64,000 nt of DNA from Cellvibrionales bacterium UBA7375. Its GTDB lineage: Bacteria; Pseudomonadota; Gammaproteobacteria; Pseudomonadales; Porticoccaceae. A model generated the notes under the pieces. It had not been told where the DNA came from and ran no database searches. It was given only the letters and a program-made list of their open reading frames with translations. Each line of letters begins with the position of its first letter. Position 1 is the first letter of the stretch. The position numbers and the translations under genes are program-made. Of this stretch, positions 1 through 64,000 are shown in pieces. The DNA is taken from the NCBI GenBank assembly GCA_949487135.1, contig CATAJQ010000002.1, forward strand, positions 80,540 through 144,539, in the 5' to 3' direction.

Positions 1-1
1 C

Positions 2-310
2 GACGCCGCAATCAGAGAAACCTATGAAGAAACCGGCTGGAACGTAGAAATTGAAAACCTTATAGGTATATACAGTAGCAAAGCAAAAGTAAGCGGTATT
101 ACTTATTATCGCCTAGCTTTTTCCGCCCGTGAGATTTCTCATGATGAGCAAGCATGCATTGATCCAGATATTGACGAGGTTCTTTGGTTAACTATGGAAC
201 AGATTACAAGCAATAGTGACCGTCTTCGCAGTGAGCTGGTTATCTCCTGCATCAATGACTTCAATCAGGGTTCGATTTTTCCTTTGGAAATATTTCGTAA
301 CCGCTTATAG
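2..310 (+). CDS. nudJ: Nudix hydrolase, 3' part (NudJ-like), truncated by window start
   Basis: Open frame from base 2 to TAG at 308-310 reads DAAIRETYEETGWNVEIENLIGIYSSK..., containing the RExxEExG part of the Nudix box; lies directly upstream of mnmA as nudJ often does. Confidence 0.8.
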   Translation, partial: DAAIRETYEETGWNVEIENLIGIYSSKAKVSGITYYRLAFSAREISHDEQACIDPDIDEVLWLTMEQITSNSDRLRSELVISCINDFNQGSIFPLEIFRNRL

Positions 311-346
311 TGTGCAACCTCAAAACTAAGGCACAAACAACGATTA

Positions 347-1438
347 ATGAGTAGCTTAGAAAAAGTAATAGTCGGCATGTCCGGCGGCGTGGATAGCTCG
401 GTCGCAGCCCTACTTCTAAAACAGCAGGGTTATCAGGTTGAGGGGCTATTTATGAAAAACTGGGATGAGGATGACGGTTCAGAATACTGTACAGCCATTC
501 AAGATCTAGAGGATGCTCAGCAGGTATGCGATAAGATTGGTATACCACTGCATACGGCAAACTTTGCCGCTGACTACTGGGATAATGTCTTTGAGCACTT
601 TTTAGCAGAATATAAGGCTGGACGAACCCCTAACCCAGATATTCTGTGTAATAGAGAAATAAAATTTAAAGTGTTTCTCGAATACGCCGAAATGTTGGGT
701 GCTAACTATATAGCCACTGGTCACTATGTTCGTCGCGGCAATAATAATGGGCAGGCTACTCTTTTGAAGGGCTTAGATAATAACAAGGATCAAAGTTATT
801 TTTTACATGCGGTCAATGAGTCGGCAATAAATCGTTCACTTTTTCCGATAGGAGAATTAGAAAAATCTGAAGTAAGAGAAATCGCAGAAAAAAATGGCTT
901 TGTCACCTCCAAGAAAAAAGACAGTACTGGCATCTGCTTTATTGGAGAACGGCGCTTTAGTGACTTTTTACAGCAATACCTTCCCGCCCAGCCGGGACGA
1001 ATGCTCACGCCTGATGGGGTCGATATGGGCGAGCATCAAGGGCTTATGTTTTATACGCTTGGGCAGCGCCAAGGTCTTGGTATTGGCGGGGTTAAAGATG
1101 CCAGCGATGAGCCTTGGTTTAGTTTAGAGAAAGATCTTGAAAATAATATTTTAATTGTGGGTCAGGGTACTGAGCACCCTCTTCTGTTCAATAATAACTT
1201 AACTGCCTCAGGCATACATTGGATCAATGATGCGCCATTGGGACAGCTTGAGTGCTATGCTAAAACTCGTTATCGGCAACCCGATCAAAGTTGTAAGTTA
1301 ACTTTGGATAAATCTGGTGCCTGCTATGTAGTGTTTGATCAACCTCAGCGGGCTATAACCCCGGGTCAGTCGGTGGTGTTCTATCAAAATGATCAATGTT
1401 TAGGTGGCGGCGTGATTGATAAAGCATGGCGATCATAG
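347..1438 (+). CDS. mnmA: tRNA-specific 2-thiouridylase MnmA
   Basis: [20 protein letters not shown]-loop, [22 protein letters not shown] motifs. Confidence 0.97.
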
Positions 1439-1469
1439 GCTAATATAAATATTTGTAGAGATAAATAAT

Positions 1470-2093
1470 TTGTTTTCCAAACCATCAAAACAACAGGCGC
1501 TGGCATTGGCCGCTATCTTTCAGGCTTCAAATCAAGTGTATAAGCTTGCCTATAACGGCGTTTCAGATAAAGAAACAATGTCATTTGCTATGTCTACCTT
1601 ACTTAATCAGGATCCTGATAGCCTAGATCAGCTGTATGGTTCTATCGACAATCTACAGGATGGTTTGGATAGTATGAAAATGTTCTTAGAAAATGCTAAC
1701 AACGTATCCGAATCAAAATATAAAGAAGTTATAGGCTATGTGATGTCGTCCATTCATCTAGCCAGTAAGCTTTCTAATGATAATGAACTGCTAACAAAAA
1801 TTGAGAATGGCATTGATAATGCGCGGCAACAGGCCGAGCATTTTTCCATTACTCATGACAATGTATATAGTAATGTTGGTTCTCTCTATCAAGACACTAT
1901 CAGCAATATGCGCCTGCGAATACAGGTAATGGGTTCTGCCGTTTATTTACAACAGTCAGCAGTCGCTGCCAGAATACGCTGTATGCTTTTTTCAGCCATA
2001 AGAAATGCTTTTCTTTGGCGACAGCTCGGTGGCAAAAGACGCCATCTTTTAATGCAGCGAAAAGCATTTCTTAAAGTAATTAACCAGCTTTGA
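1470..2093 (+). CDS. hflD: High frequency lysogenization protein HflD homologue (TTG start)
   Basis: Length, C-terminal LWRQLGGKRR pattern, and position between mnmA and purB. Confidence 0.9.
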   Translation: MFSKPSKQQALALAAIFQASNQVYKLAYNGVSDKETMSFAMSTLLNQDPDSLDQLYGSIDNLQDGLDSMKMFLENANNVSESKYKEVIGYVMSSIHLASKLSNDNELLTKIENGIDNARQQAEHFSITHDNVYSNVGSLYQDTISNMRLRIQVMGSAVYLQQSAVAARIRCMLFSAIRNAFLWRQLGGKRRHLLMQRKAFLKVINQL

Positions 2094-2138
2094 AAAATAG
2101 TTTTTACTCTGTAACACAACTCTGAAATCTATTTATAA

Positions 2139-3569
<1,431 letters not shown>

Positions 3570-3577
3570 ATAGACCC

Positions 3578-4513
3578 ATGTCGAGCTTTCCAGTACTAGG
3601 CAATATAACAGCACAGCAGTTTCTCGCAGAGTACTGGCAGAAAAAACCTTTATTGATCCGCAATGCGATACCCAATTTTCAGCCACCGGTTGATGGCAAT
3701 GATATAGCCGGTTTAGCCTTAGAACCTGATGTAGAATCTAGGTTAGTGGTTGGCAGTGATTGGCAAATAGAACATGGCCCTTTTGAAGAACGACGTTTTC
3801 AATCACTCCCTGAGAGAGAGTGGACATTATTAGTTCAGGCAGTTGACCTATGGATACCGGAAGTTGCCAATATTCTAGATCATTTTGGCTTTCTACCGCG
3901 CTGGCGTATAGACGATATTATGGTGAGTTATGCCACTGATGGTGGCAATGTCGGCCCTCATTATGATAATTATGATGTTTTTCTATTACAGGGTGAGGGT
4001 CAACGCCAATGGTCTGTCGGTGGACTCTGCGATCAAGATAGTGCCCTATTACCCCATCCAAATTTGCGTATTCTTGCCAACGAGCAGTTCCATCACCAGT
4101 GGACACTAAATTGTGGCGATATGCTGTATTTGCCACCTAAACACAGTCACCACGGTGTCGCTATAGGAGAATGCACTACATACTCTATTGGTTTCCGAGC
4201 GCCTACTGTTACCGAAATGCTCGATGATCTCACTACAGAACTAATGAGCATGGGCACAAACAATGATACGTTTAAAGATCCAGTCCTAACGCCAGATATG
4301 GCTAACCAACCTATTTCTAGTGCTTATTTAGAACAAATTAGAGCGCTGCTAAACAAAACATTAGATGATGATGAGCTTCTACTCAACTGGTTTGCTCAGT
4401 TTATGACCCAACCCAAATACCCTGAATTAGTTGATGTGACGGATGAACTAAGAAATGCTGCTATTGATATATCTGAAGACACTTACAAAGAATACCTTAA
4501 TGGTCAGTCTTAA
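3578..4513 (+). CDS. roxA: JmjC/cupin-domain ribosomal protein hydroxylase (RoxA/YcfD family)
   Basis: EYWQKKPLLIRNAIP N-terminus, GPHYDNYDVFLLQGEGQRQW iron-binding H-x-D, MLYLPPKHSHHGVA. Confidence 0.92.
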   Translation: MSSFPVLGNITAQQFLAEYWQKKPLLIRNAIPNFQPPVDGNDIAGLALEPDVESRLVVGSDWQIEHGPFEERRFQSLPEREWTLLVQAVDLWIPEVANILDHFGFLPRWRIDDIMVSYATDGGNVGPHYDNYDVFLLQGEGQRQWSVGGLCDQDSALLPHPNLRILANEQFHHQWTLNCGDMLYLPPKHSHHGVAIGECTTYSIGFRAPTVTEMLDDLTTELMSMGTNNDTFKDPVLTPDMANQPISSAYLEQIRALLNKTLDDDELLLNWFAQFMTQPKYPELVDVTDELRNAAIDISEDTYKEYLNGQS

Positions 4514-4527
4514 TTTTTCTTCAAGGA

Positions 4528-6330
4528 TCAATTACCTTGTGGAATAGCTGCTGCACCCTGGCGTCTGGGATCTGCACTGCCAACTAGGTATTGACCATTG
4601 GTAGCAATGCTTTGAGTGGAACCAAGAACCCGTGAAGAGGTTGAAATATCATGCCCCATTGATTTAAGCAGGCGCAGGCTATCAACTGAGATTCCTTTTT
4701 CATAAAAGACCCTATCTGGAAGCCACTGATGATGAATTCTAGCGGCTGAAGTGGCTTCAGCAATACCCATATCAAATTCGATACTGTTTAGAATCATCTG
4801 CAAAACAATAGTGATAATTGTACTTCCGCCTGGACTACCGGAAGCCAGTGTTGGTTTGTTATTGGCATTAAATACAATGGTGGGTGTCATAGATGATAGT
4901 GGTCTTTTATAAGGTTCAACAGCATTGGCTGTGCCACCTATCAGGCCATAACCATTAGCAGAACCTGGTTTAGCAGAAAAATCATCCATCTCGTTATTAA
5001 GTAAAAAACCCGCGCCATCAACCGCTATACCATTGCCATAGGCAAAATTAAGGGTGTAAGTATTTGTCACTATATTGCCCTGCTTATCCCATGTAGAATA
5101 GTGGGTAGTTTCTTCACTTTCAGAGTTTTTGGCAGCTACCCATTTTTCCAGTCCTGGATAAACATCTTTTGACTGGCGTGCTTTATGAGGATTGATCTGC
5201 TGGCTTAGAGCTTTGGCATAGTTTTTATCAATAAGCTGATTAATCGGTACTGGAGTAAAATCTGGGTCGCCTAAATAAAGGCTACGATCAGCGTAGGCTG
5301 AGCGCATAGCTTCAGTTAAATGATGTATATAAGCCGCTGAGTTATGGCCCATTGGCATTAGCTCGAAGTTTTCTAGAATATTTAACATCTGTACCAAATG
5401 TATACCGCCAGATGAGGGCGGCGGCATGGCGCAAATTTTGTGATCCCTGTAGGTTCCGCAAACTGGCTTTCGCTCTATAACCTTATAACCGGCTAAATCT
5501 TGAAGTGATATTAGGCCACCCGATCGTTGCATTTGATCCACTATTAGATCAGCAGTTTTTCCTTTATAGAAGCCGTCTGTACCCTGCTTTGATATTCTTT
5601 GTAGAGTTGCACTTAAATCAGACTGTATAAATAAATCGCCAGGTTTGTAGTGACTACCATCAGGCTTGTAAAAGTAGTTTTTAGAGGCGCTGTGTTGTTG
5701 TAATCGCTGTTTGCTTTGGAGTAGTGAATCAGACAGATCATAATTAACCTCAAAACCCTGACTAGCCAATTTTATTGCAGGCTTAAGAACATCTTTAATT
5801 GACATGCTTCCATAGTGATCTAGGGCATAAAGTAGACCAGCAACCGTACCGGGTACACCGGAAGATTGAGCGCTGTAACGTGCTTTTTGGTTATCGACAT
5901 TACCTTCTTGATTAAGAAACATATCCCTGCTGGCTGTGGAAGGTGCCATTTCACGATAGTCGATAGCAATGGTTTTATTTTTATCAGCCAGATGAACAAG
6001 CATAAAACCCCCGCCACCAAGGTTACCCGCTCTGGGCAATGTAACCGCTAGGGCAAAACCTGTGGCTACAGCCGCATCGATAGCGTTGCCACCTGCTTCA
6101 AGAATATCGGCCCCCACTTTGCTAGCAATTTCTTCTTGTGAAACTACCATACCGAGTTGGCTGACTACGGGGTGAAAGCGTGCATTTTTATCTAGAATTG
6201 GGTTGTCGAGGGAGTCAGAATAAACCAAAACCGCATTTAGAGAGATCAAGATTCCTAGGCAGGCAGGCATAAAAAATCTACTTATAATAAGCACGATACG
6301 ACATTCCTTTTGTATAAAATCATGTAGCAA
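4528..6330 (-). CDS. ggt: Gamma-glutamyltransferase
   Basis: GGNAIDAAVATGFALAVTLPRAGNLGGGGFMLVH and ETTHYSTWDKQGNIVTNTYTLN (catalytic Thr); N-terminal hydrophobic signal. Confidence 0.96.
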   Translation of the reverse strand: MLHDFIQKECRIVLIISRFFMPACLGILISLNAVLVYSDSLDNPILDKNARFHPVVSQLGMVVSQEEIASKVGADILEAGGNAIDAAVATGFALAVTLPRAGNLGGGGFMLVHLADKNKTIAIDYREMAPSTASRDMFLNQEGNVDNQKARYSAQSSGVPGTVAGLLYALDHYGSMSIKDVLKPAIKLASQGFEVNYDLSDSLLQSKQRLQQHSASKNYFYKPDGSHYKPGDLFIQSDLSATLQRISKQGTDGFYKGKTADLIVDQMQRSGGLISLQDLAGYKVIERKPVCGTYRDHKICAMPPPSSGGIHLVQMLNILENFELMPMGHNSAAYIHHLTEAMRSAYADRSLYLGDPDFTPVPINQLIDKNYAKALSQQINPHKARQSKDVYPGLEKWVAAKNSESEETTHYSTWDKQGNIVTNTYTLNFAYGNGIAVDGAGFLLNNEMDDFSAKPGSANGYGLIGGTANAVEPYKRPLSSMTPTIVFNANNKPTLASGSPGGSTIITIVLQMILNSIEFDMGIAEATSAARIHHQWLPDRVFYEKGISVDSLRLLKSMGHDISTSSRVLGSTQSIATNGQYLVGSADPRRQGAAAIPQGN

Positions 6331-6490
6331 TTTGTATATTCTAAGGACTATACCAAAATTACCGAGGTTTTTTTCTGAGGGTTTTGCAAAATAATTAAAA
6401 TAGCCAACAAAGGAAGCAGATTAATGTGATAAAAATCGGTATAATTTAACGTATAACGATGTGTTTTTAATTTACTTTGAGCTAATCAAC

Positions 6491-8125
6491 TTGAATACAG
6501 AATTTCTCGGTAAAAAGATATCTGGTCTATTTACAATTCCCTCTGGCATTGTCACCACGGCGACTTCAATAATCCAAGCCACGTTTGATGATATTCCTCA
6601 AATTGGGGTAATTACTACCAAAAGTGTTGGCCTTGAACAGCGCGCGGGTAATCGTGAACCAGTTTACAGTCAATATGCCCCTGGTTGTTTTGTTAATGCG
6701 GTGGGTCTTACCAATCCCGGTGCAAAGGTCGCCGCTGAGCTAATGGCTGATTTAAGGGTGCCTGAAGATCGCTTTTTATTGACCTCAATTTTTGGTGGTA
6801 GTGTTGAAGAATTTGTCGAAGTGGCAAAGATAATGGCACCAGTGTCGGATGGTCTCGAGCTCAACCTATCATGCCCTCATGCTACTGGCTATGGTATGGC
6901 AATGGGACAGGACCCCGCTTTAGTTAAAGAAATAACGGCCGCTGTTAAAGCTGCTGTTGATATACCTGTGGTACCTAAATTAACGCCAAACACTCCAAAT
7001 ATCGCTGAAATTGCCCTTGCTGCGGCTGAAGGTGGTGCTGATGCTATCTGTGCGATCAATACACTTGGTCCTGGCTATACCGCCGCTCATGGTCACCCTG
7101 TGTTAAGTAATGGTGCTGGCGGTATGTCCGGCAAAGCGGTATTGCCAATAGCTTTAAAATGTATTCGTGAAATACGCGCAGTCTGTGATTTGCCCATTAT
7201 TGGGTGTGGCGGTATAAGCAGTGCGGATGATGTTAGACAAACAATGGATGCGGGTGCCGATATCATCGGGGTTGGCTCAGCTCTAACCGGTCTAACCACT
7301 GATGAAATGTGTGATTATTTTAATCAGTTAGAATCTGATATTTGCTTTTCTTCAAATAAAGCTGAAAATCATATCCGCTATGATATCGACATGAACTTTG
7401 AGCCTGTGGTTCTGGTTAAAAATGAGCGTATCTGTGACGATATCTGTGTACTCACCTTTGATCGTAAGATTAATATCCAAGCTGGTGAATTTGTTTTCTT
7501 ATGGGTTCCGGGTGTGGGCGAAAAACCCTTCTCTGCCCTTGCTGATGACCCCTTTCAACTAGCCGTTATTGATGTGGGCATATTTACTCACGCCTTGATG
7601 GATCTTAAAGTAGGTACCGAAGTTTACGTTAGAGGCCCACACGGCATTGCTGTTCAGCCTCATGAAGGTGCCAAGATAATGGCGGTAGCCGGTGGTACGG
7701 GCCTAGCCGCTGTTTATCAGCTTGCAAGAGACTTTGGCAATGCCGAAATCTTTACCGGTGCTCGTTCTGCTGAGCGACATTATTACCTTGATGAGTGCAA
7801 AAAAATTGCCGATGTGCATATAGCGACTGATGACGGCAGTCTCGGCTTTAAAGGTTTTGTTACCGAGATGCTTCGCGCCCGCTTGCAAGAAATGTCTAAG
7901 CAAGAATTAGAAAACATTATGTTTTATAACTGTGGCCCTGCGCCGATGGTGCATGCAGCTGCATCAGTGCAACGTGAGTTTTGTGGCGACCATCAAATTC
8001 ACAGTGCTATTGACTACCTAACCAAGTGCGGTGTCGGTATCTGTGGAGCCTGTGCTACGCCTGAAGGCAAGCGTATCTGCGTAGATGGACCATTTATTCA
8101 AGGTGACCCAGCACCCCAGCGCTAG
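6491..8125 (+). CDS. Fused dihydroorotate-dehydrogenase-like (PyrD/PreA-type) and PyrK-like FAD/2Fe-2S electron-transfer protein
   Basis: N-terminal half: IPSGIVTTA, LELNLSCPHATGYGMAMGQDP, PKLTPN; C-terminal half: FAD/NAD reductase with CGVGICGACATPEGKRIC 2Fe-2S cysteines. The ORF track starts at 6461; an in-frame TTG at 6491 fits the family N-terminus better. Confidence 0.85.
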   Translation: MNTEFLGKKISGLFTIPSGIVTTATSIIQATFDDIPQIGVITTKSVGLEQRAGNREPVYSQYAPGCFVNAVGLTNPGAKVAAELMADLRVPEDRFLLTSIFGGSVEEFVEVAKIMAPVSDGLELNLSCPHATGYGMAMGQDPALVKEITAAVKAAVDIPVVPKLTPNTPNIAEIALAAAEGGADAICAINTLGPGYTAAHGHPVLSNGAGGMSGKAVLPIALKCIREIRAVCDLPIIGCGGISSADDVRQTMDAGADIIGVGSALTGLTTDEMCDYFNQLESDICFSSNKAENHIRYDIDMNFEPVVLVKNERICDDICVLTFDRKINIQAGEFVFLWVPGVGEKPFSALADDPFQLAVIDVGIFTHALMDLKVGTEVYVRGPHGIAVQPHEGAKIMAVAGGTGLAAVYQLARDFGNAEIFTGARSAERHYYLDECKKIADVHIATDDGSLGFKGFVTEMLRARLQEMSKQELENIMFYNCGPAPMVHAAASVQREFCGDHQIHSAIDYLTKCGVGICGACATPEGKRICVDGPFIQGDPAPQR

Positions 8126-10278
8126 GGATAAAACTTGCTAACTGTTGTTGCCATTTTGCGCATCGATTCTGTGGGCTGATAGAGTTGTGCAATATCTGAG
8201 TAGTAATCTGCTCTTTGACAGATATTGGCTATTCCTTGCTCGTCCATCCAGCGACAGATTCCACCTCTAAATGGCGGGAATCCAACACCCCAGATTAATG
8301 CCATATCTGCCTCGATCGCAGTATCGACAATACCTTCATCTAAACAGTGGTTCATTTCTATAGCGAGGGGCAATAAAAGTCTATCAATAATTGTCTGCGG
8401 ATCTATTTCACGGTGTTTACCGGCTACTGACTCTAATAGCTCAATACTGTCTTTATCTATAGTTTTCTCGGGACGACCGCCTTTGCTTGGGGTATAAGAG
8501 TAATACCCCTTAGCATTCTTCTGTCCTTGACGACCCGATTTTAAAAGTATTTCTGTGGGTGTTGTATCGTCATATACAAATCGCTCGGGTATACCTTCAG
8601 ACATCACTGAATAGCAATGAACAATGGTATCTAAGCCGACAACATCCATTAAATAAGCTGGACCCATGGGCATGCCCCACTGTTCCATCACCTGATCTAT
8701 CTGTTGAAAACTTACGCCATCACGCAATAATAATTCCATAGCAAAGCACTGGGCAAAAAGTACCCTATTGACTAAAAAGCCAGGGCAATCATTAACCACA
8801 ATCGGCTTCTTACCAAGTCGTAGCGCGTGGTTACAGACAGCGGCAATGGTTTGATCGGATGTATGTTCACCTCTAATAACCTCCACAAGGGGCATAACAT
8901 GTACTGGATTGAAAAAATGCATACCGCAAAAACGTTCTGGCTTCTGCAGTGACTGTGCAAGTTGATTGATCGATATACTTGAGGTGTTTGATACTATTAT
9001 CGCATCATCGGATAGCTGCTTATCCAGTGCCGATAGAACAGTATTTTTGATGGGTAAATGCTCAACAACTGCCTCAACTACAAACTGTGCATTGTCTAGA
9101 TCTTGATCGTTTAGTGTAGGCTTAATCATTGCCAAAATAGCCGCAGCTTTTTGCGTATCTAACTTGCCCTTTGATACAATTTTTTGCAGGAGTTTATCCG
9201 CTTCATTAAGCCCCAAGTCTAAGGCGGGCTGGGCTATATCTTTCATAACCACTGGACAGCCTTTGGTGACGGACTGATAGGCAATACCACCACCCATAAT
9301 GCCTGCGCCTACAACCGCTGATTGAGCTATTTCAGGTAAGGGATTATCGATTTGTTTGGCGTAACCTTTGGCTTTTCTGGCCACATATTGATCACCGACA
9401 AATAAACCAATTAAAGCACGCGCCTCTGAACTCTGAGAGAGTTCATAAAAAACACCGGCTTCTTTTTGGATAGCTTCATCTCTTGCGAGTAAGGCTGATT
9501 GTGACATTAACTCTATCGCTTTAATTGGGGCTGGATAATGACCGGCTGTTTTTTGCGTCACCACAGCTTTAGCCATATTAGCTATAGCATCTATTTCAGT
9601 TTGTGCTTGATTTATTGGGGATAGTTTACGTTTTCGCGTAAGGCAATAATCAATGCTTCCAGAGGTCATGTCGTTTAACTGTTGAAGTGCCTCTGCACGC
9701 AATTGATTGGGTTCGACAACCTTATCCACTACCCCAGACTTAAATGCTTGCTGAGCGCTGTATTGGCGGGCTGTGGTTATCCATTCTACTGCTGTAGCAA
9801 AGTCGCTTAAACGCGGAAGCCTTACAGTCCCTCCCCAGCCTGGGAGTATTCCAAGACCAGTTTCAGGTAATCCGATTCGTGCATTAGTAGAGATTATTCG
9901 TATATCACAGGCTAGGCATACTTCTAGACCACCACCTAAGGCAAAGCCGTTAATAGCGACCACTGTAGGGAAAGGCATATCTTCAATGGCTGACATCATG
10001 CCATTGATGTGTCTAGCGGAGTCTAGAAATTGATCTTCAGAGGCATCAAACATTTGTTTGAACTGGGTGATATCGGCACCCACAATAAAGGCATTCTTAC
10101 TACTAGTAATAAGTAGACCGGCAACATCTAAGGACTCCTGAGCTAGCTCGATGGCTGTATGAAGCTCATCAAGGGTTTGTTTGTCTAGCTTGTTAACCGA
10201 GCCTTCAGCACTATTAAAGTTGAGCTCTAGAAAGTTATTTTCTATTTTTGTAAGACTTAACTTTTCACCGGTATACAT
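8122..10278 (-). CDS. fadB: Fatty acid oxidation complex alpha subunit (enoyl-CoA hydratase / 3-hydroxyacyl-CoA dehydrogenase)
   Basis: EGSVNKLDKQTLDEL, NGFALGGGLEVCLACDIRI, VGAGIMGGGIAYQS, MHFFNPVHVMPLVEVI. Confidence 0.95.
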   Translation of the reverse strand: MYTGEKLSLTKIENNFLELNFNSAEGSVNKLDKQTLDELHTAIELAQESLDVAGLLITSSKNAFIVGADITQFKQMFDASEDQFLDSARHINGMMSAIEDMPFPTVVAINGFALGGGLEVCLACDIRIISTNARIGLPETGLGILPGWGGTVRLPRLSDFATAVEWITTARQYSAQQAFKSGVVDKVVEPNQLRAEALQQLNDMTSGSIDYCLTRKRKLSPINQAQTEIDAIANMAKAVVTQKTAGHYPAPIKAIELMSQSALLARDEAIQKEAGVFYELSQSSEARALIGLFVGDQYVARKAKGYAKQIDNPLPEIAQSAVVGAGIMGGGIAYQSVTKGCPVVMKDIAQPALDLGLNEADKLLQKIVSKGKLDTQKAAAILAMIKPTLNDQDLDNAQFVVEAVVEHLPIKNTVLSALDKQLSDDAIIVSNTSSISINQLAQSLQKPERFCGMHFFNPVHVMPLVEVIRGEHTSDQTIAAVCNHALRLGKKPIVVNDCPGFLVNRVLFAQCFAMELLLRDGVSFQQIDQVMEQWGMPMGPAYLMDVVGLDTIVHCYSVMSEGIPERFVYDDTTPTEILLKSGRQGQKNAKGYYSYTPSKGGRPEKTIDKDSIELLESVAGKHREIDPQTIIDRLLLPLAIEMNHCLDEGIVDTAIEADMALIWGVGFPPFRGGICRWMDEQGIANICQRADYYSDIAQLYQPTESMRKMATTVSKFYP

Positions 10279-10516
10279 AAAAACACCTCCTTTTTATTTT
10301 TTAGTTTAACGGTTCCTATTGTTCAGTCTATAACAATGTCTGACTCCTTGGTTTTGTATTATTAATAACCAAACAAAGATGATAATAATAGATCTTGGGT
10401 AAAATATTCGTCCAGAAACTAAATAAATTGATATTTGCACCCTATTTCAGATTGACGAGATGGTACTGGGTCAGTATTATGCCCACCTCTTATTAGAGAC
10501 CGCTTGGTGAGACATT

Positions 10517-10593
10517 CGGGGATTAGCGCAGTCTGGTAGCGCGCCTGCTTTGGGAGCAGGATGTCGGGGGTTCAAATCCCTCATCCCCGACCA
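10517..10593 (+). tRNA. tRNA-Pro(UGG), CCA encoded
   Basis: Acceptor CGGGGAT/ATCCCCG, anticodon loop TTTGGGA, T-loop GGTTCAAATCC, terminal ACCA. Confidence 0.97.
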
Positions 10594-10635
10594 CTTTCCG
10601 GCTGTAGGGTTAGGCTGAATTGGTTGACTCTGAAT

Positions 10636-10712
<77 letters not shown>

Positions 10713-10775
10713 TTTAAGTCATTAAGAATCTAGCAGTTGTTTAGCTGGTGTATAATCGGTTTTACTCAGTGTGAT

Positions 10776-10852
10776 GGTGGACGTAGCTCAGTTGGTAGAG
10801 CCCCGGATTGTGATTCCGGTGGTCGCGGGTTCAATCCCCGTCGTCCACCCCA
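10776..10852 (+). tRNA. tRNA-His(GUG), CCA encoded
   Basis: Extra G-1 opposite C73, acceptor GTGGACG/CGTCCAC, anticodon loop TTGTGAT, T-loop GGTTCAATCC. Confidence 0.97.
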
Positions 10853-10986
10853 TTTCCTTCTTGTGTAATAATTTTATCAATATATCTAATCATTGTTTTT
10901 ATCTGGTTTCATTTTTCAGGTAAAATATTAACTCGTATTTTTATATTTAAGCTGATCTAAACCAACGATAAATGGGTTAACTCTTT

Positions 10987-11832
10987 ATGTCTGCACTTAT
11001 TCTAGATGGCAAATCTTTAGCAAAGAAAACTGAAGCTGAACTCAGTCAGCGTGTCACAGCGCTAAAGCTCGCTAACAATGGTCAAGCGCCTATTCTTGCA
11101 ACCATATTAGTAGGTTCTGATCCTGCCTCTGGAACCTATGTAAAAATGAAGCAAAATGCCTGTAAGCGTATTGGTATGGAGAGTATTGCTGTTGAGTTAT
11201 CTGAGCAAACTGCCACTGAACAGCTATTGGCCACTATTAATGAGTTAAACGATAACCCTAACTGTCATGGTATTTTGTTGCAGCACCCGGTTCCCGCACA
11301 AATTGATGAGCGTGCCTGTTTTGACGCCATAGCTGCCGAAAAAGATGTGGATGGGGTTACCTGTCTTGGTTTTGGCCGAATGGCCATGGATGAACCCGCT
11401 TATGGCTCTGCTACACCGCAAGGGATTATGCGCATTCTAGAAGCCTATGATATTGAACTATCTGGTAAACATGCCGTTGTAGTTGGCCGAAGCCCTATTT
11501 TGGGTAAACCTATGGCATTAATGCTGTTGAATGCCAATGCTACGGTCACTATTTGTCATTCACGCACTCAAGATCTTCCATCTTTGATTAAACAGGCTGA
11601 TATTTTAGTAGGCGCCGTGGGAAGACCTGAATTTATCAAAGCTGAATGGATCAAAGATGGGGCTGTGGTGGTTGATGCTGGCTATCATCCGGGTGGTTTG
11701 GGCGATATTGAGCTCGAGCTCATTATGCAAACAGCTACAGCCTATACCCCTGTTCCCGGTGGTGTTGGGCCTATGACCATTAACACACTGATTTTACAGT
11801 GCGTTATGGCAGCAGAAAAAAAGTTGAGCTAA
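10987..11832 (+). CDS. folD: Methylenetetrahydrofolate dehydrogenase / methenyltetrahydrofolate cyclohydrolase
   Basis: [48 protein letters not shown]. Confidence 0.98.
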
Positions 11833-11862
11833 TACAAGCTAAACTATTTTTGGTCAAATTTG

Positions 11863-12603
11863 ATGTCAGATTCCTTATTCAGCCTAGATATTTTAGTTGC
11901 TCACAGAGGACTTCAAGCTCGCTACCCTGAAAACACCATTCTTGGGTTTAACAAAGCCATTGAGCAAGGTGCTAAATTTATCGAATTAGATATTCAATTT
12001 AGTAAAGATTGCTTGCCGGTTATTTATCACGACTCAGACCTTCAACGTGTTAGTGGCTGTTGTGGCACAATATTGGATTACTCTAGACAAGAGCTATTAA
12101 AATTACCCGCCCATGAACCACATAGATTGGGTAATAGCTTTAAATCTGAAACCATTGCACCTTTGGAGGCGCTGGTTGATATTTTACAGCAGCATCCCAA
12201 GGTGACTGCCTTTGTCGAGCTTAAAGAGGAATCTATAGCGCACTGTGGTAGAGAAACTATGCTCAATGCTGTCCTTGATATACTAAAGCCTGTGGAGCAA
12301 CAGGTAGTCATTATTAGTTATGATTATCTTCTGGTATTGGCTGCAAGGGAAAACCAATGGCCGAAAGTGGGTGTGGTTCTAAAGCAATGGCAGGATCTTA
12401 ATACTGAAATTGTACAAAATAGCACATCAGATTTTATCTTTGTTGACCATGAAAAGATCCCTGAAGAGATTGCTGATATTCAGGCGATAAAAGCACCCCT
12501 AGTGGCCTACGAAGTCGGTGATAAACAACTGGGTCAGCAACTGCTTAATAAGGGTGTCACAATGCTTGAAACGTTTGAACTGGAGCAATTAAGCTTAAGC
12601 TAA
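11863..12603 (+). CDS. Glycerophosphodiester phosphodiesterase family protein
   Basis: [46 protein letters not shown]. Confidence 0.93.
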
Positions 12604-13991
12604 GACCTTCTCCACTGAGTACCTTCGCGGCTATCTTCTAAAACAACACCCGAATCCAGTAATTGCTGTCTTATCTGATCGGCTTTAGCAAAGTCCTTAT
12701 CCTGTTTAGCCTGCTGTCTTGCTTGAATATAATGTTCGATCTGTTCTGCGGATAATTGATTATCACCTCTGGCAAGGGTAAACCATTGCTCAGGATCTTG
12801 TTGAAGCAAACCGAGAATATCCGAAAGACCTTTTAATTCTTGCATCAAGGCAATCTGCTCATCGCCTTTAGCTTGATTAACCGCTTTTGCCAGACGATAA
12901 AGCTCACTGATAGCCACTGGTGTATTAAGATCATCCAAAAGCGCCTTAAAACCATCGCCAGAGCTATTTAGAAGGCTTTCTATTGGCGCTACACCTCGAA
13001 TAAAGCCATATAGGCTATCGAGAGTCCGCCAAGCGCTGTCGAGCAAGTCTTTACTAAAGTTTTGTTCAGAGCGGTAATGAGATGACAGGATAACGTAGCG
13101 CAGTACTTCTCCTGGGTATTGCTGTAAAAGATCTCTCACTAGGCGGAAATTACCCAGTGATTTAGACATTTTTTCGCCATCAATGTTTATAAAGCCATTG
13201 TGCATCCAAAAGTTTGCCAAAGGCTTGCCATCATTGGCACAGCAGCTTTGCGCTATTTCATTTTCATGGTGGGGGAATATCAAGTCATGGCCACCACCAT
13301 GAATATCAATGGTTTCGCCTAGATGCTTTTTAATCATGGCTGAACATTCAAGATGCCAGCCCGGACGACCTCTACCCCAAGGGCTATCCCAACCAGGCTC
13401 TTTCTCTGTTGAAGGCTTCCACAGCACAAAATCACCCGCATACTGCTTATAGCCAGCGACCTCAACACGGGCACCGGCCTCTTGCTCATCTAGATTGCGT
13501 TTAGAAAGCTCACCATATTTGGACATTGATGGCACAGAGAACAGTACATTACCCTTATCAGCTTCAATCTGAGAGTCTGCGGGATAGGCATGGCCTTTTT
13601 CAACCAGCGTCTCAACCATCTGAATCATATCTGGTATATGCTGAGTGGCATAGGGTATGACATCGGGCTCGAGAGTATTCAGGGCTAACATATCTTCAAA
13701 GTATGCATCAGAAAACTTATTAGTAATCTTATTAATATCTATAGATAAATCATTGGATTTGTTGATTATTTTATCATCAATATCGGTGATATTACGTGCA
13801 TATGTTACGCCAGGATAGATAGCGCGAAGTACCCGATAGAGTGTATCAAACACCACTGCGGGTCGTGCATTACCTATATGAACATAGTTATAAACCGTCG
13901 GACCACAGACGTACATGGTGACGTTATGTGGATCAATTGGCTGAAAATCTTGCTTTTCACGCGCTATGCTATTGTAGAGCTTAAGGTTCAT
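12600..13991 (-). CDS. cysS: Cysteinyl-tRNA synthetase
   Basis: [16 protein letters not shown] (HIGN), KMSKSLGN motif. Confidence 0.98.
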
Positions 13992-15650
13992 TTAGGCTTT
14001 CCAGTTGTCTCGCAATCCAATGGTACAGTTAAATACTAGGCTTTCATCAGTCTTGCTGTCACGGCAGAAATACCCTTCGCGCTCAAATTGATAGCGCTCA
14101 GTAGGCTGAATATTAGCCAAACTTAATTCAGCTTTACAACCCTTGAGCACTTTTAACGAGTTTGGATTAATATGATCAGTAAAGCTACCCTCACCCGAAT
14201 CGGGTAGTGCTTGGTTAAACAGTCGGTCGTATAGATTGACTGTGCAGTCGACTGAATTAAGCGCGGAAACCCAGTGTATAACGCCTCTTGGCCTAATACC
14301 CTCTGGCGCATCAGCACCAACGGTATTCTCAATAACTGAAGCTTTGATTTCTTGTATATCACCAGTGGTGTCACGAATAACTTCATCTGCACGAATAATA
14401 TAGGCGCCACGCAATCTTACATATTCACCTAAAACCAAACGTTTGAATTTTTTACGCGATAAGCCGGTATCCTCAGAAAAGTCACTCTGATCAATATAAA
14501 TTTGACGATCAAAAGGTAGCTCTCTACTGCCGAGATCATCCCGTTGTGGGTGTGATGAGGCGGTAAACTGCTCAGATTGATCGTAATTAGTGAATGTCAC
14601 CAAAAGTGGCTTAAGTACACACATGGCTCTGCGAGCGTTGATATTGAGGTCGTCGCGAATAAAGTGCTCAAACTGCGCCATATCAACCACGCCGTCAGTT
14701 TTAGCTACTGCCAAGCTATCACAAAAGTTTCGAATCGCTTGAGGGCTTACACCTCGTCGGCGCAAACCAGAGATGGTCGGCATTCTAGGATCATCCCAAG
14801 CTTCAACATGCCCTTCATCTACCAGCTGCTTAAGTTTGCGCTTACTGGTTATGCTGTAATTGATATTTAAACGCCCAAATTCGTACTGACTGGGTGTTGA
14901 GGGAACATCAAGATTTTCTATAAACCAGTTGTATAGCGGTCTATTGGCAGCAAATTCAAGCGTACATATAGAATGAGTTACGCCTTCTATGGCATCTTCT
15001 TGGCCATGAGCAAAGTCATAGGCCGGATAGATATTCCACTTATCGCCAGTTCTATGATGAGCAATACGTTTAATTCTATAGAGCACCGGGTCGCGCATAT
15101 TAATATTTGGCGATGCCATATCTATTTTCGCACGGAGGGTCATTGCGCCTTCGGGTATTTCACCCGCTTTCATTTGTTCTAACAGCGCCCTGCTTTCAGC
15201 CGCTGGCCTATAGCGATAAGGACTTTCTCTGCCAGCTTCAGTTAGAGTGCCGCGATATTCACGCATCTGCTCCACATTAAGCTCACAGACATAGGCTTTA
15301 TTTTGATAGATTAGATCGCATGCCCATTGATAAAGCTGATCAAAGTAATCTGAAGCGAAACGAATATCGCCACTCCAGTTAAAGCCAAGCCATTTAACAT
15401 CCTCAATAATAGATTGAACATACTCATCGCTTTCTTTCTCAGGGTTAGTATCATCAAAGCGAAGATTGCATTCGCCAGCAAATGATTCCGCCAATCCAAA
15501 GTTAACACAGATCGATTTTGCATGACCAATATGCAGATACCCATTGGGTTCCGGCGGGAATCTGGTGACTACTTTAGATGTTTTACCCGAGGCTAAATCA
15601 TCGCCAATGATTTGCTGAATAAAATTGGTTGGTTTATCGCTGTCAGTCAT
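13992..15650 (-). CDS. glnS: Glutaminyl-tRNA synthetase
   Basis: RFPPEPNGYLHIGHAKSICVNF, DDTNPEKE. Confidence 0.98.
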   Translation of the reverse strand: MTDSDKPTNFIQQIIGDDLASGKTSKVVTRFPPEPNGYLHIGHAKSICVNFGLAESFAGECNLRFDDTNPEKESDEYVQSIIEDVKWLGFNWSGDIRFASDYFDQLYQWACDLIYQNKAYVCELNVEQMREYRGTLTEAGRESPYRYRPAAESRALLEQMKAGEIPEGAMTLRAKIDMASPNINMRDPVLYRIKRIAHHRTGDKWNIYPAYDFAHGQEDAIEGVTHSICTLEFAANRPLYNWFIENLDVPSTPSQYEFGRLNINYSITSKRKLKQLVDEGHVEAWDDPRMPTISGLRRRGVSPQAIRNFCDSLAVAKTDGVVDMAQFEHFIRDDLNINARRAMCVLKPLLVTFTNYDQSEQFTASSHPQRDDLGSRELPFDRQIYIDQSDFSEDTGLSRKKFKRLVLGEYVRLRGAYIIRADEVIRDTTGDIQEIKASVIENTVGADAPEGIRPRGVIHWVSALNSVDCTVNLYDRLFNQALPDSGEGSFTDHINPNSLKVLKGCKAELSLANIQPTERYQFEREGYFCRDSKTDESLVFNCTIGLRDNWKA

Positions 15651-15844
15651 ATTGCATCGCTTGATGGCTAATTTAGGTGCGAAGTATAGCTCTCAGCAGG
15701 CTTTCAATAAACCTTAACCCTCGTTGAAGTTGAAATAATTTATAAAATATCCATCCAATTACGACTTATTTAGATTAAACGCAAAGTTCTCTTTGATTTA
15801 CGCGCATTACAAATTAAAATGTAGGGTAGCTTCCTAAAAAATTA

Positions 15845-16366
15845 ATGGACCTTAATATGATTACATTCCGCACCACTATGGGCGATATTTTAATAGAATT
15901 AGATTTTGATAAAGCACCAATATCTTCTGCCAATTTTTTAACCTATGCTAAAGACAGCTTTTATAATGATACGGTTTTTCACCGTGTTATTAATGGCTTT
16001 ATGGTTCAGGGTGGCGGCATGACGTCTGATATGCAACAAAAAACAGGCAATGCTCCAATTGAAAATGAGGCTGACAATGGCCTAAAGAATGATATTGGAA
16101 CTTTGGCAATGGCAAGAACTGCAGACCCGCATTCAGCCTCTTCCCAGTTCTTTATCAATGTATCTAATAATGACTTCCTAAATCACAGCGGCAAAAACAT
16201 GCAGGGCTGGGGTTATGCGGTTTTTGGCAAGGTAGTAGAAGGTATGGATGTTGTTGAAAAAATCAAAACAGTCCCTACTGGGAGTGCCTTTGGACACCAG
16301 GATGTTCCCATTGATCCCATCGAGATCACTGAAACTATTATTAGCGACGAATACTCAGCTAAATAA
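15845..16366 (+). CDS. ppiB: Peptidyl-prolyl cis-trans isomerase (cyclophilin B)
   Basis: [31 protein letters not shown]. Confidence 0.96.
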
Positions 16367-16374
16367 TTTAGTTT

Positions 16375-17091
16375 ATGGCTATCCTGTTTATATCAGATCT
16401 CCATCTATCACCAGAACGCCCGGAGGTAACCCGGGCGTTTTTGTCTTTCCTGCGACAACAAACAGATTCAACCGAAGCGCTGTTTGTTCTAGGTGATCTA
16501 TTTGAGGCATGGATTGGTGATGATGACACCTGTGCGACAGGTATTGAAGTTCAAAAAGCCTTTAAACAGCTAACTGACAAAGGCGTTGCCTTATTTGTCC
16601 AACATGGCAATCGTGACTTCTTTCTCGGTAAGCGATTCTGTAAAACCACTGGTGCTAACCTACTTGTCGATGAGCACCTTGTTGAATATAACGACAAAAC
16701 TGTTTTAGTGATGCATGGTGATACTCTGTGTACCGACGACGTTGACTATATACATTTTAGGCGCAAAATTCGTCATCCCATTAGTAAGTTCTGCCTACAA
16801 TTACTGCCATTAAAGTACCGGCAAAAATTAGCCACCAATATGCGCGCAAGAAGTAAGGCTGCCAACGCCAATAAAGCCAGCGCCATTATGGATGTTAATA
16901 CTAATGCAGTTGATGCGGTAATGACTAAACATGGGGTTACAACGCTTATACATGGGCATACACACCGACCCGACCGCCATCAACATACAGGCGGTGAAAG
17001 AATTGTGTTAGGTGATTGGCATGATAAGGGTTGGTATATAGTTTGGGATTCTTCAGGTATAAACTTAAAAAGCTTTAGCATCCTAGGCTAG
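16375..17091 (+). CDS. lpxH: UDP-2,3-diacylglucosamine diphosphatase
   Basis: LFISDLHLS, VLGDLFEAWIGDDD, HGNRDFFLG, HGHTHRP. Confidence 0.96.
   Translation: MAILFISDLHLSPERPEVTRAFLSFLRQQTDSTEALFVLGDLFEAWIGDDDTCATGIEVQKAFKQLTDKGVALFVQHGNRDFFLGKRFCKTTGANLLVDEHLVEYNDKTVLVMHGDTLCTDDVDYIHFRRKIRHPISKFCLQLLPLKYRQKLATNMRARSKAANANKASAIMDVNTNAVDAVMTKHGVTTLIHGHTHRPDRHQHTGGERIVLGDWHDKGWYIVWDSSGINLKSFSILG
16415..16442 (+). terminator. Terminator-like hairpin inside the 5' end of lpxH
   Basis: Perfect 9-bp stem AACGCCCGG-AGGTAAC-CCGGGCGTT followed directly by TTT. Confidence 0.6.
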
Positions 17092-17180
17092 ATTTATTTA
17101 TTACTCGTATAGAGATGGAAAACTCTCTGCTATGCGTTATTATTAACACAACATTTATTTAATTAATCAGGATACTACCC

Positions 17181-17864
17181 ATGAATACAAATCCAGATAA
17201 ATATAGCTCTGCAACAACTAATGCCCGTATTTCCACTGATGGTCTTGATCCTGCTGTAGCTAAAGTTTTACGCAGTACTTACACACTTTTAGGTGCAACT
17301 TTAACCTTTAGCGCTGTAATGGCCGGAATCTCTATGGCGATGAATGCGCCGTACTTTGGTTTATGGACTTTACTGCCCTACTTTATATGCCTGTGGATGG
17401 TTGAGAAAAACAAAAACAATGCTTCAGGCCTTGCTTGGGTATTTGCCCTAACCGGATGGATGGGCTTCACATTGGGCCCCATTATTAGCATTTATCTTGC
17501 CGACGTTGGCTCTGAGCCAATTATGATGGCGCTCGGTTCCACTGCGCTGGTATTTTTTGCCGCCTCAGCTTATGTACTAACCACAAGAAAGAACCTTAAC
17601 TTTATGACCGGTTTTTTGATGACCGGTATTCTGGTTGCCTTTGCCGCGGGAATTGCCAATATATTCTTACAAATACCTGCTCTAGCCATTACTGTTAGCT
17701 CTGTATTTGCCTTTCTTTCAGCCGCTATTATTATGTGGCAAACCAGTGCCATTATTCACGGTGGTGAGCGCAATTACATCTCTGCTACAGTGACCCTCTT
17801 TGTGATGATCTACAATCTTTTTGTCAGTCTTCTGCAAATATTTGGTGTTATGAGCGACGACTAA
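17181..17864 (+). CDS. Bax inhibitor-1/YccA family membrane protein
   Basis: Seven hydrophobic segments; VLRSTYTLLGATLTFSAVMAGISM; GFTLGPI. Confidence 0.9.
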   Translation: MNTNPDKYSSATTNARISTDGLDPAVAKVLRSTYTLLGATLTFSAVMAGISMAMNAPYFGLWTLLPYFICLWMVEKNKNNASGLAWVFALTGWMGFTLGPIISIYLADVGSEPIMMALGSTALVFFAASAYVLTTRKNLNFMTGFLMTGILVAFAAGIANIFLQIPALAITVSSVFAFLSAAIIMWQTSAIIHGGERNYISATVTLFVMIYNLFVSLLQIFGVMSDD

Positions 17865-17885
17865 TTTAAATTTTAGTTTTTACTC

Positions 17886-17912
17886 AAAGCCCTGCATACT
17901 GTAGGGCTTTTT
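17886..17912 (+). terminator. Rho-independent terminator downstream of the Bax inhibitor gene
   Basis: AAAGCCCT-gcatactgt-AGGGCTTT followed by TT. Confidence 0.85.
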
Positions 17913-17942
17913 ACTATTTAACTGATAATTGGCTTATCCCTG

Positions 17943-18245
17943 ATGACTGATCAAAGTAATTACCTCAATGAATTGCCTGAATGGTCAGCGGACTTAGCTT
18001 ATAAGCTAGGTATTGAGGAAGGATTTAAGCTCACCCAAGAGCATGTTGAAATACTTAATATTGCTCGTAAGTTTTATGCCGATTATGGATTCTCCCCGTC
18101 AATGAGACCACTGTGCAAGGTAGTTAGTGCCACTTTAGGAACTGATAGGGGACGCAGCATCTATTTAAATAAATTATTCCCGGGCAGCCCAGCCAAACTG
18201 ACGGCAAAATTAGCCGGCCTGCCAAAACCAAAGAACTGTTTATAA
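17943..18245 (+). CDS. tusE: Sulfurtransferase TusE/DsrC family
   Basis: WSADLAYKLGIEEGF, penultimate conserved Cys in GLPKPKNCL. Confidence 0.93.
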   Translation: MTDQSNYLNELPEWSADLAYKLGIEEGFKLTQEHVEILNIARKFYADYGFSPSMRPLCKVVSATLGTDRGRSIYLNKLFPGSPAKLTAKLAGLPKPKNCL

Positions 18246-18587
18246 ATGAATTTACTCGATTACAATCTAAATGCATTACCCGAACATCAAAACCTGGTGC
18301 CAACGAATCAATACGCCGAGTTATTAGCACAAATTGATAACTGGGAAATTATTCAAAAAGACGGTGTTGATCGCCTTTTTTGTGTCTTTAAATGCTCTGA
18401 TTTTGTTGCTGCAATGGGTTTAGCAGAATCTATCTCTGAGATTGCTGAACAGGTGGATCATCACCCTGCTCTTTTGATTGAATGGGGGAAGCTGTCAGTA
18501 AGCTGGTGGTCACATAATCTTAGGGGTCTGCATATTAATGATTTTATTATGGCTGCTAACACGCAAAAAATTTATAGCGCCCAATGA
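18246..18587 (+). CDS. Pterin-4a-carbinolamine dehydratase
   Basis: VDHHPALLIEWGKLSVSWWSHNLRGLHINDFIMA. Confidence 0.88.
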   Translation: MNLLDYNLNALPEHQNLVPTNQYAELLAQIDNWEIIQKDGVDRLFCVFKCSDFVAAMGLAESISEIAEQVDHHPALLIEWGKLSVSWWSHNLRGLHINDFIMAANTQKIYSAQ

Positions 18588-19678
18588 ATCAAGATAGCCT
18601 GCAAGTTCAAACAAACTACCAACAGCAGCTCTGTGACAAGGTTGATTACTATAAAAAGCTAATGGCCGAGGCTGGTATAACTCTGCCTGATTTGGAAATA
18701 TATGATTCACAGCCCTATGGTTTTCGTATGCGCGCTGAATTTCGTGTATGGCATGAAAATGGACAGGCTCATTATGCAATGAATAAGCCTGGTCAAAAGC
18801 GCCCTTTTATTATTCAAGACTTCCCCATAGGTTCTGCCCTTATTAATCGGTTAATGCCACAAATAATGGCTGAGGTAAATAATAGTGATACTCTAAGCTA
18901 TAAATTATTTAGCATGGAGTATTTGACCACTACCACTGGCGAAGCCTTAATAACTCTGATTTATCATCGGCAATTAGATGAACAATGGCAGCAGGTTGCC
19001 GAGCAGTTGCAGTCAACTTTTAACATCAAGGTCATTGGCCGTAGTCGCAAGCAAAAAGTTGTTCTGAGTGACGATTTTGTAACGGAAACCCTTGAGGTTC
19101 ATCAGCGCCAATATAGCTACCTGCAGGTTGAAGCCAGCTTTACTCAACCCAATGCCCAGGTCAATCAAAAGATGCTTACATGGGCTTGTAATTGCCTAGC
19201 TAACAGCAGTGATGACTTGGTCGAGTTGTACTGTGGTAATGGCAACTTTACTGCTGTTTTAGCCCAATATTTCGACAAGGTACTGGCTACAGAAATATCT
19301 AAGGTTTCGGTTAACTCAGCAAATACTAATTTTGCTGCTAATAAAATTGATAATGTCACCATCGCGCGACTTTCTAGCGAAGAGTTTACTCAAGCGCTTA
19401 ACCGAGAAAGAGCATTTAGGCGATTAGCCGATATTAATTTAGATAGCTTTAACTTTTCTACTATATTTGTTGACCCGCCACGTGCAGGCCTAGATTGCGG
19501 CACTGAGAAGTTAGTGACCGAGATGGACCATATTCTCTATATATCCTGTAATCCAGAGACCCTAGCTGCAAATTTACAGCAAATCACCAAGACTCACCGA
19601 GTGGTAAAAGCAGCTTTATTTGATCAGTTCCCTTGGACTCACCATATTGAATCTGGTGTTTACTTAGAAAGAATCTAG
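18584..19678 (+). CDS. trmA: tRNA (uracil-5-)-methyltransferase
   Basis: ELYCGNGNFTAVLA, FVDPPRAGLD, YISCNPETLAANL. Confidence 0.96.
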   Translation: MNQDSLQVQTNYQQQLCDKVDYYKKLMAEAGITLPDLEIYDSQPYGFRMRAEFRVWHENGQAHYAMNKPGQKRPFIIQDFPIGSALINRLMPQIMAEVNNSDTLSYKLFSMEYLTTTTGEALITLIYHRQLDEQWQQVAEQLQSTFNIKVIGRSRKQKVVLSDDFVTETLEVHQRQYSYLQVEASFTQPNAQVNQKMLTWACNCLANSSDDLVELYCGNGNFTAVLAQYFDKVLATEISKVSVNSANTNFAANKIDNVTIARLSSEEFTQALNRERAFRRLADINLDSFNFSTIFVDPPRAGLDCGTEKLVTEMDHILYISCNPETLAANLQQITKTHRVVKAALFDQFPWTHHIESGVYLERI

Positions 19679-20127
19679 GCACTCTTTGCCAGTGTATTAG
19701 CGGCTAGTTCTATAGCCTCAGAATGGCTCTCTTCAATTGATAAACGCTCTTTTTCTAATCGTTGCTTGTCTTGTGACGACAAAGCTTTCCAGGCGTCTAA
19801 AATCGGCAAATGCGAGGTTTCCATGGCTAGAGACTGAAATGCTTGCAATGATGGGGCTTGATCCTCTGTGGGGCTATAATGCTGAGCGAGAAAACCAATC
19901 CGCATAGCCGCCTCTGTTGGAGTTAAATCATTTTGTAAAAGCGCCTGAGCTATGACTCGTATCGAGTGCTGAGCATCAAGTTGCGATTGAGATTTTGGCT
20001 GAAATTCAACCGGCTGAGTTCTACGCTTGGCTTTTTGCTTTAATTTGAAGGCTAAAACAGCAGAATAGATAACTAAGATAGTGGTGATAACACCACCGAC
20101 AATAATTATTAATTGAAGATTAGACAC
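19675..20127 (-). CDS. DUF2489-like membrane-anchored protein
   Basis: N-terminal TM (IIIVGGVITTILVIYSAVLAF) and helical cytoplasmic region; family call from memory of pattern. Confidence 0.6.
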   Translation of the reverse strand: MSNLQLIIIVGGVITTILVIYSAVLAFKLKQKAKRRTQPVEFQPKSQSQLDAQHSIRVIAQALLQNDLTPTEAAMRIGFLAQHYSPTEDQAPSLQAFQSLAMETSHLPILDAWKALSSQDKQRLEKERLSIEESHSEAIELAANTLAKSA

Positions 20128-20155
20128 AGTATTCCCTTATAGATTAATAGCTATA

Positions 20156-21385
20156 CTACGCATCACTAGGGGGTATTAGTTTATCCGCTAAGGCTTTCTT
20201 AGTTTTAGCGCCGAGTGTTTTAAGCTCTTCACTGCGTTTAACTAAATTGCCTCTGCCCGTCGATAATCTCTTAAACGCAGTATCATAGGCATCCTTACTC
20301 TTATCAAGATGTTTGCCAATATCTTCTAGCGCCTCTACATGAAGGACAAAAAGATCATAAAGAGCACCGGCTTTTTCTGCTATCTGCTGGGCATTAATAT
20401 TCTGATCAGCATAGCGCCATAAATTTTTGATAGTTCTCAGAGTTACCATAAGTGTACTGGGACTTACTAGAATAATGCCTTTATCGTAGGCTTCGCGCAT
20501 AATATCCGGATCGTTATCCAAGGCGAGCATAAATGCGGATTCAACCGGAATAAAAATTAAAACAAAATCGAGACTATTAACATTTTCCAATTTTTCGTAA
20601 TTCTTAACGCTAAGACCTTTAATATGAGCTCGTAACGAATTGAGATGTTGGTTTAGGCTCTGGTTGCGGCCCTCACCCTCTTCAGCATGAAAGTAACGCT
20701 CATAATCAATTAAGCTTACTTTGGCATCAATTATAATATCTCTGCCCTCAGGTAGATGAATAATTACATCGGGGTTACGACGTTTACCCTCCTCATCTTT
20801 TAACGCGACCTGGGTTTCATATTCACGACCCTTGGATAATCCTGAGTCTTCGAGTAATTTTTCTAATACAAATTCGCCCCAATTGCCCTGCTGCTTGTTG
20901 TCGCCCTTGAGCGCATTAGCAAGACTGGCGGCATCTGATGAGACTTTCATGGTTTGCTTTTGCAGCTCACTAATTTGACCGGCAAGACGATTGCGATCAG
21001 CATTTTCTTTATCATAAGCTGAGGAAACCTGCTTGCGGAAGTCTCCAAGATCGCGTCGTAACGGGCTAAGGGATGTTTCTAATGCCTGTTTGCTCTGCTC
21101 AGAAAATTTAGTTTGCTTATCGTCAAAGATCCGATTCGCCAGATTTTCAAATTCTTGACCTAAACTGACCTTAGCTTCCTGAACCATTTTTAATTGAGAT
21201 TCAAAATTTGATTGCTGACTGGATAGTTTTTCTTCAAGTACAAGCTTTTCTGTATTGAGTTGGGCTATATCGCTTGATAACTCATTGCGACCTAATACTC
21301 GACCTAAAAGAGTGCCGATTAGTAGAGAAATGGCACAGGTGACGAGACCTATAAAAACGGTGCTTGTAAAAAAAGTCGATTCCAT
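20156..21385 (-). CDS. rmuC: DNA recombination protein RmuC
   Basis: N-terminal TM, coiled coil, GNWGEFVLEKLLEDSGL, RNPDVIIHLPEGRDIIIDAKVSL. Confidence 0.95.
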   Translation of the reverse strand: MESTFFTSTVFIGLVTCAISLLIGTLLGRVLGRNELSSDIAQLNTEKLVLEEKLSSQQSNFESQLKMVQEAKVSLGQEFENLANRIFDDKQTKFSEQSKQALETSLSPLRRDLGDFRKQVSSAYDKENADRNRLAGQISELQKQTMKVSSDAASLANALKGDNKQQGNWGEFVLEKLLEDSGLSKGREYETQVALKDEEGKRRNPDVIIHLPEGRDIIIDAKVSLIDYERYFHAEEGEGRNQSLNQHLNSLRAHIKGLSVKNYEKLENVNSLDFVLIFIPVESAFMLALDNDPDIMREAYDKGIILVSPSTLMVTLRTIKNLWRYADQNINAQQIAEKAGALYDLFVLHVEALEDIGKHLDKSKDAYDTAFKRLSTGRGNLVKRSEELKTLGAKTKKALADKLIPPSDA

Positions 21386-21476
21386 TGGCTAATTTATCCA
21401 GTTAGCTATTATTTATTGTAATGTTCTGAGATTATAGCGCTTAAATCTGAATTTAAATAAGTCTAATATTAAGCAG

Positions 21477-24122
21477 ATGTTACCTCCATTAATAAATATC
21501 GCTCCTTTTCGCGATGCGATTGAAAGAAATCAGCTGATTTTAACGGCTAATCAGCGTCTTGCCGCCCAGATTCAGCAGGCTTGGGGTCAGTCTATCAATC
21601 ACAAAGCTGAAGCATGGAAAGCGCCTAGGGTGATGTCGCTCGAGCATTGGCTGAACTTTTGCTGGAATGAACTCCAAGATCAAAACCACTCACTGGTGGA
21701 TGGCTATGCACAGGTTGGAAAACTTCAAAATCTGTTTTATTGGGAACAGGCCATAAACCAACAGGACGATTCAATCGATCAAAGTTTTGCCACGATGGCT
21801 AATGACTGCTATGACCTATTAAAACGATGGCAAATACCTATAGATAGTTTCGACGACCCCAGTGCTGCTGTGTATAAATTTAAACGCTGGGCGAGTAGCT
21901 ATCAAAAAATGATAGATAACAACAAACTACTGACCCCCGCATGCGCTTGGCAAATAGTCGGTGAGGCTTTTTTGCAACAGGCGCTGCCCATAGAAGAACA
22001 TATATTTTTATATGGCTTTCAATCTATTGCGCCGCTTCAACATTGGATTCTTGAAAATGCAAGCCAAGCACTTAAACCTATAGAATCATTTGAGCAAAAC
22101 GCCAGTGTTACTAAATTTGAGTGCGCCGACCCGAGCGAAGAGTTGCAAGTAGCTGCTAACTGGGCAGCACAGCGACTACTAACAAACCCAAAGCAACGCA
22201 TTGGCTTAGTTATTCCCGATCTTAATAACCGAGTATTAGAAACCGCTAGGGTTATCAATGAAGCCTTGGCAGCAAACAACTGTACAACTGCTGTCAATAT
22301 CACGGCAGGGGTTAAGCTAGCAGAAACGCCATTATTACAGTCAGCATTGGCACTATTGGAATTGGTTGAATATCAGCTACCGACACAGCATTGGCTTGGC
22401 ATATTGAACGCACCCTACTCTCATTTTAGTTGTTTACCTATTCAGTTTAAGGTTGATTGTGAACTGGAGATAAGAAGTAGCAAACAACATGAACTTGGGC
22501 TGGATAAATTTATCCAAATCATTCGCGGACAACAGGCAGTGCTTGAAAACCCAGATGTTGTTCAAGCTCAGCTCCAACCACTTTACGATATACAGCAATC
22601 CATTCGTCAAACAGGTTCACAGAAGCGATCGTTTTCCCAGTGGGCTGCATTTTACAACCAATTTATAAAACAACTTGGTTGGCCTGGCTTAAGCAATCCG
22701 ACTAGTCTTGAATATCAACAGATCCAGTATTGGGAAAAACTCTTAGGTTTTTTCTGTGAATTAGATAATTTAGCTATAGAAATAAGTCGCTCCAAGGCGC
22801 TTTGGTATATGCATAAATTAGCTAATGAACATTTATTCCATCCTCAAACAGGCGACACCCCATTACAGGTCATGGGGCTACTTGAGGCTGTGGGTCTGCA
22901 GTTTGATCAGTTGTGGATAACGGGCATGCATCATGCGAATTTACCCGCGGCAGGATCAATGAATCCAGTACTTTCTGCAGCCTATCAACGCAGGCAAAAA
23001 ATGCCCTTTAGCGTTCCCGAGAATGAACTAACAATTGCTAAGAATCTTCTGTCAGGTTTCACCAGTAACTGTGCCCAGTTATTTTTTAGCTACCCCAGTA
23101 CCGATGGTAAAACACCACTGGAGCAAAGCCCACTTATTAAGCATTACAATCAACAGGATGTCGCTTCGAAGGTTGCAACATTGGCTATGCCTAGCTGGTT
23201 AGTACAACCCTATCAATGCAATATCGCCGAGGATCCTGGGCATGCCTATAAAGCAAGCCTTGAGCCTATTCGTGGTGGAACGTCTATCCTAAAAAATCAG
23301 TCAACCTGCCCGTTTAATGCTTTTGCTAGGCATAGGTTGTGGGCAACTGATTTTGAACAGCCCATTATAGGGCTTGAGGCAATTGATAAAGGCAGTATTG
23401 TGCATGAAATCCTCTATCGGCTTTGGGTTAACTGGGAAACATCAACAGTTTTTAATGCTCTGTCTGACAATCAAGTTAAACAACAAGTAGAGCAAACTAT
23501 CGATGAAGTGCTAACCCATCAAGCGACTATTAACTCAGTTCTTCTTGGCGATAACTTCAAACAATTAGAACAACAACGCTTGAGTAAAATAATACGACAA
23601 TGGCTGGAGCTAGAAAGGCAAAGACAACCGTTTGAAGTTGTGGCAACTGAGCAAAAAAAGAAAATTTCTTTTGGCGAACTTAGTATTTCGTTAATTATGG
23701 ATCGTCTAGATTCAGTAGACGGACAAACCATGGTTATTGATTATAAAACAGGGTCTGTGAAAGCTAATGTATGGTTGGGTGATCGACCCAAGGATCCACA
23801 ATTACCGCTGTATATATTAGCAACTAATCCACAACCTATGGGCTGTGTATTTGCCTGCTTAAAAGGCAATGAACAACAATTCTTAGGTATTTCCAAAGAT
23901 CTAATGATTGATGGCGCTAAACCATCAAATGACTGGGATGTGCAGCTAAAGGAGTGGCAACAGGCTACCAACAATTTGGCTGAAGAATTTATACAGGGTA
24001 AGGCTATTTTAGAAGTCTACAATACGACTGAATTTAACTATCAAGCCGATTTATTGCCATTTAACCGCTGGCATGAGCGACAGGATATACAAAGACTGGT
24101 TAAGGCAAAGGTAGAGAAATGA
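21477..24122 (+). CDS. PD-(D/E)XK nuclease-family probable DNA repair protein (AddB-like)
   Basis: LILTANQRLAAQI N-terminus; C-terminal nuclease motif MVIDYKTGSVKANVWLGDRPKDPQLPLYIL. Confidence 0.85.
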   Translation: MLPPLINIAPFRDAIERNQLILTANQRLAAQIQQAWGQSINHKAEAWKAPRVMSLEHWLNFCWNELQDQNHSLVDGYAQVGKLQNLFYWEQAINQQDDSIDQSFATMANDCYDLLKRWQIPIDSFDDPSAAVYKFKRWASSYQKMIDNNKLLTPACAWQIVGEAFLQQALPIEEHIFLYGFQSIAPLQHWILENASQALKPIESFEQNASVTKFECADPSEELQVAANWAAQRLLTNPKQRIGLVIPDLNNRVLETARVINEALAANNCTTAVNITAGVKLAETPLLQSALALLELVEYQLPTQHWLGILNAPYSHFSCLPIQFKVDCELEIRSSKQHELGLDKFIQIIRGQQAVLENPDVVQAQLQPLYDIQQSIRQTGSQKRSFSQWAAFYNQFIKQLGWPGLSNPTSLEYQQIQYWEKLLGFFCELDNLAIEISRSKALWYMHKLANEHLFHPQTGDTPLQVMGLLEAVGLQFDQLWITGMHHANLPAAGSMNPVLSAAYQRRQKMPFSVPENELTIAKNLLSGFTSNCAQLFFSYPSTDGKTPLEQSPLIKHYNQQDVASKVATLAMPSWLVQPYQCNIAEDPGHAYKASLEPIRGGTSILKNQSTCPFNAFARHRLWATDFEQPIIGLEAIDKGSIVHEILYRLWVNWETSTVFNALSDNQVKQQVEQTIDEVLTHQATINSVLLGDNFKQLEQQRLSKIIRQWLELERQRQPFEVVATEQKKKISFGELSISLIMDRLDSVDGQTMVIDYKTGSVKANVWLGDRPKDPQLPLYILATNPQPMGCVFACLKGNEQQFLGISKDLMIDGAKPSNDWDVQLKEWQQATNNLAEEFIQGKAILEVYNTTEFNYQADLLPFNRWHERQDIQRLVKAKVEK

Positions 24123-27100
24123 ATAAAGTAGAAACACAACCAGTTGAATTAAGTGATGCCAAGGCACGCTTGCAGGCGCTTGATCCAAAGCATAGCTTTA
24201 TTGTGTCTGCCCCAGCAGGCTCAGGCAAAACAGGGCTGATTACCCAAAGGCTGTTAAGACTTTTAAGTACCGTCGAAAATCCTGAAGAAATTCTATGTAT
24301 TACCTTTACCCGCAAGGCAGCTGCAGAGATGCGAAAGCGTATTCACAGTGCCTTAGTATATGCGGATCAAAATCCACGACCCAGTGATGCTTTTGCCGCG
24401 CAAACATGGGATCTTGCTAATCAGGCTTTGACTAGAGACAAAACCCTTGAATGGAATCTGTTAGATATACCCTATAGATTGCGCATTAAAACAATTGATA
24501 GTTTCTGCCACTACATTGCTAAACAGTTTATGTTTGATAGAGGCAATGGTTCGTTGCCAGAACAGTCAGAATACCCACAGGCCTTATACCACATAGCCGC
24601 TCGTGAACTGCTAAAGCAAATAGAAAGCACCAACCCTACAGGTGAAGCTTTGACAGTGGTTGCTGCTCATATGGGTAATGATTTAGGTCGCTGCGAGAAA
24701 CTATTTGCCAATATGCTCAGCAAGCGCGATCAATGGTTGCCGCATATCTTTACTACTGCCAATAATAGCGACTATTTCCAGCAGGTAATTGAACAGTTAA
24801 TTGGTAATACGCTTGAACAAATTGAACAGCAATTATTTCCACTTGCCGGCGAACTAATAGAACTTGCCGACTACGCGGGAAATAACGCCGCCAAAGAGAA
24901 TACTAATTTATATGCTTTAAAAGGCATAGCTGACTATCCGCCACTCAACCAACAGGGCCTTGGTCAGTGGAAAAACATTCTGCGACTTTTAGTAAAAAAA
25001 GATAAAGATTTTTCACCGCGAAAAACAGTCTCTGTGCGCGAGGGCTTCCCGCCTTCTGGGTCCGATGAAAAAGCCCGCATGAAGAGTCTGCTGGCAGAAT
25101 ATGCTATCGATACACGCCTGCAATCACTCGTAGTAGATGTTATGCATTTACCGGAAGTAGCCATCAGTGTTGATCAACAGCAAATACTTAATGCACTTGG
25201 TTTGCTATTACCACAACTTGCGGCAATATTAAAAATTATCTTCCAGCAACAGGGGCAATCGGATTACTCTGAAATAACAATGACCGCATTAGATGCATTA
25301 GAGCCTGATTCTCAAACTGATGTTATTTCAGATATCACACTTAAGTTGGATTATCAGTTAAGTCATATACTGGTTGATGAATTTCAGGATACCTCAGGTT
25401 CTCAGATGCGCTTACTTGAGCATCTAGTGAATGGTTGGGAGCCAAAAGACGGCAGAACCCTATTTCTTGTGGGTGATGCTATGCAGTCTCTCTATAGCTT
25501 TAGAGATGCACGTGTCGGCTTGTTTATTAATGCCCAACGCTATCCTATTGGACCGGTGCAATGTCACTCACTAGCACTAACGAGTAATTTTCGCTCGAAA
25601 AAAGGTATTGTAGATTGGGTAAATCAGAATTTTGTACAAGCCTTTCCTGCAGTAGCCAATATAAATCGCGGTGCAGTGCCCTACCATCCATCGACTTGGG
25701 TTAAAGATAAGGAACAATCTCAGGCGGTTTATTTTCACGGTTATAGTTGCAAAGAAACGAACGACTATAATATTGCAGAGGCCGAGCATATAGCTAAGCT
25801 TTGCCAACAAATTAAACAGGATAAGCCCGATCAAACGACAGCAATTTTGGTACGCAATCGGGGGCATTTAAAACACATAGTTCCAGCGCTGGTAGATGCC
25901 AATTTAAACTGGGAAGCCATAGATATTGATCCGCTGGCAGACCGCATGCCAGTGATTGATTTGATGTCTATCACCAGAGCAATATTATCCCCAGCCGATA
26001 GAATCGCCTGGTTATCTGTGTTGCGCGCGCCTTTTTGTGGTCTCGCCCTAAAAGATCTTGTTCAGTTAACTAATGGAAATAAAACAACAGGCAACCAGCC
26101 CGACTGTATTTTACATAACCTTTGTCTATGGCATCAAAACCCGGAAGCGTTTAAAGATCTCACCCCTTCGGGTAACGATATTCTTTCTCGAGTTGCACCC
26201 ATACTGATAAATGCCTGGGACAACCGCAATACTGATAATCTACGCAATCTAATTGAGCAGTTATGGATAGAGCTTGGTGGTCCGGCAACGCTTATTAATC
26301 AGCGGGATATTTTTGATATTCGTAGTTATTTAGATCTTCTTGAACAGTGGCAACAGGCTGGAACTATTAAAGACTGGTGTGAATTTAACACTGCGGTAGA
26401 TAATTTATACGCTCAACCTATTGCAAAAACTTCGAGTGATTTATCAGCACCTATTCAAATAATGACCATCCACAAAGCTAAGGGCTTAGAATTTGATCAG
26501 GTTATTCTGCCAGGATTAAGTAAAAGCCCTAGGTCAGATGACAATCCATTATTGCGCTGGCAAGAGCAAGTCGATGAAGATAACAACACTTCCTTACTAC
26601 TAGCGTCGCTAGGACCCTATGATGAAGAAAATGACCAGATATATAGTTACCTAAAGCATGAGCAATCAGCTAGAACTATTCTTGAAAATACACGAGTACT
26701 CTACGTAGCAGCAACTAGAGCGATACGGCAACTTCATCTGTTTGGTAAACTTATTCCAACCAAAGACAGTTGGCAGAAACCCGCTAAAAACAGTCTACTA
26801 GCCTGTATATGGCCATCCCTAGAAATGCTTATTGATCAGCCTGGCTACACAGTTTCACCGTTAAATGATTCGGATAAAGATGATCAGCTCAATAATTCAC
26901 TGAATATTAATTATGTTCGACGATTGACGAGCGATTTCACTGGCGTTTCCATGCCTAGGGATATGATGAGTTTGGGTGTTAATACGCAATATGCTAATAA
27001 TATTAAGACTGACCCCATAGACTACAGAGCACGCCACCTTGGGACAGCACTGCATAGAACCCTAAAACAGATGGCCGTAGATGGAATAAGCCAATGGCCG

Positions 27101-27547
27101 CTAGAAAGAAGAAATACACTAGAAACCGGCTGGATCTCAATGCTTAAGGAACAAGGTATATTGGCAACCGATCAAGAACTCTATCAACTGCGCCAGTCGG
27201 TTGAGACCATGTTAAATGATACAAGGGGTCAGTGGATTCTTGAGAGTCATAATGATGGCCACTGCGAGCAGACGTTGTCATATTTTGACAATCTTAGCCA
27301 AACTATTAAAACATCCATCATTGATAGAACGTTTATCGATAATCAACAACGTTGGATTATTGATTATAAATATAGCTCGCCAGCTGATAACGAATCAGAA
27401 GAAAGTTTTATTGAACGTCAAACACAAGCCTATAGGCCTCAGCTACATCATTATGCTGAACTTTATCAAAAATTAGAGTCCACTAAAGTACGTTGTGCGC
27501 TCTATTTTCCGCAAACAGCCGTATTCATTGAAGTTACAGGCAATTAA
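24119..27547 (+). CDS. UvrD/REP-family helicase-nuclease (AddA-like)
   Basis: FIVSAPAGSGKTGLITQRLLRLL Walker A, ILVDEFQDTSGSQMRLL, MTIHKAKGLEFDQVILPGL, C-terminal IIDYKYSS; start overlaps upstream stop as ATGA. Confidence 0.93.
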   Translation: MNKVETQPVELSDAKARLQALDPKHSFIVSAPAGSGKTGLITQRLLRLLSTVENPEEILCITFTRKAAAEMRKRIHSALVYADQNPRPSDAFAAQTWDLANQALTRDKTLEWNLLDIPYRLRIKTIDSFCHYIAKQFMFDRGNGSLPEQSEYPQALYHIAARELLKQIESTNPTGEALTVVAAHMGNDLGRCEKLFANMLSKRDQWLPHIFTTANNSDYFQQVIEQLIGNTLEQIEQQLFPLAGELIELADYAGNNAAKENTNLYALKGIADYPPLNQQGLGQWKNILRLLVKKDKDFSPRKTVSVREGFPPSGSDEKARMKSLLAEYAIDTRLQSLVVDVMHLPEVAISVDQQQILNALGLLLPQLAAILKIIFQQQGQSDYSEITMTALDALEPDSQTDVISDITLKLDYQLSHILVDEFQDTSGSQMRLLEHLVNGWEPKDGRTLFLVGDAMQSLYSFRDARVGLFINAQRYPIGPVQCHSLALTSNFRSKKGIVDWVNQNFVQAFPAVANINRGAVPYHPSTWVKDKEQSQAVYFHGYSCKETNDYNIAEAEHIAKLCQQIKQDKPDQTTAILVRNRGHLKHIVPALVDANLNWEAIDIDPLADRMPVIDLMSITRAILSPADRIAWLSVLRAPFCGLALKDLVQLTNGNKTTGNQPDCILHNLCLWHQNPEAFKDLTPSGNDILSRVAPILINAWDNRNTDNLRNLIEQLWIELGGPATLINQRDIFDIRSYLDLLEQWQQAGTIKDWCEFNTAVDNLYAQPIAKTSSDLSAPIQIMTIHKAKGLEFDQVILPGLSKSPRSDDNPLLRWQEQVDEDNNTSLLLASLGPYDEENDQIYSYLKHEQSARTILENTRVLYVAATRAIRQLHLFGKLIPTKDSWQKPAKNSLLACIWPSLEMLIDQPGYTVSPLNDSDKDDQLNNSLNINYVRRLTSDFTGVSMPRDMMSLGVNTQYANNIKTDPIDYRARHLGTALHRTLKQMAVDGISQWPLERRNTLETGWISMLKEQGILATDQELYQLRQSVETMLNDTRGQWILESHNDGHCEQTLSYFDNLSQTIKTSIIDRTFIDNQQRWIIDYKYSSPADNESEESFIERQTQAYRPQLHHYAELYQKLESTKVRCALYFPQTAVFIEVTGN

Positions 27548-27617
27548 TCTTTCCCTTCGTCAAATTTCAAGTACAATATAATTATTGGGGAACAGATAAA
27601 CAATTAGGAATTAAAAA

Positions 27618-28685
27618 ATGGATACTCAAGCAGTTGAGAATATAAACATCGAAGCGCCAGAAATTTTGATCACTCCAGCAGAACTAAAGCGCGAGATACC
27701 TCTTACCGATAAGGCGCGTAAAACGGTTGCTGATGGACGTCAGGTTATTGAAAATATTTTAGCCGGTAAGGATCATCGCGTACTTGTGGTGGTAGGCCCC
27801 TGCTCTATCCATGACCTAGATGCGGCACATGAATATGCCCTAAGACTTAAAAAGCTTGCTGACCAAGTCAGCGATAGCCTGTACATAGTTATGCGTGTCT
27901 ATTTTGAAAAGCCCCGCACAACAGTGGGTTGGAAAGGTTTGATTAATGACCCCTATATGAATGATTCATTTAAGATCACTGATGGTCTGCATATTGGTCG
28001 AAAATTATTGCGCGATATTCTCGAAATAGGCTTGCCGACGGCGACTGAAGCGTTAGACCCAATTTCGCCACAATATATGCAAGACCTTATCGCTTGGTCA
28101 GCCATTGGTGCTCGCACTACAGAATCTCAAACCCATAGAGAGATGGCTTCAGGCCTTTCTTCTTCTATAGGCTTTAAAAATGGTACCGATGGTGGATTAA
28201 CGGTTGCCATAAATGCACTACAGTCTGTGGCTAACCCTCATAGATTTTTAGGCATAAACTCGGATGGTAAGGTTTCTATTGTTACAACCCGCGGCAACCC
28301 CAATGCTCATGTTGTGCTTCGCGGTGGCAATGGTAAGCCAAATTATGACTCTGTCAGCGTATCTATATGCGAACAGGAATTAAACAAGGCCAATATTAAG
28401 CCTAATATTATGGTTGATTGCAGTCATGCCAATTCAAATAAAGACCACAACCTTCAGCCTTTGGTTCTAGATAATGTCAGCAACCAAATATTAGAGGGTA
28501 ATAAGTCCATAATAGGCGTGATGCTTGAAAGTCATATTAATGGCGGCAACCAAAAGCTATCTTCTAATGCAGATGATATGCAATATGGTGTTTCTGTTAC
28601 CGATGCCTGTATTGATTGGGAAACCACCGAAAAATCGCTGGTTGAAATGGCCGATAAACTTCGTGAGGTTTTAAAAACCCGTTAA
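27618..28685 (+). CDS. aroG: 3-deoxy-7-phosphoheptulonate synthase, class I (AroFGH type)
   Basis: VVVGPCSIHDLDAAHEYA, MRVYFEKPRTTVGWKGLINDP, VDCSHANSNKDHN. Confidence 0.95.
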   Translation: MDTQAVENINIEAPEILITPAELKREIPLTDKARKTVADGRQVIENILAGKDHRVLVVVGPCSIHDLDAAHEYALRLKKLADQVSDSLYIVMRVYFEKPRTTVGWKGLINDPYMNDSFKITDGLHIGRKLLRDILEIGLPTATEALDPISPQYMQDLIAWSAIGARTTESQTHREMASGLSSSIGFKNGTDGGLTVAINALQSVANPHRFLGINSDGKVSIVTTRGNPNAHVVLRGGNGKPNYDSVSVSICEQELNKANIKPNIMVDCSHANSNKDHNLQPLVLDNVSNQILEGNKSIIGVMLESHINGGNQKLSSNADDMQYGVSVTDACIDWETTEKSLVEMADKLREVLKTR

Positions 28686-28701
28686 GGAATAGTACTGCCC
28701 T

Positions 28702-29397
28702 ATGCCCAAGCTTTTACTATTAATAGCAGTTATTGCCGGCCTCTGGTATTGGTGGTCTTATCAAAAAAATCTAGCCGATGATAAGCGTAAGCCATTTCTA
28801 TGGAGAAGTGGCTTCTGGCTGATCTTAGCCCTTGCGGTATATTTTGTTGTCACTGGACGCATGCACTGGCTAGGTGCCGGTATTGCCGCTTTGGTGCCGC
28901 TTTTACGCACACTGTTTGTCTGGGGCTCAAGTGCAGGCCCTCTTTTGCGATTATTTGGGCGCTTTAAAACCACACCATCACAATTTAAAACCTCATTCTT
29001 AGTCGTAACCATTAATTTTGCCAATGGCAGTATTGATGGCGAGGTTATTTCTGGTAACTACGAGGGTAAACGACTCAGCGAGTTATCAGCAGATGAACTC
29101 AAAGAATTATCACAACAATACAAACAAGCAGATAGGGAATCCTTTATCCTGCTGCAGGCTTATATGATTCGTAGCAGTAGCTCGAGCAACCAATCTGACA
29201 GTCAATTCAAATCTAATAGCTTTAGTGATATTTCCAATGATGAAGCCTATGACATTTTAGGTCTACCAACATCAGCAAGCCAGGAAGATATTATTAAAAC
29301 CCATAAACGCCTAATGCAACGTATACACCCTGATCGCGGTGGGAGCGATTATTTAGCCGCTAAAATCAATGCAGCTAAAGACCAGCTAATCAAATAA
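28702..29397 (+). CDS. Membrane-anchored DnaJ-domain protein
   Basis: N-terminal TM helices and C-terminal J-domain EAYDILGLPTSASQEDIIKTHKRLMQRIHPDRGGSDYLAAKINAAKD (HPD). Confidence 0.88.
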   Translation: MPKLLLLIAVIAGLWYWWSYQKNLADDKRKPFLWRSGFWLILALAVYFVVTGRMHWLGAGIAALVPLLRTLFVWGSSAGPLLRLFGRFKTTPSQFKTSFLVVTINFANGSIDGEVISGNYEGKRLSELSADELKELSQQYKQADRESFILLQAYMIRSSSSSNQSDSQFKSNSFSDISNDEAYDILGLPTSASQEDIIKTHKRLMQRIHPDRGGSDYLAAKINAAKDQLIK

Positions 29398-29471
29398 TTT
29401 TAGGTAAAACTATCTAGCCTGCTAGAAGAATCAACTCTACAATAAGCGTTAATATTTCAAGGATTGCTATT

Positions 29472-30608
29472 ATGTCGAATGACAGCGCAACAATTTCTTT
29501 ATGTAAAGAGCTAATCTCCCGAGCATCAGTTACTCCTGAGGATGCAGGCTGTCAAAAACTTATGACTGAAAGACTTGCTGCTATCGGATTTACTATTCAA
29601 CATCTTCGATTTGATGATGTGGATAATTTTTGGGCCATTCGCGGTGATTCAGGTCCTATTTTGTGTTTTGCTGGACATACTGATGTAGTTCCATCGGGTC
29701 CAGAGAGTAGCTGGCAAACACCACCATTTGAACCAACCCTAAAAGATGGCATGCTCTATGGTCGTGGTGCAGCGGATATGAAAGGTTCATTAGCTGCTAT
29801 GATTATTGCAGTTGAACAATTTGTTGAAGAGAACCCAAAACATAATGGGCGTATAGCTTTTCTTGTTACTAGTGATGAAGAAGGTATAGCCGCCAATGGT
29901 ACGGTGAAAGTTGTCGATTGGCTAAAACAACAACAGTTAATTCCTGAATACTGTTTAGTGGGTGAGCCCTCCAGTAGCAACCAGTGTGGCGATACTATCA
30001 AAAATGGTCGCCGCGGATCTTTGGGCTGTAACATGCGAATAATTGGTCAGCAGGGTCATGTAGCCTATCCACAGCTTGCAAATAACCCAATACATATTGC
30101 AGCCCCTGCCCTGGCCGAACTCGCAGCACATGAATGGGATCAAGGTAATGATTTCTTCCCTGCTACTAGCTTCCAAATTTCCAATATCAATGGCGGCACA
30201 GGGGCCACTAATGTTATACCTGGTGAGCTAGAAATTATTTTTAACTTCCGCTTTTCTACCGAAGTTACCGATCAACAGTTACGTGATCGCACAGTTGCAA
30301 TTCTAGACAGGCACCAACTTAACTACGAATTAAATTGGCACCTAAGTGGTCAGCCTTTTTTAACCGCTGAGGGTGAGCTTGTTGATGCCGCCGTAAAGGC
30401 AGTAAAAGAGGTAACTGGCTTAGATACTCAATTATCAACCGCCGGCGGTACCTCAGATGGGCGTTTTATTGCTCCTATGGGCACACAGGTGGTCGAATTG
30501 GGGCCAGTAAACGCCACTATTCACCAAATCGATGAATGTGCATCTGTAGATGACTTAAATAAACTTACCCATATATACCAGTCACTGCTTAAGCATCTAT
30601 TTGTTTAA
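29472..30608 (+). CDS. dapE: Succinyl-diaminopimelate desuccinylase
   Basis: [43 protein letters not shown]. Confidence 0.97.
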
Positions 30609-30623
30609 ACAGGTTACAGACCA

Positions 30624-31427
30624 TTATTTAGGGAGCTTTTGCTTAGCAAAAATATCGTATCGGGTAGACTTACCCTCTAGCGAGTAGCTAGGCTTTTGCA
30701 TGCCCAAATAGTCTGAATGCGCTGGACGCTTTACCACTATCCTATACACAGCCTTATCAAGGGCATGCTCAAGTATTTGAGCCGAATCGTCATCTGCACC
30801 GACAATTTGATGTAAAGCCTGCATCTCTTTTTTAACCTGAGCTGATTTTTTTCTCGGCGGAAACATCGGATCTATATAAATAACGTCCGGATATTCATGC
30901 TCAGATAATTTCTTTAGATAATCTAAGCTATTGGTATGAGATAAGCTCATGCGACTCATTATTTGTGCAAGTTCAATATCCTCAGCAGCGGCAATTACTG
31001 CACGATCAAGACCATCTTTGAGCAATTGAAAAACAATAGGATTACGTTCAAGCAAGTTTAAGCTACAGCCTAGACTTGCTAACACAAAACCATCTGAGCC
31101 TAGACCTGCGGTTAAATCTAGTACTTTAGGGAAAAACTTACCAGAAACCCCAATGGCCTTAGCTATCATTTGACCATTTCCTCCGCCATGGTTTCTTCGG
31201 TGCCTATGAATACCAGAAACAAAGTCACAGCGAATAGCACCATGGTTGTTGGCAAGTGGCATAAATACTAAACCCTGGTCGGTAAAAGACAAATAATAGT
31301 CTGCTTCTGGCGATACAGATTGTTTATTTGATGTTATATATTCGAGAGGTAGACCGATTAGGTCGGAAATATTCCTTGCAGCCTGTTCGAAACAAATATC
31401 AGCGTAGGTAACTATAATTTTAGACAT
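30624..31427 (-). CDS. rsmJ: 16S rRNA (guanine1516-N2)-methyltransferase
   Basis: DLTAGLGSDGFVLASLGCSLNLLERNP, YIDPMFPPRKKSAQVKKEM. Start trimmed from 31541 to internal ATG (MSKIIVTYADICFEQA). Confidence 0.92.
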   Translation of the reverse strand: MSKIIVTYADICFEQAARNISDLIGLPLEYITSNKQSVSPEADYYLSFTDQGLVFMPLANNHGAIRCDFVSGIHRHRRNHGGGNGQMIAKAIGVSGKFFPKVLDLTAGLGSDGFVLASLGCSLNLLERNPIVFQLLKDGLDRAVIAAAEDIELAQIMSRMSLSHTNSLDYLKKLSEHEYPDVIYIDPMFPPRKKSAQVKKEMQALHQIVGADDDSAQILEHALDKAVYRIVVKRPAHSDYLGMQKPSYSLEGKSTRYDIFAKQKLPK

Positions 31428-31897
31428 ATAACTATTTAAACATAGTTGTTTAGTTGTGTTGATAAAAAACCCGAATTTCTTGCAACTTGCTATTAAATTT
31501 ACACAAACAAAAATCTGAAATAAGTAGTTTAAAATGTTCATGATCTGAATTGGGGCATTATTCTAAATAGATTGCTAGATCTTAAAAATTATCACCATAA
31601 TAGGGCAATAAACTATCCACAGAACCTGTGGATAACTTTGTGGAAGACTAGTATAGCAAGTGGATTTAAGCCAGAAAAACCACGGTTTTTATACAGATTG
31701 GTTAATTTTTGTACAGACTAAAAATACCTTATAAAACAATGACTTAAAAACAATTAAAGCAAGAATCAATAACTTACATGGCATTTATAAAGTGAAGTTT
31801 TAAAAAAAAGACGTATCTGTGGAAAAACGACCATAGATATAGAACTAAGGAGTAATTCTTTTGCCCAGAGCGAGCAAAATTTAAAACCATAAAGGGA

Positions 31898-32668
31898 CTA
31901 TAGCGCACTCAATTGCAACCAGTCAAACCCTTCTTCTTGATCTGCGTAAATAATATTTGCAGAGCCCTTATAAACGTTTTCAATCGATGATTTAGCTAAC
32001 TGCTTATTGTTGTTACTAAGGCTAATATGACCAATAACTAACTGCTGAATACAGCTTTGGTCAATTTCATTGATCAATGCAGCCGTTTGCTGATTATTTA
32101 AATGACCCCACTGCCCGCCCACACGATCTTTTAAGAATCTTGGGTACGATCCAGATTGTAATAATACTAGATCATGGTTGGCTTCAATAAGTAAGCCATT
32201 ACAACCGCTATATTGTTTGATTATATAGGGTGTAATAGAGCCAACATCGGTAAGAATACCAAAACGGTTTTCATTATCTTCAAGAATAAATTGAACAGGC
32301 TCGTTGGCATCATGGGGCACTGGGATTGGCTTAACCTCAATATCGCCCAGCTTAAATACTTGGTGGCTATCAATTATATTAATACCAGCATAGGCCTTAG
32401 AATCGAATCCTGTAGCTCTTAGACAGCCTGCGGTGATAAATATATCAATTGAATAGCGTGTTGCTAGAGGTAATACACCCTTCCAGTGATCGCTGTGTTC
32501 ATGGGTAACTAAAATAGCATCAATATCATCTGGCGTTTTATCTAGGCGCTGCAAACGTTTGATACATTCTTTAATAGAAAAACCGCAATCGATCATAATA
32601 CAGGTAGTTTTGGATTGGATAATTGTAGAATTACCCTTGCTGCCGCTACCTAAGGAGGCAAAACGCAA
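31898..32668 (-). CDS. Metallo-beta-lactamase fold hydrolase (YycJ-like)
   Basis: MRFASLGSGSKGNSTIIQ, ILVTHEHSDHWKGV. Confidence 0.92.
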   Translation of the reverse strand: MRFASLGSGSKGNSTIIQSKTTCIMIDCGFSIKECIKRLQRLDKTPDDIDAILVTHEHSDHWKGVLPLATRYSIDIFITAGCLRATGFDSKAYAGINIIDSHQVFKLGDIEVKPIPVPHDANEPVQFILEDNENRFGILTDVGSITPYIIKQYSGCNGLLIEANHDLVLLQSGSYPRFLKDRVGGQWGHLNNQQTAALINEIDQSCIQQLVIGHISLSNNNKQLAKSSIENVYKGSANIIYADQEEGFDWLQLSAL

Positions 32669-32682
32669 TGGTTATACCTCCC

Positions 32683-33711
32683 TTAAGACATATTACTTCT
32701 AACTATATTAAGAAGTTTTAAAGCCAATTCCTTGCCAAGACTGTCACCCTCAAGACTAACGATTCTGATTTCAATCGACGACTCAACTTGCTCGACTAAA
32801 ATACGATAATTGGCCGCTAGCACCTGTTCTTTGTTGTTAGCGTTAAACCAACTGCTAATACCCGATGATTCTTGCTCAACCATATCGTCTGAATAATTAA
32901 CCAGCAGCAATCCCTTTGTTGTATCTTGATCGACAAGGGTAAAGCCACCACGTGCGGCAGAATAATTTATAGAGGCCCAAGTTCTATCAAAGGATAGATT
33001 GACCAAAATATAGGGATCAGCAACCTCTGGCTTGATGATTTCAACTTTAGATTCACCGCCTATATCCTGAGCAAGCAGTGATACTGAGGCATAATCAGGC
33101 TGCGCAACAAGCTGATTCGCCAAAAAGGAAACCATATCCTGCTCTTTAGCATCGGAATGTGATGAGGCAGGCCAATTATTATTTGCCTCTTGATCAATAG
33201 ATTTTAATTGATGAAGAACAGAAATCTCAGTGCTATTTAACTGCAGCCCGGGTGAAATAGTAAATCTAAATCTATGAACGTTGTCAGGATCTGAATTATA
33301 ACTTAACCAGGCAGTTTCGATAACGCCGGAAGAACCGTCGGCTTTTGCTGAACCAATACTGTTTTTATTTAATATATTGCGTACTCTGGGCCAGAGTTCA
33401 CTGGGTTTATTATTGATAAGAATCCATCGTTTCTGATCAATTTTTTGAATTTTTACTAATTGTTCAAATGTATTGACAGAAACTGGCTGCGGCCTGGGGA
33501 CTTCAGTGAAACTTGGGGTTGAAATATCACCTGAAACCGGTGGTATCGAATACAACTGCCCCAATTTAGACGCACTCAATTGCTCTGGAACAACAAGAAC
33601 CTGCGTTTCCGGTGACAAAAGGTAATCGTTACTATTATCTTCAATACCTAACCAACTACAGCCTGAAAGCGTAAAACAGGCCGCCATTATTAATTTAGAG
33701 ATATTATTCAT
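32683..33711 (-). CDS. bamC: Outer membrane assembly lipoprotein BamC/NlpB
   Basis: Lipobox LSGCSWLG; located upstream-partner of dapA as in other gammaproteobacteria; GSSGVIETAWLSY. Confidence 0.88.
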   Translation of the reverse strand: MNNISKLIMAACFTLSGCSWLGIEDNSNDYLLSPETQVLVVPEQLSASKLGQLYSIPPVSGDISTPSFTEVPRPQPVSVNTFEQLVKIQKIDQKRWILINNKPSELWPRVRNILNKNSIGSAKADGSSGVIETAWLSYNSDPDNVHRFRFTISPGLQLNSTEISVLHQLKSIDQEANNNWPASSHSDAKEQDMVSFLANQLVAQPDYASVSLLAQDIGGESKVEIIKPEVADPYILVNLSFDRTWASINYSAARGGFTLVDQDTTKGLLLVNYSDDMVEQESSGISSWFNANNKEQVLAANYRILVEQVESSIEIRIVSLEGDSLGKELALKLLNIVRSNMS

Positions 33712-33746
33712 GCAATTTAACCCTACTGCCCTTTTAATTGTTATTT

Positions 33747-34625
33747 CTATACAAGCGATACTGATTTAAGTGCCTGTATAACTTTGACTTGATTAGCCTG
33801 TGAAAGTTGCGTCAAGGGCAATCGAATTGCATCGTTAATTAATCCCAACTGGCTCACGGCCCATTTAACCGGAATAGGATTAGATTCAACAAACATTGCA
33901 TCATGAATCGCAAGCAGCTGCTGATCAATTGCAAGTGCTTGCTGTGCGTCTCCATTAAGTGCTGCCTCACACATTTGTGCCATCATCTTTGGGGCAACAT
34001 TAGCCGTTACGGATATATCACCTTGCCCACCCAAAAGCATTAATTCACGGGCGCTGTGGTCATCACCTGAGTAGATAGCAAAAGTCTTTGGAGAGTTTTC
34101 TATCAGCCATGCCGCGCGAGCTAAGTCTCCCGTAGCCTCTTTAATTCCGACAATATTAGAAATTTCACTTAAACGAACAGCGGTTTCAGGCAGCATATCG
34201 CAGGCAGTTCGACCGGGAACATTATATAAAATTTGCTCTATATCAACTGCTTCAGCAACGGTTTTGTAATGTTGATACAGGCCTTCCTGAGTTGGCTTAT
34301 TGTAATAAGGGGTAACCAGCAAGCAAGCATCTGCACCCGCTAGTTTAGCGGCAGCGGTTAACTCAATAGCCTCTCGAGTACAGTTTGCCCCAGTCCCAGC
34401 AATCACCGGAATACGACCATTAGATATGGCTACAGCTTTTTTAATAACGCGACTGTGCTCTTCAACACTTAATGTCGCAGATTCTCCGGTAGTTCCTACA
34501 GCAACCAAACCATGGGTGCCCTGCTCTATGTGCCATTCTACAAGTCGCTCTAGGGCTTCCCAATCGACATCTAGACTGTCGGGGATCATCGGAGTCACTA
34601 GGGCGACAATACTTCCAGTAATCAT
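33747..34625 (-). CDS. dapA: 4-hydroxy-tetrahydrodipicolinate synthase
   Basis: GSIVALVTPM, VGTTGESATLSVEEH, VTPYYNKPTQEGLYQHY, YNVPGRT, GIKEATGD. Confidence 0.98.
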   Translation of the reverse strand: MITGSIVALVTPMIPDSLDVDWEALERLVEWHIEQGTHGLVAVGTTGESATLSVEEHSRVIKKAVAISNGRIPVIAGTGANCTREAIELTAAAKLAGADACLLVTPYYNKPTQEGLYQHYKTVAEAVDIEQILYNVPGRTACDMLPETAVRLSEISNIVGIKEATGDLARAAWLIENSPKTFAIYSGDDHSARELMLLGGQGDISVTANVAPKMMAQMCEAALNGDAQQALAIDQQLLAIHDAMFVESNPIPVKWAVSQLGLINDAIRLPLTQLSQANQVKVIQALKSVSLV

Positions 34626-34688
34626 CTTTGTTCCTTAAGCTTTAATTCTTTAATTCCATTAGCTATTAACAATATTAGCAAATGGCGA

Positions 34689-35621
34689 TTAACTCTTGGT
34701 ATAAAAATCAGACTCTCCCGCTGGGCGCGTTTTAAAGCGACGATGAGCCCAGAGATACTGTTCCGGTTGTAATCTGACAAAACTCTCAACAAGATTGTTA
34801 ACTCGTGTAGCATCAATAATATCATCACCTGTTGGAAAATCTTCAAGTGCAGGATGCACTGTAATCTTATAGCCCTGATTTCCAGGTAATCTTACATGAG
34901 TAAAGGGTACAACAGTTGCGCCAGTTTTTTCGGCTAATCGCGCTGTAGCATATACAGTAGCTGCATTAACACCAAAAAAAGGTGCAAATACGCCCTGTTT
35001 TATCCCATAATCTTGATCGGGTGCATACCAAACTGTCCGACCAGCCTTTAGTGCTTTCATAGTACCGCGAACGTCTCTTCGTTCATAGAGTCGGCTATTG
35101 CCTGAACTTTTATGCAATCTGCCCTTTATTTGAATGTAATCATAAATCGGGTTGCCATGAGCACGATACATGCCGTCTCTATCACAGACCGTTGAAATAG
35201 CTGCTGCACCTACTTCTATGGTGGTGTAATGGATGCTTAAGAGGATAATCCCCTTTCCTTCTGCTTGCTGTAAATGCTCTAAGCCCTCAAACTTTAATAG
35301 CTTTGAGAAACGTTTTTTTGACCACCACCAAGCTATTCCCAACTCCATAATAGCGATACCCATATTGACGAAGTTTTCTCGTAATAACTTAGCTTGCTGG
35401 GTCTTATCAAGTTCAGGGAAACAGAGTTCTATATTAGTTTTAGCGATATGCTTTCGATTAGTTGGCAATTTGTAGAGAAATAAGCCAACCAACTTGCCCA
35501 ACCCAAGTAAGCCACTAAAAGGAAGTAAGACTGCGATTCTCCAAATGGCAAAATAAAGCCACGTTTTTAACAAACCTGGACTTAAAAACCGTAATTGAAA
35601 ATTTGCACCCTTAGCATTCAT
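34689..35621 (-). CDS. Lysophospholipid/lipid A acyltransferase (LpxL/HtrB family)
   Basis: LLSIHYTTIEVG (Hx4E), GMYRAHGNPIYDYI, WYAPDQDYG, EQYLWAHRRFKTRP. Confidence 0.93.
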   Translation of the reverse strand: MNAKGANFQLRFLSPGLLKTWLYFAIWRIAVLLPFSGLLGLGKLVGLFLYKLPTNRKHIAKTNIELCFPELDKTQQAKLLRENFVNMGIAIMELGIAWWWSKKRFSKLLKFEGLEHLQQAEGKGIILLSIHYTTIEVGAAAISTVCDRDGMYRAHGNPIYDYIQIKGRLHKSSGNSRLYERRDVRGTMKALKAGRTVWYAPDQDYGIKQGVFAPFFGVNAATVYATARLAEKTGATVVPFTHVRLPGNQGYKITVHPALEDFPTGDDIIDATRVNNLVESFVRLQPEQYLWAHRRFKTRPAGESDFYTKS

Positions 35622-35639
35622 ATAGTGGCACTTAGGTTA

Positions 35640-36830
35640 TTAAACCATATTCGATATAGCGACATCCGGATTAACGTCGACATCGTAGTCAACGCCGTCA
35701 ATCTCAAAACCAAATAGATTCAAGAATTCTTTTTTATAACCATCAAGATCTGTTAAATCCGCTAAGGTTTCATTGCTGATAGCCGCCCAACTGTCAGATA
35801 CTGCATCTTGAATGGCTGGATCGAGTTCTAACTCATCGACTCTTAGGCGTCCCTCTTCATCCAAACGAGGGGTATCAGAATACAAACACTCGGTAAATAA
35901 ACGATAAAGCTGCTCTATACAGCCTTCGTGTGTTCCTGTTTTCTTCATCTCTTGAAATAGCATCGCTAAATACAGTGGCATAATAGGTATAGCTGAGCTT
36001 GCTTGGGTTACAACTGCTTTAAGAACAGAGACACGCGCATCACCACCAGAAGATTGCAATTGATCACGAATGGTTAATACCTTTTTATCGAGATCTTTTT
36101 TAGCTTGGCCAATTGTGCCGTCCCAATATAAATCCCAAGTGATTTTTTCACCAATGTAGGTAAACGCTGTTGTTTTAGGGCCTTCAGCCAACACACCTGC
36201 TTCTTGCAGAGCATCGGTCCACATCTGCCAATCTTCACCACCCATGACCGCAACCGTATCGTCAATTTCTTGCTGGTTAGCGGCTTCGAGGCTGAATTCT
36301 TGAACTTCTTCTTTGTCAGTATTAACACCTAACATAGTGACATCTTTACCCACCGGCTTTAGGGTTGAATTATATACTTCGCCGGTATCTGGGTGCTGAC
36401 GTCGTGGTGCGGCAAGACTGTAGATAACTAGATCAACCTGACCTAAATCTTGCTTAATGGTTTCAATCGTTTTTTGCTTTATTTCGTTAGAAAAAGCATC
36501 ACCATTAATACTTTTAGCGTAGAGACCATCTTGTTCGGCCATTTTGTGAAATGCTGCACTGTTGTACCAACCCGCTGTTCCAGGTTTTCTATCGGTTCCA
36601 GGCTTTTCAAAAAATATACCCAGAGTTGAAGCACCACCGCCAAAGGCGGCAGAGATACGAGCGGCAAGACCATAGCCGGTTGATGAGCCAATCACTAAAA
36701 CGCGCTTGGGCATGTCTATCTTTGGCTGAGATTTAATATAATTGATTTGATTAAGGACATTGGCCTCACAACCGGTTGGGTGAGTTGTTATACACATAAA
36801 GCCACGAACGCGAGGTTTAATGATCATCAA
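35640..36830 (-). CDS. fabV: Trans-2-enoyl-CoA/ACP reductase FabV
   Basis: [58 protein letters not shown]. Confidence 0.96.
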
Positions 36831-36952
36831 TTGCTCTCCAAATTAAATAATGTTTTTAGCGTAAAAATATAGTCTAAATCTAAGCGATGTATCATACCTT
36901 AAATCCATAACAATCACGTAAATTTATACTTTTAATACCTTGGCTAAATAAT

Positions 36953-36978
36953 AAAAAAGGCCCAAATATGGGCCTTTT
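36953..36978 (-). terminator. Rho-independent terminator downstream of aceEF
   Basis: On the minus strand AAAAGGCCC-atattt-GGGCCTTTT followed by a T run. Confidence 0.88.
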
Positions 36979-37010
36979 CCAATCTTGCTTAGATTTAACT
37001 AATGTCAAAC

Positions 37011-38651
37011 CTATAATGTCATGTGCCTTATATCACTGAGCATCTTAACCAAATAAGTCATAAAGCGACCGGCATCACCACCATTAATTACACGATGATC
37101 ATAGGACAAGGCTAGAGGAAGCATTAATGTTGGCTGGAAGTCAGAACCATCCCATATAGGCTTCATCTGTGATTTGGATACACCTAGAATACCTACTTCA
37201 GGACTATTAACAATCGGCGTAAAGCCATTGCCACCAATAGCGCCCAGACTTGAGATAGTAAAACATCCACCCTGCATATCATTGGGCTTTAATTTACCAT
37301 CACGCGCGAGGGTTGCCATGCTGATTACATCGGATGATATCTCCCAAATTCCCTTCTTATCCGCGTCTTTGATAACTGGAACAACAAGTCCACGAGGGGT
37401 ATCTACTGCCATACCAATATTTATATAGTGTTTTTGAACATAATTTTCACCATCACCCGCAAGTGAACGATTAAATTCTGGATTTGCGGCTAGGGCTGCA
37501 GCTGCAGCTTTAATTATGAAGGCAACCGGAGTTACCTTGATGCCGCGCTTTTCACCTTCGGCTTTAAGAGATTTGCGGAAGGCTTCTAGATCCGTGATAT
37601 CTGCATCATCAAATTGAGTAACATGTGGCACGTTTAACCAGTTACGCTGCATGTTGTCGGCAGTGACTTTCTGAATTTTAGATAGCTTAACGGTTTCAAT
37701 TTCACCAAACTGACTGAAGTCGGCTGCTGGGACCTGTGGGATGCCAGCACCGCCAGAAGCATTTGAGCCTGACTGTAGGGCAGATTTCACAAAGTTGTTA
37801 ACATCATTTTTCTGAATACGAGCTTTTGGCCCTGTTCCAGCTACCTGAGTTAGGTCAACACCCAGTTCTCTTGCCAGTAGGCGAACTGAGGGACCAGCAT
37901 AAATATCAGAAGAATCATTGGTTACAGGAGCAACAGCAGCAGCTGGAGCGACAGATTTTTGAGCAGGCGCAGGTGCAGGTACAGGTGTAGTTACAACTGG
38001 CGCGGCTGGAGCAGGCTCAGATGCCTCAACAGCTGTCTCAACTACCGCAGAACCACCACTAGCAACCTCAATAAAAGCTACCTGATCGCCAGTACCCAAC
38101 TTATCACCCTCTTTGGCAATAATGTTCATAACTGTACCAGTTAGGGTTGAAGGAACATCCATCGTAGCCTTATCAGATTCAAGTACTACAAGGGTATCAC
38201 CCTCTTCAACCTGATCACCAACAGCAACAGAAACCTCAATCAACTCAACCTTGTCGTCGCTACCAATATCTGGCACCAAAGCAATCTGCTCTGATGTGGA
38301 AGCTTCTGTGTCCGCAACAGGCGCTTCAGCTTCGGGATCAGGTGTTACTGTTTCAGCAACAACTGGCTCCGGCTCAGACTTTTCAACGGCTGGCTCAGCG
38401 GAAGCTACAGCATCGGCAGTTTCAATTTCTGCAATAGCGTCTCCAACTTTCACTGTATCGCCTTCTGCTACCAAATACTTAACAACGGCGCCATCGACGG
38501 GACTAGGGACATCCATTGAAGCCTTATCAGACTCTAAAACCACTAGAGAGTCTTCTTGCTCAACAGAGTCACCTACTGATACACATAGTTCGATTACTTC
38601 TACCGACTCTGCGCCACCTAAATCAGGAATTGTTACAATTTCTATTGCCAC
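37011..38651 (-). CDS. aceF: Pyruvate dehydrogenase dihydrolipoyl acetyltransferase (E2), two lipoyl domains
   Basis: Two VLESDKA(S/T)MDVPS lipoyl sites, peripheral subunit binding domain, C-terminal LALSYDHRVINGGDAGRF. Confidence 0.97.
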   Translation of the reverse strand: MAIEIVTIPDLGGAESVEVIELCVSVGDSVEQEDSLVVLESDKASMDVPSPVDGAVVKYLVAEGDTVKVGDAIAEIETADAVASAEPAVEKSEPEPVVAETVTPDPEAEAPVADTEASTSEQIALVPDIGSDDKVELIEVSVAVGDQVEEGDTLVVLESDKATMDVPSTLTGTVMNIIAKEGDKLGTGDQVAFIEVASGGSAVVETAVEASEPAPAAPVVTTPVPAPAPAQKSVAPAAAVAPVTNDSSDIYAGPSVRLLARELGVDLTQVAGTGPKARIQKNDVNNFVKSALQSGSNASGGAGIPQVPAADFSQFGEIETVKLSKIQKVTADNMQRNWLNVPHVTQFDDADITDLEAFRKSLKAEGEKRGIKVTPVAFIIKAAAAALAANPEFNRSLAGDGENYVQKHYINIGMAVDTPRGLVVPVIKDADKKGIWEISSDVISMATLARDGKLKPNDMQGGCFTISSLGAIGGNGFTPIVNSPEVGILGVSKSQMKPIWDGSDFQPTLMLPLALSYDHRVINGGDAGRFMTYLVKMLSDIRHMTL

Positions 38652-38704
38652 TTAAATCGCCCTTTATAAATAGTCTTTCTATTTGTTAATTACAGTTCCA
38701 ACTA

Positions 38705-41353
38705 TTACAAATACAATGGATTAGGTTTCTCTGGATCTATACCCAATGTCTTAATTGCTTTTTCTACCACAGCCGCCTTAATTGTACCCTGATCAGCCAG
38801 AGCTTTAAGGGCTGAAATAACGACAAAGTTACGATCCACTTCAAAGAAGTGACGTAGTGCTGCTCGGCTATCACTTCGACCGAAGCCATCTGTTCCAAGC
38901 ACATAGAATGGCTGCTCTATATAGGCACGCATCTGCTCAGAATAGGCTTTCATGTAGTCAGTTGAAGCAATAACAGGCGCCTTACAGTCGCCTAATTGCT
39001 CAGTAATATAAGCTGTTTTAGCTTTCTTAGTTGGGTGTAAAAGGTTCCAGCGATCGACTGACTGACCTTCACGAACCAACTCATTAACACTGGTTAAACT
39101 CCAAATATCAGATTCGACATCAAACTGATCTTTTAGAATTTCTGCAGCGGCAATTACTTCATTTAAAATAGTACCAGCACCCATAAGAGTCACTTTCTTG
39201 TCAACTTTACCGGCTTCTGCAAATTTGTACATACCCTTAACTATGCCCTCTTCTGCGCCTTCAGGCATTGCAGGCTGAGTATAGTTTTCATTCATAGTTG
39301 TAAGATAGAAGAAGCAGTTCTCTTGATCTTCAAACATGCGCTTAACACCTTCTTGAACGATCACAGCTAGCTCATAGCTAAAGGTAGCATCGTAACTCTT
39401 ACAATTAGGGATGGTATTAGCCAAAATAAGACTGTGTCCATCCTGATGCTGTAGACCTTCACCATTAAGGGTAGTTCGGCCGGCAGTTGCACCAATAAGG
39501 AAGCCTCTTGCCTGACTATCACCAGACGCCCAAGCTAGATCGCCAATACGTTGGAAACCAAACATTGAATAGAAGATATAGAAAGGAATCATTGGGCAAG
39601 AGTTAGTACTGTATGATGTAGCTAGTGCCAACCAAGCAGACATAGCCCCTGCTTCGTTAATACCCTCTTCCAGTATCACGCCCTTCTTGTCTTCCTTGTA
39701 GTACATAATTTGCTGATGATCGTGAGGGACATACTTCTGACCTGCAGAAGTATAGATACCCAATTGCCGAAACATACCTTCCATACCAAAAGTTCGCGCT
39801 TCATCGGGAACAATAGGTACTACACGACTACCAATGTTCTTGTCTTTTACCAATGATGAAAGAACGCGAACGAACGCCATAGTGGTTGAAATTTCACGCT
39901 CACCAGAACTTTCAAGTTGCTTTTTGAACGCTGATAGTGGCGGCGCAGTCATTGCCTCAAAATCTGCCTTACGGGCTGGCAATGGGCCACCAAGCTCCTG
40001 ACGACGGCCTTTCATATAGGCAATTTCAGGGCTGTCTTCAGCCGGCTTGTAGTAGGGTACTGTCTCTAACTGATCATCCGGTATCGGAATGCCAAAACGA
40101 TCGCGGAACTTACGCAAGCTGTCCATATCGAGCTTTTTGACAGAATGAGTGTCGTTGGCAGCTTCGCCCGCATCACCCAAACCATAACCCTTAACCGTTT
40201 GTGCAAGAATAACTGTTGGCTTACCTTTACTCTCTGATGCTTCAGCATAGGCGGCATATACCTTGTAAGGATCGTGTCCACCTCGATTAAGCGCCATAAT
40301 CTGCTCATCAGTCATATCTTTTACAAGTTCTAATAACTCGGGGTATTTACCAAAGAAATGCTCGCGCGTATAAGCACCTCCATTGTATTTGTAGTTCTGC
40401 AGCTCACCATCACAAACTTCATTCATACGTTTGATAAGTAAGCCAGATTTGTCTTTTTCAAGTAGTTGATCCCAGTGGCGACCCCAAACTACTTTAATAA
40501 CATTCCAACCCGCACCACGAAATACACCTTCAAGTTCTTGCATAATTTTGCCATTACCGCGAACAGGGCCATCAAGACGCTGTAGATTACAGTTAATAAC
40601 AAAAACAAGATTCTCAAGCTCTTCACGACCGGCTAGAGAGATAGCGCCTAAACTTTCTGGCTCATCACACTCACCGTCACCCAAGAATGCCCATACTTTG
40701 CGATCACCACGGGCCACAAGACCTCTAGCTGACAAGTAACGCATAACGTGAGCTTGATAAATGGCTTGGATAGGACCAAGACCCATAGAAACTGTAGGGA
40801 ACTGCCAATAGTCCGGCATCAACCAAGGATGAGGATAAGATGAAAGCCCTTTACCATCGACTTCACGACGGAAGCTATCAAGCTGATCTTCTGAAAGTCT
40901 ACCTTCGAGGAATGACCGAGCATACATACCTGGGGCACTATGGCCTTGGAAGAATACTAAATCACCAAGATTTTCGCCTTCAGAACCTCTGAAGAAGTAG
41001 TTAAAGCCAATATCATAGAGCGTTGCAGCTGATGAAAAGCTAGCAATGTGGCCGCCAATCCCTTCACTTTGCTTGTTAGCGCGCATAACCATGGCAAGAG
41101 CATTCCAGCGAATCAAAGATCTAACACGACGCTCCATGAATAGGTCGCCAGGCATCACTTTCTCTTTGTTAGCTGGTATTGTGTTGCAATAAGGCGTGGT
41201 AATCGATTGAGGTAAGCCAACGCCAGTATTAGTAGCACGAGCTTGTAATTGACTTAAAATATAAGAAGCTCTGTCGCTTCCTTGTGCTCGACAAATTGAG
41301 TCAAACGCTTCTAACCATTCTTGGGTTTCTGTTGGATCTAAATCCTGAGACAT
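38705..41353 (-). CDS. aceE: Pyruvate dehydrogenase E1 component, homodimeric type
   Basis: YCNTIPANKE, VWAFLGDGECDEPESLGAISLAGREELENLVFVINCNLQRLDGPVRGN (ThDP motif). Confidence 0.98.
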   Translation of the reverse strand: MSQDLDPTETQEWLEAFDSICRAQGSDRASYILSQLQARATNTGVGLPQSITTPYCNTIPANKEKVMPGDLFMERRVRSLIRWNALAMVMRANKQSEGIGGHIASFSSAATLYDIGFNYFFRGSEGENLGDLVFFQGHSAPGMYARSFLEGRLSEDQLDSFRREVDGKGLSSYPHPWLMPDYWQFPTVSMGLGPIQAIYQAHVMRYLSARGLVARGDRKVWAFLGDGECDEPESLGAISLAGREELENLVFVINCNLQRLDGPVRGNGKIMQELEGVFRGAGWNVIKVVWGRHWDQLLEKDKSGLLIKRMNEVCDGELQNYKYNGGAYTREHFFGKYPELLELVKDMTDEQIMALNRGGHDPYKVYAAYAEASESKGKPTVILAQTVKGYGLGDAGEAANDTHSVKKLDMDSLRKFRDRFGIPIPDDQLETVPYYKPAEDSPEIAYMKGRRQELGGPLPARKADFEAMTAPPLSAFKKQLESSGEREISTTMAFVRVLSSLVKDKNIGSRVVPIVPDEARTFGMEGMFRQLGIYTSAGQKYVPHDHQQIMYYKEDKKGVILEEGINEAGAMSAWLALATSYSTNSCPMIPFYIFYSMFGFQRIGDLAWASGDSQARGFLIGATAGRTTLNGEGLQHQDGHSLILANTIPNCKSYDATFSYELAVIVQEGVKRMFEDQENCFFYLTTMNENYTQPAMPEGAEEGIVKGMYKFAEAGKVDKKVTLMGAGTILNEVIAAAEILKDQFDVESDIWSLTSVNELVREGQSVDRWNLLHPTKKAKTAYITEQLGDCKAPVIASTDYMKAYSEQMRAYIEQPFYVLGTDGFGRSDSRAALRHFFEVDRNFVVISALKALADQGTIKAAVVEKAIKTLGIDPEKPNPLYL

Positions 41354-41616
41354 GCGGCACCAATAGTTGTAATGGATTCAATTTTAAAGGGGTTACTGTT
41401 GCAAGTGTCACGTCCTTTACAAAGAGACACTTTGACCCCCGAATGAAGGCGCATATCATAATGTAGTGAGGCTACAAAATCAATGGAATTGAATAGATTT
41501 GAAAGGGATATTTTAACAACAATTAGCTTTATATATTCACAATAAATCAATGATATATATAGTATTTTAATTTTTTATTTTTAAGTTAGTTTAACTACAT
41601 AAATGCAATTACACAG

Positions 41617-44469
41617 TTAATAGGGGTACATATAGTGCTTATCTATGACTGTTTGGTTAGCTTGATCAGTATCTGATGCAGGGTTATTTTGCGTTTGAAC
41701 CCATAATCTACGCGGCTTATCGAGGACTAAACGCTGATAGGCAAGTTGAATATCAGCAATGGATAAGGCATTAATAGCACTCGCTAATTGATTGTAAAAA
41801 TCAAAGTTATTAAAGCCTAAATTGAGTGACTTTAAGTGGCGAGCACTGTATTCGGTAAGGTTATCTGGTGCCTTCTCTATATCAACCAATAGCGCCCTTT
41901 TATGACGTTGAAGCTCTGCAAGGCTAAGATTATCGATCTGTTGCTTAAAACGCTGATTAAAAGCAACAAACTCGTTCTTTAACTCATGCTCAGAGGCAAC
42001 TGGAGATTGCGCAATCATACAGATTCCTGGCACCCTATTAATAGGCAAAGAAAAAGCAGAGACCACATAGCCTAGTTGCTTTTGCGTGCGTAACTCATTG
42101 TAAAAAGGTGCTGAGATCATCTGCGCCAGCAACCCCGAAACCGCCCTCTCCTTTAATGTATCGGTATCAGCCTGAATATACTGAATAAGCACTGTATCCT
42201 CATGATCAATGGTCATGCTTCGGCTAATATCATATTGTTGCAGCTTAGCTATTTTATAATGGTTAGTTAAAGCGTTAAATTTAACAACTTGCAACTGCTT
42301 AACAAGCCGACCCAGTGTTTCGCGATTTAAATTACCACTAGCTAGCATTTCAACTTCGAGTTCGCCTAACAATTCTGATGAAAACTGCTTCAAATCAGTC
42401 ATATTAATATCGGTAATAGCCCTAGCCTGATCAGTAGGTATCCACCTTCCTTCCACAACTGAATAAAAATAATTAATAATCTGCCTGAATGGATAGTCAC
42501 GCTTGGTATTATTTTTATTTCTTATTTGTTGCTGTTTAATAAATTCAAAACGTTGTTGATTCCACTGAGGATTCGTTAACACGGAAAGTATTTTTTGCAG
42601 CAAAATCTCCTGCTTATCAGAATAACCTCCAATATCAATGTTAAGACCCTGTTTATCTGCAGTTATATTGTAATTAAGACCCGCCATTAACGCAGGATAA
42701 AGGGCAACATTAAGCTGATCCAAAACATAGGCGACGTAAAGTTTAGCACTGGAAAAACCGTGCAAATCGGCGACTCTATTACTCGCCAATGAAATAGATA
42801 ACTGCGCTTTGGGCGTGCCAAATTCGGTATTTGGGAAATGCCAAACTCTCAGCCCAGGTTTATCGACATAGATTACTGGCTTCTCATAAGAAGGCGAATC
42901 GATTAGATCCAGCCATGAGGGTATAAAGGGATTTGCACCCGATAGAGAAAGGTCAAATACAGCGACGCCGTTTTCTATAGCCTTGATATAACTATCATCT
43001 AGAGCCTGAGATTGATAGGGAGTATGGTAAAACAAAGAAGCATTTTTAACTGTCGCATCTGGTGACACCGCAAAAACCAACATATTGCTTGGGCTCAATA
43101 TATCAGCGAGGTTTTTAACCAGCTGAGCATTAAATTCATGGGCCACATAGGGCGCGCGCAATACTTCACCGCCATGATACTGATGCATAGATCTAGCAAT
43201 AGAGGTGGTATAGGACATCGGCTGCTGTTTTTCAGCAAACCTAAAGGCTATATCTCCCATTGCGGCTAACTCTTGCTGACGCCATCTTTCTATTCCCTGC
43301 TCTTTTATCAAGTCTATCCATGCAAAGAGCTCAATTAACACCTGATCACGAGCCTTATCTCCCTCTGGAGTAAGGCCAATGTCAATAGAGAACAAACCGG
43401 CTGAACGATCCTCCAGGGCTAAACCAGCCGATAGCGAGTTCGCCCAACCCTTTGCCTTGAGCGATTGCAATAAACTACCCTGCCCCTCATAGCCAATCAT
43501 AGCGGCAAGATACTGAGCTGGCTTTGATGACCAGTATGAACTTAACTTTGGCATTTCAAACAGTAGGCCAAGCTCGCGGCTATCTTTGAGTGGGCTTACA
43601 TTGACCTGCAACGGCAAATCTGATGGATTTATATAATGCGCTGGGTAACTCTCTATCTCTATTTGCTTATCTTGTATCGATGAAAACTTATCATGGGCTA
43701 AAGACTGAAGTTCATCCAATGACTCTTTTCCAAGCAGTACTAGCGTCATTAAATTGGCCGAATAATACTTATGGTAGAAATCAATAAGCTCAGTGCGCAC
43801 ATCTGAAAATTGATTATCAGCCAAAGTATCTAAATTACCTACATTGAACTTTGACAAAGGGTGCTTAGGGTTTGCTATCTCTCTAAGAACATCCCACTGC
43901 CTTCGACTGTCATTTTTATATTTTAATTGATATTCCGATTCAACAGCATTCCGCTCTCTATCAACATAACTGGGGTCAAACAGTGGATCAGTAAAGAATG
44001 GGGCAAACCGATCTAAAGCATCGCTCAGATGATCGGCGTTAACATCAAAAAAGTAATTAGTATGCTCAAGCCCTGTACTGGCATTGTGGCTTCCGCCGTG
44101 TTCGCTAATAAACGTCTGATAGGCACCAGGCTGTGGATATGGCTTGGTGCCTAGGAACAGCATATGCTCTAAGAAATGCGCCAACCCCTGCCGTTGAATG
44201 GGATTTTGATAACTACCTACATAAAGATCTAAAGCTGCTGCTGCCTTGTCAGTGGTGGGGTCCGAAATAAGTAATACATCAAGGTTATTAGGCAATATAA
44301 CTCGCCGGTATTGACGCTGGTCATTGGCACTCTTGACAATTGACTCAGACTGAAGGGATGAGAAAGAATTAAAAATACCAGAACTGCAGGAAGCCATAAT
44401 CGATAAGCAACAGAGCAAAGCAAAAAATGGCCTGATATAAAAAAATTCACGCAATAACCGCATTCTCAT
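41617..44469 (-). CDS. M16 insulinase/pitrilysin-like metallopeptidase, probable lipoprotein
   Basis: HFLEHMLFLGT (HxxEH), SEYQLKYKND; lipobox-like LSIMASC at N-terminus. Confidence 0.94.
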   Translation of the reverse strand: MRMRLLREFFYIRPFFALLCCLSIMASCSSGIFNSFSSLQSESIVKSANDQRQYRRVILPNNLDVLLISDPTTDKAAAALDLYVGSYQNPIQRQGLAHFLEHMLFLGTKPYPQPGAYQTFISEHGGSHNASTGLEHTNYFFDVNADHLSDALDRFAPFFTDPLFDPSYVDRERNAVESEYQLKYKNDSRRQWDVLREIANPKHPLSKFNVGNLDTLADNQFSDVRTELIDFYHKYYSANLMTLVLLGKESLDELQSLAHDKFSSIQDKQIEIESYPAHYINPSDLPLQVNVSPLKDSRELGLLFEMPKLSSYWSSKPAQYLAAMIGYEGQGSLLQSLKAKGWANSLSAGLALEDRSAGLFSIDIGLTPEGDKARDQVLIELFAWIDLIKEQGIERWRQQELAAMGDIAFRFAEKQQPMSYTTSIARSMHQYHGGEVLRAPYVAHEFNAQLVKNLADILSPSNMLVFAVSPDATVKNASLFYHTPYQSQALDDSYIKAIENGVAVFDLSLSGANPFIPSWLDLIDSPSYEKPVIYVDKPGLRVWHFPNTEFGTPKAQLSISLASNRVADLHGFSSAKLYVAYVLDQLNVALYPALMAGLNYNITADKQGLNIDIGGYSDKQEILLQKILSVLTNPQWNQQRFEFIKQQQIRNKNNTKRDYPFRQIINYFYSVVEGRWIPTDQARAITDINMTDLKQFSSELLGELEVEMLASGNLNRETLGRLVKQLQVVKFNALTNHYKIAKLQQYDISRSMTIDHEDTVLIQYIQADTDTLKERAVSGLLAQMISAPFYNELRTQKQLGYVVSAFSLPINRVPGICMIAQSPVASEHELKNEFVAFNQRFKQQIDNLSLAELQRHKRALLVDIEKAPDNLTEYSARHLKSLNLGFNNFDFYNQLASAINALSIADIQLAYQRLVLDKPRRLWVQTQNNPASDTDQANQTVIDKHYMYPY

Positions 44470-44509
44470 AAACCTGATCGACTGCTGCCTATTTAGACTT
44501 TTTACTCAT

Positions 44510-45571
44510 TTAATCTTCTTGAACAGAGGTTCTAGGCCATGCGTTGTAAATAGCCTTAACTAAGGTGGCTAGAGGGATAGCGAAAAATAGCCCCCAGAAG
44601 CCCCAAATTCCGCCAAAGATAAGTACTGCTATAACTATCACTACAGGGTGTAGGTTTACAACTTCAGAAAACAATAAAGGTACCAAAACATTACCATCAA
44701 CAATTTGAATAATGGCATAAAGTGCAACCAGCCATGCGAAGTTGTTACTTATTCCCCATTGCAGGTAACCGACCAATAACACTGGAATCGTTACCAAGGT
44801 TGCTCCTATGTAGGGAATCAACACCGAAAGACCAACCAATGACGCAAGTAGCGCCGCATACTTGAGGTCTAAAAATAAAAATACGACAAATGAAACTACC
44901 CCTACAATAAGTATTTCAATGGCTTTTCCACGAATATAATTAGCAAACTGAATATCCATTTCATCCCATATAACCGTCATCACCCGACGCTCTTTTGGTA
45001 GCATATTGGATATAAAGTTAAGTAGCACTTCCTTATCTTTAAGCATGAAGAACACTAGCAGAGGCACTAAAAACAAGTAAATCATAATGGCTAGTATGCT
45101 TGGAAAGCTACTGATTGAAAGGCTTAGAAGCTGTTCTGCTAAATTGGCAATCTCTTCAGAAACCCGCGCAACAACCAGCTGGATTTGCTCGGGCCCTATA
45201 TACTCTGCAGCCTTTTCCGGCAATGAACTTAACAGCTGCTTTAACTGCCCGACCATATTTGGTAGCTCTTTCAAAAGAAGTGAGGTCTGCCTACCTATTA
45301 GTGGAATCAAAACAACCAATACAGTGATAAAAGTGACTAAAAATAAGATATAGGTAGATAAGACAGAGACTATTTTTGAAAAGCCGAATTTTTGTAGATT
45401 GTTCACGACGCCCTGGAGCAAAAAGGCAAATACCAAGGCCGCTATAACTGGCCCTAGCACATCACCCAGAGTAGCGAGAATAACGATAGCGGCAACCACA
45501 AATACACTCAGCAGTACCGCCTCTTCAGTGCCAAAATATTGCGCCATCCATCTCTGTAAAACCTTCTTCAT
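44510..45571 (-). CDS. AI-2E/PerM family transporter
   Basis: Multiple TM helices, VLIPYIGATLVTIPVLL, GNVLVPLLFSEVVNLHPVVVI-type motif. Confidence 0.93.
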   Translation of the reverse strand: MKKVLQRWMAQYFGTEEAVLLSVFVVAAIVILATLGDVLGPVIAALVFAFLLQGVVNNLQKFGFSKIVSVLSTYILFLVTFITVLVVLIPLIGRQTSLLLKELPNMVGQLKQLLSSLPEKAAEYIGPEQIQLVVARVSEEIANLAEQLLSLSISSFPSILAIMIYLFLVPLLVFFMLKDKEVLLNFISNMLPKERRVMTVIWDEMDIQFANYIRGKAIEILIVGVVSFVVFLFLDLKYAALLASLVGLSVLIPYIGATLVTIPVLLVGYLQWGISNNFAWLVALYAIIQIVDGNVLVPLLFSEVVNLHPVVIVIAVLIFGGIWGFWGLFFAIPLATLVKAIYNAWPRTSVQED

Positions 45572-45774
45572 AACGACTCCGTGATTAAAATAGAAGTTTA
45601 TACCACCAATATGGCATATTATTAGCAGATGATACAGATATCACGGATGAAACCAATCTGTTTTTTTTCTGTCGAAACTGTCATGAAAAAGGTTATCGGC
45701 CTGACCGATATAATTTTTTATAAGTAAGATAGTCAATACAAAATCAATCTTTAATATTATTAAGGCTCAAACAA

Positions 45775-47208
45775 TTGCTAAAAGTACTACTCATACCCTT
45801 CCTTTTAATCCCTAGCTTCAGTTGTTTGGCTGCCGATATAAAATTACCTATGCTCGGTGACAGTAGTTCAGGCATAGTATCCAAAAATAAAGAATATAAA
45901 CTTGGAAAAGCATGGCTACAACAATTTAGACGATACGTTAAACAACATGATGACCCGCTTTTTCAGCAATATTTAGAACAGTTAACCTTTGATTTAGTCA
46001 CTCACAGTGAGCTTGAAGACACTAGGCTTACACTTGTCTTGGTCAATAATTCCAGCATTAATGCTTTTGCAGTACCTGGAGGAATAATTGGTGTTCATAC
46101 CGGAATTTTTACCCATGCTGATAATGAAGATCAGCTTGCCTCAATTATCAGTCACGAATTGGCTCATCTAAGCCAACGTCACTATGCAAGAAGTGTAGAA
46201 TCCAACCAAAATAGTTCAGCTATTGCACTGGCTGGTCTTTTAGCCACGCTTATTGTCAGCTCAAAAGCTGGTACTGATGCAGGTATGGCCGCCCTTTCCG
46301 CAACTCAAGCATTAGCCAGTGATCAGCAGTTGCGCTACAGCAGAAACAATGAAAAAGAAGCCGACCGTCAAGGTATAAAAATCATGGAGAGATCTGGCCG
46401 AAACCCCCGGGCATCAGCTGATATGCTCGAAAAAATGATGGCTATTACTCGCTACAAAGCAAATCGATTGCCAGAATTTTTATTGACGCACCCTATGACT
46501 GAGCGTCGAGTATCTGATACCAAATCAAGAACGATAAAGTATCAAGATCAAGATTTTCCAGATAGATTTGATTTTTATATCATGCAAGCTAGAGCGCAGG
46601 TTCTACTTCAAGATAACCCCAGGTATTCGATCAAATATTTTCAGCAAAAACTAGCCGAGGAACAAACGAATAGTGACGCTTATAGCTACGGTCTTGCACT
46701 ATCTCATGCTAATGCCGGCAACTTTAGTCTAGCTAAGCAACTTATATCTCGCCTTATCGGTAAAGACACAGGCTATGAGCCCTATATCTATACTGATATT
46801 GAAATTGATATTGCCGCCGGCAATTATAAACAGGCGCTAAAAAACCTCGATTATCAATTAGGGCTTAAGCCAAATAATTTTCCATTAAAAATACTCTATG
46901 CAGATGCGCTGTGGAAATCTCATCAATATCAACAGTCGGCTAAAGTATTGACACTCTTAAGTAGACAGCGCCCACAGGATCCGAGCATATGGTATCAATT
47001 AGCTGAGGTTCGTGGCTTAGCAGGTAATATTGCAGGTGTTCATAGAGCTAGAGCAGAATATTTTATTTTAATCGGTGCCCTAGAAAATGCGCAAAGGCAA
47101 TTAAATTTTGCTGAAAAACTATTGCAAAAAGACGTAAAGCAATTGGCCATCGTTAAACAGCGCTTATTGGAGATAAATGAGATGGAAAAGGAATTAAAAA
47201 AACTCTAG
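45775..47208 (+). CDS. bepA: M48 family metalloprotease with TPR repeats, BepA-like (TTG start)
   Basis: [33 protein letters not shown] (HExxH), [10 protein letters not shown]. Confidence 0.93.
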
Positions 47209-48263
47209 GTGGTTTTTTTAAAATCTAACATTCTATCTAATGCTGTTGTGGCTAACTGAGCAATAGTTGGCTCAACATTAATTTCGCCGCTATCCGACTC
47301 AAGACAGTGCAATAGGTTTTTTAAGGTATTCATTCCCATCCATGGACAATTCGCACAGCTTCTACAGGTCGCACCACTGCCTCCCGTTGGCGCTATAATT
47401 AGCTCTTTATCCGGAACTGCCTGCTGCATCTTATAGAAAATACCCTGATCTGTAGCCACTATCAGTCGCTGCTGTGGAAGACTTTTAGCCGCTGCAATCA
47501 ACTGTGAAGTTGAGCCAACCACATCAGCTATATCAACCACAGATTGTGGAGATTCTGGATGAACGAGAACGGCAGAATCTTCATGCACCTGTTTTAGGTC
47601 AGTTATACCCTTTGCTTTAAATTCTTCGTGCACAATACAGCTGCCATTCCACATCAACATATCAGCACCGGTTTGCTTTTCAACATAGGCCCCTAGATAT
47701 TTATCCGGTGCCCAGATGATTTTCTCACCTAAGGCGTCCAAATGATCAACCACATCAACCGCGATACTCGAAGTAACAACCCAATCTGCGCGCGCCTTTA
47801 CCTCAGCAGAAGTGTTGGCATAGACCACAACTGCTCTATCGGGGTGTTGATCACAAAAGGCATTAAATTGATCGGCTGGGCAGCCTATATCAAGCGAGCA
47901 TGTAGCCTCAAGGGTGGGCATTAATACTTTTTTAGTAGGAGTAAGAATTTTGGCTGTTTCGCCCATAAACTTAACACCAGCAACAATTAAGGTGTCGGCG
48001 CTATGAATACTGCCAAAACGAGCCATCTCAAGGGAATCTGCTACCACACCACCTGTTTCCTCAGCTAAAGCTTGAATCAGTGGGTCGGTATAATAGTGGG
48101 CGACAATAACAGCATTTTTTTTAACTAAAAGTTGCTTAATCTGCTTGCGAATTAACGCTAGCTGCTCGGGAGGCAAAGGCTCATCAATGGATACTTTATT
48201 GAGGTAGTCTTGAACGAGAGCCGTGGTGTCGTTGCTAGAGATGGAGTTTTGATCTTGATGCAT
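47205..48263 (-). CDS. nadA: Quinolinate synthase
   Basis: [57 protein letters not shown] Fe-S cysteines. Confidence 0.97.
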
Positions 48264-48276
48264 ATAAGGCGAAATT

Positions 48277-48390
48277 TTATACGCTTGCTAACCAGTAGAT
48301 AGCACCAGTTACAATTATTAACACAACAGCTATAGCGGCAATTGCATCAGCCTTGCCATCACCATCATTTTGATTATTTACGTCTGTCAT
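48277..48390 (-). CDS. 37-aa single-pass membrane small protein (below ORF-track cutoff)
   Basis: Translation [37 protein letters not shown]; acidic N-terminus then one hydrophobic helix; lies directly upstream of nadA on the same strand. Confidence 0.6.
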
Positions 48391-48616
48391 TAAAATACCT
48401 TAAAAGAATAGTTACCAAAAAAAAGGGGTTGCACCTGCAAACAGCGGCATTTTAACAAGCATTTATCAACCTGTCTTGCCAAAACACCGCACTAATCAAT
48501 AAATTGACTTTATTCCTTTTAATTTGCGCTATATAGGGAAATATTAATTCAAAACCTGTGTGTCAATCTGTATCATTGCGCTCTTTCCATAGATAAATAC
48601 TTTTAAAGTAGTTTAA

Positions 48617-50281
48617 ATGTATAAATACGATAATTACGACCATAAAATTGTCAATGAGCGTGTTGAGCAGTTTAGAGACCAAACACAACGCTATTTAGCG
48701 GGTGAAATTGCAGATGAGGAGTTTCTTCCATTGCGCCTGCAAAATGGTCTCTACTTACAGCGCCTTGCCCCTATGCTTCGTATTGCTGTTCCTTACGGCA
48801 TGCTTTCAAGCGCACAGGTAAGAAAGTTAGCTCATATTTCCCGCGTCTATGACAAAGGCTATGTTCATTTTACAACTCGCCAAAATATTCAACTTAACTG
48901 GCCAGCACTTGAAGAAGTGCCAGATATTTTGTCAGAATTAGCTGAGGTTGAAATGCATGCCATTCAAACAAGTGGTAACTGTATTCGCAACACTACTACT
49001 GATCAATTTGCCGGTGTTGCGAGAGATGAAATTGAAGATCCCCGCCCCTGGTGTGAACTTATTCGACAGTGGTCAACTCTTCATCCAGAGTTTGCTTTTC
49101 TACCGCGAAAATTCAAAATAGCTGTCTGCGGCTCTGAAGAAGACCGTGCGGCCTTCCTATTACATGATATTGGCTTGCAGCTGGTTAAGAATGATGCAGG
49201 AGAACTGGGCTTTGAAGTTTTTGTCGGCGGTGGCTTGGGCCGTACACCCATTATTGGCTCATCGATTAGAAAATTCTTACCTAAGCAACACCTATTATCT
49301 TATCTGGACGCCATTCTTCGGGTTTATAATCGCTTTGGCAACCGTGATAACAAGTATAAGGCGCGCATAAAGATACTAGTTAAGGCCTGGACTCCTGAAG
49401 TCTTTGCCGAACGTGTAGAAGCAGAGTGGGAACATATTAAAGATGGCCCGTCCACACTTACTGACACTGAATTTGCCAGAGTTAAAAGCTTCTTCCCATT
49501 GCCCCAATATCAAACAATAGATGGTGCTGACTCTGCTAAACAATTAGCTACTACAGCCTCTGATAATATTGCTTTTAGCCGTTGGTTAGATCGAAATACA
49601 CAGTTGCAAAAACAAGCGGGCTATCGATCGGTCACCCTATCTTTAAAGCCTGCTGGAGTTGCCCCAGGTGATGTTACTGACAAACAACTAGAAACCATTG
49701 CCGATCTTGCTGACCGCTATTCCTTTGGTGAATTGCGCGCGACCCACAACCAAAATGTTGTGCTTACCGACGTCGTTGAATCAGATTTATTTGAACTCTG
49801 GCAACAGGCCAAGCAATCTGGCTTAGCAACACCCACTATCGGTACCATTAACGATATGATTTGCTGCCCTGGTGGAGACTATTGCTCTTTAGCCAATGCT
49901 AAATCTATCCCAGTAGCAGAAGCCATTCAACGCAAGTTTTCGGATCTTGATTATGTCTATGATCTGGGTGATCTTGAGTTAAATATTTCTGGCTGCATGA
50001 ATGCCTGTGGTCACCACCATATCGGCCATATAGGTATTCTTGGTGTGGATAAGAAAGGCAAGGAATGGTATCAGATTCAACTCGGTGGTAGTGCCAATAA
50101 AAACGCGGCTCTAGGTAAGGTGCTTGGACCGTCATTATCTCGCGATGAAATTACCGATGGCATTGAAAAACTGTTGGATGTATATGTAGAAAATCGCATT
50201 GCAGATGAAAGCTTTTTAAACACCTATCAACGCATTGGCATTGAGAAGTTTAAGGAAAGAGTTTATGCCTCAACTACTTAA
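48617..50281 (+). CDS. cysI: Nitrite/sulfite reductase hemoprotein (CysI type)
   Basis: YDKGYVHFTTRQNIQLNWP, TSGNCIRNTTTDQFAGV, CCPGGDYCSLANAKS, ISGCMNACGHHHIGHIGI siroheme/4Fe-4S cysteines. Confidence 0.93.
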   Translation: MYKYDNYDHKIVNERVEQFRDQTQRYLAGEIADEEFLPLRLQNGLYLQRLAPMLRIAVPYGMLSSAQVRKLAHISRVYDKGYVHFTTRQNIQLNWPALEEVPDILSELAEVEMHAIQTSGNCIRNTTTDQFAGVARDEIEDPRPWCELIRQWSTLHPEFAFLPRKFKIAVCGSEEDRAAFLLHDIGLQLVKNDAGELGFEVFVGGGLGRTPIIGSSIRKFLPKQHLLSYLDAILRVYNRFGNRDNKYKARIKILVKAWTPEVFAERVEAEWEHIKDGPSTLTDTEFARVKSFFPLPQYQTIDGADSAKQLATTASDNIAFSRWLDRNTQLQKQAGYRSVTLSLKPAGVAPGDVTDKQLETIADLADRYSFGELRATHNQNVVLTDVVESDLFELWQQAKQSGLATPTIGTINDMICCPGGDYCSLANAKSIPVAEAIQRKFSDLDYVYDLGDLELNISGCMNACGHHHIGHIGILGVDKKGKEWYQIQLGGSANKNAALGKVLGPSLSRDEITDGIEKLLDVYVENRIADESFLNTYQRIGIEKFKERVYASTT

Positions 50282-50750
50282 AGACAATCGAGTTATAGAG
50301 GATAGCTGGACTTATCTAGCAGAAGACGCTCAGTCACTTCCCGACGGAGACCTTTTATTATCCTACGCTCAGTGGCAAATATTTTCTGACCAGATTGAAG
50401 CCCACAGAGGTAACGTCGGTGTTGTTATTGAGGGCAATGCCGAAATTGAAGATATTATCGAGCCTCTGCTAAAACTGCCCCTTATAGCCATTAACTTCCC
50501 CAAATTTGCCGATGGGCGCGGTTTTTCAGTCGCGTCGTTATTAAGAGACCGCTATAACTACTGCGGAGAAATACGCGCCGTTGGTGGTTTTATACGCGAT
50601 CAGTTATATTTGCTAAGTCGCTGTGGTTTTAATGCATTTAAATTTATCGAAGATATAGATTTATCGGAAGCATCTAAGTCACTTGAAGACTTCTCAGAAA
50701 CTTATCAAGTGAGCGCCGACCAAGAAAATCCACTTTTTAGAAGACGATAA
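50265..50750 (+). CDS. DUF934 family protein (sulfite-reductase associated)
   Basis: IAINFPKFADGRGFSVASLLRDRYNYCGEIRAVGGFIRDQLYLLSRCGFNAF; ATG at 50265 overlaps the cysI end. Confidence 0.92.
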   Translation: MPQLLKDNRVIEDSWTYLAEDAQSLPDGDLLLSYAQWQIFSDQIEAHRGNVGVVIEGNAEIEDIIEPLLKLPLIAINFPKFADGRGFSVASLLRDRYNYCGEIRAVGGFIRDQLYLLSRCGFNAFKFIEDIDLSEASKSLEDFSETYQVSADQENPLFRRR

Positions 50751-50787
50751 TTAGCTTATAAGTTGTATCAACAAGCAGGTTTAAATT

Positions 50788-51954
50788 ATGGATCAGCACG
50801 TTGTTTTTATCTTTTTCCTTATTTTTACTGGCGGTGCCCTGCTTGCATCGCTTGCGCTTTTTGGTCGCCAGCCTCTTTTAGTTGCCTATATTGCACTCGG
50901 TGCCCTGATGGGTCCCTTTGGTCTTGGCTGGGTTTCTGATGTTGATTTAATCGCCCAGATATCGTCCATTGGTATCGTTTTCTTACTCTTTCTTCTCGGC
51001 TTAGATATGCAGCCACAATCACTGCTCAACGTTCTTAAGCAAGTAGCTCATATCACTCTAATCAGTTCGCTCTTATTTGCCTTTATTGGCTTTGGCATTG
51101 CATACAGCTTTAACTTTACGCTGATTGAATGCACCATTATTGGTGCGGCAATGATGTTCTCAAGTACCATTATTGGGATTAAATTATTACCTACAACAGC
51201 GCTTCACCACAAACACTCAGGTGAGTTAATGGTTGGCATGCTGTTAATGCAAGATTTCTTGGCGATTGCGGTATTACTGGTGCTTTTATCAGCAAGCTCA
51301 AGTGAAAATGGCATGTCCAGCCTAGCCATAAGTATTGTGGCGTTACCGGCATTGGTTGCATGCTCGATGTTTTTGGTGCGCTATCTTTTACAACCTTTAT
51401 TCGCCCGTTTTGATCGTATAGGTGAGTATATATTTCTACTAACTATTGGTTGGTGTCTAGGTATTGCTGAGTTAGCTGAAGTAATCGGCCTATCTAAAGA
51501 AATTGGCGCTTTTATTGCTGGTATATCCCTAGCCACAAGTCCAATTGCACAGTACATTGCTCTTAATTTAAAACCCCTAAGAGACTTCTTTTTAATACTG
51601 TTTTTCTTTTCACTAGGCGGAGGATTCGACCTATCTCTACTGCCTTCAATAGCGATTCCTGCCATTTTACTAGCACTGGTAATGCTTTCGCTGAAGCCGG
51701 TGGTATATCGCTACTTATTGCGCTCTCAGAGCGAAAACAACAGTCTTTCATGGGATATTGGGTTTAGATTAGGGCAAAACAGTGAGTTTTCCCTTCTGAT
51801 TGCTTATATGGCGTTTAGCACGCAATTAATCGGCAATGATGCATCGCATTTAATTCAAGCAACTGCCATCATTACCTTTTTAATCTCAAGCTATATCGTA
51901 GTATTTAATTTCCCCAACCCAATCGCAGTCAATGAACGATTGCGTCGAGACTAA
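50788..51954 (+). CDS. Monovalent cation:proton antiporter-2 (Kef-type) without a recognisable RCK domain
   Basis: GALMGPFGLGWVSDVDLIAQISSIGIVFLLFLLGLDM; membrane protein of 388 aa. Confidence 0.93.
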   Translation: MDQHVVFIFFLIFTGGALLASLALFGRQPLLVAYIALGALMGPFGLGWVSDVDLIAQISSIGIVFLLFLLGLDMQPQSLLNVLKQVAHITLISSLLFAFIGFGIAYSFNFTLIECTIIGAAMMFSSTIIGIKLLPTTALHHKHSGELMVGMLLMQDFLAIAVLLVLLSASSSENGMSSLAISIVALPALVACSMFLVRYLLQPLFARFDRIGEYIFLLTIGWCLGIAELAEVIGLSKEIGAFIAGISLATSPIAQYIALNLKPLRDFFLILFFFSLGGGFDLSLLPSIAIPAILLALVMLSLKPVVYRYLLRSQSENNSLSWDIGFRLGQNSEFSLLIAYMAFSTQLIGNDASHLIQATAIITFLISSYIVVFNFPNPIAVNERLRRD

Positions 51955-51956
51955 AT

Positions 51957-53024
51957 CTACTTATAAATATTTGAACTGTTGGTAAGACGTCCCCACCATT
52001 TTACTAGAAGCCTATCAGCACTCTCTTCAGCGGCAATGCCTAAACGCTGAGGCAGTTTCTTTTTCTGTACATAGTTAATTTCAAACACCTTAGATTCTTT
52101 AGCGCTATGTGTTAGATATTCATCACTGGTCATAAGTTCATCAACCAAGGCTAGCTCGTGGGCTCGCGAACCAAACCACACTTCTCCTGTTGCTACCTTA
52201 TCGATATCAATTTGAGGGCGACGTTCTGCTACATAGGATTTGAATAATTGATGAGTATCTTGCAGATCTTCAATAAATTTCTCACGACCCTGCTCGGTAT
52301 TCTCGCCAAAAATAGTCAGCGTTCTTTTATGTTCACCCGCGGTTAATAATTCAAAATCAACATCGTTTTTCTTAAGCAACCTATGAAAGTTAGGTAGCTG
52401 TGCTACTACACCTATAGAGCCAATAACGGCAAAAGGTGCTGCCAGTATTTTATCGCCAACACAGGCCATCATATAGCCACCACTGGCGGCGACCTTGTCG
52501 ACACAAATTGTAATAGGAATATTTTTTTTGCGTAGACGATCCAACTGACTACTGGCCAAACCATAGCTGTGAACCATGCCGCCAGAGCTCTCAAGCTTGA
52601 CAACCACTTCGTCTTTGGCTGTAGCTTGGGTAAGTATTGCCGTGACCTCCTCGCGCATATTCGTAACAGCAGACGCACTGACATTACCATTAAATTTTAT
52701 AACAAAAACTCGCTTTTCATTAGCAGTGCCTGAACCAGCATTCTTTTTCTTACTTTTAGCCAGCTTCTTCTCTTCTTTGCGACGTTTTTTTGCCTCAGCT
52801 TTTTGCACAGATGAATCCATTAAAGCCATCGACATAGCTTTATTAATATCATCATATTGATCGTTTAGGGGATTAATTTCTAATTCACCCTTATCACCAC
52901 CCTGCCGATTTTTTTGGCTTGCACCAGCAACAATTGCAACCAATAAACCAAAACCCACAATTGCGGTGACTGTCTTGGCAAAAAACAAACCATATTCTGC
53001 TAAAAATTCCAAACTAAACTCCAT
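51957..53024 (-). CDS. sohB: Inner membrane protease SohB (signal peptide peptidase family)
   Basis: VVVKLESSGGMVHSYGLASSQLDRLRKKNIPITICVDKVAASGGYMMACVGDKILAAPFAVIGSIGVVAQ. Confidence 0.96.
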   Translation of the reverse strand: MEFSLEFLAEYGLFFAKTVTAIVGFGLLVAIVAGASQKNRQGGDKGELEINPLNDQYDDINKAMSMALMDSSVQKAEAKKRRKEEKKLAKSKKKNAGSGTANEKRVFVIKFNGNVSASAVTNMREEVTAILTQATAKDEVVVKLESSGGMVHSYGLASSQLDRLRKKNIPITICVDKVAASGGYMMACVGDKILAAPFAVIGSIGVVAQLPNFHRLLKKNDVDFELLTAGEHKRTLTIFGENTEQGREKFIEDLQDTHQLFKSYVAERRPQIDIDKVATGEVWFGSRAHELALVDELMTSDEYLTHSAKESKVFEINYVQKKKLPQRLGIAAEESADRLLVKWWGRLTNSSNIYK

Positions 53025-53162
53025 ATTTTACGTATTACAATGGGTGAATGATGCAAATAGAAAAATACACCAATTTAAAGTATGTATTTAGGAAATGGAT
53101 TATAGACCAATTTAATAATTGAACAATGTTAATAAAAACTGCGTAATTTAACGCAAAAGCAC

Positions 53163-53233
53163 ATTGTTTAGGTTGCAAAAGCAAACCTGTACGGATAAGG
53201 TTTGCGCATTCAATATTAAGCAGCCTAAACATT
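53163..53233 (+). ncRNA. Candidate structured leader RNA upstream of nhaB
   Basis: Outer stem TGTTTAGG (53165-53172)/CCTAAACA (53224-53231) encloses inner stem GCAAACCT (53181-53188)/AGGTTTGC (53198-53205); competing hairpin TTGC-AAAA-GCAA at 53173-53184. Confidence 0.45.
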
Positions 53234-53306
53234 AGCAAATAGACTCGCTTTTTGATCCAACAGTCTCCATTTCGCTAAAACAAACTGGCATACAAAGGAT
53301 AGACAT

Positions 53307-54812
53307 ATGACGGAAAGATTAGCACAAGCATTTCAAAAGAATTTTTTAGGTAACTCGCCCAGCTGGTACCAAAAAATTATTATTGCCTTTTTGGTGATTA
53401 ATCCAATTCTACTGATGATTACTACGCCGTTTGTACTAGGCTGGGTGCTTATTGCACAATTTATCCTAACTTTGGCAATGGCTCTCAAATGCTACCCACT
53501 TCAGCCTGGTGGCTTAATTGCAATTGAAGCCATATTGCTCGGCTTGGCAAGTCCTGAGAATGTCTACGACGAAGCTGTAGCTAACTTTCAGGTGATCTTA
53601 TTATTGATGTTTATGGTAGCAGGCATTTATTTTATGCGCGACATGCTACTGTATACTTTTACCAAAATACTACTTAATGTTCGTTCAAAAACTACCCTTT
53701 CTTTTCTATTTTGCTTCTCAGGTGCAGTTTTATCCGCATTTCTCGATGCACTAACGGTAACAGCGGTACTAATTACTGTAGCTGTTGGTTTTTATTCGGT
53801 CTACCATCGTGTAGCCTCAGGTAAAGCATCAACTGATGCAACTCACAACCATCTTGATAACAGCAGTGTTATCGAAGCCAACAGTGAAAATCTAGAGCAA
53901 TTTAAAGCATTTTTGCGCAGCTTAATAATGCATGGTGCTGTAGGTACAGCTCTAGGCGGTGTAACTACTCTGGTTGGCGAACCACAAAATCTATTAATTG
54001 CTGAAAAAGCCGGATGGCAATTTATTGAATTCTTTATGCGTATGGCACCAGTAACTATGCCAGTTTTTGCCTGTGGTTTACTTTGTTGCATATTACTAGA
54101 GAAAGCTAAAATCTTAGGTTACGGCGCGCAATTACCCGATGCCGTCAGACAGGTTCTTACAGAATTTAGCCAAGAAGATGAAAAAAATCGCACTAAAGAA
54201 CAGGTAGCAACTCTAATTATTCAAGCTGTAGTTGCCCTAATTTTAGTATTTGCCCTTGCTTTTCACTGGGCGCCGGTGGGTCTTATTGGTCTTATGATCA
54301 TTGTTCTTTTAACGGCATTTAATGGTGTAACCGAAGAGCACCAAATAGGCAAGGCATTTGAAGAAGCCCTGCCCTTTACCGCCTTACTGGTAGTGTTCTT
54401 TGCTATTGTGGCAGTAATACATGAACAACACCTATTCTCGCCTGTGATAACATGGGTATTAGCGATGGATCCAGCATCGCAACCAGGAGTCTTCTTTTTA
54501 GCCAATGGTTTGCTATCTGCAATTAGTGACAATGTATTTGTGGCTACTGTGTATATCAATGAGGTTAGAGTTGCACTTGATTCTGGAATGATTGATCGCG
54601 ATCAATTTGATAAGCTAGTAATCGCCATTAACACCGGCACTAACTTACCCAGTGTTGCTACCCCTAATGGTCAGGCTGCGTTCCTATTTTTGCTTACCTC
54701 AGCCTTAGCTCCTCTTATTGGGCTGTCTTATATGCGCATGGTGATTATGGCTCTGCCCTACACTATTGTATTGACGGTAGTGGGTCTACTGGGCGTTCTA
54801 TATATGCTTTAG
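53307..54812 (+). CDS. nhaB: Na+/H+ antiporter NhaB
   Basis: [86 protein letters not shown]. Confidence 0.96.
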
Positions 54813-54865
54813 ACGGCAATAATCGTTAGAGCTTTCTTAGAATGATGCATAGGCTTGTAGCAACC

Positions 54866-55203
54866 TTATATAACATTTGAAAGATAGTAATCCCGAACAG
54901 CCATAATAATTCTGGCTGAATGTTTGTCGCTTCGGGCATTAACGTGTTCGCCCAAGACATCACTGGACAGAAAGCTCAAATATTGAGCTAATTCAGCTGT
55001 ATTTTTCGATTTAAGCGCCTTAGCATAAACTTTTGGGACATATATCTATAATAACTATCATTTGAGCTCTTAGGACCTCCTATATCTAAGGGGTCCCAAT
55101 GATTGGTTAGAACATAACCAATTGATTGGAAGAAGCTGTTATGTTCGATACGAACAACATTTTTAATATCCGCCAGTTGTCTAACTGATTGTAAGTAGGA
55201 CAT
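54866..55203 (-). pseudogene. Small hypothetical gene interrupted by a frameshift
   Basis: ORF MSYLQSVRQL...HWDPLDIGGPKSSNDSYYRY continues in another frame as VPKVYAKALKSKNTAELAQYLSFLSSDVLGEHVNARSDKHSARIIMAVRDYYLSNVI* after a TATAT tract. Confidence 0.65.
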
Positions 55204-55374
55204 ATTGAGACTCCGCTTGTAATTTATAAATCCATTTATTGCAATATATGCGGGCTGACCAATAAATAGCTATTGATTAATCCCGTCATCCTAAAAGTAG
55301 ACTACATTTGAGCTAACTACAATATCGATCATGCTTTACAAGTAAAAATACGTAGGGTGTATATTTAACAAGCA

Positions 55375-55401
55375 AAAAAAACACCCCTTCGGGTGTTTTT
55401 T
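55375..55401 (-). terminator. Rho-independent terminator downstream of the beta-propeller gene (bidirectional-looking)
   Basis: AAAAAACACCC-CTTC-GGGTGTTTTTT. Confidence 0.88.
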
Positions 55402-55413
55402 TGCCATTAATAC

Positions 55414-58161
55414 TTAGTCTTCAGGGAAAAGCCAGAATGAAGGTATTACATTTTGGTCATTCACATAGAACACTGTATTGTTGTGGATAAAGGAACGCTG
55501 ACGATCATTATTAGACCACCAATTATTAACACCTCCTGATATGTAACCGCTGTTCATAATCGATGCGCTGTCTGAAATGTCCTTGTTAAATAAGTTAAAC
55601 ATATAAAGTCGATTTTCTTGTGCGTAACCGGCAGCTGTATTAGAGGATAGTGTTACCGGTATGGTAAAGCGATCCTGACTGTCGCTGACTTGCTGATAAG
55701 TAAATGCATGACGGTTATATCTTGCAGGAGAATGTATCCAGTCAGAATCTTCACCGATACTGAGTGCCGTCAGCGATACAGGATTATCCATTGCGGCAAC
55801 GTTAAATAATTCTAGTTTAATATATCCATTTTCATCTTGCCCTAAACCTAACAACAAATCATCATTAACTGGATGAAGGAAGTCTGAAAAACCCGTTACC
55901 TCTAACTCACCGGCTATAATTGGGTTTTCTTGTTCTGAGAGATCCAAGACATAAAGAGGGTCGGTTCGCTCAAATGTAACTAAATATAGCGTATCCCCAA
56001 AAAACCTAACCCCATATAGGTCTTCATTAGGCTTACCTATCTCATTAGGGTACTGTTCATTGGGCAATGTGGCCACTTGATCCATAGAGTAGGCGGTTGG
56101 CGAATGTTGCAGAACTGTTAGCTGATGATCTCTATTGTCCTCGGCATCACCGGTCCACATACTACTAACCACTCTCAGGTATCCGTTGTGTTCATTAATA
56201 CGAAAATCAATTTCACCTGAGCCAAACAAATGTCCGTTGACCTCACCAGATCCACTATAGGCAAGGCTAGTGGAGAGATTGAAACGGTGTATCAACGTCT
56301 TAGAATTAGCTCCCCACCCCTCTGTTTGAATAAAGTAAATCGCATTTTGACTGACATAGATTCCAGAGGTGGATTCTAGGTAACAGGTACTATTTACGAC
56401 CTTCTTGTGCTTTACATCAACGGCCACAAGCATGGTCATAGTTGGATAACCATATTGATCGGGTGCTGACTCATGCTCATCGTTAATCATCAAACAATCA
56501 GTTGCATCTAAAAGATCAGTTTCTTGGTTGTTGATAAAAGCTTTTGGCAGCAAATCTGAACTGGAAACATCATTCAGAATTTCTTGATTTGTCGCCTTTT
56601 GGTCAAACGTGGGGAAATCAATATAGTGATGTATTTCTGGGGTGTGGCGAGCAACTAAATACACAAGATCACCTTTTTTACGACTGGTAACAAAACCACC
56701 CTCGACTTCAAATTTCCAATCTAGCTCGGGGTTAGCGACATCTGAAATATCATAAACTGATAACCCTGTGGTCTGTCCTCGCCAAACCGAAGGATCCATA
56801 AAGGCAGTTCCATACATTCCCCACCAGCCGGAAGTACTGATTGATGCAAGCTGATCACCATTAGTATAAAGTCCCTCAATAGTCCGGTTGTCATCGACTA
56901 TAATGTTTCCAGCCTCAGAGACAGACGCTTGGCTTGGGTTAGTTGCCATAATTTTGATTGAACGCAACTCAGGAATAATAGGTTGCAATGGCTCATCAGC
57001 TACAGCCAGTTCTTCACCTACCTCTATCGCATCATCAAATAGGGCAATAGGCTCATCAAAGATAAAACAACAATCATCATACAAACTGTAACTTGGCGCT
57101 ATAAAGAGATGTTCACCATCATATTTAACGAAATCATGTTCATCGATATTTTTTTCTAAAGTATAAGTAGTCGTGAAAGAATCTCCGCCACTTTCCGATG
57201 TAGATGCATCCATTGCCATTTCCGGCATTGCATCCACCGCTATCATATCCATAACCTCACCAAAAGCTCGGTCATAACTTTGGGTAAAGTTTGATGAAAA
57301 TTCTTGAGTGCTTTTCATCTGCACCAACAGTCCTGAAGCTCTGGCCAACAAAAGATCTGGCATCAAAGAGCCAATATATTCTTCAACTTGATCAACATAG
57401 GACCTTGTAGCACTAGTTGCTACTGCACCATTCACCAAGGACTCTCCTCGAACGCCAAAAAGATAGCGTAAGAGCAACAGACCATCCGTTAAAGCATCCA
57501 TTGAGCCATTGCCATCTATATCCAATATAGGTGAAGCCGCATTTAAATAATCCTCAATTTGTTGTGATGATGAGGACGAGTCAGCAGAAATCGCACCCGC
57601 TGTAAGGGCACTTCCTCTTATCCCAAATGCATATCTGAGTAACAATAAACCATCTGTGAGAGCATCGACATCGCCATTTTGATCAAAATCCCACCCATAT
57701 AATTGATCGCTATCAGTATTATCGATGAGATTGAAAGACAATTTCATTGAGCCATGTGCATAACAGTAATACATCAAAGAATTACCACTAAAATCTGACG
57801 GGATAGTGATTGTTAATTGCTCGCCATTTACAATAGATGCGGCACCCTCAACAGCACCTGAGCCATTACTGGAGTATTGAATGTCAGAGTTAGCAACCTT
57901 CCAGTCATCACCTATATTGAAAGCGTGGCCACTATCCGTCCTAATAAAAGTATGGGAATAGCCTTTTTCTAACGACAGCTCGATTGATTCACCATTGGGT
58001 TCAGTCGAAAAAATATAAAAAGGCGATGCAAAAGGATTTGAGTTTAATCGGACGTAAGTGGTCGTGTCATTGGAGAAGCTTGGTATACTCAATGCGCAAA
58101 GTGCCAACGCAACGATCAAATGAGTGATGCTTATACATTTTTTTGTTAATTGATATAACAT
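55414..58161 (-). CDS. Secreted protein: cupredoxin-like N-terminus, two dockerin-like repeats, C-terminal beta-propeller domain
   Basis: Signal peptide; GHAFNIGDDW and YYCYAHGSM; two D-x-D-x-NG-xx-DALTDGLLLLRY repeats; WWGMYGTAFMDPSVWRGQTTGLSVYDISDVANPEL beta-propeller segment (Beta_propel/PF09826-like by pattern). Confidence 0.8.
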   Translation of the reverse strand: MLYQLTKKCISITHLIVALALCALSIPSFSNDTTTYVRLNSNPFASPFYIFSTEPNGESIELSLEKGYSHTFIRTDSGHAFNIGDDWKVANSDIQYSSNGSGAVEGAASIVNGEQLTITIPSDFSGNSLMYYCYAHGSMKLSFNLIDNTDSDQLYGWDFDQNGDVDALTDGLLLLRYAFGIRGSALTAGAISADSSSSSQQIEDYLNAASPILDIDGNGSMDALTDGLLLLRYLFGVRGESLVNGAVATSATRSYVDQVEEYIGSLMPDLLLARASGLLVQMKSTQEFSSNFTQSYDRAFGEVMDMIAVDAMPEMAMDASTSESGGDSFTTTYTLEKNIDEHDFVKYDGEHLFIAPSYSLYDDCCFIFDEPIALFDDAIEVGEELAVADEPLQPIIPELRSIKIMATNPSQASVSEAGNIIVDDNRTIEGLYTNGDQLASISTSGWWGMYGTAFMDPSVWRGQTTGLSVYDISDVANPELDWKFEVEGGFVTSRKKGDLVYLVARHTPEIHHYIDFPTFDQKATNQEILNDVSSSDLLPKAFINNQETDLLDATDCLMINDEHESAPDQYGYPTMTMLVAVDVKHKKVVNSTCYLESTSGIYVSQNAIYFIQTEGWGANSKTLIHRFNLSTSLAYSGSGEVNGHLFGSGEIDFRINEHNGYLRVVSSMWTGDAEDNRDHQLTVLQHSPTAYSMDQVATLPNEQYPNEIGKPNEDLYGVRFFGDTLYLVTFERTDPLYVLDLSEQENPIIAGELEVTGFSDFLHPVNDDLLLGLGQDENGYIKLELFNVAAMDNPVSLTALSIGEDSDWIHSPARYNRHAFTYQQVSDSQDRFTIPVTLSSNTAAGYAQENRLYMFNLFNKDISDSASIMNSGYISGGVNNWWSNNDRQRSFIHNNTVFYVNDQNVIPSFWLFPED
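57358..57693 (-). repeat. Tandem dockerin-like protein repeat (two copies) inside the beta-propeller protein
   Basis: DFDQNGDVDALTDGLLLLRYAFGIRGSALTAGAI and DIDGNGSMDALTDGLLLLRYLFGVRGESLVNGAV. Confidence 0.85.
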
Positions 58162-58307
58162 TACAACACCTCAAAATTTTTATTATTCAACGTTTATACA
58201 ATCTGTCAAAACATCCAAATTTAACTCTGTAATCTGCAAAGATTATGGTACACAGACAAATATATGCCCTTTTGTCCAAAATAGCCAACTGAGTCGTGTT
58301 GATTATC

Positions 58308-58880
58308 TTATAAATCGACATAGTAAAATCCTATTTCAGATACGGATATATCAGCAATATGATCTCGACCAAAGGCAACCACCCCAATACTTTTAATACT
58401 AGCGGATTTAACATTTTTCCTGATCCACCCACTGGATGCAACAAAGTTTTCTAGAGGCAATTTTATTATCCGCCAATTTTCGTTTACATCAAATTCTGCT
58501 TGATAGTATTGCCAGGGTAATAAAGTACCTTTGGTTCTAAGATGAAGATAATATTTCTGGTTATTTCCTTTTACATTGATATAAATACCACTAACACTTT
58601 TTGTGTTGATATTGTGAAGGTTTGTTCTGAACTGGATAAAACCACCATTATTCACAGTACTTACAGTCCCGGTTAAACGAGCAAGGGGAATGTTCTCTTT
58701 ATCTTCAAATGTCAATGTTCCCTGAGAAATACCACCCATAACTTGATCGCTAATATAACTCCAACGTTTCTCTGGCTTGCCATCAAAGTCATCAATTAGC
58801 ATAGGCTTTCCCCATGTTGAAGTGGTCGCACAATAGCCAACAATTAAAACAATTAGCATTTTTAACATTGTAAAAACCAC
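58308..58880 (-). CDS. CIA30 family protein with N-terminal signal peptide
   Basis: LIDDFDGKPEKRWSYISDQVMGGISQGTLTFED, NGGFIQFRTNL; hydrophobic N-terminus MLKMLIVLIVGYCATTSTWG. Confidence 0.85.
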   Translation of the reverse strand: MVFTMLKMLIVLIVGYCATTSTWGKPMLIDDFDGKPEKRWSYISDQVMGGISQGTLTFEDKENIPLARLTGTVSTVNNGGFIQFRTNLHNINTKSVSGIYINVKGNNQKYYLHLRTKGTLLPWQYYQAEFDVNENWRIIKLPLENFVASSGWIRKNVKSASIKSIGVVAFGRDHIADISVSEIGFYYVDL

Positions 58881-59147
58881 CTATCTATTTTTGTATTGAG
58901 TTGGACAGTATGCTCTTAAAACACCAGAGGGACGCTTTGAAAGGTGTTTAGTACTTCTATTAGACACTCTTTTTCGCCATAGTTTGAATGAGCTCAACGT
59001 AACATTCGATCGCATTAATTTGATAACAGATGATTCGTTGATTCCGTAATTGTATTCTATCGCTTCAAAAGGCGTTCGATCTTCCCATGCCATTTCAATA
59101 ATGCGAGATATGTCCTCTGAGGAAAATTGATACTTATTATTAGCCAA
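58881..59147 (-). CDS. DUF2805/TIGR03643-like protein
   Basis: SEDISRIIEMAWEDRTPFEAIEYNYGINESSVIKLMRSNVTLSSFKLWRKRVSNRSTKH; TTG start chosen at 59147 to match the domain start. Confidence 0.8.
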   Translation of the reverse strand: MANNKYQFSSEDISRIIEMAWEDRTPFEAIEYNYGINESSVIKLMRSNVTLSSFKLWRKRVSNRSTKHLSKRPSGVLRAYCPTQYKNR

Positions 59148-59367
59148 GTTATTACCTTTATTCCATATAATGTATAAGAATACGATTACCACGTTTTTTC
59201 GTATCAAAAGGTAATGATCAAAAAGAATCATCGATAATCATCAATGTGATGAAAGTCTAATTTCAATTACAGTTAAATTATAATCATCATAAACCTGATA
59301 TATGTTTATTTAGTTAAGCAAATAATTAATATATAGTTAGGTCATACATACTAATAAGAGGTTTTTA

Positions 59368-62300
59368 ATGCTTAGGCCACTAAAAATAACAAAATTACTG
59401 ACCTTAGTATCTGCCATTATAGTGCTGAGTGGCTGCAATACCGAGAGTCAAGCGACTAATCACACCTCGATGAATTCTGATTTATCAGTCATTCCAAAAG
59501 AAAAACTACTCTCAGTATCAAAAACCATGCGCAGTCAAGCGACCATGGGACCTTCTGGTTGGATGATGGACTGGGATATTGATAAAAATGGCAAAGCTGA
59601 CGCACTGACAGATGGTCTTATGATTTTGCGTTACGGCTTTGGAATTAGAGGTAGCCAGCTTACTTCCGGAGCCATTGCCAGTGATGCGACACTTACCTCT
59701 AATGAAATTGGTGAACACCTTGATGATATGGTCACTGTGGTTGACATTGACAATAATGGACAGTTTGACGCACTTACCGATGGCTTAATTATCTTACGCT
59801 ACTTATTTGGTATTTCAGGAGAGTCTCTTATCAATGGTGCGGTTGCGAGTAATGCTGAACGAGCTTCAGTTCCCGCAATTACAGACTACCTAGTTAACAA
59901 CATGCCGGGTAGTAATTCAGGTGGGTTAACAAACAGTGTTATTATTAACGAGGTTTCATCTTCTAATTCGACATTTGACGATGAAGATGGTGACAGCCCA
60001 GACTGGATTGAACTCTATAACAATAGCAATACAACCTATGATCTGACTGGCTGGAGTATATCTGACGATAATTTAAATCCAGCTAAATGGATCTTCCCTT
60101 CAACCTCACTAGCACCTGGCGCATATTTGCGTGTTTGGGCCTCTGACAAGGACAGAGCGGGTGGAGGCGTGTTCAAGACATTAATTAATCAGGGCGATGT
60201 CTTCCGATATATCATACCAACCTCAAACCCAAGCACCTCATGGGTCAATTTAGGCTTTAATGACAGTGGCTGGCTCCAAGGAGCCAGTGGTTTTGGTTAT
60301 GCAGACGGCGATGACACGACCATAATACCTAATGGCACAAGCTCTGTGTTTGTAAGGAAAGTATTTGCCGTTAACGACCTAGAAATGATGGACAAACTAT
60401 GGCTAGATATTGATTACGATGATGGTTTCGTTGCCTATATCAATGGCGTTGAAATCGCTAGAGCCAATATTGTTGGTAATCGTCCAAGCTATAATGCAGG
60501 CACTATATCAGACCGCGAAGCAACCATGTGGCAAAGCGGAAACCCTACTCGTTTTCCAATTAATAACTTCCAAGAATTACTCAACAATGGCGATAATGTT
60601 CTGAGCATTCAAGTACATAATATCAACTCTAATTCATCTGATATGACGTTAATACCATTCCTCTCAGCCTTTTACTTAGGCTCCACCAACGATGGTATAA
60701 CACCGCCTTCTATTCTTGGCTTTGAAGACCCAAGCTTGCATACAAACTTCAAGATTTCTTCGAGCGGTGAAGAATTAACACTTTATGACAGCAACGGCTC
60801 TCAAATTGACTATATGAATGTTACAGCTATGAACACCGATAACAGCATAGGTCGCTCTCCAATTGACGGAAGTATCTTATTTTTTGAAAACCCAACTCCT
60901 GGAGAGCAAAATCCCTCTATTGGCTTTAGCGGCGCCATTGAAAGTGAAGTTATATTCTCTCATCAAGGTGGAGAATTTAATGGTCAAAGCGTGAGTTTAG
61001 CTGGCGCAGCTGAGGGTGAAGAAATACGTTACACTCTCAACGCAGCCATACCGACTAAGCTTTCTAACTTGTACACCTCCCCTATTATGATCAGTGGAGA
61101 CACCGTAATTCGCGCCAAAATTTTCAAAGACAACCATATACCCTCGCGAACCGATAGCAGAACTTACATTACATCAAACACCCATGACTTGCCGATTGTG
61201 ACTCTTGTGTCTGAGCCGAATAACTTCTTCAGTCAGCAACAGGGAATTTACGAATATGGCCCTGAAGGTAACTATGAGAATTCGCTTCCTTTCTTTGGCG
61301 CCAACTTCTGGCAAGACTGGGAACGCGATATTCACTTTAGTTTTTATGAGCCAACCGGTGAACTAGGTGTTGCACTGGATGCAGGGGTAAAAATATTTGG
61401 CGCATGGAGTCGTGCCAATGATCAACGATCTATGTCGATTCACGCCCGTGGTCGCTACGGCTTCAGCAAATTAGAATACCCCATTTTCCCATCTCTAGAT
61501 TATGACAAGTTTGAGTCTATTGTCCTTCGTGGTGCAGGGAACGACTGGATGAAAACTAATGTCAAAGATGTAATAGCAACAAGTTTAATGGAAGGCAGTG
61601 GCCTTGAATATCAAGCTAATCGATCAGCTGTGGTCTATCTCAATGGTCAATACTGGGGTTTTTATAATATTCGAGAAAAAGTAAATGAGCACTTTCTGGA
61701 CGACAAGATTAACGTCGATAAAAGTGAGATTAATATTCTTACTAACAACGGCGAAATTGTCGAAGGTAGCAACACGGAATATAACGAGTTAATTGATTTT
61801 GTCACTAACAATAGCTTAACTGTTCAATCAAATTATGACTATGTAGCAAGTCAAATTGACATAGATAACTATATTACTTATCAGGTCGCACAAATATATT
61901 TCGATAACACTGATTGGCCGGGCAATAATGTAAAATTTTGGAACTCACCTGAAACTAAGTGGCGCTGGATACTCTTTGACACTGACTTCTCATTTGGTCG
62001 TCCCTGGGAAGGTTCAGCAGCTTACTACAACGATACATTATCATTTGCTCTATATCCTTATGGCGGTGGATGGCCTAATCCAGCATGGTCTACCCTCCTT
62101 GCTCGCAAACTGATGGAAAATACAACGTTTAAAAATAAGTTTATCAATCAATTTGCCGATGAGATGAATACACGATTCGAAGCCGACAATGTCCGTGCAC
62201 ATGTTAATAGTGTTGCAAATTCTGTAAGTTCCGAAATTAGCCGACATTTTGCCCATTGGAGCAATTGGGATAACCGCTCAGAGTATTGGAGAAACCAAGG

Positions 62301-62667
62301 TATGTTGTCCTCCTATGGGGAATGGCAAAATGAGGTAAATAAAATAATAGAATTTACTGATAACCGTTTACCCAATTTGGCCGGCCATTTTAGAAGTTAT
62401 TTTGGAATCGGTGGCATGTTTAATCTTAATATTTCGATTAACAATACTGAAGCAGGTTCAGTGCAGTTAAATTCGCTAACGATTGATAGCTCTAATTGGC
62501 AAGGTGAATACTTTGACTTTATTCCTGTTACATTGACAGCAATACCCAATGAAGGCTATGAATTTGTTGGCTGGCAAGGCTCTGTAAATCAATTTGACCC
62601 TAATGCGACCCTGACAACCTCGCAAAATGCCAATGTTCAAGCCATATTCCAAGCAGTACAAAATTAG
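59368..62667 (+). CDS. CotH-kinase lipoprotein: twin dockerin-like repeats, lamin-tail domain, CHB_HEX_C-like domain, CotH kinase domain, C-terminal InlB B-repeat-like domain
   Basis: Lipobox IVLSGC; VIINEVSSSNSTFDDEDGDSPDWIELYNNSNTTYDLTGWSISDD; YFDNTDWPGNNVKFWNSPETKWRWILFDTDFSFG; GYEFVGWQGSV...NANVQAIF. Confidence 0.88.
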   Translation: MLRPLKITKLLTLVSAIIVLSGCNTESQATNHTSMNSDLSVIPKEKLLSVSKTMRSQATMGPSGWMMDWDIDKNGKADALTDGLMILRYGFGIRGSQLTSGAIASDATLTSNEIGEHLDDMVTVVDIDNNGQFDALTDGLIILRYLFGISGESLINGAVASNAERASVPAITDYLVNNMPGSNSGGLTNSVIINEVSSSNSTFDDEDGDSPDWIELYNNSNTTYDLTGWSISDDNLNPAKWIFPSTSLAPGAYLRVWASDKDRAGGGVFKTLINQGDVFRYIIPTSNPSTSWVNLGFNDSGWLQGASGFGYADGDDTTIIPNGTSSVFVRKVFAVNDLEMMDKLWLDIDYDDGFVAYINGVEIARANIVGNRPSYNAGTISDREATMWQSGNPTRFPINNFQELLNNGDNVLSIQVHNINSNSSDMTLIPFLSAFYLGSTNDGITPPSILGFEDPSLHTNFKISSSGEELTLYDSNGSQIDYMNVTAMNTDNSIGRSPIDGSILFFENPTPGEQNPSIGFSGAIESEVIFSHQGGEFNGQSVSLAGAAEGEEIRYTLNAAIPTKLSNLYTSPIMISGDTVIRAKIFKDNHIPSRTDSRTYITSNTHDLPIVTLVSEPNNFFSQQQGIYEYGPEGNYENSLPFFGANFWQDWERDIHFSFYEPTGELGVALDAGVKIFGAWSRANDQRSMSIHARGRYGFSKLEYPIFPSLDYDKFESIVLRGAGNDWMKTNVKDVIATSLMEGSGLEYQANRSAVVYLNGQYWGFYNIREKVNEHFLDDKINVDKSEINILTNNGEIVEGSNTEYNELIDFVTNNSLTVQSNYDYVASQIDIDNYITYQVAQIYFDNTDWPGNNVKFWNSPETKWRWILFDTDFSFGRPWEGSAAYYNDTLSFALYPYGGGWPNPAWSTLLARKLMENTTFKNKFINQFADEMNTRFEADNVRAHVNSVANSVSSEISRHFAHWSNWDNRSEYWRNQGMLSSYGEWQNEVNKIIEFTDNRLPNLAGHFRSYFGIGGMFNLNISINNTEAGSVQLNSLTIDSSNWQGEYFDFIPVTLTAIPNEGYEFVGWQGSVNQFDPNATLTTSQNANVQAIFQAVQN
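59569..59907 (+). repeat. Tandem dockerin-like protein repeat (two copies) inside the CotH protein
   Basis: DWDIDKNGKADALTDGLMILRYGFGIRGSQLTSGAIA and DIDNNGQFDALTDGLIILRYLFGISGESLINGAVA. Confidence 0.85.
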
Positions 62668-63157
62668 GATATATCAAAGATAGGCAGAAATTATTCTGAG
62701 ATTATTTACCGGATTTTTCGGTGATAATCTCGGAATAAAACCTTGTTGGCTGCCTTGAGACCTCAAAGTCTTGTGAAGCAATAAGGGAACTAAAAGCCAA
62801 GCTGAAAGAGATGATAAAAGTGGTCATGGGCGAGAACTGATTTGCGACGCTGTTATGTTACTTAAAATCAGCAAATCACTGCTAATGACTTTTGTGAATA
62901 GCCTACATAACTTAAATTAATAAGCCTTCCGTTAAGGTCTTAGCCTATTCTTGCTTTACCTTTATATTGATAGTTTGTTCAGGGTCTTTTGTAGTATTAA
63001 AATCACCTTTACGACCAAAAGAATCCACCTTTATCTGGTAACAGCTCAATACAATAAATAACTTATACCTAACAAGTTAAATGATCTACTATAAATAATA
63101 GATAGGTGGCTATTTTTGACTAATAGCAACCTCGAAAAATAACCAAATGAGTTTGTT

Positions 63158-63385
63158 ATGGATAGAGAAACAGCAATAATTGCCAATGATACATTTAATC
63201 AGTGCCTAAAAAATTTATTTGCACTTCTTCCCATCCTTAAAAAGGGTTGTGATTCTGATGAGGAGTTCAATTATTTTCAAAGAGAAATTGCTAGACTGGG
63301 AAATATGGCAGACTTAAAAATACTAGATTTTATGAATGCTAAATATCCTGAATTAAAATTGGAAAAGAGACTTGAAGATAAGTAA
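63158..63385 (+). CDS. Hypothetical 75-aa cytoplasmic protein
   Basis: Single ORF with plausible composition (MDRETAIIANDTFNQCLKNLFALLPILKKGCDSDEEFNYFQREIARLGNMADLKILDFMNAKYPELKLEKRLEDK) in an otherwise empty region. Confidence 0.5.
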   Translation: MDRETAIIANDTFNQCLKNLFALLPILKKGCDSDEEFNYFQREIARLGNMADLKILDFMNAKYPELKLEKRLEDK

Positions 63386-64000
63386 TTCAAACGAGTAACA
63401 CAATCCAGAAATAAAAGGCACTTATTTTTTAATAAAAATTAGTACGTGTAGCCAATAAACATTACAAGCCTAAACCAACGGCATATCTGCGACTTTGGTT
63501 AGATCTAATAATGCTCCCAAGCTGTTTAACTGTTAGCGGTTAGGGGTTTTATCAACATTCCTTTAGCCCTTTGTGCACTCTGCTCCACACCTTAATGACA
63601 GTATTGTAAAGTATTAATGAGCATTTATGAATAGAATATATAGGCTAAAAGCTAGATATTTAAAGGGTTTAGGCTATGTTATGAGTATTTATTAGGACTT
63701 GTATAGAATGGTAATTGGCGGTGAGAGAGTCCGCGTAATTATTTTAAAAAACTGTTTACATTCAATAGTTTAAGAGATTATTTCTGAGTTTAATCTTTAC
63801 AGTACCCAACTTGGTACCCAACTCAAAATTCCTTTTAATGACTTTTCATGAAACAAAACCACATTCCAGGATGCCGAAAATGGTTGAGGGGGTACCCCCC
63901 TTTTTGTCAGATGGGACTCCTATATTTCTATACTATTACCAATCTGCACGAACGAATTGAAATTATTTGGTTTTAGTTAGGGCATATGTAATTCTATGCA

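Follow-up and report, generated by a model that had tools for sequence, protein, structure and literature searches.

A twin dockerin-like module on exported proteins of a SAR92-clade genome and its association with cohesin-like domains

The window analysed here, a stretch of 64,000 nucleotides from a 1.44 Mb genome of the SAR92 clade, harbours two divergently oriented genes for exported proteins, a beta-propeller protein and a CotH-kinase-like protein, each of which contains a tandem pair of dockerin-like modules. As the first-pass annotation had described, the two carriers are separated only by the genes for a CIA30 and a DUF2805 protein, both confirmed by Pfam. The features of this locus are, in window coordinates:

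55414..58161, minus strand: exported beta-propeller protein (PF09826, Pfam E 1e-89), 915 aa, with the twin module in its N-terminal third
57358..57522, minus strand: dockerin-like module, repeat 2 of the propeller protein (aa 214-268)
57526..57690, minus strand: dockerin-like module, repeat 1 of the propeller protein (aa 158-212), a 13-residue calcium-type loop plus helix
58308..58880, minus strand: CIA30-domain protein (PF08547, E 6.9e-26) between both carriers, without the module
58881..59231, minus strand: DUF2805/TIGR03643 protein (PF10985, E 8e-33) between both carriers, without the module
59368..62667, plus strand: CotH-kinase-like exported protein (LTD, CHB_HEX_C_1 and CotH domains by Pfam), 1099 aa, with the twin module near its N-terminus
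59425..59436, plus strand: putative lipobox LSGC of the CotH protein, recognised by eye in the sequence
59575..59739, plus strand: dockerin-like module, repeat 1 of the CotH protein (aa 70-124)
59743..59907, plus strand: dockerin-like module, repeat 2 of the CotH protein (aa 126-180)

The presence of a pair in both neighbours is borne out by these coordinates and by the spacing of the repeats, which amounts to exactly 56 aa in either protein. In the propeller and CotH copies the loop comprises 13 residues with the pattern D-x-D-x-N-G-xx-D-A-L-T-D. The extra residue that had been suspected in this loop corresponds to a single-residue gap in the HMMER alignment to the dockerins of Clostridium thermocellum. 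Compared with the first window module, the remaining three copies show 47-51% identity, and 20 columns are invariant. When the propeller and CotH proteins were scanned with Pfam and NCBIfam, no entry covered the module region; an entry for the module itself was found in neither database, and routine annotation therefore misses it. By eye, the propeller protein begins with a signal-peptide-like stretch. Related species have kept the divergent locus, with identical gene order in three cases (L118, L119, L132) and with variants in which CIA30 and DUF2805 were not detected (L133), an additional module gene lies in between (L131) or only the propeller side is present (L136). A lipobox resembling that of the window's CotH protein (LAGC) was seen by eye in L118, and none in L133.

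A profile of the four window copies, searched against the whole genome as the first-pass annotation had proposed, retrieved 27 modules on 14 proteins, i.e. 13 pairs and one single module, as well as one fragment beyond these, so that the carriers are many more than the two neighbours. The matches, with E-values from 4.7e-34 to 3.5e-16, lie far above chance, and a profile of the pair gave 14 matches. Besides the two window proteins, carriers in this genome include two GH16 proteins with CBM6, a GH128-like protein (Glyco_hydro_cc), a GH5 protein, a DHOR protein and a second CotH protein. One further carrier (L034) is truncated by the contig end at what reads by eye as the start of a GH3 domain; whole GH3 carriers are present in relatives. 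Across all carriers, the functions comprise GH16, GH3, GH5 and GH128-like glycosidases, propeller, CotH and DHOR proteins, the latter being peroxidase-like, and proteases. The module may be N-terminal, internal or C-terminal. In one locus (L030:7423-13143), a single protein of 1907 aa unites CBM6, GH16, a cohesin-like domain, the twin module and a CotH domain. Module-bearing relatives that carry a name are SAR92 or Porticoccaceae MAGs. The module is rare, occurring in 6 of 343 genomes of an order-level sample and in 4 of 369 genomes of a class-level sample, the own genome being counted in both; a ubiquitous lineage repeat without genomic association, which had been named as a possible outcome, is hence judged unlikely.

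The relationship of the module to dockerins is apparent mainly from profile comparisons. Dockerin_1 (PF00404) recurs as a sub-threshold Pfam match in many carriers; none of those tested reached its gathering score (best 20.9 vs 22.9 bits). First searches of PDB sequences, with few sequences in the profile, were weak or empty, and a profile of 26 pairs gave C. thermocellum dockerins as best matches (E 0.0019 and 0.0024). Among 80 pairs, the calcium-type ligand positions D1, D3 and D13 are conserved in both repeats at 100%, N/D5 at about 90% and D9 at 87-91%. As in dockerins, the calcium loop-helix repeats come in tandem and keep their ligand positions; the loop is one residue longer, and the loop-helix part is tied to dockerins at the level of sequence. 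AlphaFold predicts the propeller pair very confidently (pLDDT 95.6, pTM 0.89). A Foldseek comparison of this model with the PDB, run without a known-dockerin control, gave nothing at E <= 0.001 and no dockerin fold among the 50 matches listed, and Foldseek may be weak on small helical domains. As a confident model thus lacks a PDB fold match, we refer to the module as dockerin-like rather than as a classic dockerin.

Several carriers contain, directly N-terminal of the module, a domain that resembles cohesins. The search for cohesin-like partners in the same genome, also suggested at the outset, yielded 10 matches, some of them partial. Two passed the cut-off of Pfam Cohesin (PF00963) with 33.1 and 27.4 vs 24.1 bits; in L037, it was passed by the domain of a module carrier and by a cohesin-only protein. 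Genomes with copies above the cut-off are G000, G013 and G009, and most copies are marginal or below it. The sole PDB match of the cohesin-like profile was the cohesin of scaffoldin C (ScaC) from R. flavefaciens (E 0.013). An AlphaFold model of a cohesin-module stretch is moderately confident (pLDDT 67) and gives no confident domain arrangement (pTM 0.49); with this model, Foldseek ranked cohesins at the top (E 2e-4 to 4e-4, TMt up to 0.48). Some chains, all contig fragments, contain several cohesin-like domains: four in L099, a large cadherin-repeat fragment from a related genome, and two each in L096, a cadherin-repeat fragment of the own genome, L238 and L243. In 15 cases of a cohesin-like domain preceding the twin module, the linker is mostly about 6 residues long. 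Two copies of the own genome (L097 on G000:C5 and L098 on G000:C38) stop abruptly past a strand of the 'TITFDIN' type; in L097, a stretch resembling the missing C-terminal part lies just upstream of the domain, as if permuted, which may be either an assembly break or a real form.

Genomes with cohesin-like domains are few, and nearly all of them also have the module. Of 50 genomes in the genus, module and cohesin-like domain occur together in 21; 11 have the module only, 17 neither and a single one the cohesin-like domain only, in the form of a disrupted copy with stops inside (Fisher p 2.8e-5, Spearman 0.74, kinship ignored). With the own genome excluded and kinship likewise ignored, the two genomes of the class sample that have a cohesin-like domain both belong to its three module-bearing ones (p 4.4e-5), and three genomes of the order sample share both (p 6e-6). 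In the two shared genomes of the class sample, cohesin-like domain and module are located on the same contigs in separate ORFs. In a further set of 24 genomes, chosen by their module matches, 15 have a cohesin-like domain, among them one MAG of a cyanobacterium and one of a Burkholderiales member, and contamination of MAGs may play a role in this set; ten genomes found by the module alone and not named SAR92 or Porticoccaceae also have the domain. Part of the co-occurrence is due to proteins with both modules. Within the genus, a cohesin-like domain was not detected in 11 of the 32 module-bearing genomes, of which G003 (98%), G015 (99%) and G023 (97%), for example, are fairly complete.

The two modules also meet in gene neighbourhoods, as separate cohesin-only and module-only genes adjoin in seven loci (L227, L230, L244, L246, L247, L251, L108). 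In L108 and L251, module-bearing proteins near the cohesin gene display collagen-like triple-helix repeats. Anchor signals, called by a simple script that was written once the proteins had been inspected, were assigned to 23 of 35 judged cohesin-only proteins vs 2 of 30 module-bearing ones (p 6e-7). They are of the lipoprotein, JDVT-CTERM (with MrtJ) or T1SS type; the own genome has a lipoprotein-like cohesin-only protein (L037) and one with a T1SS-type C-terminus (L096). Since the CotH protein of the window has a putative lipobox, a module-bearing protein may itself be anchored, and the split is a tendency rather than a rule.

MrtJ scores above its cut-off beside cohesin genes in L246, L247, L252 and L227, and homologues lie near cohesin genes in L107, L248, L251, L229, L232 and L233. 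JDVT-CTERM on the cohesin-like protein reaches 28.2 bits (cut-off 27) in L246 and stays just below in others, so that L246 is the locus where protease and target both exceed their cut-offs. Taken alone, MrtJ is weakly associated with the cohesin-like domain (p 0.045), and it is present above cut-off in eight of the 11 module-bearing genomes without a detected cohesin. That these hide a diverged cohesin beside MrtJ was considered and rejected: of 19 MrtJ regions, most of those outside G031, G009, G063 and G064 have no JDVT-type neighbour. Among the eight, only G031 has a JDVT-type protein beside MrtJ, truncated by the contig end with its N-terminus outside the sequence. As MrtJ mostly has no cohesin neighbour in the cohesin-less genomes examined, the JDVT link is not universal. 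JDVT-type proteins beside MrtJ gave no cohesin-like match in G009, G063 and G064; they are large (1901-2337 aa) and end in a JDVT-type C-terminus (L271, L269 and L270, respectively). The only MrtJ match of the own genome (G000:C29:93249-93524), with 57.8 bits below the cut-off and with internal TGA and TAA codons, looks like a decayed copy.

Taken together, the twin module is probably the dockerin-like half of a non-cellulosomal docking system of the cohesin-dockerin type that keeps exported proteins on the cell surface. Such a system had been guessed from the window alone, and the guess is supported by cohesin-like domains in the same genome, their fold match, the co-occurrence and the adjacent genes. 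Accordingly organised, exported cargo such as beta-glucan-type glycosidases, DHOR, propeller and CotH proteins would carry one pair of calcium-loaded loop-helix repeats and would be captured outside the cell by the beta-sandwich of a cohesin-like domain. The latter would reside on anchors, namely lipoproteins, proteins with a JDVT-CTERM that the protease MrtJ would process, and large cadherin-repeat adhesins, which could offer up to four such domains. Proteins with both modules may act as linkers that chain or branch the complex. As an outcome, exo-enzymes would be held on the cell surface and brought together, conceivably to the benefit of the cell. The more far-reaching picture, in which a streamlined free-living ocean bacterium assembles a surface complex akin to the cellulosome for its exo-enzymes, out of cadherin-repeat scaffoldins, lipoprotein or JDVT-CTERM anchors and a dockerin-like module whose fold is not yet among those solved, is put forward more tentatively, as somewhat less than an even bet.

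Among the other explanations, the one that fares best, though we consider it unlikely, regards the twin module as a stand-alone, calcium-stabilised spacer or folding domain that has no partner and was spread by shuffling, with the cohesin-like domain as a co-travelling adhesive domain. It would account for the 11 genomes with modules and no detected cohesin, for the variable position of the module and for the pair model without a dockerin fold match, but leaves unexplained why the cohesin-like domain, itself rare, is hardly found outside genomes with the module, why it occurs in separate neighbouring genes and why anchors are biased towards cohesin proteins and not module proteins. It is still less probable that cohesin-like domain and twin module of one chain form a fixed unit, comparable to an X-module/dockerin dyad, while the partner of the module is another. 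The mostly short linker and the frequent C-terminal position fit such a unit; however, many proteins have only one of the two, and these lie side by side in L227, L230, L244 and L246, and the AlphaFold model gives the two domains no confident arrangement. An export or sorting function, by which the module would direct its carriers into a secretion route, had also been considered in the first-pass annotation; it agrees with the exported appearance of the carriers and is nevertheless very improbable, since the module is tied to no fixed protein end and most intact carriers start, by eye, with a signal-peptide-like stretch of their own.

To our knowledge, retention of enzymes on the cell in the manner of cellulosomes is known mainly from anaerobes. 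If the docking system proposed here holds true, cohesin-dockerin assembly would extend to abundant ocean bacteria, and the docking of SAR92 exo-enzymes would bear on the question of who profits from released sugars. For North Sea blooms, SAR92 has been named as one of the gammaproteobacterial groups that probably contribute most to the degradation of algal matter (PMC8371827). In the literature searched, no paper naming both SAR92 and dockerin was found.

The closest known systems include that of Saccharophagus degradans, a marine polysaccharide-degrading bacterium for which 2 dockerin-like and 6 cohesin-like ORFs were noted in 2008 (PMC2386152); these ORFs are likened here by description only, and that paper describes no system. 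The JDVT-CTERM/MrtJ sorting pair is presented as a two-gene neighbourhood in PMC11980579 (citing Haft 2024), which makes no mention of cohesin. The loci described here share MrtJ and JDVT-CTERM with this pair and differ from that account in that the target carries a cohesin-like domain and module genes lie near. Non-cellulosomal cohesin- and dockerin-like modules were surveyed by Peer et al. 2009, as cited in PMC9012536, and ANME archaea have dockerins on exported proteins as well as proteins that combine one dockerin with as many as 5 cohesins (PMC9012536). These modules, those of Archaeoglobus fulgidus and ANME included, share the idea of cohesin-dockerin pairing outside cellulosomes, whereas lineage, cargo and anchors differ here. 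Similar in architecture is the cellulosomal type I system of C. thermocellum and relatives, in which enzymes bear the calcium-loop/helix repeats in tandem, proteins that are larger or anchored have the beta-sandwich cohesins, and linkers possess both modules; its dockerins are the nearest PDB sequences of the module, and cohesins are the nearest folds of the putative partner. In contrast to this system, the loop has 13 instead of 12 residues, the repeats span 56 aa each, compared with a compact dockerin domain of ~60-70 aa, the pair is without a PDB fold match, and the gene set is that of planktonic marine gammaproteobacteria, with a cargo that is not aimed at cellulose.
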